A stretch of 64,000 nucleotides of DNA, taken from NCBI GenBank assembly GCA_029961685.1, contig JARWKL010000003.1, positions 14,141,282-14,205,281 of the forward strand. Direction: 5' to 3'. The DNA is from Aristolochia californica (lineage: Eukaryota; Streptophyta; Magnoliopsida; Piperales; Aristolochiaceae). This document shows, one piece after another, positions 1-64,000 of this stretch (positions are counted from its first letter, which is position 1; every line of letters begins with the position of its first letter). The translations under genes and the position numbers were made by a program. The notes under the pieces were generated by a model. The model was given only the letters and a program-made list of their open reading frames with translations, searched no databases and was not told the origin of the DNA.

Positions 1-177
1 GCAGGTTACGAATCAATGTTGAAACTGTCCAGAATCGCCCAATTAACTTCGTTTTGCCCTTAGCGCTTCCATTTGCATCCTAAATCAAAATATAAAAATA
101 ATGAGTATATTTAGGCACCAAATAATTATAAAAGCCTAACCATTAAGAGATAAAAATGTGACATTTTGCATTCTCAT
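1..177. other. unassigned AT-rich sequence
   Basis: No open frame, terminal repeat or recognisable family was seen here. It precedes an LTR tip and may belong to whatever element runs off the left edge of the window. Confidence 0.5.
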
Positions 178-249
178 CAGCCCATCTTCCAACACACTTG
201 GATATGTGGGCCTTACTTGGTCGTGTGGGCTTGGGCCCATCTTCAAACA
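178..249 (-). repeat. tip of a C/A-type LTR (GGCCCA-rich U3 start)
   Basis: This stretch matches the last part (plus-strand sense) of the element-C LTRs at 39540-39639 and 44850-44957, including the paired GGGCCCATCTTC motifs, and ends in AAACA where TTCCAACA is expected. It directly abuts copia-1 RT sequence at 250. I read it as the end of a minus-oriented LTR inserted in copia-1, with most of its element lying outside the window. Confidence 0.6.
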
Positions 250-694
250 TTGATAAAGATAGAATGATCTACTGAGCACTATTTGAATCCAAATTGCGAT
301 ATTGCTTGACTAAATTTGTCAAACCCAGCCCTAGATGACTGTTTATGCCTATATAGAGACTTCCAAAATTTGCATACCGACTCCCCCTCAACCACAAAAC
401 TAGGAGGTTGATGTATATATATCTCTTCATGTCCTCATTCAAAAAGGCATTTTTTACATCCTATTTGTATACCAGCCAAGAACAATTAGCGGTTATAGAT
501 AATAAGATGTGAAGTGAGTTTTATTTAGCCATTGGGGATAATGTTTCTTCATAATCCACTTCATCACATTGAATGTTCCCTTTGTAATGAGTCGGCCTTC
601 GAGGTGAGCAACAAAACCATTTGAATTGTGCTTGATAGTGAAAACCCATTTATAGCCCACGGATTTCTTGCTGGGAGGAAGAGGAACTTGGGCA
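250..694 (-). pseudogene. copia-1 pol, reverse transcriptase N-terminal half (decayed)
   Basis: On the minus strand the sequence encodes recognisable Ty1/copia RT pieces. It starts near the GYKWVFTIKH block (core motif G-C-K-W-V) beside 694 and runs leftward through a FLNGD-type block to a LGLGLTNLVKQ-like block near 300. There are several stops and frame changes, and the YVDD part is not present. The left end is cut by an LTR tip. The frame continues rightward at 3231-3675 once the B1 insertion (695-3230) is removed, so this is the RT of the copia element whose 5' LTR is at 18115-18559. Confidence 0.75.
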
Positions 695-1033
695 TGTTGA
701 ATTTATGGAAAAGAGAAAAACTTTACTGACTTGATGTAATCAGAGTACATGAACCCCTATTTATAATAGAAGAAACTAGTAGAGTCCAATTACAATTAAA
801 CTACCTTTGTACCAATTACACCCAAACTTTAACACTTAAAGATAAGTCCTAGTATAATTCAATAACTCAACATAAATAGAAGACTAACATAACTAAAACA
901 CTTTTAAACTAAAACCCTTTTGTGAGACCTTCATTTATGAGACTCTTGTAAGAGTCCATCATATTAATTATGGCTCTGTGAGACTGCTTACTGTGAGAGT
1001 CATGTAAGAGGCTTCCATATCTTCTTCTCAACA
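695..1033 (-). repeat. 3' LTR of B1
   Basis: It begins TGTTGAATTTATGG and ends CTCAACA in plus-strand reading, so it has TG...CA ends. It contains the GAGACTCTTGTAAGAG-type blocks that mark family B. The half next to 695 is shared with A-family LTRs. Confidence 0.85.
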
Positions 1034-2898
1034 CTCCCCCTTAGGTTGGAGTTTATAAACTNNNNNNNNNNNNNNNNNNNNNNNNNNNNNNNNNNNNNNN
1101 NNNNNNNNNNNNNNNNNNNNNNNNNNNNNNNNNNNNNNNNNNNNNNNNNNNNNNNNNNNNNGTTGCACCAAATAGTACGTTGGAACTGAGTAATAATCCA
1201 AGATAATAATCTAACCGAGATAGAGAACCAAGTCGTACAGAGTCAAATAGTAGAATAATCTAACCAAGTCGCAGAATAAATATGTATAGAACTCGAGAGC
1301 CAGAACACGTATAACTGAGGCAGAAAATAAGTGGGCCGAGTCAGGTTAACGAGGACCCGAGTTGACTCGGATTAACTTGGCTTAATAGGAGCAAGTGATC
1401 CTCGGGTTAGCAAAACCATCATTGGGTAAACTCGGGCGGGACGTGGTCCGAGACTCGAGCAGAACCAGCGCTAGTTTAATTTTTCCTTACTTAATAAAAA
1501 TTAAATTGGCTGCAGTGCGTCTTCTTCCTCACAGCGCCAATGATTGCAGAGAGACATCGTCACGGCCATCCACTCAGGCAATTGTTTTTGGAATATGTCA
1601 ACAGCCAGTGAGAGCAAATAACTCGGCGAAACAGAGTTCTCGGCAGATGAAATAATCCAGCAGGCCAAAACAGAAAACAAACTCAGAATAGTTGTCTTCT
1701 CCAGCAACAACAATGGGAATCAATAAGCAAACAAAGAGGATTTTCAGTGATGAACTAGCGATGGCAGACTACTCAGAAATAGAACCCGGTAGGCTGGACC
1801 AGTGTCTTCAGCCTCTCGAAGCGGCTCCTTGTGATTGTCGAGCAGAGCAGGATGAGCAGTAGAGACAACTCTTTGATTTCCAAAAAATAGCAGCAACGAT
1901 AGAAATAAGATCTTATCCAGTAGGTCTAGTAGAGTAATCAACAAGAAAATGACTCGAGGAGACCATAGGAGTTTCCATACATCAAACAACAATAGCAGCA
2001 GAGAAAAATTCTCATGATGCTGGAAATACGACAAACTAGGGTTAATCAACATCTACTTCCTCCCCACGATGTGTGAGTTCAGATGATTATCAACACAACA
2101 ATGAATAGACAGAGATTTTTTTTATCAAAGATAGTTGCATCGGACCGATTTGAACCTATAAGAGTTTTCGAAACTAGCAGCAAAAAATAAATCTAGTTGT
2201 TGTATCTGCTGTCGACGCCAATCCATTATCTTGCTCCCATATTCGGATTCTTTGTGGAAGCCTTGATGATTGTGGCTTTCGGGGTTTTAATTTTTCACAA
2301 TGACAGCCAGACAAAGTTGATCTCAGATGATCTTCTGAAAATAAAATAACAGCAACGAAGAGTCGAACCAAGACAACCACGATAATCAGGAAATATTATA
2401 TCATCTTCCCTGTGGCACTGGCTCCCAAACAGCGCTGGATTAGAACTAGCTCAGTAAACTAGCCGAAAGATTTTGACAACTGGATGATACAATGCTATCT
2501 TTGAAAGATAGCATAGAACTCGAATTAAAAACAGTAACCGAAGCAGAAAAAACAAAGACTCTCTTCCCGACTGAAATCAAATCCATAAACCAAAATGCCA
2601 AGGCAGCAAAGATAGAGTAAAGAATATGGTAGATTGATCAACCACCAAGTAGTCATCCACTGAGCTGTAAACAAAATAGAGAAGAAGATGATTCTCAAAA
2701 TAAAATTCTGTCAATATATAATATGCAATATTAAAAACTCTGTATAGAGGTCAAAATGTAAAGCAAACAACGGAAATAGGGACTAAAAAGAGAAAAAAAT
2801 AGCTACAAACATAAACTGCTAGAAATAATAGATCAGAAAAGGATCACATTATCTCTGTGCGTTGACCAGGTCAATTCACAGAACTTGCTCTACTACCA
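1034..2898 (-). other. B1 internal region, non-coding
   Basis: The longest open frames here are about 100 codons, lie on both strands, and resemble no known protein. A GC-richer stretch with repeated GAGTTGACTCGG-like blocks (about 1330-1460) resembles the interior of element C (40640-40760). The primer site lies at its right end and the polypurine tract at its left end. Confidence 0.7.
1062..1161. other. assembly gap (100 N)
   Basis: Exactly 100 N bases, the usual placeholder for a gap of unknown size. The true length of the B1 interior is therefore uncertain. Confidence 0.98.
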
Positions 2899-3230
2899 TG
2901 TTGAATTTATGGAAAAGAGAAAAACTTTATTGATTGATGTAATTAGAGTACATGAACTGGGGTTTATAATAGATGAAAGTAGTAGAGTGCAATTACAATT
3001 AAACTAACCTTGTCCCAATTACACCCAAATTCTAACACTTAAAGATAAGTCCTACCATAATTAAATAACTCAACATAAATAGAAGACTAACATAACTAAA
3101 ACACCTTTAAACTGAAAATCTTTTGTGTGACCTCCTTTTATGAGACTCTTGTAAGACTCCACCATATTAATTTTGACTCTGTAAGAATGTGTACTATGAG
3201 AATCATGTAAGAGGCTTCCATATCTTCTCA
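2899..3230 (-). repeat. 5' LTR of B1
   Basis: Near copy of the 695-1033 LTR starting TGTTGAATTTATGG. Its outer end reads CTTCTCATCCACA where the other copy has CTTCTCAACA, so the exact end is uncertain by a few bases. Copia-1 linker sequence follows at once. Confidence 0.8.
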
Positions 3231-3675
3231 TCCACAGGACCCAAGTTTGATTCTCATATAGTGGATGCATTTCTTCTTCCATGGTCGTCTTCCATCCTGG
3301 ATGTCTTAGAGCCTCCTATTATGACTGTGGAATAGATATGGAAGAAATAGATGCACAAAATTGACAAAATGAAAAGACAATCGATGGTGAGAAACAAAAT
3401 TTGGATGTAGGATGAGAAGTGGAAGCTCCTTCCATAAAGCTATGGGCCAAGTATCAAATTGTGGGCCAAATACAACAGGGGAAGAAGGGCTTACCTCTGA
3501 GGGATCCATAAACTTCATAGATGTGGTATCAACCAAGGCTTCAGAGGGCTGAAGTAGATCCGCATCAAGTGGCATAACAGGCTTAAGAGCTGCTTGAATT
3601 GATAGAAGACTCGGAGGAGCATCTTTTGAGGAATAGAAAGATGTGTCCTCAAAAAAGGTGACATCCCTTGAAAAA
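3231..3675 (-). pseudogene. copia-1 pol, integrase-RT linker segment
   Basis: The minus strand carries an open stretch with the plant copia linker signature SRDVTFFEDTSFYSS, followed by a Pro/Ser-rich variable region and the MEEEMHPLYENQTW block that precedes RT. The same order is seen in copia-2 (32819-33595). The segment is cut on the right by a solo LTR starting at 3676 and on the left by B1. The integrase part continues at 13214, about 9.5 kb away, because of the nested insertions. Confidence 0.82.
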
Positions 3676-3719
3676 TGTTGAATTTTGGATTCCATGATTA
3701 CAACCTCGAGCAAAGTAAG

Positions 3720-4156
3720 TGTTGGAAGATAGGCCCAAGCCCACACAACCAAGGAAGGCCCACATATCTAAGAGTATTATAAGATAGGCCACACGACCAA
3801 GGCCCACAAGATGGGCCCAAGTACATAAGAAGTAAGACCCACCATGTTTACCATGAACTGGCATCCTTATCACATAAGTTTGAAGATCAAAAAAGACTCA
3901 CAAAGGCATCTTTATCTTACAGTCACATCCTAGAAGAGTTCTAGTTTGAGTTATGTTTGTCTTTTATCTATTTTGAGTAATTTAATTATGCTAGGACTTA
4001 TATTTAAGTGTTAGAGTTTGGGTGTGATTGGGACAAAGGTAATTTTATTGTAATTGGACTATACTACCTTCCTCTATTATAAATAGAGGTTCATGTACTA
4101 TGATTATAATAAGTTAAGAAGTCAATGAAGTTTTTCTCTTTTCCATAAATTCAACA
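3720..4156 (+). repeat. 5' LTR of A1
   Basis: TGTTGGAAGATAGG ... ATTCAACA, 437 bp. The U3 start is rich in GGCCCA blocks. A CTCTATTATAAATAGAGG stretch near 4070-4090 looks like a TATA-box region inside a short inverted repeat, as in the other A and B LTRs. Confidence 0.9.
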
Positions 4157-4168
4157 TGGTATCAGAGC
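4157..4168 (+). promoter_or_regulatory. primer binding site of A1
   Basis: TGGTATCAGAGC directly follows the 5' LTR; it is the complement of the plant initiator-Met tRNA 3' end used by many copia elements. Confidence 0.9.
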
Positions 4169-5755
4169 AAGTTCTGTGAGTTGACTTAGTCAACCAATAG
4201 AGATAATGAGATCCTTTTCTCTAAACCATAAACCCTAAGTCTAGGTTCGTAGTTTTTTTTTTTTTTTTGTCCCAACACCCATAGCTTGCTTTGCATTTTT
4301 CACCTCTATACTGAGATTTTCATATTGAAAATTATATATTAAAGGAAAGATATTTGAGTCTACTTTCCAAGGAAAAACTATTTTTTTCCAATTGGAGTTA
4401 TCGACAAATAGAAATCAATATTTGAAGAAGCAAAGGTCAAATTGAAAAAAGGTTTGAGCAGCAGTAGAAAGCTTCAACTACCGAGGTATTTTATTTTATC
4501 AAGAACGAGACTTTATATGGAGAATGATTTAACAAAATAAATATATGTAATTCTATTTTCTTACCTATTCAAATAATTCTCGATCTGAGTTTTTTATAAG
4601 GATATATTGATCTTGGAAGAATCAATGGTCATTCTAGAAAAAAACGTAGAAACAGTGCTTAGTTCGGCCAAATGACAAAGACCGAAATCTATCAGATTAT
4701 TTATCTTTTTATAATTATATTTTATGAAGAAAAGTTATACTTTTATAAAATGTATTTATGTCTACTTTCATAAGAATTTTTTTTTATTTCAATCTGATCT
4801 ATATTTAAAGATATATTCACATTAGAAGAATCAAAGGTCATGCTGGTATTCATTGCATTGAAAAATCTGAATTTAAGCCCATTGTTTTACGTAACTTTTT
4901 GAGTTGATATATCAGGAAAATATATCACTTCTCCCTGGTTTGAGGGCTTATTTATAGATCTCTATTATTTTGGCTTATTTCTACATCTATGATATTTGGT
5001 TCAAGCTGGGATCACTGCCATTACCTCCCAACTTCAGGGGGAGATGTCGAAGAAGTACAAGAAAGAGGTATTCTATTCCATATGTTGTGAATAAGTTTAT
5101 GGGACCAAAAGATTTGAGAAAGGGGGAGGACAAAAGATGAAGCTCATGCATCTAAGAAAATATATATATATATATATATATGATTATTTCATGGGTCCTT
5201 CTACAAGGTTTATTATTTTGGTTCGTGTTATATGTGTTGGAAGATGGTCGTGTTACATTATAGCTGCTGCTATTCTATCTCTTTGGATGAGACATTATTA
5301 TTGAAAAAGAGGTGGCCTCAGTACCTTTTCTCATACCATAATCTATTTAACTCTAAAAAATATCACGGACCGGACACCATTTCCTCCCTCCCCCCCCCCC
5401 CCCCCCCCTTCCCCCCCTCATGTAATGGTTTTTATATCTCCTACCACTTGAGAGTCGTTGTCCTGTGGAGGGACATGGTGGTAGATGCTTCAGAGCAATC
5501 CCAATAGACACACTACCTACAAAAAATGAAGTGTGCCCTACATCCAGCATTAGGACTGGAGTATGGAGCAATGTAGTACCGGCTAGGAGTGATTTATGCT
5601 GTCACTTATATTATGCCAACAAGGCCTCATGGAAGGACGCAATAGCGTGAGGGGGAGTGTTGGAAGATGTGCCATTTTATACAAAATGATTTTATAAATA
5701 ATTTTCAGCAAGTTGGGAGTTCATGTTGTTCTCGCACCCCCGGCTTGTGGGGGAG
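4169..5755 (+). other. A1 internal region, non-coding
   Basis: No frame of interest was seen. It holds a TA-dinucleotide run (about 5159-5182) and a long C run broken by a few T (about 5386-5418). It matches the A2 and A3 interiors but lacks the 58-bp tandem array found there. It ends in the GTGGGGGAG polypurine tract before the 3' LTR. Confidence 0.75.
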
Positions 5756-5974
5756 TATTGGAAGATAGGCCCAAGTCCACACGACCAAGGAAGGCCCACA
5801 TATCTAAGAGTATTATAAGATGGGACATATGACTAAGGCCCACAAGATGGGCCCAAGCACATAAGAAGTAGGACCCACCATCTTTACCACGAGTTGGCAT
5901 CCTTATCACATAAGTTGGAAGATCAAGAAGGACTCACAAAAGCATCTTTATCTTATGGTCACGTCCTAGAAGAG

Positions 5975-6838
5975 TGTTATGGTCCCTAGCCATGGATCGA
6001 GTAACACGGTGTGGGAGTTGTAAATCCAGCACTGTATGTGAGTTTCTGAACTCGGTAAGGAAGAAGAAAAATCCTTTCTTGGTACTGATCTCGGATTGGA
6101 AGTGGAAAAGCTCTCTAATGAAGCTAATCTTTTGTTGGATGGTAAGGGTAGAGATCCCTTATTGTTGTTGTTCGACCAGGAGGAGACAGACCCCTCTTTT
6201 GATCATGGAAAAGAGGGGTCCCTCTTGGCTGCTGCTCGTGATAGGGTTAGAAAGCCTCAATTTTGTATAGCCTTTGGATCACGTCTTAGGGCTTCCTTAC
6301 CTTCTTCTTGCTAGTATTGATGCTTCAATTAATGGCACCAATGTTGCTCATGAAAAGAGGATGGAGAATCCTCTTTTCTTGCTCGAAAATGAGGGTAGGG
6401 ACCTCTCTTGATGTTGTTAATGAAAATGAGGCTGAAGCCTCTGTTTGAACTCGGAAAAGGGACAGCAACTCCCCTCTCTTCCTCTGTAGAGATCAATGGA
6501 AAATAGTAATCAAAGATGAGAGAAAGATAATTCAGATTCTAAGGGAACCTGAACCTAGTGCTCATCAGGGAGACCTCCAAACCCTAGAGCTAATTAAGGA
6601 GAACTCTAAACCTTGTTTACCTAATTCAATGCTTGCCTCTTTCTCATTCCTTTGTCCCCTAAGTAGGCTTGACGTCCCCTCTAGTTTTAGGGTTAAATAT
6701 TACACTTCTACCCCTAAGGAAATTTAACTTAAATAATGAATGAAAAACGAATTTAAAACAATGTGGAAATGAAACTATTAACTCTGTAACTCAGTGTACC
6801 TCCGTTGTATGACTCGACTAGCTATTGAGTCCACAACA
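5975..6838 (-). repeat. 3' LTR of gypsy-1
   Basis: 864 bp, TGTTATGGTCCC ... CACAACA, near copy of 11749-12616. The pol stop codon (minus strand) lies only a few bases away at about 6842. Confidence 0.92.
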
Positions 6839-6841
6839 TCT

Positions 6842-8664
6842 ACCTCAATTGGAGAAAGAGCCTGTCCTCAAGCTCATAAGCCGAGTAGACCTGTTTAAAG
6901 ATGTCCAATTGCTCCTATGTAGATGCTTCAGGTTCTATAGCTGTCCACTGGACTAGAATCTCCCACTGGTCATTGTTCAAACGGGCGTGTAACACCATGG
7001 CTGGAGTAAGAATGACGTGTTTGTTGTCCACTGGAGGAAGGAATGGAGTGGATGCTGTTACGGTCCCGGATCTGACACAAGGATTCTTTGGGAGGATCTG
7101 GGGTCTGCCACAGGTTTCGAGTCTTCCAGGCATTACCGTAGGGGTAGTAGGAAGACATGGGGAAGATGAAAACGAAAGATCAAGCCTAAGGGAAGCTTGA
7201 TAACCCTAGAGCTCGTTGAGGAGAACTCTAAGCCTCTCTACGCTAGATTTAACCTAATTCTTAATACTTCAATGCTTTTCACTTATTATTTTAGATGTTT
7301 TATTTAATTTACTTTATTTTATTTCAGTTTTAGGCCATAGGGGTATTTTTGGAATTATTTATTAATAGGGATATTTCTGTAATATTTTATTAAACCCTAA
7401 CAGGGTGAACCCTATTTAAGGGGTAAGAGTAATGAGAAAAGAAAAGCATGGAAGTATTAAGAATTAGGTTAAATCTAGCGTAGAGAGGCTTAGAGTTCTC
7501 CTCAACGAGCTCTAGGGTTATCAAGCTTCCCTTAGGCTTGATCTTTTGTTTGCATCTTCCCCATGTCTTCCTACTACCCCTACGGTAATGCCTGAAAGAC
7601 CCATAACCCGTGGCAGACCCCAGATCCTCCCAAAGAATCCTTGTGTCAGATCCGGGACCGTAACAGATGTATGCGGTGACCCTGTGTAGGGTTTCAGGAG
7701 GGAGACATGAAACACATCATGTAGCTTGGCCGTGGCTGGCAGTTGTAGTTGATATGCGACCAACCCATGCGTCAAATAATGGAGAAGGCCCAAAATATAT
7801 GGGAGAGAGCTTATGGTGTGGTGGTACCACAAGGGACTGCTAGCGGTATGGTTGTAGGCGTAACCAAACATAGTTCATTACCTCGTACAAGACGTCGCAG
7901 TGTCCCTTGTCGTAGACATCTTTCATGCAAACCTGAGCGTGTCATAGTCGTTCTACAATATTCTATAACACCTGGTCGTGATCCATGAGTGCCTGATCAA
8001 TGGTGTCCATATGGGTGGACCCTGGAGTATAAGAGAGAAGGCGAGGGGGATCTCGGCCTTACAAAACCTTGAAAGAAGTGGATTGCAAGGTGAAGTGGAA
8101 CGAAGTGTTGTAACAGTATTCGGCCCACGGTAACCATTTAACCCATTGCTTCAGACGATCGCCCACAAGGCACCTTAGATACATTTCAACAATGTGGTTA
8201 ACCACCTCGGTTTGGCCATCTGTCAGCAGATGATATGCGAAGGATAATTTCAATTTCGTGTCGCTCAGACGAAATAGGTCCCGCCAGAAAGTGCTGGTGA
8301 ATACTGCGTCCCTATCATTGACAAAAGATTCCAGAATGCCATGTAAAAGGACAATATGCTCAAGGAAATTTTGTGCTACCCGTGATGCCGTATAAGAATG
8401 AGCCATAGGAATAAAATGGTCATACTTGGAGAACAGATTGATCACCACAAATAGTGCTGATTTTCCGGCGGATGGTGGAAGACCCTCAAAAAATTCCATC
8501 GAAATATCGGCCCATACCTTTGTAGGGAGGGCGAGAGGTTTTAGAAGACCTTCTGGACTTAAGTGGTCGGATTTGTTGCGTTGACATACCTGACATGCTG
8601 AGACATATGTCGCAATGGAAGTCTTCATGGTTTGCCAATAAAAATCTGCGCTAATACGTTGCAA
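6842..8664 (-). pseudogene. gypsy-1 integrase and chromodomain-like C-terminus
   Basis: The minus-strand frame 8664-8059 has the zinc-finger end (C-Q-V-C-Q-R), then the catalytic core with D in DISMEFFEGLP, D in VNDRD and E in DGQTEVVN, so all three acidic residues remain. The tail near 7671-7760 has the conserved HDVFHVSLLKPY block. After the 7056-7665 insertion it resumes as a chromodomain-like WEILVQW ... LEDRLFL segment ending just before the LTR. Stops lie between the core and tail. The core frame itself is largely open. Confidence 0.9.
7056..7665. mobile_element. 610-bp inverted-LTR (fold-back) element
   Basis: The element begins TGTTACGGTCCCGGATC and ends with its exact reverse complement. 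The left arm (7056 to about 7281) is an inverted 3' portion of an LTR; the right arm (about 7283-7665) is the same LTR in direct orientation lacking only its first 20 or so bases. The LTR family is that of 19878-20294 and 22115-22530. Flanks are GATGC (7051-7055) and GATGT (7666-7670), a 5-bp target duplication with one mismatch. No coding sequence. It splits the gypsy-1 pol tail. Confidence 0.88.
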
Positions 8665-8899
8665 AGTTTTCTGAATACCTTCATGTGTGCGGTCATGGTA
8701 TGCAAAAAGGATGGCTGGAATCAGCTCGGAAGTGTGGGGAAGATAAATCCTTTGTTTGTAGCAAATAAGTGAATCCTGGATGGACTAATTAGACTCCATT
8801 GTCCCCTCTGAATTTTTTTTGTGTAGTTCTTGTAAGTCTGGAAGTGTGGCATGGGCTTATCTCACCAAGTCTAGGATGAGGAAACGAGGCTGGCTGATC

Positions 8900-9200
8900 G
8901 CATATATGAGCTACTGATTTTTAAAACGCCGTGAAAAGGCATCCGCTACCTTGTTTAATCTTCCAGAATGGTACTCCACCGACGTCAAATCCCATCAACT
9001 TACTGATCGAATGTTGTTGTGGCGAAGTTGTGAGACATTGTTCCAGTATGAATTTAAGGCTATAGTGATCAGTACGGATGAGAAATGCACGGCCCCATAA
9101 GTAAGGGCACCAGTGTTGGACCGCCTTGGCCAACCCTATTAATTCCCGTTCATATGCTCCCAATTTGTGATAACAAACTGCCAACTGCCAGCTAAATTAT
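8900..9200 (-). pseudogene. gypsy-1 RNase H domain
   Basis: Open on the minus strand from 9184 to 8921 with Y-E-R-E-L-I-G-L-A-K-A-V-Q-H-W, then FLIRTDHYSLKFIL, the usual gypsy RNase H signature with the T-D-H acidic residue. It follows RT and precedes integrase as expected. Frame breaks occur on both sides. Confidence 0.88.
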
Positions 9201-9204
9201 GCAA

Positions 9205-10010
9205 TGGGATGTGACTACTGCTGTAAGATGGTCCCAATGCCCCCACCAGAAGTATCGCACTCAACCACAAATAAGTCTTCAAAATTGGGAAGCTGTAATA
9301 CAGGCGTGGAAGCCAGAGCTATTTTGAGGGCCTCAAAGGATTGTGTGGCCTTGTCGAAAGGAATTCTTCTTGAGGAGATTGGTCAAAGGGGCTGCCAACG
9401 GACCGTAATTCTGAATGAATTTGCGGTAGTATCCAGCTAGACCCAAAAATCCTTGCAAGCTGAGCAAGACTGAGGTTGTGGCCAATCATGAATTACCTGA
9501 ATCTTCTTAGGATCAATAGTGACCCCCTCATGGGATATAATATGGCCAAGATAAGCGACTTATGAAGCCGCAAAAAAGCATTTGGATTTCTTCAAATAGA
9601 GCTGATGAGCTCATAATAATTCAAAAACAATCCATAAATGTCCTACATGCTCTTCTCCGGACTTGCTATATATGAGTATATCACAAAAAAAAAAAAGTAC
9701 AAATTTTCGGAGATAGTTGCTAAATACCTCATTCATCAGTGCTTGAAAAGTGGAGGGTGCAATTGATAAGCCGAACGACATTACCACAAATTCAAAATGG
9801 TTGTGATGTGTGCAAAATGATGTCTTCTCAATGTCGGAAGGGTGCATACGGAGCCGATGATAACCAGAGCATAAGTCTAGTTTAGTAAAGACCCATGAGC
9901 CATGTAATTCATCCAGGAGCTCCTCCATTACTAGAATAGGAAACTTATCCTTCACTGTCTGAGCATTTAATTTCGATAATCAATACAAAATCTTCATGTA
10001 CCATCCATGT
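9205..10010 (-). pseudogene. gypsy-1 reverse transcriptase (active-site mutant)
   Basis: The clear core lies at 9955-9611 (minus): KFPILVMEELLDEL, FTKLDLCSGYHRLRM with the first catalytic Asp, and SFGLSIAPSTFQALMN. The catalytic motif reads FFCDILIYS where FFDDILIYS is expected, so one of the paired Asp residues is Cys. Thumb sequence continues leftward through stops to about 9205. The missing Asp by itself would abolish polymerase activity. Confidence 0.92.
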
Positions 10011-10014
10011 TTCA

Positions 10015-10506
10015 TCACAAGAAATACGGGTGAAGAAAACGGAGACCGACTGCTGCGAATAAGGCCCTGTTGTAACATAGGCTGGCATTGTCGCTCGATT
10101 TTACCTTTCTGTAGGTGTGGATACCGGTATAGTCGAATACCACTACATCAGAACCTGGTTTTAAACTGATCTGATGATCACAGTGCCTCAAGGAAGTCAA
10201 TCCGAAAGGCTCATGGAAAAGGTTGGAGAACTCATCAATAAGATTTTCAATAGTGCTGTCCGGGTGGTCTTGTGTGTGCATGGTATGAAGGTGATGGGGT
10301 TTGTCCACCTGACTGCCATGTAAGAGAACTTGGCTAACACGTAATACAAAGCTCATCGTTAAAGCAAGGAAGTCCCACAGAATGGGTCCCAGTGTTTGTA
10401 ACCATTTAATGCCTAACACCATATCAAAGCCGGCCAAATGTATGACAAAAAATTCTGCATGAAATAAAGTAGTACCAATGGAAAAATTTACAACTTTGCT
10501 GATCAT
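10015..10506 (-). pseudogene. gypsy-1 protease-RT linker region
   Basis: A 163-codon minus frame includes the conserved FDMVLGIKWLQTLGP block found after the retropepsin active site in gypsy elements, then a region leading into RT (P-F-G-L). It was cut from the protease by stops near 10507-10550. Confidence 0.82.
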
Positions 10507-10509
10507 TTA

Positions 10510-10664
10510 GCTAGGGACTTTCTCCCCATTGGCCACTTAAATCGTGGCTGTAGGATGTGGAAGGATCTGTAACGGAAGATGTTGGGCAGCAGTTAAGCTA
10601 AGAAAATTGTGTGTACTTCCCGAATCCATTAGTCCGACAAGTTCTTGGTCGAGGACTTGAGCCA
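10510..10664 (-). pseudogene. gypsy-1 aspartic protease active-site segment
   Basis: The minus strand from 10664 reads MAQVLDQELVGLMDSGSTHN and onward. LMDSGSTHNF is the retropepsin catalytic loop (D-S-G) and is intact, followed by LSLTAAQHLPL. Two stops occur within the next 40 codons. Confidence 0.88.
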
Positions 10665-11725
10665 TTACTGGCATAGTTTTGGTAGATTTCTACCCAGTAA
10701 TAGCATGCAAAGATATTTTTGGTGGTTCTGCCTCAATAATATCATCAGTAGGATTTTTATCCTCTGTTTCATCCACTTCGAGCCAAAACAACCTTTTACA
10801 TTGGTGACCTGCCCGGTACAGTTCATCACAGTTGTAGCACAGATTCTTAGACCTCCGTTTCGCCATCTCAGCACTTGTCAATTTTTTTATATACTGAGGT
10901 GGAGGATTACTAGAGTGTGTGTCGTCTATCAGAGTAGTACTCGGATTGTTTCTCGGAGGAGGTAAGGCTGGCTATGTCACTTGAGTAGAAGTATGTCGTC
11001 GCCCTTGCCAAGTGGAGGAAGTGCTCCATTCCCCTTGCCAAACAGGCCTATGAGGTTGAAGTCGTTGCCATTGTTCCATTGCCCGAGCCAAATCTGAAGG
11101 GGAATGCAGTTCCACCTCTAACCTCAGAGATTCACTGAGGCCAAATGTAAATAATTGGACCTGCTAGTCAACTCTTACCAACCGGCCAATGCGAACCAAT
11201 TTTTCTTGGAACCGTTTATGATATAGTTCAACAGACCCGGTTTGTCTTAACTATACCAATTCTCCCAAGGGGTTGCTATGGGCGGGAGGGCCAAATCTAA
11301 TTGTACATAATTCTTTAAATGCATCCCAATCCAGCACCAATCTTTCTAGTTCCACCTGAATCCATAACTGTGCCTCCTCTAACATATGGAAGGAGGCAAG
11401 TGCCACCTTATCAAACTCAGCACTCCCTTGATTTAAAAAAAAAATTCTCGCATCTATGCAACCAAATTATGGGGTCAATTGCCCCAATAAAGGTAGGAAA
11501 ATCTAATTTTGTGTACCTTGGTATTTTACCTCCTCTTTGTGGTGTCTGGACAGCAGTGCGCCGAACCAATTGCTCCTCCCTTAGTTCTAGACTAGAATGT
11601 CTCTCTTCCATGAAACCAGCAAACATGCTAGATAGACGTTGAATACTTGCTTGCGTTTCCTCATGTCTATCATCCATCTTTTTTATCCAGCCTTCAAGTT
11701 ATTCCTTGCAGATTGTGTCCCCCAT
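10665..11725 (-). pseudogene. gypsy-1 gag with zinc knuckle
   Basis: Gag begins near 11725 (M-G-D-T-I-C, then a stop after eight codons). It continues with a helical segment and the block KLDFPTFIGAIDPIIWL, which is the retrotransposon gag core. After frame breaks the nucleocapsid end near 10800-10850 shows LCYNCDELYRAGHQCK, a CCHC-type knuckle. The reading frame is interrupted several times. Confidence 0.85.
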
Positions 11726-11732
11726 GTTACCC

Positions 11733-11748
11733 TGCATTGATACCAAGT
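11733..11748 (-). promoter_or_regulatory. primer binding site of gypsy-1
   Basis: The minus strand reads TGGTATCAATGCA three bases inside the right LTR, close to the tRNA-iMet complement used by many chromoviruses. This confirms that 11749-12616 is the 5' LTR. Confidence 0.8.
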
Positions 11749-12616
11749 TGTTATGGTCCCTAGACATGGATCGAGTAACACGGCCTGGGAGTTGTGTATC
11801 CAACACTGTAAGTGAGTTGCTGAACTCGATAAGGAAGAACAAAAATCCTTTCTTGGTACTGATATCGGATTGGAAGGGTAAAAATTCTCTGATGAAGCTA
11901 ATCTGCTGTTGGATGGTAAGGGTAGAGATCCCTTATTGTTGCTGTTCGAACAGGAGGAGAAAGACCCCTCTTTTTATCACGGAAAGAGGGTTTGGGTCCC
12001 TCTTGGTTTCTGCTCGTGATAGGTTAGAAAGCCTCAATTTTGTATAACTTTTGGATCACGTCTTAGGGCTTCTTCACCTTCTTCTTGCTGGTATTGATGC
12101 TTCAATTAATGGCACCAATGCTGCTCATGAAAAGAGGATGGAGAATCCTCTTTTCTTGCTCAAAAAGAAGGGTAGGGACCCTCTCTTGATGCTATTGATG
12201 AAAAGGAGGCTGAAGCCTCTGTTTGAACTCGGAAAAGGGACAACAACTCCCCTCTCTTCCTAGGTAGAGATCAATGGAAAACAGTAATCAAAGATGAGAG
12301 AAAGATAATTCAGATTCTAAGGGAACCTGGACCTGGAGCTCATTAAGGAGACCTCCAAACCCTAGAGCTCATCAAGGAGAACTCCAAACCCTGTTTACCT
12401 AATTCAATGCTTGTTTCTTTATCATTCCTTTGACCCCTAAGTACCCTTGACGTCCCCCCTAATTTTATGGCTAAATATTACACTTCTGCCCCTATGGTAA
12501 TTTAACTTAAATAATGAATGAATAACGAATTTAAAACAATGTGGAAATAAAACTATTCACTCAATAACTCAGTGCGCCTCCATTGTATGACTCGGTTAGC
12601 TATTGAGTTCACAACA
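11749..12616 (-). repeat. 5' LTR of gypsy-1
   Basis: 868 bp, TGTTATGGTCCC ... CACAACA. It differs from the other LTR by scattered substitutions and short indels, so the insertion is not very recent. Confidence 0.92.
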
Positions 12617-13213
12617 AAGAGTTCTAGTTTGAGTTATGTTTGTCTTTTATCTATTTTGAGTTATTTAATTATTCTAGGACTTATCTTTAAGTGTTAAAGT
12701 TTGGGTGTAATTGGGACAAAGGTAGTTTTATTGTAATTGGACTCTACTACCTTCCTCTAATATAAATAGAGGTTCGTGTACTCTGATTATAATAAGTTAA
12801 GAAGTCCATGAAGTATTTCTCTTTTCCATAAATTCAACAGTAAGAGAGGGAGAGAACAAGAAAAGAAGAAGAGAAAAGAAGAGAGAAAGGGGGAGCGAGA
12901 GCCTATAGGCTAAGAGAGAGCTTGGACGAATTAAGAGAAGGGGAGAGAGCTTGAATGCTCTACCCCAAGCCAAGGGCTTCTACTTATAATTTTTGAGAGG
13001 ACCTTACAATGTCCATAATGCCCTTAGGGCTATAAGCTTTACATAAGAAAAGACATAAGTAAACATGTTCCTCCTTGACTAATTACATCCTTGTTGCACC
13101 TTTATGAGAAGTTTTTTTATTTATCATGATGCCACCTCTCTTGGACATGAGGGTCTTCTCCTTGGATGTGTGGGTCTTCCTTGGTCGTGTGGGTTTGAGC
13201 CCATCTTCCAACA

Positions 13214-14447
13214 AAATAATTAGCTTTAGAAGAAAAAGATTATGACAAACATAACCTTTTTGAATACGAGAGTAACCCAAAAAAATTCACATAAGAGACT
13301 GAGGTGAAGCTTACTCTTTAGAGGGGATGTAACATGAACAAAGCATGTGAAACCAAAGACCTTCAAAGGAAGGGAGAAGGGGTCTTCATCCGGAAATAAT
13401 AATGACTATGGGGAGTTGTAAGAATGGCATGAGGCTAGTAAAAGTAGGGGACCTTCATAGAGTAGAGTAGGCCATGAGCTACCTTGAGGAGATGTAAAGT
13501 TTCCTTTTGGCTACACCATTTTGTTGAGTGGTGTAGGTTTGATGGATAATGCCATTATCCTAAAAAAAAAGGTTTGAAATTCAATAGACAGGAACTCTTT
13601 GGCATTATTTGACTGAAACACTTGTATTTGTCTTCCAAACTGAGTGGACACCATGGATGAAAGGACATAAATATTGAAAAAATATTAGACCATTCTTTAA
13701 AAAGAAATATCCATGTGACTCGAGTGAAGTCATCAACAAAAGGGATAAAATACTCAACTTGAGATATGTCTGAGACACTTAAGGGACCCCATAAATCTGA
13801 ATGAATTAATGACAAGGGAGCAATACATTTAAGTTTAGTTCAAGGAGAACATGTTGTCCTCTAGTGTTTGCTCAACCAACAAACTTCACAATTGAAATTG
13901 GATAAATTTTTTAAATATGGAAATAAATGCTAAAGTAATGTCATTGATGGATGGCCAAATCAGTTGTGCCATAACCTTGCCTCTGTTTGAGAAGTGGCAA
14001 CCGTAGTGACAGGAGGCAAGTTTAAGTCCCATGTGCATGACCGCCAACAATCACTTGCTTTGCTGTGAGATCCTGGAAAACACAAGAAGAATGTGAGAAG
14101 GTGATGGAGCAATTAAACCATTTTTTAATTGGATAATATATAAAAAATTTAAAGAAAATTGAGGGACAAAATAGGACATCAGTAACTGGAGGTGATGGTG
14201 TAATAGAGGAGGATCCCTTCCCAAGAACTTTGGTTTGGGATCCATCAGCTATGGTAACAAACGTGTTTGGTAGACATTGAAATATGAAATGTAACAAACT
14301 CTTATTATCTGTAAGATAATTGGAGGTCCCTGAGTTGATGATCCAGGATGAAGGGGAGGAAGTGGCAGAAATCATACATGAAGTAGTGGTGGCAGCAATA
14401 GTAGTTGAAGATGCAGGAGAAGGAGGGGATACCATCAAAGTTTTCAT
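13214..14447 (-). pseudogene. copia-1 protease and integrase (decayed)
   Basis: At 14447-14022 (minus) the protease loop reads SWIINSGTSNYLT where WIIDSG is expected; the catalytic Asp is Asn. The integrase core follows at 13815-13555 with LIHSDLWGP and FVDDFTRVTWIF (two acidic positions recognisable), then a C-terminal part with GYSRIQKGYVCHN near 13225-13265. Several stops are present. At 13213 the frame is cut by the solo LTR; it resumes as the linker at 3675. Confidence 0.88.
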
Positions 14448-14528
14448 CCTCTACAAGAGTTCATAATCATCATCGGTGATAGTCTTCTTGCCTCTTTGTG
14501 ACTCAGATTGATCTACATTTTTTTCATT

Positions 14529-15250
14529 TTAAACTGACGCTTGATTGGCAGTGACTCGATCTAGTTTACCATGAAGCTTCCAACAGGTATCCACCAGATG
14601 GTTAGGTCCACCATAGTGAGTGCAGACCTGGTTTTCTGACTTTGAAGAACCAGAGCCAATTCTACCACCTCTTGCTTGGCCTCCTATATAATTTCTATCG
14701 CGCCCTCGGGTGGTAGAAGATGTACCCCTATTTCTTGAGTACACAATAAATGATACTTAAGTATGAGTGGTGGAGGAAGGATCTGGTATTCAATGTAATG
14801 TTGCACTTATATCATTGAATGATGGAAGTGTGAAGGAGCAAAGGAGTTGGATTTTGGCCACTTCAATATATGGCTTGATACTTGACAAGCAAATAGTAGC
14901 TGATAAGGCCTCCTATTGCTTTTCTTGAAATGATATATCGGAGGAATAGGGCTGAGCAATTTTTCATTCCTGAATCAGCCTTCTAAACCTAGCCAATTAC
15001 TCATGCAAGTTCACTCCTTGTTTTGTATTAAACATGTTCTGAAACACATCATATAATTTCTATAAATTCTCGGTGCAATAGTACAACTTGGAACAAGTGT
15101 TCCCATATCTGCTTTGCTTTCTCAAAGTAGACAACATTATTGGCCACATGTTCCTCCCTGCTATTAATGAGCCAACTATTGCCAAGTGTGTCACTCTTGA
15201 GCCATTTAATATAGGAACTATCATCTTCATCCAGGGGTGGAGCTGGTTTA
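14529..15250 (-). pseudogene. copia-1 gag (UBN2-like) with damaged zinc knuckle
   Basis: The minus strand encodes a gag like that of copia-2: a PPLDEDDSSYIKW block near 15215-15245, SWLINS, E-H-V-A-N-N-V-V, and later RNRGTSSTTRGRDRN. The knuckle reads CTHYGGPNHLVDTC; the second Cys of the C-x2-C pair is Tyr. Stops and frame changes are frequent. The N-terminus is cut at 15250 by the gypsy-2 LTR. Confidence 0.85.
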
Positions 15251-15636
15251 TGTTAAGCTCCCTTGTCATGGATTGAGTCACCCGACGATCTCCTCTGGGT
15301 TCCAAATTGGAAGACGTCCTTGAGGGAGACTTGGGATTTTTGGAACGCCCTATTACTGAGAAAAACCAAGCTTTCAAAGGAAGCTTTCACCTTGGACCTC
15401 ATTGAGAGAGAGAATCCGATTTCAGGATTAAACTAATGATCAATGCTTAATTCCATTCAAGCATGCGTCCCCTTTATAAGAGAGGACTAGGGTTTGAATA
15501 CAAGGCAAAGGCCAATAACAAGGCCCATGAAAAGAAAGGCAATTACATCTAAACCAATAAAGTGCTTAAACCAGAAAATTACATGATTTAACCGCAGCGT
15601 CTACTAATCACTAGAACTGCTACGGAGTCCATAACA
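15251..15636 (-). repeat. 3' LTR of gypsy-2
   Basis: 386 bp, TGTTAAGCTCCC ... CCATAACA. It sits within copia-1 gag; the base run before it is GTTTA. A chromovirus pol tail abuts its right side, so it is the 3' LTR of a minus-oriented gypsy. No partner LTR was found in the window. Confidence 0.82.
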
Positions 15637-15639
15637 TTA

Positions 15640-15958
15640 CCCCCTTCCTAGAGAAAGAGTTTGTCCTCAATCTCCAAGTGGGGATAAACAGCACGGAAAG
15701 CTTCTAACAGTTCCCATGTGGCTTCAGTAGGGTCAGTCTCGGCCCATTGGACTAAAATCTCCCAGGAACCGTGTACACGTCGAGCCTGCAAAACAAAAGA
15801 TGGAGTTGGCACATGACCATCGAGCATTCCCTCTAGTAACAATTTTTTTTACGGTCGAATGTAGGGATACGTGCCAAACGTGACTACATCTCCCCAAACA
15901 GCATCTCTATCCTCCATCAGTTCTGGACTGGTGTGAACAACCACTCACAGCGCACCCT
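15640..15958 (-). pseudogene. gypsy-2 chromodomain-like pol tail (truncated)
   Basis: The minus frame 15842-15648 shows ARRVHGSWEILVQW, then TEATWELLEAF and LEIEDKLFL, the same chromodomain-like ending as gypsy-1, stopping just before the LTR. The upstream pol is missing: the sequence enters a C-rich tract (about 15957-15981) beyond which no gypsy domains are recognisable. This is a 5'-truncated 3' end. Confidence 0.85.
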
Positions 15959-15981
15959 CCCCCCCCTCCCCCCCCCCCCCC

Positions 15982-16340
15982 ATTGGCAAGGTTGCATTGC
16001 TGGGGTGCTCTTATCTTCACTACAATATCATCAAGAGCTCCACTAATGGGACATGTAGTCATAACAGAAATTATTTGTATTGTTGTTCTCATCATCCTCT
16101 GTGTAGTAGTCCAAGGATACTCCAGTGCTGTCAAAAGCTGCATTTGCACGTCTACAACTTTCCTTGAGGCAATTGTTTCATCAGAATGGATTGTAAGTGT
16201 TCCCATGTACTGAACAGCATCATGCACCAAATTGCTCACATGAAAATGGAGGGTTAAACTTGTACTGTGAGGAGTTATTATCTCTGACAGAACACAAGTA
16301 CCACACGCATGTCATGAAACTAGGTAGCAACAGCAAACCC
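15982..16340 (-). other. unrecognised coding-like segment
   Basis: A minus-strand frame is open for about 110 codons or more, running from near 16300 through MSNLVHDAVQYMGTLTIH and PISGALDDIVVKIRAPQ into a poly-Gly run made by the C tract at 15957-15981. Composition looks coding-like, with no simple repeats before the C tract. I could not match it to a family; it may be old gypsy-2 interior or captured host sequence. Confidence 0.35.
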
Positions 16341-16491
16341 CCTACATATCAGTGATTGGACAGGTTCCATTGGACACACCACTCTGATTTTTGGAATCAA
16401 ATAGGATTGGAGTGATTGATAATTAGTGTTGTCAACCCATGTTCTACCAGTGTACCCTCAATTAACATATGAAGCTCTTCCTTAGCAATAT

Positions 16492-16872
16492 TGTCTATAA
16501 GATACCGTAGCGCATAAGGCTACTACCCAAAAGACCTGCATGTTAGGAACGATAGACATAGGTACTTAACCCAGGACCATAACATCACACCCCACTTTCT
16601 CGAGCCGACGTCCACGGCAACCTACTCTAGCGACGGCTTACTCTCATGACACTGGTTGGAGCCGTTTTGTGCACCTATCAGTAATTTTAATCTGGCCTCT
16701 AGGTCGCCCCCTCCGCTAGGTCTCCCCTTCCGCTAGGTCATCCTCTCCTGGATTTGAACATGCGATGTGGGAGCTCTCTTTGATACCAAATGTTAAGCAC
16801 CTAGCCAATACTACCAAAAAGACCGGTCTGTTAGGAGTGGAAGGCATAGGTACTTAACCCAGGACCACAACA
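16492..16872 (-). mobile_element. TRIM-type miniature LTR retrotransposon
   Basis: An 82-bp terminal repeat (16791-16872, TGTTAAGCACC ... CACAACA) is matched by a divergent copy ending CCATAACA at 16584, sharing the stretch CATAGGTACTTAACCCAGGA. The interior is only about 206 bp. The minus strand has TTTGGTATCAAAGAG next to the right repeat (primer site) and AGAAAGTGGGGTGTGA next to the left one (polypurine tract). That is the full set of TRIM features. The left boundary is approximate. Confidence 0.82.
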
Positions 16873-18114
16873 ATTTAGTCAAATATCATAAGAGATCTCG
16901 AGTGATAAGGAATCTCTTAACCGACTGGGCCCAACTTAAGTAATTTTATAACCCTCTCGAGGGTATAGTGGTAATCTTAAGTAGGTCACTTTTACCTCTC
17001 TTATTCATATATTCTTCACCCATCCCTAATGAATATTCAATGCAGTATATCAACCAACCAAAAATATAAGAGAGAAAACCAAAATGGCTAACCCGAGTCA
17101 AACCAAGGCAAAGTCAATCAACAATTCAAACCAAGCCAAATTAAACCAAGTCCTTGATCATGCACGTAATCAAGGAGATTTTTACTCTATGTGAAAATCC
17201 AAATCACAATTAAGAAAGACTTATAAAAGCAACTGAAATCTCAAGGGATTTTGGACAATCTAGAGGATCTTTTAAAGAAAGAAACTTTCCTTCATTGTTT
17301 CTTGCACCAACTATTAATACAAGATCACAATCTTTGATTTCATGCTTCCTTAAATAATTTAGGAAAGAAATTTAAAAGAATATTCTCATATAGGAAGCCT
17401 TGAAATAGATAAACACAACACTTTCTGTTTTTCAACTTTCCTTTTGGCATGCTCTAGAAAAAGGAAACTTTTGTTCTTTACACCAACTTTGTGATTAAAT
17501 CACAGCTTGATCTTACTTTCTCTGCTCAACTTTTTTATGTAAGATAATCCAGAGGATAACACAACTAATGGAAGGCCAAAAACCGTTCAAAGGACCAGAA
17601 CCTTTTCATAAAACATTTTTCTCCTCTCGGTAAGAAAAAAAAACAGCCTTCATCTAGCTCTTTTTAGCTAGTAAACATACAAACATCAACATAAACCAGT
17701 CTTGAGCGAATTCGATCATGCTTTGATCATGTTAATCTACATATACAAAAAAATGATAAGCAAATCTTCATCCAACATATGTTTTTCAAGGAGATAAAAT
17801 TGAACTTCTATGCTTAAACCGAGCATCTAATATTTTGTTTATCATCTTGCATGATTCAAAGCAAAATGAGCATAAGAAATCTTGCATGAGAAGTAATACT
17901 TATATTTTATCTAGATGAGAAGAATCGACCAATAATCATCTTTTTGAGTTCAAGACATCATAAAAAAAATATTTTATTAAAGGTAGAGAAACAAAAAAAA
18001 AAATTATCTTTGGCTGTTGAGCCTTTGCTTCACCAACAAAACCAAATGAAGCTTGATAACCTCACTCAACCACCACCTTAACGTCGGGATCCTAAAAACA
18101 TAGCTATGATACCA
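16873..18114 (-). other. unassigned sequence and copia-1 5' leader
   Basis: 16873-17050 has no recognised content. From about 17050 to 18114 the AT-rich sequence lies between the copia-1 5' LTR and its gag, as the roughly 1-kb leader does in copia-2 (35752-36732), so I read it as untranslated leader. The minus strand at 18102-18114 reads TGGTATCATAGC beside the LTR, a primer site with one change. The gag N-terminus was not recognised. Confidence 0.6.
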
Positions 18115-18559
18115 TGTTGGATTTAGGATCCCATGATAAGGACCTCAACCAATATGGTGAGAGAGGAGAGGAAGAGGAAGAGGAGAAGAAAAAGAGAGGA
18201 AGAAGGAAGAGAAGAGAAAGGAGAGAGGGATGGCTAAAGAGACGAAGAGAGAGAGAGAGTTTCGGAGAAAAGTCTAAGAAAATTTTTGAGAGAGAAGAGG
18301 GGAGAGTTAATGATCTACCCCATGACTTGAGTCTCTATTTATAGTTGAGGAAGGAAGATTACAATGATTACAATGCCCTTAAGGCTAAAAACTCTCTCAA
18401 AAAAAAAAAAAAAAAAAAGACATAAGTAGACATACTTCATCTTCTTTAATTTCACCCTTGTGTCATCCTTATGAGAAAACCTTTAGTTTACATCCTTTGC
18501 CACCTCCTTGACATGGGGAAGGTATTTACCTTAATGTCATTTCAAGGTGTCTTCCAACA
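18115..18559 (-). repeat. 5' LTR of copia-1
   Basis: 445 bp, TGTTGGATTTAGG ... TTCCAACA, containing a long GA-rich stretch (18150-18310) and a TCTATTTATAG TATA-like block. It is the same LTR family as the solo LTR 3676-13213 and similar to the copia-2 LTRs. Confidence 0.88.
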
Positions 18560-19284
18560 ACCAGCCAATTGACCTATTTAATAGAACAAGTAATAGAGTT
18601 GGTGTGAACAATCAAAATGACATACTATTTGATTACTAATACTAGTTAATTAATTAGTAATTAATACTTTTATTGTTTGAATAGTTTCTGGTTAAGCTGG
18701 GAAATTATCAACTATGCAATGATTTTTGGTAATTAACTAGAATGCTATACTAGTTGATTAATTGGTAATTAATGCATTTACTTATTGAATAATTATTGAC
18801 CCGGGTGGTTTCTCAAGAGAGAAGGGAGGGGAAGAATTCAGTTTTAGAAATTTAAAATTAAGTGTGATCAAATTAATATTAAACCAAGTAAATAAAAATA
18901 TGCATGCACCATAAATTACACAAGATATTTTATTATCAATGCTCCCTTATTGATATTCACCGCTCACGAATCTGTTCTTGGAAAATTCTACTAATTTGAG
19001 CTCTATTAGCTAGAATTATACAAAAGAGATTCTGACTCACTTTTAAACCACGTGTATTGTTAAAATACACAATTACAAGAAATCTCCCTAGAGATTTGGT
19101 TAGATTCTAACTCTAGCAAGAACTTCTATCTAGATTTCAAGGTTTTAAGTGGACCTATCAAATAAATTGTAAAATTACAAGAAAAATAAAAGCTTACACC
19201 CTTGGTGATTGAGAGACAATCTTCTCTTTTGAATTGTCCAAACCTCCAATTTTGATGCGCAATTTGAAGATGATATGGAGCTTG
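18560..19284. repeat. dispersed repeat D, copy 1 (left part)
   Basis: From about 18806 (TTGACCCGGGTGG) the sequence aligns by eye with 47452-47985, including blocks around ATTATCGATG-type, AGCTCTATT and ACACAAAAGAGA. The alignment continues past the inserted compound element at 22536. It may be an old LTR, but no partner or coding sequence was seen. 18560-18805 is AT-rich and unassigned. Confidence 0.55.
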
Positions 19285-19289
19285 TTTAA

Positions 19290-19695
19290 TGTTACGGTCC
19301 CGAATCAGACACAAAGATTCTTTGGGTGGATCTGCAATCTGCCACAGATTACCGTATGGATAGTAAGGATTGAAGGAAGACAATGAAAACGAAAGATCAA
19401 GCTAAAGGGAAGCTTGAAAACCCTAGAGCTCGTTGAGGAGAACTCTAAGCCTCTTTACTCTAGATTTAACCTAATTCTTAATTTTTTCAATGCTTTCTTT
19501 TCTCATTACTCTTACCCCTTAAATAGAGTTCACCCTGTTAGGGTTTAATAAAATATTACAAAAATATTCCTATGAATAAAATATTCCAAAAATATCCCTA
19601 TTAATAAATAATTCCAAAAATACCCCTGTGACCTAAAACTGAAATAAAATAAAGTAAATTAAAGAAAACACTAAAATAATAATTTTATTGCATGC
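19290..19695 (-). repeat. inverted LTR of the compound element
   Basis: Reverse complement of the LTR at 22115-22530, lacking only the last six bases of the LTR tip. It joins plus-oriented interior sequence through the shared palindrome GCATGC (19690-19695). Confidence 0.9.
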
Positions 19696-19877
19696 CGGAC
19701 TGGGGTTCCTTAACCGAGTCAACCCAGGTTAATTCAGACCGGCCCAAAAAAAAAAAAAAACAAAAAAAGAGTGGGCAAACGGAAGGGGGGTCATAGCTAT
19801 CGCGGATGCTACTTCGGCACCGGTGGAGACACTACTTCCGAGATTGACGACAAGCTCGTCTTCCAAGGGAGGTGTAA

Positions 19878-20294
19878 TGTTATGCACGCAATAACATTAT
19901 TATTTTAGTGTTTTCTTTAATTTACTTTATTTTATTTCAGTTTTAGGTCACAGGGGTATTTTTGGAATTATTTATTAATAGGGATATTTTTAGAATATTT
20001 TATTCATAGGGATATTTTTGTAATATTTTATTAAATCCTAATAGGGTGAAACCTATTTAAGGGGTAAGAGTAATGAGAAAAGCATGTATTGAAGTATTAA
20101 GAATTAGGTTAAATCTAGAGTAAAGAGGCTTAGAGTTCTCCTCAACGAACTCTAGGGTTTTCAAGCTTCCCTTTGGCTTGATCTTTCGTTTTCGTTCTCC
20201 ATGTCTTCCTTCAATCCTTACTATCCGTACGGTAATCAGTGGCAGATTCAAGATCCACCCAAAGAATCCTTGTGTCAGATCCGGGATAGTAACA
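19878..20294 (+). repeat. middle LTR of the compound element
   Basis: 417 bp, TGTTATGCACGC ... GTAACA, followed by ATTGGTATCAGAGC (primer site, 20295-20308). It is preceded by a 188-bp tail that matches the interior sequence before 22115, including the GGAGGTG polypurine end. Confidence 0.92.
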
Positions 20295-20353
20295 ATTGGT
20301 ATCAGAGCCGGAACACAATTGGTTATTCTATATCCCAAGAAAGATGGATTGCT

Positions 20354-20647
20354 ATGGGTAAAGAATTGGAAGAAGTACAAGCACGGTTAGATGCTTCAAT
20401 TGAACGTTATGCAAGGGAGCCATGCGCTGTCACAAAACAGGTCACACGACCTGAATTCTCCGAGCATGATAGCGGCATAGAAAACATAGCAGAAGCTCTC
20501 TCGGACGAGAAGACGAAGTATGAAATCCGAGAGTACTTTGTATTGGAAAAGCTCTCCAAACATCCAAAATTCGACGGTGGAGACACTAGAAAAGCAAAAA
20601 CGGAAGGGGCTCACCCTTTCCCAATGGATGCCATGCGTATCTCCTAA
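20354..20647 (+). pseudogene. gag-like start of the compound element
   Basis: A 98-codon frame starts MGKELEEVQARLDASIERYA shortly after the primer site, where gypsy gag normally begins. It is predicted to be helical and charged, then ends at a stop in GC-rich repeat sequence. No gag core or knuckle is recognisable, so it is a remnant at best. A longer upstream frame starts in the LTR but an LTR start is unlikely. Confidence 0.5.
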
Positions 20648-21975
20648 CCGAAGCTGCAACGGGGAGGTGATTTCCTAACAAAGGAAATTCCAAAATCGTC
20701 GGCACTGGAGGATTTGGGGGTGACCGTAAATCCAAAATTGGAGGGGAATAGGAAATTCCTTCGGCGCCTGAGGTGAAATTTCTGACGGAATTTCCGCTGG
20801 TCTCTGTTCCAGGGGGCTGAGAAATAGAGGTTCTCTGTCTCGGCAATGCTCCCAGCGGCGAAGCCCCAACGGACTTCTCTTCGCCACCAGCAAAGCAGGA
20901 TAGTTCGTCGGCGCCGTAAGCGACTTTTCCGCAAGGGATCTCAGTTTCGGGAGGCTGAGCAACGACGATTCACATGTTTCCGAGAGCCCTCTGTCCCGGA
21001 AACTATCCAGGCGGCGAAGACCCGACAGGCTACGATTCGCCACCAAAAAATCAGGCTACTCCGTCGGTGCTGGGATAGAGGAAAGAGACGTTCGTCGCAG
21101 GTCTTCGTCGGTGCCGTGAGGAAAGGACCCGCCAGCCATAGAGTTCGGGAGCTGCCGAAGGAAGAAGTGGAGTCTCGATTAAATTTTCCTAACCCGGTCT
21201 GCTGAGTCGCACGTCGGACCGAAGCTTCAGGGGAAGTTCTCTCGGACGAACAATAGACGAAGTATGAAATCCAAGAGTCCTTTGTCTCGAAAGAGCTCTC
21301 CAACAAAAATCCCACGGCGGAGACACCGAAATTTCAAAAACAGAAGGGGCTCACCCTTTCCCAATGGATGCCTGCGTATCTCCGAACCGAAGCTGCAACG
21401 GGGAGGTGATTTTCTAACAGAGGAAATTCTGAAATCGTCGGCATTGGAGGATTTGGGGGTGACCTCAAATCCGAAATCGGAGGGGAATAGGAAATTCCAT
21501 CGGCACCGTAGGCAAAATTTTCCAGGGAATTTCCGCTGGTCTCTATTCCAGGAGGCTGAGAAACAGAGGTTCTCTGTCTCGGCAGTGCTCCCAGCGGCGA
21601 AGCAGGATAGTTTTTCGGCGCCGTAAGCGACTTTTCTGCAAGGGATCTCGGTTCTGGGAGGCTGAGCAACTACGATACACAAGTTTCCGAGAGCCCTCTG
21701 TCTTGGAAACTATCCAGGCGGCGAAGCCCCGATGGGCTACGATTTGCCATTGGAAAATCAGGCGACTCCGTCGGTGCCGGGAGAGAGGAGGGAGACGTCC
21801 ATCGCCGGCCTTCGTCAGTGCCGTGAGGAAAGGACCCGCCGGCGGCAGAGATCGGGAGTTGTCGAAGGAAGAAGACAAGTCCTGATTCAATTTTCCTAAC
21901 TTAGGAAAATTTAATCGGCCTGGTCCGCTGAGTCGCATGCCGGACCGGGGTTCCTGAACTACGTCAACCTAGATT
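20500..21975 (+). repeat. 740-bp tandem duplication in the compound interior
   Basis: Unit 1 (about 20500-21239) and unit 2 (about 21240-21975) share long blocks at a constant offset near 740 bp, for example CACCCTTTCCCAATGGATGC at 20612 and 21352. The sequence is much richer in GC than its surroundings and open in several frames on both strands, which explains the many overlapping frames. No protein family was recognised. Confidence 0.85.
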
Positions 21976-22114
21976 AACTCGGACCGGCCCATAAAAAAAA
22001 AAAAAAAGTGGGCAAATGGAAGGGGGGTCGTAGCTATCGCGGATGCTACTTCGGCACCGGTGGAGACACTACTTCCGAGCTTGAGGACAAGCTCGTCTTC
22101 CAAGGGGGGTGTAA

Positions 22115-22530
22115 TGTTATGCATGCAATAACATTATTATTTTAGTGTTTTCTTTAATTTACTTTATTTTATTTCAGTTTTAGGTACAGGGGTATTTTTG
22201 GAATTATTTATTAATAGGGATATTTTAGGAATATTTTATTCATAAGGATATTTTTGTAATATTTTATTAAACCCTAATAGGGTGAACCCTATTTAAAGAG
22301 TAAGAGTAATGAGAAAATCAAGCATTGAAGTATTAAGAATTAGGTTAAATTTAGAGTAAAAAGGCTTAGAGTTCTCCTCAATGAGCTCTAGGGTTTTCAA
22401 GCTTCCCTTTGGCTTGATCTTTCGTTTTCGTTCTCTATGTCTTCCTTCAATCCTTACTATCCATACGGTAGTCCGTGGCAGATTGCAGATCCACCCAAAG
22501 AATCCTTGTGTCAGATCCATGACCGTAACA
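22115..22530 (+). repeat. right LTR of the compound element
   Basis: 416 bp, starting with the near-palindrome TGTTATGCATGCAATAACA and ending CCGTAACA. A CAAGGGGGGTG purine tract precedes it. Confidence 0.92.
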
Positions 22531-23643
22531 TTTAAGTGAATTCAAGGAGGAAATTTTGGGAGGAGTTGAAATATTTGCAAAGAGATGCTTCTTTCTTCTT
22601 AAAAATGAACTTAGGAATTTCTGTCAGATCGAGCAATCATGTGTAACGACAATATTTTTGTCAGATAATGGATAATATCAATGGATTGGTCGATCAATAT
22701 TTTTTTATTGGGTCTGACACATTAAGTTGATCGATCAATGTACTTAGACTAATTAATCATGCTGACTTCTTATTGGATGTGCAATACATCTTTGATCGGT
22801 TAATGGCAAGTCTATGTTCTATCATGCATTATGTCTCTTAATGGAAAAGTTCTTTATGATCAGTCAAACTTCATAATTTTCCATTGCTTGTGCTAGATTG
22901 ATCGATCAATGCACAAGTAATGATTGGTCATGCTTTATAGTTGGCCAAGTTCTGATTGATCGACCATGCTTTCTATTTTAGGCTAAAAGTACACTTCGGT
23001 TATTGGTCATTAGCAGACAATGATAGATCATGCCAAAGCATGCATACTAAATGTGACTTCAAAGCATGATTAAGCTTAATCCTAAGTGATTCTAACATGT
23101 TTTAAAGATAGGTATTTATCGGTAAAAGATGTTATGAATGCAAAATATCCTATAGCTTCAAAAACTTCAATTGTACTTAAAGTAGAAAGAATTTGGGGCT
23201 GCTACATAGCTAGAGTACTCAAGATTTTTTAGACTATTTAGACTCTAATCTTCAATTTTTCATTTCATTTCCTATGGGTGCTTCTTCAAGATGACTTGAC
23301 ACACTTGTGAAATTTGGATGGGAGGCAACCCTCGGTCAATAATCTCCCCCTTTATGATGATGACGAAACCTAACATAATAATTAAATTAAAATCAGTCCC
23401 AAAGAGTAGGAGCATAATAGCTTAATCAAGACTTGGGAATAAGCTTCCCCTAAATCTATGCACATTAGATTTTCAATTTTATTCTAGTTTTGTGTGCTCG
23501 CATAGATCTTTCCTCCCCCTTTTTTGTCATAAGAAAAAAAAAGATATAAATATAGAGCACAAAAAGTGTCTCTATAGCCATTCAATCCATATAGACTGTA
23601 TCGAATTTACAAAATGGAGTGACTACGTATAACATAGAAGATG
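22531..23643. other. repeat D continuation with GATCGATCAATG-like motifs
   Basis: After the TTTAA duplication the D repeat alignment resumes for about 100 bp. From 22630 to 23040 the motif GATCGATCAATG and its variants (TGATCGGTTAATGG, GATTGATCGACCATG) recur about eight times at uneven spacing. 23240-23640 is AT-rich with no recognised content. The part from 23088 on is included in the 2.77-kb tandem duplication. Confidence 0.5.
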
Positions 23644-23648
23644 TGTAC

Positions 23649-23832
23649 TATTGAATTTTCGAAAAAGAGAAATACTTCATTGACTTGTTGTACTTTGAGT
23701 ACAATCAGTCTCTATTTATAGTAGTGGAAACAAGTAGAATCCAATTATAACTAAACTACCCTTGTCCCAATTACACCCAAAGTCGAACATTAAAAGATAA
23801 GTCCTACAAAAATTGAATAAATGAACATAAAT
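23649..23832 (-). repeat. 3' LTR of B3, left piece
   Basis: Matches the first half of the B1 LTR (starts TATTGAATTT; the G of TG mutated). A second copy at 26414-26597 is due to the tandem duplication. It is cut by A3 at the TAAAT target site. Confidence 0.85.
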
Positions 23833-24273
23833 TGTTGGAAGATAAGATCAAGCCCAAACGACCAAGGAAGGCCCACATATGTAAGATTATTATAAGACGG
23901 GTCACATGACCAAGGAAGGCCCACAAGATGGGCCCAAGCCCATAAGAAGTAGGACCCACAATGATTACCAAGAGCTGGCAACCTTATCACATCAGTTGGA
24001 AGATCAAGAAGGACTCACAAAAGTATCTTTATCTTAGGGTCACGACCAAGAAGAGTTTTATTTTAAGTTATATTTGTCTTTTATCAATATTGAGTTACCT
24101 AATTATGTTAGGACTTACCTTAAGTGTTAGAGTTTGGGTGTAATTAGGACAAGGGAAGTTTTATTGTAATTGGACTCTACTACCTTCATCTATTATAAAT
24201 AGATGCTCATGTACTCCGATTACAGCAAGTTATTGATGTCAATGAAGTATTTCTCTTTTCCATAAATTCAACA
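23833..24273 (+). repeat. 5' LTR of A3
   Basis: 441 bp, TGTTGGAAGATAAG ... ATTCAACA, followed by TGGTATAAGAGC. Confidence 0.9.
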
Positions 24274-24607
24274 TGGTATAAGAGTAGGTTTTGGAGGTAA
24301 TGTTATCCTTTTCTCTAAACCCTAAACCCTAGGTCTAGGTTCGTAGTTATTTTTTCAGTCCCTATACCTGTAGATTTCTTTGCGTTTTTTACCTCTATAT
24401 GTAGTTTTTTATATTTAAAATTATATATTTTCGGAAATATATTTGAGTCTACTTTCCAAATAAAACATATTTGTTCCAATCGGAGTTATCTACAGAGATA
24501 TATCGATATTTTAATGAGCGAATGTCAAATTGAAAAAAGGTTCGAGCACCAACAGAAATCTTTCGATTTCGAGGTATGTTTTGCTATCAAGATCTAGACT
24601 TTATATG

Positions 24608-24646
<39 letters not shown>

Positions 24647-25611
24647 AAATAAATATATGTAATTATATTCTTTTACCTATTCAACCAATTTTTTATCTGT
24701 GTTATCTACAAAAATAAATCGATATTTGAAGCAGCAAAGGTAAGATTGAAAAAGAAGTTCGAGCGGCAGCAGAAAGCTTCAAATTCTGAGGTATTTTATG
24801 CTATCAAGAAAGAGACTTTATATGGATAATTATATATCAAAATAAATATATGCAAGTCTATTTTTTTACCTATTGAACCAATTGTCTGTATGATTTTTTT
24901 ATAAGGAGATATTGATCTTGGAAGAGTCAATGGTCATTCTGGAAAAATAGGAGAAACAGTACTTAGTTCGGCCAGATGACAGAGACTGAAACCTATCAGA
25001 TTATTTATCTTATTATAATTATATTTTATGAAGAGAAGTTATACTTTTATGAAATTTATTTAAGTCTAGTTTAATGCGAAGAAAATTTCATGTCAATCTG
25101 ATCTATATTTAAAGATATATTCACATTGGAAGAATCAAAGGTCATGCTGGTATTTTGTTACATTGAAAATCCGAATTTAAGCTAATTGTTTTACGTCACT
25201 TTTTGAGTTGATATATCAGGAAAATATCTCACTTCTCCCTGGTTTGAGGACTTATTTATACATCTCTGGGCTTATTGCTACATCTATGATATTTGGTTCA
25301 AGCTGGGATCACTGCAATTACCTCCCAGCTTGAGGGGGAGAAGTAGTAGTACAAGAAAGAGGTATTTTATTTCATATGTTGTGAATAAGTTTATGTGACC
25401 AAAATATTCAAGAAAGGGTGAGCACAAAAGATGAAGCTTGTGCATCTAAGAAGAAATTTTTATATTGGATTATGATTATTTCATGGGTCCTTCTACAAGT
25501 TTTGTTATTTTGGTTCATGCTATATGTTTTGGAAGATGGTCATGTTATATTCAGTTGCAACTAGTATGTCTCTTTGGGGACGTTATTATTGAATAAGAGG
25601 TGGCCTCATGT
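24274..25611 (+). other. A3 internal region, copy 1, non-coding
   Basis: AT-rich with a TA run at about 24607-24643 and a GCTTGAGGGGGAGAAG block at 25330. It parallels 4169-5330 in A1 and 42478-43854 in A2. No frame of interest. Confidence 0.75.
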
Positions 25612-25856
25612 CATCATTTACTTCATCCCCGTCAAAAAGAAGAAAATTATTTTTGGTTGGGAGTCCACGACGGAGGAACTTCATCCCCGTCAAAAAGATA
25701 AATATTATTTGTGGTTGGAAGTCCATGACGGAGGAACTTCATCCCAGTCAAAAAGATGAAAATATTTGTGGTTGGGAGTCCACGATGGAGGAACTTCATC
25801 CCCGTAAAAAAGATAAAAATTATTTGTGGTTGGAAGTCCATGACGGAGGAACCTAT
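25612..25856 (+). repeat. 58-bp tandem array of family A, copy 1 (four units)
   Basis: Units recur at 25655, 25713, 25770 and 25828, a spacing of 57-58 bases. Each has a GGTTGGGAGTCCACGACGG core and a GACGG ... CCGTC pair that could form a stem around the AGGAACTTCATC loop. Units alternate GGGAGTCCACGA and GGAAGTCCATGA versions, which suggests a dimeric higher-order repeat. Confidence 0.88.
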
Positions 25857-26597
25857 GATTCTAACATGTTTTAAAGATAGGTATTTATCGGTAAAAGATG
25901 TTATGAATGCAAAATATCCTATAGCTTCAAAAACTTCAATTGTACTTAAAGTTGAAAGAAAGTGGGGCTGCTACATAGCTAGAGTACTCAAGATTTTTCA
26001 GACTATTTAGACTCTAATCTTCAATTTTTCATTTCATTTCCTGTGGGTGCTTCTTCAAGATGACTTGACACACTTGTGAAATTTGGATGGGAGGCAACTC
26101 TCGGTCAATAATCTCCCCCTTTATGATGATGAAACCTAACATAATAATTAAATTAAAATCAGTCCCAAAGAGTAGGAGCATAATAGCTTAATCAAGACAT
26201 GGGAATAAGCTCCCCCTAAATCTATGCACATTAGATTTCCAATTTTATTCTAGTTTTGTGTGCTCGCATAGGTCTTTCCTCCCCCTTTTTTGTCATAAGA
26301 AAAAAAAGATATAAATATAGAGCACAAAAAGTGTCTCTATAGCCATTCAATCCATATAGACTGTATCGAATTTACAAAATGGAGTGACTACATATAACAT
26401 AGAAGATGTGTACTATTCAATTTCTAGAAAAGAGAAATACTTCATTGACTTGTGGTACTTTGAGTACAATCAGTCTCTATTTATAGTAGTGGAAACAAGT
26501 AGAATCCAATTATAATTAAACTACCCTTGTCCCAATTACACCCAAAGTCGAACATTAAAAGATAAGTCCTACAAAAATTGAATAAATGAACATAAAT
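25857..26597. other. second copy of the D flank and B3 LTR piece
   Basis: Repeats 23088-23832 nearly base for base; created by the tandem duplication rather than by a new insertion. Confidence 0.88.
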
Positions 26598-27037
26598 TGT
26601 TGGAAGATAAGATCAAGCCCAAACGGCCAAGGAAGGCCCACATATGTAAGATTATTGTAAGACGGGTCACATGACCAAGGAAGGCCCAGTAGATGGGCGC
26701 AAGCCCATAAGAAGTAGGACCCACAATGATTACCAAGAGCTGGCAACCTTATCACATCAGTTGGAAGATCAAGAAGGACTCACAAAAGTATCTTTATCTT
26801 AGGGTCACGACCAAGAAGGGTTTTAGTTTTAGTTATATTTGTCTTTTATCAATATTGAGTTACCTAATTATATTAGGACTTACCTTAAGTGTTAGAGTTT
26901 GGGTGTAATTAGGACAAGGGAAGTTTTATTGTAATTGGACTCTACTACCTTCCTCTATTATAAATAAACGTTCATGTACTCCGATTACAACAAGTTATTG
27001 ATGTCAATGAAGTATTTCTCTTTCCATAAATTCAACA
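26598..27037 (+). repeat. duplicated 5' LTR of A3
   Basis: 440 bp near-copy of 23833-24273 preceded by the same TAAAT, so it arose by duplication of the locus. Confidence 0.9.
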
Positions 27038-28380
27038 TGGTATAAGAGCAGGTTCTGTGAGTTGACTTGGTCAACTCACAGAGGTAATGTTATCCTTTTC
27101 TTTAAACCCTAAACCCTAGGTCTAGGTTCGTAGTTATTTTTTCATTCCCTATACCTATAGATTTCTTTGCATTTTTTACCTCTATATGTAGTTTTTTATA
27201 TTTAAAATTATATATTTTCGGAAATATATTTGAGTCTACTTTCCAAATAAAACCTATTTGTTCCAATCGGAGTTATCTACAGAGATATATCGATATTTTA
27301 ATGAGCGAATGTCAGATTGAAAAAAGGTCCGAGCACCAACAGAAATCTTTCGATTTCGAGGTATTTTTTGCTATCAAGAACTAGACTTTATATGGAGATA
27401 TATATATATATATAAATATAAATATCTGTAATTATATTCTTTTACCTATTCAACCAATTTTTTATCTGAGTTATCTAAAAAAAGAAATCGATATTTGAAG
27501 CAGCAAAGGTCAGATTGAAAAAGAGGTTCGAGCGGCAGCGAAAAGCTTCAAATTCCAAGGTATTTTATGCTATCAAGAAAGAGACTTTGTATGGATAATT
27601 ATATATCAAAATAAGTATATGCATGTCTATTTTTTTACCTATTGAACCAATTCTCTGTATGATTTCTTTATAAGGAGATATTGATCTTGGAAGAGTCAAT
27701 GGTCATTCTGGAAAAATAGAAGAAACAGTATTTAGTTTGGCCAAATGACAGAAACTGAAACCTATCAGGTTATTTATCTTATTATAATTATATTTTATGA
27801 AGAGAAGTTATACTTTTATGAAATTTATTTAAGTCTAGTTTAATGCGAAGAAAATTTCATGTCAATCTGATCTATATTTAAAGATATATTCACATTGGAA
27901 GAATCAAAGGTCATCCTAGTATTTTGTTACATTGAAAATCCGAATTTAAGCTTATTGTTTTGCGTCACTTTTTGAGTTGATATATCAGGAAAATATCTCA
28001 CTTCTCCCTGGTTTGACGGCTTATTTATACATCTCTGTTATTTGGGCTTATTACTACATCTATAATATTTGGTTCAAGCTAGGATCACTGCAATTACCTC
28101 CCAGCTTGAGGGGGAGAAGTAGTACAAGAAAGAGGTATTTTATTTCATATGTTGTGAATAAGTTTATGTGACCAAAATATTCAAGAAAGGGGGAGCACAA
28201 AAGATGAAGCCTGTGCATCTAAGAAGAAATTTTTATATTGGATTATGATTATTTCATGGGTCCTTCTACAAGGTTTGTTATTTTGGTTCATGTTATATGT
28301 TTTGGAAGATGGTCGTGTTATATTCAGTTGCAACTAGTATGTCTCTTTGTGGACGTTATTATTGAATAAGAGGTGGCCTC
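27038..28380 (+). other. A3 internal region, copy 2, non-coding
   Basis: Parallel to 24274-25611; it differs mainly by a shorter TA run near 27400 and scattered substitutions. Here the primer-site flank also keeps the GAGTTGACTTGGTCAACTCAC inverted block that copy 1 has lost. Confidence 0.75.
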
Positions 28381-28625
28381 ATGTCATCATTTACTTCATC
28401 CCCGTCAAAAAGATGAAAATTATTTTTGGTTGGGAGTCCACGATGAAGAAACTTCATCTCCGTCGAAAAGATGAAAATTATTTTTGGTTGGAAGTCCATG
28501 ACGGAGGAACTTCATCCCAGTCAAAAAGATGAAAATATTTGTGGTTGGGAGTCCACGATGGAGGAACTTCATCCCCGTCAAAAAGATAAAAATTATTTGT
28601 GGTTGGAAGTCCATGACGGAGGAAC
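28381..28625 (+). repeat. 58-bp tandem array of family A, copy 2 (four units)
   Basis: Same array as 25612-25856, about four units at 57-58 base spacing, followed by the normal interior 3' part (from 28626) that copy 1 lacks. Confidence 0.88.
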
Positions 28626-28980
28626 TTATGATTTAATCTATGTTATCCCCTCCCCCCCTCCCCTGTAATGGCTTTTATGTCTCCTACCACTTGAGAGTCG
28701 TTGTTCTGTGGAGGGACACGGTGGTGGACACTTTAGAGCAATGCCGATAGACACACTACCGATAGCAGTGGAGTGTGCCCTACATCCATCATTAAGACTG
28801 GAGTATGAAGCAATGGTTTACCTGCTATGAGTGATTTTTACACTCACTTATAATGCCGTAGAGCCCCTTGGAAGGACGCAACAGCGTGAGGGGGAATGTT
28901 GGAAGATGAAGGCATATTGGAAGATGTGCCATTTTATACATCATTTGCAATAAGTTGGGAGTGCATGTTGTTCTCTCACC
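28626..28980 (+). other. A3 interior 3' part, non-coding
   Basis: Holds a C-rich run (about 28648-28666) and a segment matching 5420-5755 of A1. No open frame of note. Confidence 0.75.
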
Positions 28981-29402
28981 CCCAAACTACCAAGGAAAGC
29001 CCACATATGTAAGATTATTATAAGATGGGCCATATGACAAAGGAAGGCCCACAAGATGGGCCCAAGCCCATAAGAAGTAGGACACACAATGATTACCAAG
29101 AGCTGGCATCCTTATCACATCAGTTGGAAGATCAAGAAGGGCTCACAAAAGTATCTTTATCTTAGGGTCACGACCAAGAAGAGTTTTAGTTTAAGTTATA
29201 TATGTCTTTTTATCAATATTGAGTTACCTAATTATGTTAGGAATTACCTTTAATGTTAGAGTTTGGGTGTAATTGGGACAAGGGTAGTTTTATTGTAATT
29301 GGACTCTACTACCTTCCTCTATTATAAATAGAGGTTCATGTACTCTGCTTACAACAAGTTATTGATGTCAATGAAGTATTTCTCTTTTCCATAAATTCAA
29401 CA
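28981..29402 (+). repeat. 3' LTR of A3, 5'-truncated
   Basis: The alignment to the A LTR starts at CCCAAAC, so its TG end and the polypurine tract are missing. It ends ATTCAACA. Confidence 0.85.
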
Positions 29403-29562
29403 TAAATAAAAGACTAACAAAACTAAAACACCTTTACCTGAGACTCTTATATGAGACCTCCTCCAATAAGACTCCTGTAAGACTCCACCATATTAATTTT
29501 GGCTTTGTGAGACTTCTAGCTGTGAGAGTCATGTAAGGCTCTTCCACATTCGCTATTCAATA
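29403..29562 (-). repeat. 3' LTR of B3, right piece
   Basis: Resumes after the second TAAAT, has the GAGACTCTTATATGAG-type blocks of family B and ends TTCAATA (CAACA mutated). CTCCTCCTCAAGATGGAG follows, the polypurine tract on the minus strand. Confidence 0.85.
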
Positions 29563-31270
29563 CTCCTCCTCAAGATGGAGTTTATAACTTCAGCTTCTAA
29601 TGAAAATGATTTTTGGTCTTCAATCTTGGTCAACAATCTTCATTAGCTAAAACAATTTCATAGATGTTAAATCTTTAGCATTCGTTCTCCCACTTTCTAG
29701 AATATTCTGGTCACATAAAAATTACCACAACATGTAGAACACAATACTTCTTTCTTATACTTCTTTTTCTATTTCTCTCCCTCAAGTAGGAGATAAAAGG
29801 GACATAGAGGCCCAGCTTGGACAAAACACAATGTGACAGAAGAAAATCACTCCTGGCCATACAACAAAACTCCATACACCTATCAAAACGGTCATAGTTT
29901 GAAACACACTTCGTTCAATTTTAAAAGCGAAAAAATGGTCCAACTTTAGGGTTTAACAAAGAGAGTACTCACTTTTTAAGGTAACTCAAACACAAATCAG
30001 CTCGTGGGTGAAGAATAAAATACATGACTCAAGTTGAAAATTGGTCACATTCCTATACTTTTTAGGTAGTGTGTCTAGGAATTGCTCTAAAGTGAAGAAA
30101 ACAAAATGATAAAGTGAAGAAATGCTAGAGAAAAATAACTTTTAACCTGAAGAAGGAGACTATGCAACACCCACACTTCCAAAAGAATCTAAAATATGAG
30201 TTTTAAAAAAAAACAAAAACACAAGAGAGACTATAACAATAGAACTTAATAAATTTGATAATTCATAAGATACACAACCAAGTAACAAAAACCCAAAACC
30301 TGAAAACAACATTGAAGAAGGAAAATTTTTGCATACCTTGAACAAGAATATCAAGGAGTGATTAATTTTGACAAAAAATCTCCAATTAGAAGATAAAATT
30401 GGCTAAAAAACAAGGATTCTAGGAGAAAAGAAAATTCAATTCATGCCAATGTATGGAGATATAATAGGAGAGAAAATAAGGGAAAAAAGTGAGATTTTCA
30501 ACAAAACTGACCTTTAGTAATTTTGATATCAATATCTCCCACAATATAGATCAAAATAAAAAAACACTTATTTCTTAAGAAGCTAGACTCAAAGAGATTT
30601 AATTTGGTACCTAATTCGACAAAGAACACTTTAGTCTTGAATCTTTTATGATGTCTTTATTTTCTTCATTTTGTAGCTTGATGGTTGCCGACTCCAATAC
30701 GAATATCTCCTTACATATAGATCAGATTTACATGAAATTATCTCCTTCTGAAACTAGATTTTTATACATTTCATTAAAGTATAATATTTATTAATAAAAT
30801 ATACTTTTTTTGAGAGAAATAATCTAATAGATTTTTTACTTTGTAATCTTGCCGAATTGAATAGTCTTTCTTCTTGGGCTAGCATGACCATTGAGTCTTC
30901 CAATATTGATATCTCCCTCTACAAAACTTTGATTTAGAATTGGTATGATAGATAATAAAATAGACTCAATGATATTTCTTTTGAAATAAAGTTATCTATA
31001 TAAATTATCCTTTTTTATGTCATAAAATGCCTCTAAAATTAAAGCTTTGTACTGCTACTCGAACCTCTCTTGCAGTTTGACCTTTATTGCTTCAAATATA
31101 GATTTCTCTTTGTATAAAATTCCAATTGAAAAAATTATTTTTGTGTTAAAATTAAACTTGGAGATCTTTCCATCAATATGTAATTTTATATATGAAACGT
31201 TCTATATGAAGGTGCAAATGCCAAGAAAATAACAAGTACTAAGATAGGAAAGAATGAAAAAAATAGAATA
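29563..31270 (-). other. B3 internal region, non-coding
   Basis: AT-rich; 29563-29800 matches the B4 interior at 54113-54420. Frames are short. From 30520 to 31200 several phrases resemble the A interior in inverse orientation (for example a CTTTCCAA/GAGTCTA block), suggesting that A and B interiors share ancestry. It is cut at 31270 by copia-2. Confidence 0.65.
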
Positions 31271-31702
31271 TCCAGAATTTAGGATCTCAGGAAAGGAACT
31301 TTAGATCAACAAGAAAGAAGAAGAAGAAGAAGAAGAGAGAAGGAGAAGAGAAGGAGAAGAGAAGAAGAAGAAGAGAGAAGGAGAAGAGAAGAAGAAGAAC
31401 AAGGAAGGAAAGAGTTTTGATTAAGGGAGAAGAGGGTTGCGTCAAAAAGAAAAATGAGGGCTAGATGAATTTGTGGGAAGAGAGGAGAGTGCTTCAATGC
31501 CCTACCTCTTAGCCAGTGCCTTTATCTATAGTTTTACAATGCCCATACGGCTACGACTTGATAAAACAAAAGACATAAAAGGATCACATATTTACACTTC
31601 TATGCCATCTTTATGGAAAGTATAATATTTTACACATATGCCACTCCTTTGACGTGTGGGCTTTTTGTCTTGAGCTCGTGGGCTTGAGCCCATCTTTCAA
31701 CA
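31271..31702 (-). repeat. 3' LTR of copia-2
   Basis: 432 bp, including a GAA-rich microsatellite (about 31313-31400) longer than in the partner LTR. Outer end reads TCCAGAATTT against TGTAGAATTT in the 5' LTR; inner end CAACA. Confidence 0.88.
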
Positions 31703-31709
31703 GTCCTCC

Positions 31710-32818
31710 TCAAGCTGGAGGAGAAAAGACATTATAAATACCCAGCTTGCCACATATAAATGATAGGATTTTAGATGTAACAGGTTTAGTGAGAATATCA
31801 GCTACTTGCTCTTGAGATGACACATGTTTGAGAGAGATTATTCCTGCTTGAAACTTCTCCTGTATAAAATGACAATCCACCTCAATATGTTTAGTTATTT
31901 CATGACAAAATGGATTTGAAGTGAGATGAATGGCTGCTTGATTATTACAATGTTGATTCATGGACCATTTTTATAAAAACCTAGTTCGGTAAGAAGGGTC
32001 TTGACCCATAAAAGTTCACTAACGGTATGGGCCATAGCTCTGTATTCTGCTTCGGCGCTAGATCTTGCAACCACATTTTGCTTCTTACTTTTCCATGTAA
32101 CCAAGTTTCCCCCAACCAGAGTACAATATCTTAATGTAGATTTTCTATCATCAGGAGATTCAACCCAATCTGCATCTGAGAAGCCTTCTATGTTGAAGTG
32201 CCCATGTTTTTTATACAGCAATCCTCTTCTTGGAGCTCCTTTTAGATAGCGTAATATTCTCTCTAAAGCCTGCCAGTGGGTAATTTGTGGTTTGTGCATG
32301 AATTGACTCACCACACTTACAGCATATGATATGTCTGGCCTAGTTACCGTGAGATAAACCAATTTTCCCATGAGTCTTTGATATTTGCCAATATCAATAT
32401 CTTCTTCATTTGTGGCACATAATTTTACATTTGTATCCATAGGTGTGTCAAATGGTCTACAACCCTTCATTCATGTTTCTTCAAGGAGATCCAAGACATA
32501 TTTCCTTGGAGACAATATTATCCCATGTTTGGATTGAAGAACTTCTATACCCAAAAAATATTTAAGCATACCAAGGTCTTTAGTCTTGAATTTCTGACAT
32601 ATCATCTGTTTCACCTCTTGTATGCTCAAAGCATCATTACCGGCTAAGATAATATCATCCACATATATGGCCAATAATATTTTTCCTTTGACCGTATCTT
32701 TATAATATACGGAATGATCAACTGAGCACCGATGAAAACCAAACCGTAGGAGTGTTTGACTAAATTTATCAAACCAAGCCCAAGGGGACTGCTTAAGCCC
32801 ATATAAATATTTTTTTAA
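31710..32818 (-). pseudogene. copia-2 RT C-terminal part and RNase H
   Basis: RT part 32674-32471 has MAIYVDDIILAG with the catalytic YVDD intact, then KYFLGIEVLQS. The 32470-31958 frame has PDISYAVSVVSQFM, LKGAPRRGLLY and the RNase H sequence FSDADWVESPDDRKSTL, ARSSAEAEYRAMA. The last part (31961-31710) has [17 protein letters not shown] and ends near the polypurine tract. Three frames are needed, so at least two frameshifts or stops occurred. 32675-32818 also carries RT sequence with breaks. Confidence 0.92.
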
Positions 32819-33595
32819 TCAGCATACTGACTCCCCCTCAACCACATAACCAGGTGGTTGAACCATATAAATTTCTTCACTGACATCACCATTTAAAAAA
32901 GCATTTTTAACATCCAACTGATAGATGGGCCATGAGGAGTTAGCAACAATAGAAAAGATGATGCGTACCGAATTCAATTTTGCAATAGGAGAGAAGGTCT
33001 CCTCATAATCTATCCCATAGCACTGTGTATAGACCTTAGCAACCAGTTGAGCTTTAAGATGAGCAACCGATCCATCTGGATTATGTTTCACCAAAAAAAC
33101 CCATCGACAACCAACCAGTCTTTTACCTTTCGGGAGTGATGTTAAGTACCAGGTTTGGTTTTCATATAAGGCATGCATTTCTTCATTCATAGCCGCCTTC
33201 CATCCTGGATGTCTCAGGGCCTCCTGATACGACTGTGGAAAGGAAATAGAAGAAAGGGACACAAGAAACTGAAAACACTCAGAAGACAAGTGATGGTGAG
33301 ACATAAAATTTGAGATAGGATGCGAAGTAGTACAGGAGTGACGTTCTTTTCTTAAAGCAATAGGTCGAGTATCAAATTCAGGCCCATATATAGGAGGAGA
33401 AGGACTTACCTCGGGTGGATCCGACAACTCCACAGGTGAAGGTACGGCCGGTGCATCAGGGGATGGATTCACTTCAAGATTGATCGGCACAAGCGGACAA
33501 GGAGAAGTAGATGGACAAGTCCATCCAGGAGGAGCAACACGGGAGGAGTAGAAGGGAGTGTCCTCAAAGAAAGTCACATCCCTACAGATAAACAT
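32819..33595 (-). pseudogene. copia-2 linker and RT N-terminal half
   Basis: A 258-codon open frame: MFICRDVTFFEDTPFYSS, a Pro-rich linker, ALRHPGWKAAMNEEMHALYE, then RT with GCRWVFLVKHNPDGSV, QLDVKNAFLNGDVSEEIYM (first catalytic Asp in LDV). It ends ESVC at a stop near 32819. This is the longest intact coding piece of copia-2. Confidence 0.92.
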
Positions 33596-34569
33596 CCTCC
33601 GAAGGGTAGGATTGTAACAGACATAACCTTTCTAGGTGCGAGAGTACCCCAAAAAAATGCACCTCATAGACCGAGGATCAAGTTTATTTTTTTATGTGGG
33701 GATGTAACATGAACAAAACACATACATCCAAACACTTTCAAAGGAAGAGAAAAAAGATCTTCACCATTAAATAACACAGAGTAAGGAGTTTTATGAAGAA
33801 GGACTGATGAAGGTAACCTATTAATGAGAAAGTATGCAGTAAGTATAGCATGAGGCCAATAGAATTAGGGTACCTTCATGGAGTAGAGGAGGCCCCGAGT
33901 AACTTCAAGAAGTTGACGATTCTTCCTTTCAGAAACACCATTTTGTTGAGGAGTATATGCACATGATGTTTGATGAATAAGCCCATTACTCTCACAAAAT
34001 TATTTGAAGCCATGAGACATGTATTCCTTAGCATTATCAGATCGAAGGGTTTGAATTTTCTTCCCAAATTGTGTCAACACCATAGCATGAAAATTTTTAA
34101 ACAAAGAAAGAATTTCGGAACGCTCTTTAAATAGATATAACCAAGTCACTCGAGTAAAATCATCAACAAAAATGACAAAATATTTAACTTAGGAAATATT
34201 TGAGAAACATAAAGGGCCCCATACATCAGAATGTATTAGCTCAAACGGAGCAGTACTTGTAGTTATAAGACGAGGAGAATATGTAGTCCTGAAATGTTTA
34301 CTTAATTGACAAACCTCACAACTGAAATTAGAAAGTCCTTTTAAAGATGAAACCAAAGAACGAAGTGAAGGGGTAGACGGAAGACCAAGTCGGTTGTGCC
34401 AAAGTTGGGCCTCAAATGTAGTGGACGATAATGCAGGTAATGGTGGAAGAGTGAAGTAGTAAAAAACCCCCTTTTCATGGCCACCACCAATCACCCGCTT
34501 CGCAGTGAGATCCTCAAAGACACAAGAAGATGGTGAGAAGGTGATAGAGCAATTTAATTGTTTGGTCAA
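33596..34569 (-). pseudogene. copia-2 GAG-pre-integrase and integrase
   Basis: From 34569 (minus): LTAKRVIGGGHEKG, then the pre-integrase block LWHNRLGLPSTPSLRSL, where GHPS is expected and a zinc-ligand His is lost, then CEVCQLSKH. The core has ELIHSDVWGPL, a stop, FVDDFTRVTWLYLF, L-R-S-D-N-A-K-E-Y and QQNGVSERKNR, so the D-D-E residues are recognisable. Multiple stops separate these pieces, including ones near 34186 and 34010. Confidence 0.88.
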
Positions 34570-34599
34570 TTGACTAACCGAGAGAAAATTTAAAGGAAA

Positions 34600-35130
34600 T
34601 TGAGGAACAAACTAAACATCTTGAAGGGGAATAGATGAAGTAAGAGAGGAGGAACCTTTGCCAAGGACCTTGGTTTGGGTACCATCAGTAATAGTAACGA
34701 ATTTATGAGGATAACAAGGAGATAAGGACTGCAACAAGTGTTTGTTACCTGATAGATGTTCAAAGGCCCTGGAGTCGATGATCCAAGAGGAAGAGGAAGA
34801 AGTACCTGAGGCAATAGTAGTGGCAGCAGTAGATGATGAGGGAATAGATGATTCCATGAAGGACTTTATTTTCTGAAATGCAGCATAGTCCTCAGCCGTA
34901 AGAATCACATTTCCAGATAAAGATTCAGCGTTATCTTCATTTTTCTCAACGTTAACCGAGACTAGGTTAGTTGTGGCCCAATCAGGCTTGCCATGAAGTT
35001 TCCAGCATGATGCCACAAGGTGGTTCTGACGGCCACAATAAGTGCAAAGTTGAGGCTCAGTACGGAAAGAATTCTGACCCATTCTACCACCTCTATTTTC
35101 AGCCCCTCTCATAATTCGACCCCCTCTCAT
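34600..35130 (-). pseudogene. copia-2 gag C-terminus (zinc knuckle) and protease
   Basis: A 172-codon frame: Arg/Gly-rich start, LCTYCGRQNHLVASCWKLHG (an intact CCHC knuckle), a Ser/Ala linker, then the protease loop WIIDSRAFEHLSG. The usual D-S-G-A-S reads D-S-R-A-F, so the catalytic Asp is kept but the conserved Gly is Arg. It is separated from the gag frame upstream by one stop that looks like a CGA to TGA change. Confidence 0.9.
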
Positions 35131-35139
35131 ATTTCTGCC

Positions 35140-35751
35140 TCATCCTCGGGATGAGGAAGATGTTCCCCGATTGCCAGAGAACATCGCCAAAGAAGCAACA
35201 ATAGGAGAAGGAGGGGAGGGATCCAGTATCCGAAGTAATGTAGCACTAATATCATCGAAGGATGGAAGAGCAGAAGAACTTAGAAGCTGAGTTTTGGCCA
35301 CTTCAAGGTATGGTTTAATATTCGATAAGCAAATGGCTGCTGCCCAAGCTTCTCTTTGTCGTTCTTGAACGGCAATATCAATGGAATATGGCTGAGCTAG
35401 TTTCCGTTTTTGAAGAAGACCTCGAAACCGTGCCAAAAATTCGTGAATATTATCTCCATGTTTCGTATGCAGCATGTTTTGTAAGACATCATATATTTTT
35501 TGTATTGAAGCAACGCTTGAGTAAAGCTTGGCACAAGTGTCCCATATATTCTTGGCGGTTTCCAAGTGGACCACATTGTTGGCCACCTGCTCTTCCATGC
35601 TATTAATGAGCCAACTTATCACCATGTTATCATCCTTAACCCACTTGTGGTAGGACGCATCTTCTTCATCAATCGGAGGAGGAAAGTTAACAACGTGGCT
35701 CAAGAGGTCACGAGTAATAAGAACCCTCCGAACTGATTGTGACCAGCTCAT
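35140..35751 (-). pseudogene. copia-2 gag N-terminal domain
   Basis: A 203-codon frame from MSWSQSVRRVLITRDLLSHV at 35751. It has DEEDASYHKWVKDDNMVISW, LINSMEEQVANNVV, I-W-D-T-C-A-K-L-Y and LARFRGLLQKRKLAQPY, the UBN2-type gag core of plant copia. It ends SSSSRG at a single stop before the knuckle frame. The start at 35751 fits the roughly 1-kb leader between it and the LTR. Confidence 0.9.
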
Positions 35752-36732
35752 GTAATTGGAGAGACCTCTAAGTGGAATTGTAGTAATACGGAGTATATCA
35801 CTCTTATTACTATTTTATCCAATCTCCATGATGAGGCAAGTAAAATATGGAGGTCAAGGGAAAAGGCCTTCTTCAAAGAACAATTACTCAATGTAATTTG
35901 AAGAACCCGTAGACCAAATCCGTCACCAACAAAAGAGAACAAGAACCAATTTCTTTCACAAGGGCAAGCACCAAATTATCAACAAATTTGTGCCTTTAGA
36001 AAGTGATAAAAACATCCAGCCATCACTCAACTTCTCTTGTATTCATAAGAACAAAGAAAAGAAAGTAGATGCAACCGATTAGGCCTTAATCCAAACTTCA
36101 ACACAAACGAGCAATAGACAAAAATTTAGAGAAGATTTAACGGCAAAGCAAGACACTTGGAAGAGATTTATCTTCAGCTCATGGGAGACTTCAACGTAAA
36201 AAAAATTCAATTGTTGAAGTTAAAAAAAAACGAAACTACAAAGAGTTAATGACTGCTGAAATTTCATCAAACATATAATGGGCATCCAACAACATAGCAC
36301 AAACCCATGAGCAACCTTAAGTAGGAGAAGATACAGCAACATGTGCTGGAATTTTACCTCAAATGAGATGGATTCAAATTACATAAAGGTACTTGAATTT
36401 CACGCATCAATCTTAATAAGATGCAAACAACAAATGATCTTGATCACTCTTGTAATTAATTTATAAGGAGTCAAGATTATAACATCAATTTAGTCATAGA
36501 AATAAATCTTTACAACATATAAAGATTTATCTTGACTTGATGTGACTCAAAATTCAAGAAGTAAAGAAAAACAGTAAAAAGGAGTATCTAAATAAGAAAA
36601 GGAAACAAAAAAAAAAAAAAATAAGAAGAGCATGAACTTATCTCTTCATGACTGAACTCCTTTTACAACTTCTTGAGCGGATTTCATAATAAATCCATGA
36701 AGAGAGATCCTAAACTCCTTGCTCTGATACCA
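35752..36732 (-). other. copia-2 5' leader and primer site
   Basis: 981 bp without a coding frame, between gag and the 5' LTR. The primer site lies at 36721-36732. An A-rich run at about 36608-36622 is the only notable feature. Confidence 0.8.
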
Positions 36733-37124
36733 TGTAGAATTTAGGATCTCATGAAAGGAACTTTAGATCAACAAGAAAGAAGAAGAAGAAGAGAGAAGGA
36801 GAAGAGAAGAAGAAGAACAAGGAAGGAGAGAGTTTGGATTAAGGGAGAAGAGGGTTGCGTCAAAAAGAAAAATGAGGGTTGGACGAATTTTTGGAAAGAG
36901 AGGAGAGTGCTTCAATGCCCTACTTACCTCTTAGCCAATGCCTTTATTTATAGTTTTACAATGCCCTTAGGGCTACAACTTGATAAAACAAAAGACATAA
37001 AAGGAACACATATTTACACTTCTATGCCATCTTTATGGAAAGTATCATATTTTACACATATGCCACTCCTTTGACATGTGGGCTTCTTGTCTTGAGCTCG
37101 TGGGCTTGAGCCCATCTTCCAACT
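36733..37124 (-). repeat. 5' LTR of copia-2
   Basis: 392 bp, TGTAGAATTTAGG ... TTCCAACT. Nearly identical to 31271-31702 apart from a shorter GAA microsatellite and a few substitutions, so copia-2 is a fairly young insertion. Confidence 0.9.
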
Positions 37125-37222
37125 TAATACAAGCCTAAACTACTAGAGATGATAGATCTTAAAAGGATCACTTTATCTTTGTGTGTTAATCGAGTCAACT
37201 CACAGAACCTACTTTGATACCA

Positions 37223-37551
37223 TGTTGAATTTGTGATACTTCACTAACTTGTTGTAATTTGATATCAATGAGCCTTTATTTATAGTAGAGGAAACTAGAA
37301 GAATCCAGTAACAATTAAAATACCCTTGTCCCAATTATAACCAAAGTATAACATGAAAAGATAAGTCCTAGAACAATTGAATAACTGAAAATAAACAGAA
37401 GAGTAACATAACTAAAACATCGTTAACTGAGACTCTTCTGTGAGACCTCCTCCTATGAGACTCCTCTAAGACTCCACCATATTAATTTTGGCTCTGTGAG
37501 ACTTCTTATTGTGAGAATCATGTAAGGTTCTTTCATATTTGCTCTTCAATA
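37223..37551 (-). repeat. 5' LTR of B3
   Basis: TGTTGAATTTGTG ... TTCAATA, followed by the TGTAC target duplication. Confidence 0.88.
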
Positions 37552-37556
37552 TGTAC

Positions 37557-39210
37557 AAAAATGAGTCAACTCAATCAACCTTGTCCAACCCTAGTTCTCA
37601 GGTGGTGGAGTGGAGTAACGTGGTTGAGGGTCCAACCTAAATTCAGGGTACCAGTACTTCAAATTGATCTTCTTCGCTATTACTTGATAATGTTTTATTT
37701 GTTCCAAAATTTCCATTGAGCCTAATGTTTGTTAGTCAATTAACAAATATACTTAATTATCAAGACGAAACAGGTGATTGGTGGTGGCCATAAGAGAGGA
37801 GGTTTTTACTTCTTGGACTCTTCCATACTTACAGTGGTAGCAACTACAAATCTAGATGCACAACAATGGTATAATAGGCTTGATCATCCCTCATTATCAA
37901 GTTTACAAACATTGTTCCATCTTTCAAATCACATACTAAGTTAAATTATGAGTTTTTATGAGCTTGGGAAGCATCATAGGTATGTGTTTCTTCCCAAGCA
38001 AGATAAAATAGTTTCAACTTTATTTTTCATTAGTTCACTCTAATGTGTGGGGACCAATTAATGTCTCAAATATTTCTCAATCTAAGTACGTTGTGATTTT
38101 TGTGGATGATTACTCTACAATGACATGACTATTTTTAATGAAAGATAGGTCAAAAGTGTTTTCCATATTTTATTCTTTTTGTGATATGTTGAAACTCACT
38201 TTTATAAGAAAATCTAAGTTTTTTCGTCAGATAATGCCAAGGAATATTTCTAATTTCGTTTTCAATCTCAATCCATGTGTCTCAAGAAGAGCATTACACA
38301 TCAATCTTCTTGTGCCTACAATCCACAACAGAATGACATTTCTGAAAGTTGTAAAACTATTATATTGTCTATAAATGTCCCTCAATATTATTGGTAGTCC
38401 TTACTGCTTGTTTTCATATTAATCACATGCCTTCTATTGTTTTCCAAGGTCATGCTCTATTTTCTAAATTATTCCCCAATTCACCTACTTTTTTCATTAC
38501 CTCCTTGGGTATTTGAGTGTGTTTCCTTTGTACATAACACTTCACAAGTCAAGATAAATTCTGTCCTCGAGCTATTAAATGTAATTTTCTTGGATACTCC
38601 AAAAATCAAAAGTGATATGTTTTTTACTCTCCTTCTATGAGAAAAACCTTTGTTTATGCAGATGTTACATTCTTTAAAGATCAGCCTTTCTATTCAAGTG
38701 TCTCTCCTTTGTGGTTTCAGTCCTCAATAGGGAAGCCAAGATCTGTTGTTGCACCTACTCACCATGATGAGCCGACTACTGAGATCTCCTCCCCTATTGT
38801 TGATCACTTGCTAGTGGAGTCACTTGATGTTCCTGAGGTAAGTTCTCTTCCATCTTTTCCTGTTATTTTTTTGCTCACCTTATGATAATTGACCTACAGC
38901 CCTCCTGTAAGGAACCTTGGTCCTCCACCTCTCATCCACTTGCCCATTTTTGTGTCCACTCACATATTATCCTCTAGTTGTATCACTTTTTTTTGGCAAC
39001 CTTATCTTCCTCTAATATCCCCCATTCTAATGAAGAGGCTTCCCTTGATCCAAGGTGGATAGCTACCATGGATGCAAAAATGCATGCTATGTACAACGAC
39101 CACACATGGGAATTATCCTCCTTTCCTCCTACCCAGAAGGTACTGGATTGCAATGGGTATTTACTTTAAAATATAATTCAAATGGTTCCATTGCTATCGA
39201 CAATGCATAG
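37557..39210 (+). pseudogene. copia-5 pol, protease end to linker (heavily decayed)
   Basis: Plus-strand copia sequence in many frames: QWYNRLDHPSLSSLQTL near 37870-37920 (pre-integrase), a VHSNVWGPI-like block near 38030, IFVDDYSTMT near 38097-38130, SFCDMLKLTF near 38190, and the linker ADVTFFKDQPFYSS at 38660-38700, then DPRWIATMDAKMHAMYNDHTW at 39045-39110. It is cut at 39210 by element C and resumes at 44963. Its many stops make it one of the oldest elements here. Confidence 0.82.
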
Positions 39211-39639
39211 TGTTGATTTTCAGGATTCCATGGATCTAACTCATGGAAAAAAAAGGATAGAGACCATTGGGAGAAAACCAGAGGAAGAATGAGTTATGGA
39301 CTTGATTTCCTAACCCTCCCCTAGAAGCTCTATTTATTGATTAATAAAACTACTGTATTACAATAATACTACTGAACTTAGGGTTTAGGGTTTTAACACT
39401 GGAACTTTAACTTAATTACATCAATGCCATCTCTATGATATGAATCTTTATTTACCATCATGCCATCATTGTATGTGGGCCTATGGGCCTTCTTTTTTAT
39501 ATGTGGGCCTCGAGCCCGTTTTCTATATCTCTTGGATGCATGGGTCTTCCTTGGTCTTATGGGCATGGGCCCATCTTCTAATACACTTGGATATGTGGGC
39601 CTTCCTTGTTCGTGTGGGTTTGGGCCCTATCTTCCAACA
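39211..39639 (-). repeat. 3' LTR of C
   Basis: 429 bp, TGTTGATTTTCAGG ... TTCCAACA. Read on the minus strand it starts with the same GGCCCA-rich U3 block as A LTRs, but its other half is unrelated to A. Confidence 0.88.
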
Positions 39640-41794
39640 CTCCCTCTCAATTTGGGGGTGAGAGAATAGCATAAATTCCTAGCTTGCTGCAAATTATGTA
39701 TAAAATTTTTTTTTGGATAAAATGACACATCTTCCAATATGCCTTCATCTTCCAACACTCCCCCTCACGTTGGTGCTCTCATTCATGAGGCCCAGCTGGC
39801 AAAATATCAGTGAGAGTAAATCACTCCTAGCCGCTAAGACATTGCTCCATACTCCACTCTTAACTCATGTTGGATGTAGGGCACACTCCATCTTCTGTAG
39901 GTAGTGTGTCTATCAGCATTGCTCTAAAGTATCCACCTCCACCACTTTGTCCCTCCATAGAACAACGACTCTCAAGTGGTAGAGTAATTTATGACATTAA
40001 TGGGGGGAAGTAACATAAATGTAATAATAAGTTCTTCCGTCATGGAATTCCAACCACAAATATTTTTGATATTTTTTACGGGGTATTAAGTTCATCCGTC
40101 ATGGAATCCCAACAGCAAATAATTTTGATATTTTTTACAGGGTATTAAGTTCCTCCGTCATGGACTCCCAACCGTAAATAATTTTGATATTTTTGACGGG
40201 GTATTAAGTTCCTCCATCATGGAATCCCAGCCGCAAATATTTTTGATATTTTTTATGGGGTATGAAGTTCCTTTGTCATGGACTGCCAACCAAAAATATT
40301 TTTGATATTTTTTAAGGGGTATTAAGTTCTTTTGTCATGGACTTCCAACAACAAATATTTTTGATATTTTTTACGGGAACAAATAAATAATGGTATGAGG
40401 CTACCTCTTCTTCAATAATAATGTCTCATCAAAAGAGACACAATAGCAACAGCTGAAATTGGTTTGAGCCCATATAACACGAACCAAAATAATCCTTGTA
40501 AAATTGACCCATGAAATAATTTGATGCAAATATTTGTACTAAATAATATGTTGACCAAGGAATAATCTGTCAATTTTTAAAAGTAATAATCCAGCCAGAG
40601 AAAAATTACCGAGTCACGCAAAAATATGTATAAAACTTGGGCAAAAAATAAGTAGCCCGAGTCAGGTTGACCCGACCCGAATTGACCCGGTCTGGGTTGA
40701 CCCAGACCGAGTTGACTCGGTCTGGCTGGTGAAAAAGTAGTACCCTCGGGTCGGCTGGGAACTCGTTCCAGTCTGAGTTGGGCTGGAACGGGCGCGGGCT
40801 GCACTGAACCGGCACTGATTATTTCATGTTTCCTAACATAGGAAACATGAAATATTTGAAGAGTGTGTCGTCTTCCCGACATCTGAATAGAGCGAAAACA
40901 GAGAGTTCTTTGGGAGGAATTTTTTTGATTAACAGCAATCCAGCAAAGAGATCTTGAAGTTGATACGGAAATGGAAACTTTTTAAAATAAGAGATATCAC
41001 CGGGAATCAAGCAAAACGTCGAAGGTAAGATTTTGACGATGGCAACTTCCGACAAATAGCAATGCATAGCTGGTGCTTGGGAAGCTCGGCAGCACCAGCA
41101 GAGTGAATAATTCTCAGAGAGGCAGCAAAGGAGTCTCCGTCTTTGACTCGGCATCCATTTGAACTGCCTGGTGGTTCTTCTCACATTCATGGTGTCGCCG
41201 GAGATTTCATCCCAGATAAAAACTGATGACCCTCGCTCTGGGGACTCCGCCGATGAAGGTCCTCGCTCTCTCCGACACCGACAGCTATCTCATATGAACC
41301 CAGTGCAAGTGGCGGAGTCCACTCTCCGGACAATGCCTTCAAGAACCACTGGAACTCCACGCTTTGGAGATGAGTGGTGGAGTCGAAGCAGGAGTCGGAC
41401 TCCGACTCTGCTTGAAAATGAACGAGACGGGTGACGGGCCCGTTGTTGCAATTGTCATGGAGGAAAATGTTTAAGGAAAGGCTAAGTTCCTCTCTTCGGC
41501 CCACAACATCACTACTTGTCGACTTTTTTCAACAAAATTTTCAATTCTCCAACACTGCTCACCACCACAGAATTTCAATGCCCAATCATTGGCAAGTAGA
41601 GAGATCATGCAATCACCCCTCCAGGGAGAAAAAGATGAACCAGGAAAAATAAACAATAGAAAATTTTTTATGTAACATACTAGTAATTGGAAGAAGTAAA
41701 AAAATATGAGTAGGTCAACTCTATCAGTCGAGACAACAAATAGAAACACTAAAAGAGCATACTACAAGTCCTGAAAATCACAGCTCTGATACCA
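39640..41794 (-). other. C internal region, non-coding
   Basis: 39640-40560 is the reverse complement of the A interior 3' part, with the 58-bp array. 40640-40800 is GC-rich with repeated GGTTGACCC/GAGTTGACTCGG blocks. 40800-41780 has frames up to 124 codons on both strands, none recognisable. The primer site is at its right end. Confidence 0.7.
40010..40385 (-). repeat. 58-bp tandem array in element C (about six units)
   Basis: Plus-strand units read GTTCCTCCGTCATGGACTCCCAACC ... TTTTTGATATTTTT-like at roughly 57-60 base spacing from 40027 to 40370. This is the complement of the A-family array. The unit number differs from A2 (five), A3 (four) and A1 (none). Confidence 0.85.
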
Positions 41795-42047
41795 TGTTGA
41801 TTTTCAGGACTCCATGGATTTAGCTCATGGAGAAAAAAGGAAAAGAGACCAATGGGAGAAAACCAGAGGAAGAATGGGTTATGGACTTGATTTCATAACC
41901 CTCTCCCTGAAGCTCTATTTATAGATTAATGAAACTACTGTATTACAATAATACCCATAAACTTAGGGTTTCGGGTTTAGGGATTTAACCCTGGAACTTT
42001 ACCTTAATTACATCAATACCATCTCTATGAGATGAATCTTTATTTAC

Positions 42048-42477
42048 TGTTGGAAGATAGGGCTCAAGCCAACACCACCAAGGAAGGCCCATATAAGTAA
42101 GAGTATTATAAGATGGGTCAAACAACTAAAGAAGACCCACAAGATGGGCCCAAGCCCATAAGAAGTAGGACCCACAATGATTACCATGAGTTGGCATCCT
42201 TGTCACATCAGTTGGTAGATCAAGGACTCAAGAAAGTATATTTATCTAATGGTCAGTCCTAGAAGAGTTTTAGTATGATTTAGGTTTGTCTTTTATATAT
42301 ATTGAGTTATTTATTTATGCTAGGACTTATCTTTAAGTGTTAGAGCTTGGGTGTAATTGGGACAAAGGTAGTTTTACTGTAATTGGACTTTACTACTTTC
42401 CTCTATTATAAATAGAGGTTCATATACTCTGATTATAATAAGTTAATGAAGTTTTTCTCTTTCCCATAAATTCAACA
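42048..42477 (+). repeat. 5' LTR of A2
   Basis: 430 bp, TGTTGGAAGATAGG ... ATTCAACA. Confidence 0.92.
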
Positions 42478-43854
42478 AGGTATCAGAGCAGGTTTTGTGA
42501 CTAGACTTGGTCAACCCACAGAGATAATGAGATCCTTTTCTCTAAACCCTAAACCTTAAGTCTAGGTTCGTAGTTTTTTTTAGTCCCAACACTCGTAGTT
42601 TTTTTAGTCCCAACACTCGTAGTTTTTTTTTGCATTTTCTACCTCTATACGGAGTTTTTAATATTTTAAATTATATATTTACAGAAATTTATTTGAGTCT
42701 AATTTCCAAATAAAAATTATTTTTTTCCAATCGGAGTTATCTATAGAGAGATATCTATATTTGAATGAACAAAGGTCAGATTACAAAAAGGTTCGAGCAG
42801 TTGCAGCAATCTTTAGATTTCGAAAGTATTTTTTACTATCAAGAACTAGACTTTATATGGATAAATATATGTCAAAATAAATATCTATAAGTATATTCTT
42901 TTACCTATTCAACCATTGTTTTATCTGAGTTATCTACAAAGAGAAATCGATATTTGAAGCAGCAAATGTCAAATTGAAAACGAGGTTCGAGAGGCAACAG
43001 AAAGCCTCATCTTTCGAGGTATTTTATGCTATAAATAAAGAGACTTTCTACGGGGAATTACATATCAAAAGAAATATACGTAAGTCTATTTTCTTACCTA
43101 TTCAACCAATTCTCGTTATGATTTTTTTATAAGGATATATTGATCTTGGAAGAGTCAATGGTCATTCTGGAAAAACAAGAGAAATAGTACTTAGTTCGGC
43201 CAGATGACAAAGACCAAAATATATCAGATTATTTATCTTCTTATAATTGTATTTTATGAATTTTAGTTATACTTGGATGAAATTTATTTAAGTCTACTTT
43301 CAGAGGGAGAAAATTTTATGTCAATCTGATCTATATTTAAAAGAAATATTCAAATTGGAAGAATCAAAGGTCATGTTGGCGTTCTGTTGTATTGAAAAAT
43401 CCGAATTTATGCCAATTGTTTTGTGTCACTTTTTGAATTGATATATCAGGAAAATATCTCACTTCTCCTTGGTTTGAGGACTTATTTATACATCTTTGTT
43501 ATTTGGTCTTATTTCTACATCTATGATAATTGGTTCAAGCTGGGATCACTGCCATTAACTCCCAGCTTGAGGGGGAGAAGTAGAAAAAGTACAAGAAAGA
43601 GGTATTTTATTCCATATATTGTGGATGAGTTTATGTGACAAAAATATTCAAGAAAAGGGGAGCACAAAAGATGAAGCTTTTGCATCTAATAAAAAATATT
43701 TATACGAGATTATGATTATTTCATGGGTCCTCCTACAAGGTTTAGTCTTTGGGTTCATGTTATATGTGTTGGAAGATGGTCATGTTATATTCAGTTGCAG
43801 CTATTATGTCTCTTTGGGGATATTATTATTGAATAAGATGTGACCTCATATCAT
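42478..43854 (+). other. A2 internal region, non-coding
   Basis: AT-rich, parallel to the A1 and A3 interiors. A GTTTTTTTTAGTCCCAACACTCG stretch near 42575-42620 is tandemly doubled. The GCTTGAGGGGGAGAAG block is at 43565. No coding frame. Confidence 0.75.
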
Positions 43855-44155
43855 AGTTTATTTTAACCTGTCAAAAATATCAAAATTATTTGTGGTTGGG
43901 AGTCATTGACGAAGGAACTTCATCCCCGTCAAAAAGATCAAAATTATTTGTGGTTGGGAGTCCATGACAGAGGAACTTCATCTCCGTCAAAAATATCAAA
44001 ATTATTTTTAGTTAGGAGTCCATGATGGAGGAACGTCATCCGCGTCAAAAATATCAAAATTATTTGTGGTTGGAAGTCCATGACAGAGGAACTTCATCCC
44101 CGTAAAAAATATCCAAACTATTTGTGGTTCGAAGTCCATGATGGAAGAACTTATT
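43855..44155 (+). repeat. 58-bp tandem array in A2 (about five units)
   Basis: Units with GGTTGGGAGTCCATGACAGAGG cores recur at 57-58 bases from about 43895 to 44150, separated by GTCAAAAATATCAAAATTATTT-like spacers. Confidence 0.88.
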
Positions 44156-44334
44156 ATTGCAACTATGTTATACCCCCCCTGAATTGGCCAACTGGGTCTC
44201 AAGGAAGAGAGCACCAGCGTGAGGGGGAGTGTTGGAAGATTGGAGGATTGCCATTTTATACAAAAAAATCTTATACATCATTTGCAGCAAGCTAGGAGTT
44301 CTTGATGTTCTCTCATCCCCAGCTTGAGGGGGAG

Positions 44335-44768
44335 TGTTGGAAGATAGGGTTCAAGCCCACACGACCAAGGAAGGCCCACATATCTAAGAGTATTATAAGA
44401 TGGGCCAAATGACCAAAGAAGGCCCACAAGATGGGCGCAAGCCCATAAGAAGTAGAACCCACAATGATTACCATGAGCTGGCATCCTTATCACTTCAGTT
44501 GGAAGATCAAGAAGGACTCAAGAAAGTATCTTTATCTAATGGTCATGTCCTATAAGAGTTTTAGTTTAAGTTAGGTTTGTTTTTTATATATATTGAGCTG
44601 TTTAATTATGCTAGGACTTATCTTTAAGTGTTAGAGCTTGGGTGTAATTGGAACAAAGGTAGTTTTATTGTAATTGGACTCTACTACCTTCCTCTATTAT
44701 AAATAGAGGTTCATATACTCTAATTATAATAAGTCAATGAAGTTTTTCTCTTTCCCATAAATTCAACA
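44335..44768 (+). repeat. 3' LTR of A2
   Basis: 434 bp near-copy of the 5' LTR; the two differ at a modest number of positions by eye. Confidence 0.92.
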
Positions 44769-44962
44769 TTTACCATCATGCCATCATTACATGTGGGTCT
44801 ATGGGCCTTCTCTTTGATATGTGGGCCTTGAGACTGTCTTCTATATCTCTTGGATGTGTGGGTCTTCCTTGGTCTTATGGGTTTGGGCCCATCTTTTAAT
44901 ACATTTGGATATGTGGGTCTTCCTTGGTCGTGTGGGCTTGGGCCCTATCTTACAACACACAG

Positions 44963-46020
44963 TTAATGGCAAAGGGTTATACTCAGTCATATGATATAGA
45001 CTAGATGAAACTTTTTCTCCAATGGCTAAGCTGAATTTTATATACATATTAATATCTCTTCCTTCTAATTTTGAATGGTGTCATTTTCTAAAAATGTCTT
45101 CCTTAATGGTGATTTATCTGAAGAAGTCTATATGGTTCAACCAATTGGTTGTGGTTGAGGATGAGAAAGTATGTCTACCCCAAGAAGGATATTTATGGGG
45201 TGAAATAGTCACCTCGTGGTTGGTTTAATAAATTTACTATTTTTGAGATACGACTTGGTTTTAAATATGCGAGAGTGATCACTATTTTTACAAAGCATAC
45301 AAAACAAGGCATGAAACTTATGGTAGTCTATGTAGATGATATCATCATCATAGGGAGTGATTTAGTAGGCATTCAACAGGTCATATAAATTTTGAAAAGG
45401 AGTTTCAAACTAAAGATCTTGGTTTATTAATGTATTTCCTTGGTATAGAAGTTTTTTGATCTAGTCATGACTTTATTCTATCTCGAAGACAATATGTGCT
45501 TGACTTGCTCAAAGAAACTGAGATGCTTGGTTTAAGCTAGCTGATACACCTATGGAATCAAACTTTAAATTATCTGATGAGTCTAGGGTCAATGTTGATG
45601 TATGGAAGTTCCAATAGCTAAGAATAATTATTTATCTCACAGTTACAAGGCCAAACATATCCTACGCAGTTAGTGTTATCAACTAGTTTATGCATCAACC
45701 AGATAGTCTCATTGGCTGGCCTTACAAATAATCCTTCGGTAATTCAAAGAAAAATTCACGTCAAGGTCTATTATATAAGTGTCATGGGGACATCAATATT
45801 GCATATTTGTAGAAGCAAATAGGGCTGGCTCCCCTAATAATGTAAAATCTACCTTTGGTTCTTGCACTACAATAGGAAGTAACTTCGTCACTTAAAGAAG
45901 CCAAAAAAGTGTGGTGGCTAGATCCAGTGTTGGACTCAAATATAGGGTCATAGCACATGCAATGAGTGAATTGTTGTGGCTCGGATCTCTAATGACGAAA
46001 CTTGGTTTTCCAAAAAGCAA
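44963..46020 (+). pseudogene. copia-5 reverse transcriptase and RNase H (heavily decayed)
   Basis: The plus strand shows DETFSPMAKLN (45005-45035), a FLNGDLSEEVYMVQP-like block (45095-45145), VVYVDDIIIIGSD near 45330-45362 (catalytic YVDD kept), YFLGIEVF near 45435, and TRPNISYAVSVIN near 45645-45680. RNase H ends with an EYRVIAHAMSELLWL-like block near 45940-45985 and KLGFPKS at about 46020. Stops and frameshifts are frequent. It continues the pol cut at 39210. Confidence 0.85.
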
Positions 46021-46920
46021 GCCTCAAACTTGAAGTTAGAAGAGCTTGACAGTGGAGAGATCAAGTTCACGATGTACGTTCAAAAAATCCCTATTTCTCT
46101 CACATTTTGTGAACTCAATGAGCTATTGGGGACCCCCGATGACAGGTTGAAGAGGTATGGCAAAGAGAGTTGGCTTACCAACCTTAGTGATGAGTGGGCC
46201 CAATCCCTCAGAAATGCTTTCACCCTCATTTTTTGTCAAATGGCCAAAAGCTCCTATGAGATAAAAATCAAAGACTTGGTTATGGAGCATCACCTCTACT
46301 TGGAGATAGTTACTCACATACTCAATTCAAGGAAGGGCACCTTCTCATGGTTGAAAACCTCAAACATATTCTGAATGTGAACCTTGACCCAACGGGTGGA
46401 AAAAATTTCAGCTACTTCATGCTACATCAGATGGTAGATAGATGTAGCTAGCAACATAGGAGTTGTTGGTATTCCTCTTGGACAACTCATTAATCTCATC
46501 CTACAGTGTCACCGTCTTAGTAAAGAAAATGATGATCGGCGAACTCAAAGTTAGCAAATTAGGATTTAAAAAAGTGTGTGGCCGGTGGATATCTAAGCAT
46601 AGTAGGAGAATCACTCAAGAAAGTGAGTATTCAGGTGATAAGCGTAGTCCCGACCCAGAGACAACGAAACAATATGCCTTCATGAATAGGAAAAAAACTT
46701 GATGCATCCTTTAGCACTGACCATCTTACACGACTTGAGGATGATATGGCTGATGTCAAGGAAACACTTGTAAACATCAAAGTAGCCCAAGTTGAAATCA
46801 TGGAAGAATTGAAGGAAGTGAAAGACCTTCTCTACTCAGATCAAGTGTCGTGCCTCCCCGCATCTGCCGTCACCCTTGGCTTAGTACCCACCTATCCACC
46901 TTTTGACCTAAGATTAACCT
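46021..46920 (+). pseudogene. putative plant transposon-protein-like fragment with a helical tail
   Basis: A frame running to 46374 shows KLEELDSGEIKFTMYVQ, ISLTFCELNELLGTPDD and a long helical part. This pattern recalls the uncharacterised plant transposon protein domain found in gag-like proteins (PF20167 type); that is a judgement from memory of the family style, not a search. A broken continuation to 46920 has a heptad-like ADVKETLVNIKVAQVEIMEE stretch. Two or more frame breaks are present. The frame's apparent ATG lies in copia-5 sequence and is not a real start. Confidence 0.45.
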
Positions 46921-47451
46921 GATTTGCACTTACCTTGTAATTAAAAGTTGACGATCACATTATGTGTCTCTTGTAATCTTTTTGGAATATGAAATGAAAA
47001 TACTTGTGCAGTCTTTTACATTGAGCATCTCTTTCTTTATTATCTAGTCTTTTTTTTTCAATGACAAAAATAAGGGGAGAACTCACAAAGTGGGAGAAAA
47101 CATAAAAAAGGAAGAATTCCTAAACCAATATATGTGCACAAATTAAGGGAGAGAAATAATAGTTAATATTTTAAATCTAATCATATTTGGGATTATGTTT
47201 GTAGTTTCTATGAGTTAGGTTTTGTCTTCATAAAAAAGGGGGAAATTGTTGACCTAGGTTGACCTTCATCCATAAGTTGATGATAACAAAACTTAACCAA
47301 ATTGAGCTAATATTTGCAACTCAAGCATTTCATGTGTTCCCTTCAAGAGATACAAAACTAAGGTCTTTGTAAAAGAATTGGAAAATTCAATACAAGACCT
47401 CGACCCATATGAATTGTCAAGTCTTCTTGAAGAAGCATCTACAAGATGTTG
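46921..47451 (+). other. non-coding, with a polypurine-tract-like end
   Basis: AT-rich. At about 47233-47250 the sequence AAAAAAGGGGGAAAT is followed by TGTTGACC, which looks like a polypurine tract and LTR start for the element carrying the 46021-46920 fragment. No partner LTR was found. Confidence 0.45.
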
Positions 47452-47987
47452 ACCCAGGTGGCCGAGGGGAGGGTTGAATTTAGTTTTTAGAAATAAAAAA
47501 ACAAGTGTACACAAAATAAAATATGTGTAAATTCAAGTAAAGAAAGATAAATTCATGCACCACAATGAACAATAAATTTTTATTATCGATGTTCCCCTAT
47601 TTGTACTTCCCCGTAGTTGACACCCAAGAACCCGTGCTTCAAAAATTCCACTAATATAAGCTCTATTGGGTTGGAATTACACAAAAGAGAGTTTGGATCT
47701 CTTTTAAGCCACATGTATGCTCAAATGCACGATTACAACCAATCTCCCTTGAGATTGAGCTAGATTCTACCTCTAACAAGCTCATCAATCTAGATTCAAG
47801 GTTCTAGATGAACCTTTCAAATTAAAAAAGAAAATTACAAGAAAATAGAAAAGCTTACATCTTTGATCTTTGGAGACATAACCTTCTCCTTTGCACCAAC
47901 CTTCCAACCTCATAGCATAATGAGAATGAATTAGAGCTAGTTTGATTGAATGTAAGGAGTAGGATTGAGGAAGGGTGAAAGGATTTA
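47452..47987. repeat. dispersed repeat D, copy 2
   Basis: Aligns by eye with 18806-19284 and its continuation at 22536, starting TGTTGACCCAGGTGG. It is cut on the right by the copia-3 LTR. Confidence 0.6.
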
Positions 47988-48595
47988 TGTTGGATTTAGG
48001 ATTCCTTTTCCATAATTTTGAGGAAGAGAAAGAAGAAAGAAAAAAGAAAAAAGGGAAGAAGAGCTCTCGGGTAGAGAGAAGAAAAAATAAAAGAGCAAAG
48101 AGAGTTGCGCCAAGCAAAGAGAGAGAGAGAGAGAGTAACTCGAGAATGAGATGTGTAACTTGATTAATTTTGAATTACAACACCTCTATTTATAGTAGAG
48201 GAGGAGGTAGAGTCCTTATACAATTAGCTTTTCATTCCTAATTACATTCCAACTCTAACTCTCTAAGATAAGTCTATTTAAATCAAACTACGAGAAGTAG
48301 AATATGAGTTGAACTAGAACTCTTGTTTTTTTCACGTGACTATAGGGGAGAAGGCCAGCTCGTAGCCTTATCCTTGCGGGTCCCTCGTGATCCTCCAGCT
48401 CATCTTGATAAGGTTGACAGCTCGTGACATATTTGTGGGTCCCACTTGATCTTCAAGTCTTCTAACTCAATTTTGCTTGTGCTTCTTGATTCCTTAACTA
48501 GTGCTTGCTTGGGTGAGGACTCTTCTTGGTGTCCCATGTCCTCTAGGACTCTTCTTGGTGTCTCACGTCCTCAAGGTGGGTCCCACATTGTAACA
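47988..48595 (-). repeat. 3' LTR of copia-3
   Basis: 608 bp, TGTTGGATTTAGG ... TTGTAACA, with GA-rich and CTCTATTTATAGTAGAGG (TATA-like) blocks. Its start is like the copia-1 LTR; its other half differs. Confidence 0.82.
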
Positions 48596-49892
48596 CTCTC
48601 TCTCAAACTGGGGGTGAGAAGACATCATAAATGCCTAGCTTGCTGCATATGGTAGACATGATCTTGTGAGAATGTCTACAACTTGATTTTGTGATGATAT
48701 ATGCTTCAGAGATAAGAAACCAGCTTGGAACTTTTCTCGTATAAAATGGCAATCCACTTCAATATACTTTGTCCTTTCATGGAAGACTGGATTCGATGTA
48801 ATGGTAATTGCTGCTTGATTGTCACAGTATAGATTTATTGGAACTTCTTTGTAGAATCCCAACTCAGTGAGAAGAGATTTTATCCATATGAGTTCACTAA
48901 CAGTGTGTGCCATGGCTCTGTATTCTACTTCTGCACTCGACCGTGCTACTACATTTTGCTTTTTTCTTTTTCATGTAACCAGATTTCCTCCAACCTTCGT
49001 ACAAAATCCCGAAGTAGATTTTCTATCATCTGGGGATCCAACCCAGTCTTCATCTGAGAATCCTTCGATGTTGAAGTGACCATGATTTTTATATTGAAAC
49101 CCCCTTCCAAGAGCTCCTTTCAGATATCGTAGTATTCTTTCAAGTGCTTGCCAATGACTAAGTTGTGGCTTGTGCATGTATTGACTTACCATACTTACTG
49201 CGTATGAAATATCCGGCCTTGTTACACACAAGTAAATAAGTCGTCCCCCTAGTCTTTGATATTTTCCAATATCTACATCTTCTCCATTGCCTCCACATAA
49301 TTTTGTATTTGAATCCATAGGAGTGTCTGCTGGTTTGCATCCCATCATTCTTGTTTCTTCTAGTAGATCCAGAGCATACTTCCTTTGGGATAGGACAATC
49401 CCATGTCTGGATTGTAACACTTCAATACCCAAGAAATATTTGAGTAATCCAAGATCCTTCATCTTGAATTTTGTACATATTTTCTCCTTTGTTTTCTGAA
49501 TGCCCTCAAAATCACTTCCAGTTAAAATAATATCATCAATATATACAGCTAGAAACACCTTACCTCTCGCTATATTTTCAATAAATACTAAGTGATCTAC
49601 AAAGCATCTATGAAAACCGGCCGGTCTGATGGCTTGACTAAATTTCTCAAACCATGCCCGAGGGGATTGCTTTAGACCATATAGAGATTTTTTAAGGCGG
49701 CATACAGACTCCCCCTCAACCACATACCCAAGTGGTTGTTGCATGTAAATTTCTTCTTTAATATCACCATTTAGAAATGCATTTTTTACATCCAGTTGAT
49801 ATATTGGCCATGATGAATTAGCTGCTAGAGATAATAGGATACGTATTGAGTTCATTTTTGCCACTGGAGAGAAGGTTTCTTCATAATCAATT
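48596..49892 (-). pseudogene. copia-3 RT and RNase H (5'-truncated element)
   Basis: A 297-codon frame (49864-48971) is the best RT in the window: LDVKNAFLNGDIKEEIYMQQ, CRLKKSLYGLKQSPRAWFEK, VYIDDIILTGSD (catalytic Y-x-D-D intact), YFLGIEVLQSRHGIVLS, RPDISYAVSMVSQYM and GFSDEDWVGSPDDRKSTSG. After a break the frame 48913-48635 gives the RNase H end with YCDNQAAITITSNPVFHE. Everything upstream of ETFSPVAKM is missing, cut at 49892 by copia-4. Confidence 0.93.
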
Positions 49893-51013
49893 CTTCAAGC
49901 TGGAGAATAGATATCAAACAATCTCAGCTTCTCACTCAAGGATACATGTTCACGTTTCCCCAAAGGCTTGGTAAATATATCACCAACTGGTCTGAAGACT
50001 TTACATAAGGAGTTACCACCTTCCCCTGCATAACTGCATCTCTAATGAAGTCGCAGTCAACCTCTATATGTTTCATTCTCTCATGGAATACAGGGTTGTT
50101 GGCAATAAAAATGGTTGTCTGGTTATCACAATTCATAACCATAAGGTCAGGTAACATAAAACCAAACTCAAAAAGCAAAGACTAAATCCACATAAGCTCA
50201 CTAACTATATGAGCCATTGATCGATACTCGGCCTCTGCACTGGACCTAGCCACAACTGTTTGTTTCTTACTTTTCCAACTTATCAAGTTGCCTCCAACAA
50301 AACAGCTGTAACATGATGTAGAACGTCTATCCATCTTATACCCAGCATAATCAGCATCAAAACACCCAAGTACATCAATTTTCCCATTATGAGTATACAG
50401 AAGACCTTTTTCCAAGTACACCCTTCAAGTACTTCAAAATCCTCTTAGTAACTTCTAAATGGACTTTTTGAGGATTTTCCATGAACTGGCTCACAACTCC
50501 CACAGGAAATGAAATATTCAGCCTGGTAACTGTAGCATAGATCAATTTACCTACTAACCGTTGGTATTGAATTTTATCCTTGAGTGTAGGACCCTGGGTG
50601 CCATACTGCTATAACATATCCAATATATATTTTCCCTGAGAAAGAACAATACCTAGCTTGCTACGAGCGACTTCAATGCCAAGGAAGTACTTGAGAGAGT
50701 CCAAATCCTTTGTCTAAAAATGTGGGGCCAGATATTGTTTAACTTCTGTAATACCATCAAGATCATCACCAGATAACATAATGTCATCCACATAGACAAC
50801 CAAAATCACCACACCAGTCTTCCTTTCAAATAGGAACATAGAATGATCACAATGACTCCTATAGAACCCAAATTGTAGTACCACATCTCTAAACATTTCA
50901 AACCAGGCTCGTGGACTCTGTTTAAGTCCATAAATAGCCTTTTGTAGCTTACACACCTTTTCTGTCTCATTAAAAGATTCAAATGCTCTCTGATTGACCA
51001 GCTGCCTTCTCAT
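49893..51013 (-). pseudogene. copia-4 RT and RNase H fragment (different lineage from copia-3)
   Basis: RT part 51013-50714: KLQKAIYGLKQSPRAWFEMF and VVYVDDIMLSGDDLDG (YVDD intact). After breaks the RNase H part at 50421-50182 has FDADYAGYKMDRRSTSCY and ARSSAEAEYRSMA; then 50178-49936 has NCDNQTTIFIANNPVFHERM. It lacks everything upstream of the RT middle and has no LTR. It abuts copia-3 directly at 49892/49893, an illegitimate junction or an old insertion with lost ends. Confidence 0.88.
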
Positions 51014-52285
51014 GAGATCTTCTTCGCTTTACTCATCTTTTCAAAATTCTCTTCTAGTTTTGCAAGTTAATGTTGCATCTATTTCCCTTTAGATGTTTTA
51101 GGCCTCATCTCTTTCTCCTTTAATAAACTTGGAACCACATCACAACTCACCAAATGCCAAAAAGGAAAGAAAATAAAGTCAAAAAATAAAACAGATATGC
51201 AAGGTTATTTTTATAAAATTCTCAAATTTTTAATTTTTTTAAAGTCAACATTCTATCACCGCCACTGAGTTTCCTTTTTCAGAGTGCTAGTTGCTCCACT
51301 CATTCCTTGATGTATGTTTCTAAAGGAGGGTGTTATTTCTTAAATTCCTCACCCATACTGTGCATTAATGCTAATGTCATCTTCCAAAGAGATTACAAGG
51401 ACAAGTACTACAAAAACATACTACCTCTTGGACAAAATATGCTGAGGTGAGAAAGTGTTTGTCTTAGGAAATTGCAGATGGACATTGTTAACACTGGGAT
51501 GATGTGCAGCTTTTACCATGGGGAGACAAGATAACAAGCAAATCTTTAAGATTTTTCTCACCAATTGTTGTATGGAACAAGTTTAATTCTACCCATGGGA
51601 AGCATGAAATTTTATATGAAGCATTCGTGGATTACTTTAAGATAGGTTAATGTGTGGTCTTCTTCATTTTGGTTCATATATTTCAGCTATAGTACAAGGA
51701 TTTAACATTAAATATGAGAAGTAGTTACTGCTTTTGAATGAAGTAGTGACAGCTTGTGTTGTGAAAATAATTATAAACTTCATGTGTTTAGCCATTATGT
51801 TACTTTTCTAAGAGACATTCATGATCCAATCAGGCCAATGGAACTGGAGTTGAAAACTTGACTGTTCAAAATATCAGAAAGAACCCAGTCAATTTAGTTT
51901 GTTCAAACTAATGACGTACTTCAGATCAATTTGGTTTTTGAATTGTTACACGAAGTGAACAAGGCTATGTTGTCAGGTGATTGAACGAAAGCTTTGTTAC
52001 TATTTTAGTTATTGATGAACATGACTTTGTGAGGAATTCCCTCAAGAGGAAAGGGTTTCTCCAGTCAAAACTTCAGTTAAGTGCTTTCAGTGAGGAAGAT
52101 TGGACTTTTCTTGAAAGAGGTCTATAGTGCAGTTCCTTATGTCCAGTCAAGGCTCCTCCTAAAGAATCACTAGGAAAAGGGGAGCAACCCTAACAGTTTA
52201 GTTAATTTCGTTATTCTAATTATGTTAACTTAAATTGACTTAGAAGGTTAGTAATGTTTCAAGAAAATGTAGTTCATCCTTTTGT
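51014..52285. other. no recognised feature
   Basis: AT-rich unique-looking sequence. Frames are short and I saw no repeats shared with the rest of the window. It might include intron or flank of the gene whose possible exon lies at 53204-53308. Confidence 0.5.
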
Positions 52286-52794
52286 GGAATATAAGATATT
52301 ACTGTTATGTCAGTTTGTGTAATTGTTTTTTTTATGAAAAGTGATTTCATTAAGAGAAAGAACCAAAGGAAACAAGAAAAAAAAGGGGAGCTAACCCCTA
52401 ACAACTAGAGATTGCAATGAAGTTCCCTGCTTGAACAAAATATCGGCCACAAAATTTGCTTCTCGGGATGTGAGACAAAAAAATAATCAAGCAAGCTGAC
52501 AATTTTTATAATTTAAAAAAAAATGTCCCAATGACGCCACGAAGGCACTGAGGAATGCCCACTCCAGCAGATCACCACCTTAGAATCTCCCTCGATATGA
52601 ATGGGGCAAGTGCAGTGATCGTGGAAAATATGGAGCCCATTAAGCAGGCCATGGAGCTTGGCCGTCGTGAAATCCGTAATACCGAGAGGGCTGGCGAAGG
52701 AGACGATCTAGTTCCCAAGAGAGTCACGAACAACTCTGCCAAAACCTGCTAACCTAGGAATATAAGATATTTCTGTTATGTTTGTTTGTGTAAT
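52286..52794 (-). mobile_element. 5'-truncated L1 LINE with a 38-bp flanking duplication
   Basis: The insert (52324-52756) starts with a poly-T run on the plus strand, the poly-A tail of a minus-oriented LINE. On the minus strand 52750-52530 encodes an L1-type RNase H piece: AGFGRVVRDSLGN, then FASPLGITDFTTAKLHGLL and IHIEGDSKVVICW, with a stop. The flanks 52286-52323 and 52757-52794 are 38-bp direct repeats with three mismatches. A third related copy starts near 52911, so part of this may be an older tandem repeat. Confidence 0.8.
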
Positions 52795-53203
52795 ACTCGA
52801 AGTCCTGAAAATCAAGCTTTGATGTTACTCCAAACATTATATGAGAAAATCTTTTTTTTTATATTTTAAGAAATCTGAAATCTACCTCTTATGGTCATCA
52901 TTTTCTGGTATATAAGATATTTCAGCTATGTCTGTTCATGTAATGATACTTAAAGTCCTAAAAATCAGGCTTTGATATTATTCTGAACATTATAATGAGA
53001 AAATATGTTTCTTTGATATGTTAAGAAAGATATCAACCTCTTATGCTATGAATTTTAGACCAGAAATCTCTTTCTGTGATATGTTAAGAAATTTGTAGCT
53101 ACCTCATTTAGTATGAAATTTAAGCACTCCAATGCATAGGTATCTGACTAAATGTACTTTTAAAATCCTCAGGTATTACAACTTTTATTACTACAAATGA
53201 CAG
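52795..53203. repeat. degenerate roughly 155-bp tandem repeat
   Basis: The stretch TATAAGATATTTC ... AGTCCTGAAAATCA ... ATGAGAAAAT from 52759 recurs from about 52911 with moderate divergence. Phrases with TATGTTAAGAAA recur twice more up to 53100. No coding content. Confidence 0.6.
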
Positions 53204-53308
53204 GCATGGCTTGAATTAATGGATGAAGCACGTGTTGAGCAAGATGAGTCTCAAATTGTCTGAAACTATGAAGCACAACATAGATATCTGGCATGGAGAG
53301 CAGAAAAG
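53204..53308 (+). pseudogene. possible host-gene exon remnant
   Basis: A 105-base segment of exactly 35 codons is bounded by AATGACAG on the left and GGTATAT (donor-like GT) on the right. It reads AWLELMDEARVEQDESQIV, one TGA, then NYEAQHRYLAWRAEK. The stop could come from CGA (Arg). The composition is coding-like and unlike the transposon frames nearby. I do not recognise the family, and no adjoining exon was found. Confidence 0.35.
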
Positions 53309-53703
53309 GTATATCCATATATATTTTATACATTAACTACCAAAATTAATTGTTATATGAAGACTAGTTTTCCAAATATGGACCTATTTTGCTCCATTTC
53401 AAGACATGGCCACAGTAGGGCTATCTTTGTCCGATTCACGTGACACTAAGAGAGGACTTGGGGAGACATGGGAAGAGCCCCCTACCTGTCCCTTCTTCAT
53501 CTTTGTATGGAGGAGAGTAAGGGGTGAAGAAGTCGGCCCCATAACCCCTCTTTTTCTCTTAGCAGTGGCAGCATGAGCTTGGCAAAAAACCTTAAGACAA
53601 AACTCATTTTGCCAAACTGAAATCGATCCCAGTACTCATTTATAGGCTAAAGAAAGTTTTGAGGTGTTTGGGCGTTGAATCTTGACAAAGTACACATAGA
53701 AGG
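53309..53703. other. no recognised feature
   Basis: Unique-looking sequence with no open frame of note and no repeats matched elsewhere in the window. Confidence 0.5.
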
Positions 53704-54480
53704 TGTTGAATTTCTGAAAAAGAGAAAAACTTCACTAACTCGATGTAATTTGAGTATATGAGCCTCTCTTTATAATAGAGAAAATAAGTAGAATCTAATT
53801 ACAATTAAACTACTCTTATCCCAGTTACACCCAAAGTTAAACATTAAAAGATAATTCCTAGAACAATTGAACAACTGAACATATTTAGAAGATTAACATA
53901 ACTAAAACACCCTTAAAATGAGATTTTTCTGTGAGACCTACTTCCATAATAATTTTGGCTATGTAAGATTTCTAGTAGTTGTAAAGTCATGTGAGACTCT
54001 TCCATAGCTGCTCTTCGACACTTTTTTTTTTGAAAATGATGTATATATTAACAAAAAGAATTACAAAGAAATAGGAAGTAAATCCCTAACAACAAGAGCT
54101 GCACTTCGACACTCCCCTTCAAACAGGAATTTATAACTTCAATTTGCAATGGAAATGATTATTGGTCTTCAAATTTTTTTTGTTAAAAAAAATTATTTAC
54201 AAATGCAATTTTTAATAGATGCAAAAACTTCATCTTTTGTGCTCCCCCTTTCTGGCATATTTTGGTTACATAAAAATTACCACAACATGTAGAATTCTTC
54301 ATTGTAGATTATACTACTACTTTTCAAACAAGGAATTCGGAAGGAGGTGCAACCACTACAACACTCAACTTCCAATCTCATCCCATACTTCTCCTTCTAC
54401 TTTCCCCCTCAAGCTGGGAGGTATTTTCCCCCTCCGACGGGAAGATGTCTCTCCTCTAAGACGACGATGGTTGACAAAAC
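53704..54480 (-). mobile_element. B-family relic B4 (3' LTR and part of the interior)
   Basis: LTR 53704-54020 (TGTTGAATTTCTG ... TTCGACA) matches B1 and B3. The interior start (54113-54420) matches 29563-29800, including ACATAAAAATTACCACAACATG. The 5' LTR and rest are missing: L1 sequence begins at about 54480. A 74-bp LINE tail sits at the LTR/interior border. Confidence 0.82.
54023..54096 (-). mobile_element. very short 5'-truncated LINE tail with a 17-bp target duplication
   Basis: It begins with a T run (poly-A on the minus strand) and resembles the 52324-52440 LINE 3' end (GAAAATGATGTATATATTAAC, ACCCCTAACAAC-type phrases). The flanks AGCTGCTCTTCGACACT (54006-54022) and AGCTGCACTTCGACACT (54097-54113) are a 17-bp duplication with one mismatch, typical of LINE insertion. 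Confidence 0.82.
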
Positions 54481-56662
54481 TTCTAGAGACATATTGAGAA
54501 GATTTGGGATGGAAGACAGTTTGATCGAAGAAAAACAAGAAGGAAGGAAGCTCTGGTTCTACAAAAGCCTTCTTCAACTTTGGCAAATCTTTTCTGGCGA
54601 TTGGGTGTAAGCGAGACAGATCGGGAATGTCGATCCAGATCATGGTTCAAAACGAGGGAAGAAAGGCCTTCATCTCCTTTCCAATGACAGACTGTAATGT
54701 CTTCCTCAGTCAATTCGAAGTTGTTACAACCACTGATAGTCGTCGAACCAGATCCAATGAGCTCCAGCTTGGCCAAATCTCCTTTCGCTTCTCTGTTTTC
54801 ACTCACCAAGATAAATGGGAATGTAAAATCGTCCAGAGCAGAGGAGAGAAAATCATGGAATGCATTTACATTTCGGAATAGAAAGATTCCTTTGGCTAGT
54901 CAACCTTTCGAACAGCGATCAAGGAGTACGGTCCGGCAGCGTCAAGCTCTCAGGTTCAGAAAGGCATCATCTCTCGAACCCGACCTTCCTCCAGCAAGAT
55001 TCCCCCCTTCCCACAAAAATTCTTGGCGACGACCTTCCCGGCCCTGGCGAGCACTGAATCTCCTGGCCAAATTCTGTCAAAAATTACAAATGTTGCCTCG
55101 ACTATCTTGCCCGAGCTTGGTAACCCTGCTAAGTTGTCGTGGGGGATGGAAATCTCCTTCCCTCTTGGTGCATTGGTGCAAGGAAGGATGCTGCATGCAA
55201 ATGATGCAACGGCTATAATGGTCGACCCAAATTGGAATTCTATCTGGGACCGCTGGCATTGCTGATCTCCTTGGCCTCCATTGATGATAAGGCCAATGCC
55301 TTAAATGCCTTATCATGCTGCCAAACCTTACTGGTTGGGATTTGTCAACTCCCTCCAACTTGTTTGGGCTGTGGATATCAATCTAGGGCATCCCAATTGA
55401 GCTATGTCGGAGGAGAATTTACAGATGATTGTGACTCGCTTTGCTAAGTTTTTTTACCAAGCTCCGGAGTCGGCCTCGATGTCCTGCATGGACATGGCGA
55501 AAATTTTCATCATCCCAAAATAGCATTGGAAGAGATCTCATTATCTTAAGCTTTCGGTTGGAGATTAATTATTGGGCAAAGGTGGTTTTTGATGATTTGT
55601 TCACTTATGATGATGCTAGAGGCTTGATTGAGGGCTAAAATCTTTTCCCACCACAACCAGCTCCACTGAATTTGGCTGAGCGGACCATTACCAGACCAGG
55701 TCACTCATCCCTAGATGCTTGGACTCCTAGCTATCGCCCCTTGGTCAACCCCACCTTGCCCCCCACCTTACAACCAGCCTTTTCAGAACCAAACCCTCAA
55801 CCCCACTCCTCCACTACTGTTTTTGCCACACCGGCTCCACTACCTCCCTCAAACTCTTCCAGCCCACCATCTTTCTCCTTCCTTTTGAACCCTACCCAAC
55901 CACCACCACCATTAAAAATCCCTATAAAAAACCCCCTTTTTGATAAGTGGTTCCCACTGCACCCTCTAGAAAATGCCCACTTGGACCCTTTCTGCATGCC
56001 TATAAACCCCTTCCCCAACATCCCCCATCCCTCACACAACACAGTGCCCCCGCCCCCCCCCCCCCCCCCCCCCCCCCAATAGAAATGGTCACACACACAG
56101 CCTTCCTCCCTATCCCCATCCCGGCATAATTCTAACTTGGGCCTTACGAACTCTGGATTAGTCATTGTTACTGCCACCCAGCTTGTGGAAATGACAGTTA
56201 TTTCTAGACAGCCAAGGAGATCGAATACCCCTCTTGCCACTTATTAGAGGAGTCGTAGAAGCCCTGCTCCTACTCCCCCTCTCGGGGACTCTTTTTGGGT
56301 TAATCATGGTCGGCATGATCAGGCCTTGGTCACTTCCACCCCGCCACCCATTCCCACGAAGGACAACCCAGAGCAAATTGTTGCCACTCTCCAGTCGAAG
56401 TGGCACCGATATGATGATGATACCTAGCAGTAGATTATGAACCTTGCCATACTCATGGGATTAGTCTGCAAAGGTTATTTGCCCGATGATGGTGACCCAG
56501 GAGTCCACAAACAAGTCCAGAAATGATTGTTCTATGCTGGAATGTTTGATGAGTTGGCTCACCCAGAAAGCACGCCGTTATTAGTAGTCGGATCCTGCAA
56601 AGCCTCGATGGTGATCCTTCAAGAGATGATGTTTCAATGCATGACTAACTCCATTGCGCGGT
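54480..56662 (+). pseudogene. L1 LINE ORF1 region (decayed), with a Pro-rich tail
   Basis: Weak L1 ORF1-like phrases occur in several frames: IQIMVQNEGRKAFISF near 54635-54680, and GDGNLLPSWCIG- and SILGPLALLISLASID-like phrases at 55135-55290 where plant ORF1 has its RNA-binding and PLPFHLW-like parts. 55672-56082 is a 136-codon Pro-rich frame ending in a C run (56049-56078). Numerous stops. The start of the element is uncertain. 56080-56662 continues with broken frames and is cut by the solo LTR at 56663. Confidence 0.6.
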
Positions 56663-57104
56663 TGTTATATTTATAGAAAAGTGAAATACTTCATTGACAT
56701 CAATAACTTGTTGTAATCAGAGTACATGAACCTCTATTTATAATAGAGGAAGGTAGTAGAGTCCAATTACAATAAAACTACCCCTGTCCCAATTACACCC
56801 AAACTCTAATACAAAAAGATAAGTCCTACCATAATTAAATAACTCAATATTGATAAAAGAGAAACATAACTCCAACTAAAACTCTTTTTGGTCGTGACCC
56901 TAAGATAAAGATACTTTTTTGAATCCTTCTTGATCTTCCAACTGATGTGATAATGATGCCAACTCATGGTAATCGTTGTGGGTCCTACTTCTTATAGGTT
57001 TGGGCCCATCTTGTGGGTCGTCCTTGGTCATGTGACCCATCTTATAATAATCTTATATATGTGGGCCTTCCTTGGTCGTTTGGGTTTGATGTTATCTTAC
57101 AACA
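56663..57104 (-). repeat. solo A-type LTR in the L1 element
   Basis: 442 bp, TGTTATATTTATAG ... TTACAACA, the reverse complement of the A LTRs: GGCCCA-rich end at the right, TCTATTTATAATAGAGG in the middle. Flanks GCGGT (56658-56662) and ACGGT (57105-57109) are a target duplication with one mismatch. No interior is present. Confidence 0.88.
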
Positions 57105-58197
57105 ACGGTAATTGTGGTTTTGCCCTACCTTGGAGTGGCGTACAATGGATACGGTGGGTCATTCCGGTGGTCTAATGGTTCTCTAGAACTCTTGCCTGGT
57201 CGACCTCACGGATCTTTGCCTTGGTCAATTTTTATTACTTTGAAATTCCGTGACTGCTGCCTTGGTTGCATTTGGGGGCTTGCCGGAGTATATGGACCCA
57301 CTTGATACCGACAACGTGAATCTTTTTGGGAGGAGCTTCACAATCTTCTTCAACGATGGTCACTGCCTTGGCTCATTGCGGGTGATTTCAATGCGATCAA
57401 ATTTTGCAATGAAAAATCCCCTCCTGCCACTTCTATTTTCACTTCCATGAGAAGTTTTACAGACTTTATAGGGGTTACGGAGATGGTTGAGATTCCTTTA
57501 TCTAGAATGACATTCACTAGGTCGAATGGGTAGAAACAAGCTAATCTCTCTAAGCTGGACAAATTTATTGTGAGTAGCGATTGACTCCAGATCTATGAAG
57601 ATGCTTCGGGCAAGGTTCTCAACCTGGTGGGATCTGGTCGATTCTCCTTTCTACATCTTTTGGTAGATGGGGTCCTACTCCCTTCTGCTTTGAGAACTCT
57701 TGGTTACTCGAGGTGGATTTTGATCACCTCCTTGTTGATTGGTGGTCCGACTTTACCAATGGTCATCTTGCAGAATGGGACCTCCCTAAAAAACTTAAGC
57801 TTCTCAAAGGTAAGTTGAAGTCTTGGGCCTCCCACCTGAAGTCCTCCCTTGGTGCCAAGAAAATCTCTATCACTTCCCAAATTGATGTCCTTGACCAAGC
57901 TGAAGAACAAAAGTACCTATCTAATTCTGAATTCTCTTCTTGCACTACTCTTCAAGCTCATCTTTTTGCTCTTCTCCACTCGGAGAAAGTGAGATTGAAG
58001 CAACGTGCCTGCTTTAGATGGCTAAAAGAGGGAGATACCAATACCAAAAAATTTCAAGTCGTCGCCTCGGCGAGGAGGACTAACCGAATTACCTCGTTGT
58101 GGGTGGACAATGAGGTAACTTCGGAAAAGTCCTCCATTACTGATTCTCTGATCAAGTTTTATGCAGATCTCTATTTATAGTGCCCTCATCATCCTAA
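57105..58197 (+). pseudogene. L1 LINE ORF2, endonuclease and pre-RT region (decayed)
   Basis: The endonuclease shows a VYGPT block near 57290, FWEELHNLLQRW, then PWLIAGDFNAIKF (GDFN motif) near 57365-57400, RMTFTRSNG and LSKLDKFIVS near 57510-57575. A 155-codon frame at 57713-58180 has the pre-RT signature CFRWLKEGDTNTKKF and ASARRTNRI. It stops at 58178 just before the inserted retrotransposon. Multiple earlier stops. Confidence 0.88.
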
Positions 58198-58543
58198 TGT
58201 TATGGACCCAATAGTGAGCCGAGTCAGGCTGAAACACCATTGCCGAGTTAATTACTCTGACTGAGTTAACTATATAACCATATAATTTATTTCAGGTTAA
58301 ATGTTATAGAAGGGTAAAATTGTAATTCTCTCTAGAACAGTAGATCATAAGCCCTATTCAAGGGACATCAGGGAACGAAATGGCAAGTTGAATTTGAAAC
58401 AGACTCCCTCACAGGTTACGGACTCCCTCGTAACCGGGTTATCCCTCGCCGTTCGTCTATATGATTCTTCTCCCTTTCGTTCTCTTCTTCTTAGTATCAC
58501 CTTCGTCTTCCCCGGTGAATCTCCGTGTTGATCTGGGACATCA
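58198..58543 (+). repeat. 5' LTR of the gene-capturing element
   Basis: 346 bp, TGTTATGGACCCAATAG ... GGGACATCA. It lacks about 50 bp that are present in the 3' LTR, around the repeated GTTACGGACTCCCTC blocks. Confidence 0.93.
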
Positions 58544-58560
58544 TTTTGGTATCAGAGCAG
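58544..58560 (+). promoter_or_regulatory. primer binding site of the gene-capturing element
   Basis: TTTTGGTATCAGAGCAG follows the LTR; TGGTATCAGAGC is the initiator-Met tRNA complement. Confidence 0.88.
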
Positions 58561-58618
58561 GTTCACAACGAGCGATGCTTCGTTCCTAGATGAAATAGCC
58601 GCGGCGCTCCGTGATAAA

Positions 58619-59338
58619 ATGGCCGAAGGCCGCACAGAAAGGATTTCAGCAATACGGGAGATGTGTGCGCTGCGCACAGCAATATGGGAGGACATACATC
58701 AAGCTTTCAGCGAAAATCGTCGGGCTAATGATGCTGAGAGGAGGGTCGTCGTTGTGGTAGAAGACGTTCAACCTCGAATCTCTTCGGAAAAGCCCGATTC
58801 CGGCGTTCAGCCTCAAACCTCTTCGGAAAAGGCCGATGTGGGTTCACAGGTCTTCGTTCGACCTAATTCCTCTGAACGTGGAACTCCCGAGCCGAAAACC
58901 ACCGTCGTGAAAATCAAAGTCGGGGAGAATGGCAATCCCCGAGCAGAGAAGATCCACGCCAAATCTCGGCCAGAGGCCTCTGCTATTCGCCGACGGCCAA
59001 AGCCTCCGAAGGTCATGAATTTCGGCGACAAAGGTGTTGGGCAGAGCTCGTCGTTAAATCGACAGGGAGAGTACACATATGCAGACAGGAAAGACCAGAA
59101 ATCCAAAAATTTTAATTTCGAATTGGAAATGGTGGTTGTGGCGGAAGATGAGATTCTTGAGAAACCGACGTTTGGCGTTGGAACCAGGGGTGGGGGTGAT
59201 GCTCCGTCCACTGCTGGGCTCCTTTCCGACAAACTCAGCAAAGAAATTGCGTCCAGCGAGGCTGAGGTATGGAACAAAATTAATTTCGGGGCCAAGCTGG
59301 GTGATGGTGGAACCCCTCAGATCCTTGACGTCGGCTAG
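58619..59338 (+). pseudogene. gag-like frame of the gene-capturing element
   Basis: A 239-codon open frame: MAEGRTERISAIREMCALRT, a helical start, then a charged low-complexity region (RRRPKPPKVMNFGDKG) and an acidic part, ending ILDVG. Its position after the primer site fits gag, and the start resembles in style the short frame at 20354. I see no gag core or zinc knuckle. It could be an uncharacterised element protein, and it is intact as a frame. Confidence 0.5.
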
Positions 59339-59559
59339 CTGTTCGGACGGCCGCCGGTTTATCTGCTTCCGGCCGACTGCCGCGTGAATCGAAAATGGGA
59401 GAAAGGAAAAGAGCGCCAAATGTGGAAGACAGGGCGACAGACGGAGGAGAAATCTAGACTGATGATTCCTGATTCGGATAAAGCAGACCAAATGTTTGTT
59501 GTTTGGTTCGAAGACGATGTGCAAGTTCTTTTAGACAGAATTCAATCTGCCCGACGCAG
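59339..59559 (+). other. unassigned interior of the gene-capturing element
   Basis: Open in part but without recognisable family; lies between the gag-like frame and the first captured fragment. Confidence 0.45.
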
Positions 59560-60017
59560 CATGAATTTAGCAGCAACTATGCCTGGGCATCTCTTGGATA
59601 TGAAAATTGGTTTGAACTTTGCTACTTTTGCTAATGGGAATAGCAGTTTGCCTTCAGGACTAAATTGTCTACAGAGGAGCTTTCCCTACAACTGAGTTTC
59701 TCCACGCTATTCTTCAATTGCAGTCAAATGTGGTGTTTAAGTATCACATCTTCTGGGGACACAATGTTTGAAACTGATAATGATCGATTGGGTCCTGTAT
59801 CATACAGTGTGGCTAGCTCACAAAAATGGGTTGTCAGTAACACAGGAAAAATTATGGAAAATAAAAATGCATCATATATCATATCCTCCTTATTCCAATT
59901 CACAATTACATTGGACTCAGAGCTATTCCAAACAGCAAGAATATCACCAAGGTCCTTAAGGTACTATGGCCTCGGGCTTGAGAATGGGAATTATACCTTG
60001 AATCTGGAATTTGCAGA
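59560..60017 (+). pseudogene. captured fragment of a malectin-domain LRR receptor kinase
   Basis: The plus strand reads SSLPSGLNCLQRSFPYN (the end of the LRR/linker part, normally followed by a CNRG-type stretch). After a frame change it reads DTMFETDNDRLGPVSYSV, QKWVVSN, QFTITLDSELFQTARISP and LRYYGLGLENGNYTLNLEFA. That is the malectin domain of the plant LRR-RLK VIII-2 type. The intact protein would be a membrane receptor kinase; here only part of the ectodomain remains, with no signal peptide, transmembrane or kinase part. It is fused directly to PPR sequence near 60018. Confidence 0.88.
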
Positions 60018-60357
60018 GTTCAAAGCAATACATGAACTGCTGGGTCAAATGAAAGAGAAAGAGATCCCATTCAAAGAGTCTATAATTATTTTGATCATGA
60101 AAGGGTATGGAAGGGCTTGTTTGCCTGGGCAGGTTACTCAGTTTCTGAGAGAAAGGAAGGATCTCAATAACTGCCAACATTCAGATCACATTATGTTGTT
60201 CTTGATGTATTAGTTTCAGAAAAAGGCCACACAATTACTCCAAAGGTTCTTGCTGAAATGATCCATGAAGGTATTCCTCCAACTGTTTATACATTCTCTA
60301 TTGTAATGAAAGCCTTGTGTGCAGTGAAAGAGGTTGGTACTGCGGTTTTGCTTCTTG
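60018..60357 (+). pseudogene. captured fragment of a PPR protein
   Basis: The first part, KAIHELLGQMKEKEIPFKES, then IMKGYGRACLPGQVTQFL, is a typical pentatricopeptide repeat. After frameshifts it continues as VLDVLVSEKGHTITP-like and EMIHEGIPPTVYTFSIVMKA, LCAVKEVGTAVLLL. About one repeat appears missing between them. PPR proteins bind organelle RNA; only two or three repeats remain. The fragment is joined to the flippase fragment near 60358. Confidence 0.8.
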
Positions 60358-61782
60358 GAGATTCAGAGCTTCGTAATACCCAATACATCTATGGTGTGGT
60401 TATTTTTAGTAATCCAGATGCACAAGTAGTCCAAAATTCCACAAGCTCACCTTCTAAGAGAAGCTGCATACAGAGAAAGATGGATACAATTATCTATGTT
60501 CTCTTTACTATGCTCATTTTGGTTTCCCTTGTCACTGTCATTGGGTCTTCTTTATACACAAAGTTTGAAATTGTGAATTGGTGGTATCTTCAACCTGGTG
60601 AAAATGATCCCTTCTATAATCCATAGAATCCACCTTTGGCCGGAGGGCTACAGTTCATAAGGGCACTTATGCTTTATGGTTACTTGATTCCAATCTCTCT
60701 CTATGTCTCTATTGAAGTGGTCAAAGTATTACAAGCTATGCTCATCGATTGGGATGTACAACTGTTTGATGAAGAAACATGCAGCTCTGTTGAAGCTAGA
60801 ACTTCAAACTTAAATGAAGAGCTAGGTCAGGTTGAGATGCTCTTGTCTGACAAAACTGAAACACTCACTTGTAACCAAATGGAGTTCAGAAAGTGTAGCA
60901 TTGCAGGAGTTTCATATGGGGGTGACGTAAGTGAAGTTGATTTAGCTGCATCACACAGAATGAATATAGATTTGGAGAAATTCGTGTTCAGTTGTGACAG
61001 GTCAAATCTTATGAGTAGTCCAAGTTTTGATAATTTTGATTTCTCAATAGCAGATAGTACTACCAAAAATCAAGCCCGTGGTCACCATGTTTCGGAGTAT
61101 CCTATCCTTTCTGGTGGACAACTTCAGAAGCATTTGCAGAATGAAACCCCAATTAAGGGTTTCAACTTCAAGGATGATCGGCTGATGCACAATAACTGGG
61201 TCAAAAGCGGCCGTATTTTTTGAGATAGCAATGTTTCTCAGGGTTTTGGCCCTATGCCATACTAGACTACCTGTTGAAGAAGATGACACAGGCAAGTTGA
61301 CATATGAAGCTGCGTCACCTGAAGAAGTAGCTTTCTTAGTTGCTTCGTGGGAGTTTGGGTTTAGATTCTCTCAAAGAACCCAGTCTGTCATGTCAGTTAG
61401 GGAACTTGATCCCAACGGGATTGAAGTTGAGAGGCCGTACAAGCTTCTAAATCTTCTGTAATTTAGAAATTACCGTAAAAGGATGTCTGTCATCGTGGTG
61501 GATGAAGAAGGACAGATAATTCTTCTATGCAAAGGAGTTGCTAGCATTATCCTTGATAGGCTTGCGGAAACTGGCAAGTTATATCAGCCATAAACAGTGG
61601 TACACCTCTAAGATTATGCAGAAGATGGCTTGAGAACTCTGGTGTTTGCATATAGCAAGCTTGGTTCATCAGAGTACCCAATCTGGAGCTCAATATTTGC
61701 AAAGGCCAAGACTACAGTTGGCCCAGAGAGAGAGAACTTGCTGGAGAATGCATTTGACATGATTGAGAAAGATTTGATCCTC
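60358..61782 (+). pseudogene. captured fragment of a P4-ATPase phospholipid flippase (ALA type)
   Basis: The frame runs ELRNTQYIYGVVIFS, SPSKRSCIQRKMDTIIYVLF (membrane segment), GLQFIRALMLYGYLIPISLY (membrane segment), SVEARTSNLNEELGQVEM, then the phosphorylation motif LSDKTETLTCNQMEF, in which the invariant Gly of DKTGT is Glu. The N-domain follows with SPEEVAFLVASWEFGF and a damaged CKGVASIILDRL. It ends at EKDLIL. Stops or frameshifts lie near 60624, 61220, 61459 and 61590. It covers roughly the middle third of a flippase; no introns are seen. Confidence 0.93.
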
Positions 61783-61890
61783 TTATATGTTGGCAGTTAC
61801 CAGATATCATTTGGTCCAGTAAGTTGGTTGATGGTGTCTGAGATTTTCCCACTTCGAACTAGAGGTTGCACAGTACGGTGTATGCTTTAA
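61783..61890 (+). pseudogene. captured fragment of an MFS sugar transporter
   Basis: In frame with the end of the flippase piece, the sequence turns into LYVGSYQISFGPVSWLMVSE, IFPLRTRG. This is a conserved stretch of plant monosaccharide transporters of the plastidic/vacuolar glucose or xylose-symporter type, including the cytosolic-loop motif E-x-F-P-L-R-x-R-G. A stop follows within 10 codons. It is short, but the match is distinctive. Confidence 0.78.
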
Positions 61891-61920
61891 GATCAATAAT
61901 TGTTGTAAGTAACAGACCCC

Positions 61921-62130
61921 ATGGAGATTGATTCCAGTGGCGCAAGACAAACCAAAAAAAAAAAAAAAGTTGTTTCTTTTGTAGGTGGAACCAGCAGGAC
62001 TGTTTCGCACCCCACAAAATTTACTACGCACATAGTTCAAGTGGGTGCTACTTGGGTTGATGTAGATGAAGTCGACAAGCCTACCCACCTTCGAGCTCGT
62101 GGTCGAGATCATTCTCCAGGAGGGGTGTGA
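61921..62130 (+). pseudogene. element-derived tail frame before the 3' LTR
   Basis: A 69-codon frame ends HLRARGRDHSPGGV with its stop overlapping the polypurine tract, one base before the LTR. Chromovirus pol often ends this way, and the same arrangement (LVFQGGV-type end) precedes the LTR at 22115. An A run lies at 61957-61972. I read it as the last remnant of the ancestral pol 3' end. Confidence 0.55.
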
Positions 62131-62527
62131 TGTTATGGACCCAATAGTGAGCCGAGTCAGGTTGAGACATCGTGGCCGAGTCAATTACTTTGACCGAGTT
62201 AGCTATGTTGTCATTTAGTTTATTTCAGGTTAAATGCCATAGAGGGGCAAAATTATAATTCTCTCTAGAATCGTAGATCATGAGTCCTATTTAAGGGACA
62301 TCAGGGAATGAAATGGCAAGTTGAATTTGAAACAGAAATAGGGTCAAGGTTCTCCTCTGACGAACCTAGGTTGCGGACTCCCTCAGAGCCGTAGGTTACG
62401 GACTCCCTCAAAGCCGGGTTATCCCTTGTCGTTCGTCTCTACGATTCTTCTCCCTTTCGTTCTCTTCTTCTTTGTTATCACCTTCGTCTTCCCCGATGAA
62501 TCTCCGTGTTGATCTGGGACCATATCA
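62131..62527 (+). repeat. 3' LTR of the gene-capturing element
   Basis: 397 bp, TGTTATGGACCCAATAG ... CCATATCA; its other differences from the 5' LTR are scattered substitutions. Confidence 0.93.
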
Positions 62528-64000
62528 CCTAAGTTCTAGCACCTCAACTTTGCCAAAATATCCAAAGCTGCTGCCTCCTTGATTGAGCTCCCTTTCGTTG
62601 AGGTGGAAATTGAGAAGGTTGTTCTTGGTATGACATGTGACCGTGTGCTTGGACCGGACGGATTAAACGGAGATTTCTGTCATAGAGTTTGGCCTTGTAT
62701 TAAGCAAGACGTACACAATATGGTTCAAGGTTTTGACAAGAATGGCATCACCTTTAGAAGTATAGGGGCTTCTTTTATTGCCTTAGTTCTGAAGAAAGAA
62801 AATGTTGAGCAGCCAGTGATTTTCGGCCCATAAGCCTCATCCTCAGCTCTTACAAAATTATTGCTCGGCTCCTCACTTGGCATTTGAAGTCCCTCCTTCT
62901 TGGTCATCCACAATGGTCAGGGTGATTTCCTAAGGGGGAGGAACATCCTTGACTCTTCCATGGTAGCTCACAAGCTCCTTGACCATTTCTCCTGCTTTAG
63001 TTGCCTGCTCTAGTTGCCCTCGGTTTGCCTTGAAGCTTGATCTTGAGAAGGCATTCGACATGGTTAATTGGGATCTTTCTTTCTTATGATGACCTTCTAG
63101 GTCAAATGGGCTTCAATGACTGTTGGAGGGGTTGGATTAGATCATGTGTCTCATTAGCCTCTTTCTCCCTCCTTCTCAATGGGACTGCTTGTGGCTTTTT
63201 TAAGGGCTCCAGGGGTATTCGGCAAGGGGATCCGCATTCCCTTCTCCTATTCAATATTGTGGCTAAGCTTCTATCGGCCATGACTTATCGGGCTAAAGAG
63301 GTTGGTTGGCTTGGGCCGATTAGCAATTGTGAGGCTTTTGACATTCCCCTTCTCCAATATGCGAATGATACCTTACTGTTCGGGGTCGGATCCTTGGACT
63401 ATATTGTGAAGATCGGCTTTATTGGGGCTTTTTGAGATTGTATCAGGGCAGAAAGTCAATTGGCAGAAATCATCTCTAGTGGGGTTTAACATCAACACAG
63501 ATGAACTCCGATCCATGGCGGATTTCTCTAGCTGTTCTATATCTACCCTCCCCACCACATACCTCGGTCTCCCTCTTTTTACATCCAGCATCAGCAAGGA
63601 CTTATGGAGCCCGATTATCGAGAGATTGGATCGCCGGTTGGCTACCTGGAGGGGTCCTTTTCTATTCAAAGTTGGGAGCTTTACTCTACCCAAATCTTGT
63701 TTTTTTGGGATCCCAAACTATTTCCTCTCGTTCATGCATTGCCCGACCGTGATATGTAATCAGATTGATGGCATGATGAGAAGATTCCCTTGGCAAGGCA
63801 CCTCTTCCGAGTTTAAGTACCATCTAGTGAGATGGTCAGATGTCTGCATTCCAAAATCTAGGGGAGGTCTAGGTATTAGGCTCTCCAAGGACATGAACAT
63901 GGCCCTCCTCCTTAAGAAGATTTGGAAATTCAACACGGTTTGCAATAATCTATGGAGACCTATGGTGGCATCCAAGCTTAATCAACATGAGTTCTGGTGG
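62528..64000 (+). pseudogene. L1 LINE ORF2 reverse transcriptase (decayed, runs off the window)
   Basis: After the second CCTAA the L1 frame resumes: IELPFVEVEIEKVVLGM, GPDGLNGDFCHRVW, then KLDLEKAFDMVNWDL (first catalytic Asp kept), GIRQGDPHSLLLFNIV, and LQYANDTLLF where YADD is expected, so one catalytic Asp is Asn. Further on, STLPTTYLGLPLFTSSISK, and KSRGGLGIRLSKDMNMALL near 63855-63920. Many stops. The RNase H end and poly-A tail lie outside the window. Confidence 0.92.

Follow-up and report, generated by a model that had tools for sequence, protein, structure and literature searches.

The element and its host-gene cargo

Positions 58198 to 62527 of the window, the whole 64,000-nucleotide stretch of Aristolochia californica DNA that we analysed, are occupied by a non-autonomous LTR retrotransposon of 4,330 bp on contig C221 (Table 1). 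An earlier note on this DNA had described two LTRs, a primer site, a polypurine tract and perfect CCTAA target duplications, all of which we confirmed by reading the sequence and aligning the LTRs. Both LTRs have TG..CA ends; gaps of 41, 6 and 1 nt separate them, and their aligned bases agree at 88.3% (with the 5' slice extended 10 nt beyond the LTR). The primer site is of a kind that we take to be initiator-Met-type. The element lacks a gag-pol of its own, as pol domains are absent from the eight frames scanned. The leader has 53 matches in its own genome, the window copy counted, and is covered by a 268-codon open frame (58532-59338) that gave no significant Pfam or protein match. The repetitive interior segment had been missed in the earlier note. 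A LINE-like reverse-transcriptase sequence, its RVT_1 match scoring under the cut-off, lies beside the element.

Table 1. Positions of the features that make up the element
Feature	Position	Strand	Basis or match
Left target-site duplication, CCTAA	58193..58197	.	Sequence reading
5' LTR (TGTTATGG...ATCA; TG...CA ends)	58198..58543	+	Aligned to 3' LTR, ends read
Primer binding site, TGGTATCAGAGC	58547..58558	+	Starts 3 nt past 5' LTR
Leader region	58560..59338	+	Common to other family members
Repetitive interior segment	59477..59633	+	Elsewhere, 15 matches (79-85%)
Malectin LRR-RLK fragment, two exons fused	59645..60024	+	Parent C57:24265624-24266477, 94-95%
PPR fragment	60016..60356	+	Parent C1:59211087-59211431, 93%
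P4-ATPase fragment, three parental exons fused	60349..61796	+	Parent C68:21222291-21224211, 89-95%; TIGR01652
Chimeric P4-ATPase/transporter open frame, 92 aa	61612..61887	+	Open reading frame and profile matches
Sugar-transporter fragment, two exons fused plus part of 3'UTR	61778..61946	+	Parent C2:27882359-27883117 (L056), 87-97%
A-run of 15 A's at cargo/tail joint	61954..61968	+	ACAAACC (61947-61953) directly before
Conserved family tail	61969..62130	+	TTGTTTCTTTTGTAGGTGGAACC from 61970; compared across 20 tail loci
Polypurine tract, GGAGGGGTGTGA	62119..62130	+	Inside conserved tail, abuts 3' LTR
3' LTR	62131..62527	+	LTR-LTR alignment
Right target-site duplication, CCTAA	62528..62532	.	Sequence reading

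Four donor genes had been proposed for the interior, all in the sense of the element, and profile matches together with parent genes bear this out. The malectin piece matches PF11721 (3.8e-13), the transporter piece Sugar_tr (6.7e-6) and the P4-ATPase piece TIGR01652, in four successive segments (profile positions 180-624), while the PPR piece matches PPR_2 at 1.2e-6 with 28.9 bits, slightly below the cut-off of 30. A search of the same genome found a best-matching gene for each fragment, with 87-97% identity per aligned piece, and all four lie on contigs other than that of the element. A tandem paralogue of the malectin parent at C57:24243103 is a nearly equal match to the window fragment. 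Viral contigs were also searched with the P4 piece and no relative was found.

Parental introns had been predicted to be lacking, and each of the four that are spanned is indeed missing from the window element. These are a 473-bp GT..AG intron of the malectin parent (at 59708/59709), two P4-ATPase introns of 78 and about 430 bp, and one transporter intron of about 140 bp; the PPR match is a single unbroken piece and hence uninformative on introns. After exon 2 the transporter piece skips straight to the 3'UTR of the same gene, a jump that had previously been overlooked, and ends at a point 10 nt past AATAAA in the parent. The in-frame passage from the P4-ATPase into the transporter exists as described, but the frame is a relic, since the P4 piece upstream of it is interrupted by an in-frame stop (60624-60626) and shifts frame near 61200.

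The three joints between donors share 8, 8 and 6 bases (GAGTTCAA, CTTCTTAG and CTCTTA), within the 2-8 bases of microhomology predicted for them; matches of this kind are expected by chance at 2e-4, 2e-4 and 2e-3 per joint. No A-run was found at the donor-donor joints of the window element. The malectin-PPR-P4 joints recur in at least 12 other loci, and the occurrence of subsets of joints elsewhere indicates that the array grew stepwise over several rounds, perhaps partly by exchange between cargo-bearing element RNAs. The transporter piece may itself have been copied from the RNA of another element and not from fresh mRNA, because its exon-2 breakpoint is common to the window element and locus L040.

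Relatives with other cargo and the joint at the tail

Sister copies with other cargo, as the earlier note had anticipated, are present in the same genome. They share LTR, leader, tail or cargo with the window element and bear other spliced fragments; across the family, profile matches support about 20 donor genes. Four donors is the count in the window element and not the maximum, as at least five occur in one copy (L061), for which a sixth was looked for and not confirmed. Six relatives could be read from LTR to LTR and carry four kinds of element-sense, profile-supported cargo, with C111, C2a and C2b sharing one kind (C2a and C2b assigned by DNA similarity to C111). The seven measured elements span 3.4-4.6 kb. 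Target-site duplications in the six relatives are exact over 5 bp in three, match at 4 bases in two and are lacking in one (C46).

The relatives' cargo is spliced as well. Every gap between parental exon matches is missing from the P4 cargo of L043 (5/5), the triosephosphate isomerase cargo (8/8), the glutamate-carboxypeptidase-like cargo (8/8, one 41-nt match left out) and the MutS cargo (2/2). Overall, about 25 parental introns are missing from cargo and none was seen retained. Isomerase and carboxypeptidase cargo each match a single parent over nine exons at 89-98%.

An autonomous partner, the presumed source of reverse transcriptase, was searched for and not found. Gypsy pol sequences lying upstream of the cargo in L028 and L024 proved to be nested insertions with LTR pairs of their own (96% and 88%), and the candidate L090 proved to be another cargo copy. 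K2P distances between LTRs are 0.130 for the window element (5' slice 10 nt too long) and 0.075-0.137 for six relatives. We derived no age from these values, since resolution of the tree is poor and the window 3' LTR matches the C24a 3' LTR better (93.5%) than it does the 5' LTR of its own element (88.3%).

At the majority of the tail loci examined, an A-run marks the point where cargo gives way to the conserved tail; the tail motif of the family is A-run plus TTGTTTCTTTTGCAGGTGGAACC. A run of at least 8 stands at the joint in 13 of 20 tail loci, these being the best-scoring of 47 matches and including related, non-independent loci, versus 12 of 6,400 control windows. By cargo group such a run occurs in 5 of 8, and a sixth group has a run of 6. 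At the three cargo ends compared with parent DNA (transporter, isomerase and carboxypeptidase) the parent runs on without an A-run. The isomerase break lies 20 nt after AATAAA, and no AATAAA occurs within 100 nt of the carboxypeptidase end. In L090 carboxypeptidase plus PP2C is followed by AATAAA, 26 nt, A15 and then the tail. In the group with ALDH plus phosphofructokinase (L033, L037, L039) the tail is joined without an A-run and the L036 joint has runs of only 5, indicating that poly(A) is not the sole route of capture. The tail of L061, the single copy of its group with tail read, also has no A-run there, and in the window copy 7 other bases separate the transporter piece from the A-run.

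We had considered the A-run to be the tail of the transporter mRNA alone and dropped this idea; A-run and tail are common to relatives with other cargo. Because they are shared in this way, we infer that mRNA capture recurs at a poly(A) docking site.

Probable capture of host messages by template switching

Missing introns, microhomology at the joints and sister copies with other cargo support the earlier proposal of spliced mRNA and template switching. We put at about 85% the probability that RNA of this non-autonomous LTR retrotransposon was packaged with mature host mRNAs and gained its cargo by such switching. Minus-strand synthesis would come in from the 3' LTR, copy the tail as far as the A-rich tract and there jump onto the poly(A) tail of an mRNA packaged alongside, whose 3'UTR and then spliced coding region would be copied. 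Further switches at 6-8-base matches could lead to other mRNAs or to RNA from a different element with cargo, before synthesis finally returned to the leader. The leftover A-run would let a later capture occur at that same spot, and the lineage thus appears to capture host messages repeatedly while copying itself. Weighing against this reading are the joints without an A-run, the carboxypeptidase end without AATAAA, the 7 bases before the window A-run, the breakpoint shared with L040, the leader frame without a known homologue and the failure to find an autonomous partner. We consider evenly balanced the bolder proposal that this docking site inside the 3' end is self-renewing, such that in each round the cargo can be exchanged for any polyadenylated message, with a fresh A-tract left behind; the family would then act as a permanent cassette exchanger, linking spliced host exons in sense.

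Present diversity could alternatively reflect a few old captures followed mostly by recombination among cargo-bearing elements, without continuing mRNA capture, as modules and joints are common to several loci and the transporter breakpoint is shared with L040. We consider this improbable given some 20 different donors, cargo groups that differ in 3' end sequence, most with an A-run, and the single-parent, nine-exon matches of isomerase and carboxypeptidase. Still less probable are nested retrogenes, that is, LINE-made processed copies landing successively inside an LTR element. Spliced cargo with A-runs and the flanking LINE-like sequence (RVT_1 below cut-off) are compatible with this, but cargo is element-sense in all cases examined, the A-run adjoins the same tail, and the window donor-donor joints have 6-8-base matches instead of A-runs. 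Furthermore, LINE-made retrogenes would have a target-site duplication and poly(A) per copy and no LTRs, and here LTRs and one duplication enclose the whole element.

Gap repair or illegitimate recombination with parental loci is scarcely credible, for although microhomology also occurs in DNA end-joining, such DNA-level capture is contradicted by the loss of about 25 parental introns and by parental DNA without A-runs at three cargo ends. Read-through transcription of neighboring genes (3' transduction), outlined for other retroelements in a review (PMC13317346), is the least probable and is contradicted by the parents' positions on C57, C1, C68 and C2, away from C221; moreover, the A-run precedes the tail within the element.

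Comparison with known systems

Pack-type TIR transposons have terminal inverted repeats, and they and Helitrons usually keep introns; the window element has direct LTRs, no inverted repeat at its ends and none of the parental introns that its cargo spans.

Gene capture by LTR elements is already known from Bs1 and soybean TRIMs. The way in which such elements acquire host genes has been debated on the basis of a handful of examples. In this genome a single lineage offers many captures whose parents can be identified and which show lost introns, microhomologies and A-run joints, so that donor choice, switch number and docking site become measurable. Multi-gene spliced chimeras between LTRs would constitute a natural exon-shuffling system and might also give rise to small RNAs directed at the parent genes. 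A limited literature search found neither this scale of capture nor the A-run anchoring.

Gene-fragment cargo is likewise reported for maize B73, with 425 intact gene-fragment-bearing LTR elements and at least 189 captures (PMC2774510). In yeast, the Ty1 reverse transcriptase copies cellular RNAs (PMC7175516), as described yielding processed pseudogenes, whereas cargo here lies inside LTR elements. LTR-mediated retroposition (Tan et al.) resembles our case in template switching between mRNA and LTR-element sequence, with joining at microsimilarities during reverse transcription; the account of it in the review (PMC5408686) describes nothing like the recurrently used poly(A)-tract docking proposed here. 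Gene-bearing TRIMs, such as soybean GmaRetroS15 with intronless exons from three host genes, are described as mostly having two or more copies, 5-bp target-site duplications and lengths of 1,172-1,449 bp (PMC4717578). They share with this family exons without introns, several host genes and 5-bp duplications, but our elements are longer, the window element exceeding miniature size, and have far more donors across the family. Maize Bs1, reported as an LTR element with three host gene segments and a chimeric gene (PMC13317346) and exons only (PMC4717578), is like the window element in that its LTRs enclose sense-oriented pieces of several host genes without introns. Compared by description only, Bs1 has three donors, versus about 20 over many copies together with an A-run joint in the present family.

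Structure and probable parentage of the window element

CCTAA repeats, two LTRs, a primer site and a polypurine tract are all present where the earlier note had located the element, and profile searches back the four host fragments it had named, every one sense to the element. The element appears to have inserted inside a LINE; the flanking open frames 57599-58180 and 62540-62833 had no match in a Pfam search, and frame 63034-63435 matched RVT_1 at 6.4e-5, below that profile's cut-off.

Features of the window, best-matching genes (by contig) and cargo of the relatives readable from LTR to LTR
Feature	Location	Detail
5' LTR	58198-58543	
Primer site	58547-58558	
Polypurine tract	62119-62130	
3' LTR	62131-62527	
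Second LTR element or tandem pair	19690-22530	primer site 20297; TGTTATGC begins the LTRs at 19878 and 22115; direct repeat 92%
Malectin RLK best match	C57	close tandem paralogue beside
PPR best match	C1	
P4-ATPase best match	C68	
Transporter best match	C2	
Relative C24a		pyruvate kinase + H+-pyrophosphatase
Relative C500		MCM-binding protein + H+-pyrophosphatase + triosephosphate isomerase
Relative C111		aldehyde dehydrogenase + phosphofructokinase (profiles run on this copy)
Relatives C2a, C2b		as C111, 93-95% similarity to it
Relative C46		C2-domain protein + MCM-binding piece + M28-type carboxypeptidase

A search for parents in the same genome (the assembly of G000:C221, 659.6 Mb, 521 contigs) found best-matching genes on four contigs other than C221, which carries the window, and we infer that these genes were themselves the direct donors, as opposed to close relatives of the donors. 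Alignment to these genes showed that, as expected of captured mRNA, all four parental introns spanned are absent from the element: a malectin intron of 473 bp (GTAAGT..TTTCAG), two P4 introns of 78 and about 430 bp, and a transporter intron of about 140 bp (GTAGCC..TTTTAG). The PPR match is a single unbroken piece, uninformative on introns, and the malectin piece begins at an apparent 3' splice site of its parent. Across the family, gaps between parental exon matches are likewise missing in the P4 cargo of locus L043 (5/5) and, as counted from hit tables alone, in the isomerase (8/8), carboxypeptidase (8/8, one 41-nt hit set aside) and MutS (2/2) cargo. With malectin and transporter included, about 25 introns are absent and none was seen retained.

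The proposed junction microhomology was also observed at all three donor-donor joints, the common bases being GAGTTCAA (malectin/PPR), CTTCTTAG (PPR/P4) and CTCTTA (P4/transporter); when these parental loci are joined at random, matches at least this long have a probability of 2e-4, 2e-4 and 2e-3, respectively.

Cargo and shared joints across the family

The leader (58560-59338, after the primer site) gave at least 53 matches in the same genome and the 3' query at least 47, the window's own included (best 40 of 100 and best 40 of 70 candidates scored, respectively). Sister copies with other cargo do exist, as six relatives read from LTR to LTR have interiors made of differing host-exon chains. 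Other loci, related by tail (the conserved segment 61969-62130 between cargo and 3' LTR), leader or cargo and not read LTR to LTR, carry PP2C, TPR, MutS, mitochondrial carrier, TIP41, serine carboxypeptidase and sorting nexin 1 pieces, together with a patatin-like piece and a weak carbamoyltransferase match (9e-4), each under its profile's cut-off. Donors at E 1e-3 or better number 21 including the window's four, or "about 20" allowing for weak matches. Four scans of relatives' frames left 1/10, 2/6, 4/10 (L036 and three of L061) and 3/6 without any profile family.

Among the window's five joints, for which sharing counts are lower bounds, malectin/PPR recurs in at least 12 other loci compared (L059-L067, L069-L071), PPR/P4 in these plus C13 and C24b, and P4/transporter and transporter/tail in C24b only; the joint between malectin and the repetitive interior segment (59477-59633) occurs nowhere outside the window copy among the loci compared. 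L040 has a longer transporter copy whose exon-2 breakpoint is identical to the window's. Since joints and breakpoint are common to subsets of loci, the parts were captured at different times and recombined, for which template switching among element RNAs packaged together is the simplest route.

The 12 loci are 85-88% like the window's malectin-PPR-P4 piece, with frames read in L061 alone. There the cargo comprises patatin-like, malectin, PPR, P4 and sorting nexin pieces, the first and last being additions to the shared malectin-PPR-P4 array; a sixth segment was a candidate and was not confirmed. In L025 (the C500 element) a triosephosphate isomerase message apparently runs from start codon to 3'UTR with A-run and is joined in frame to the H+-pyrophosphatase piece. 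In L017 and L033 (the C111 element), aldehyde dehydrogenase and phosphofructokinase pieces form one open chimeric frame 534 residues long. L074 and L075 are Ty3/gypsy elements nested within or beside cargo-bearing members.

The A-run at the cargo/tail joint

In the window copy 15 A's (61954-61968) join cargo to tail. We compared the stretch preceding the conserved GTGGAACC in 20 tail loci, namely the window copy and 19 others, best-scoring of the 3' query. A close form of TTGTTTCTTTTGCAG starts the tail in 16 of the 20, and cargo similarity ends immediately before it; the exceptions are L033, L037, L039 and L040. For L040 this applies to the fixed window compared, and its A-run score of 2 arises because its A-rich stretch lies outside that window. 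Runs of at least 8 A's were found in 13/20 tail loci versus 12/6,400 overlapping windows 120-1,400 nt upstream. Such runs occur in five of the eight cargo groups represented and a run of 6 in a sixth; the L036 group has an A-rich stretch with runs of 5 only, and the aldehyde dehydrogenase/phosphofructokinase group has no A-run before the tail.

Compared with the parents, the isomerase cargo breaks 20 nt past AATAAA and the A-run begins 0 nt after the break, with corresponding distances of 10 and 7 nt for the transporter. For carboxypeptidase, no AATAAA lies within 100 nt in the parent, and the A-run of the copies begins 1 nt after the break. Parental DNA past the break differs from the A-run in all three cases. 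L090, the one shorter tail match of the 3' query examined, has AATAAA, then 26 nt, then A15, as read in that locus alone. Because a poly(A) tail is not encoded in the gene, the A-run joints point to mature mRNA as their source.

The motif at window positions 61970-61984, TTGTTTCTTTTG(C/T)AG, is conserved in most tail loci and is similar to a plant 3' splice site; the conserved TTTCTTTTGCAG/G of the tail likewise resembles a 3' splice site by sequence. The second LTR element or tandem pair has 15-A runs at 19746-19760 and 21993-22007, 118 and 108 nt upstream of its LTR starts, as in the window element's family. A short stretch at 15611-15678 (minus strand) matches the L061 group at its tail/LTR boundary with 82% identity and is probably a further family relative.

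Proposed mechanism and known gene-capturing elements

We favor mRNA capture by template switching, with a probability of about 0.85. Minus-strand transfer would lead from the element's A-tract to the poly(A) tail of an mRNA, after which more switches would occur at short matches before a final return to the leader. Whether the A-tract thereby acts as a self-renewing poly(A) docking site we consider an evenly balanced question.

Bs1 carries pieces of three genes (PMC13317346) and soybean TRIMs up to three genes (PMC4717578). In a maize survey, none of 425 elements with gene fragments combined pieces of two or more nuclear genes under the conditions applied (PMC2774510). No A-run-anchored family was found in the accessible literature.
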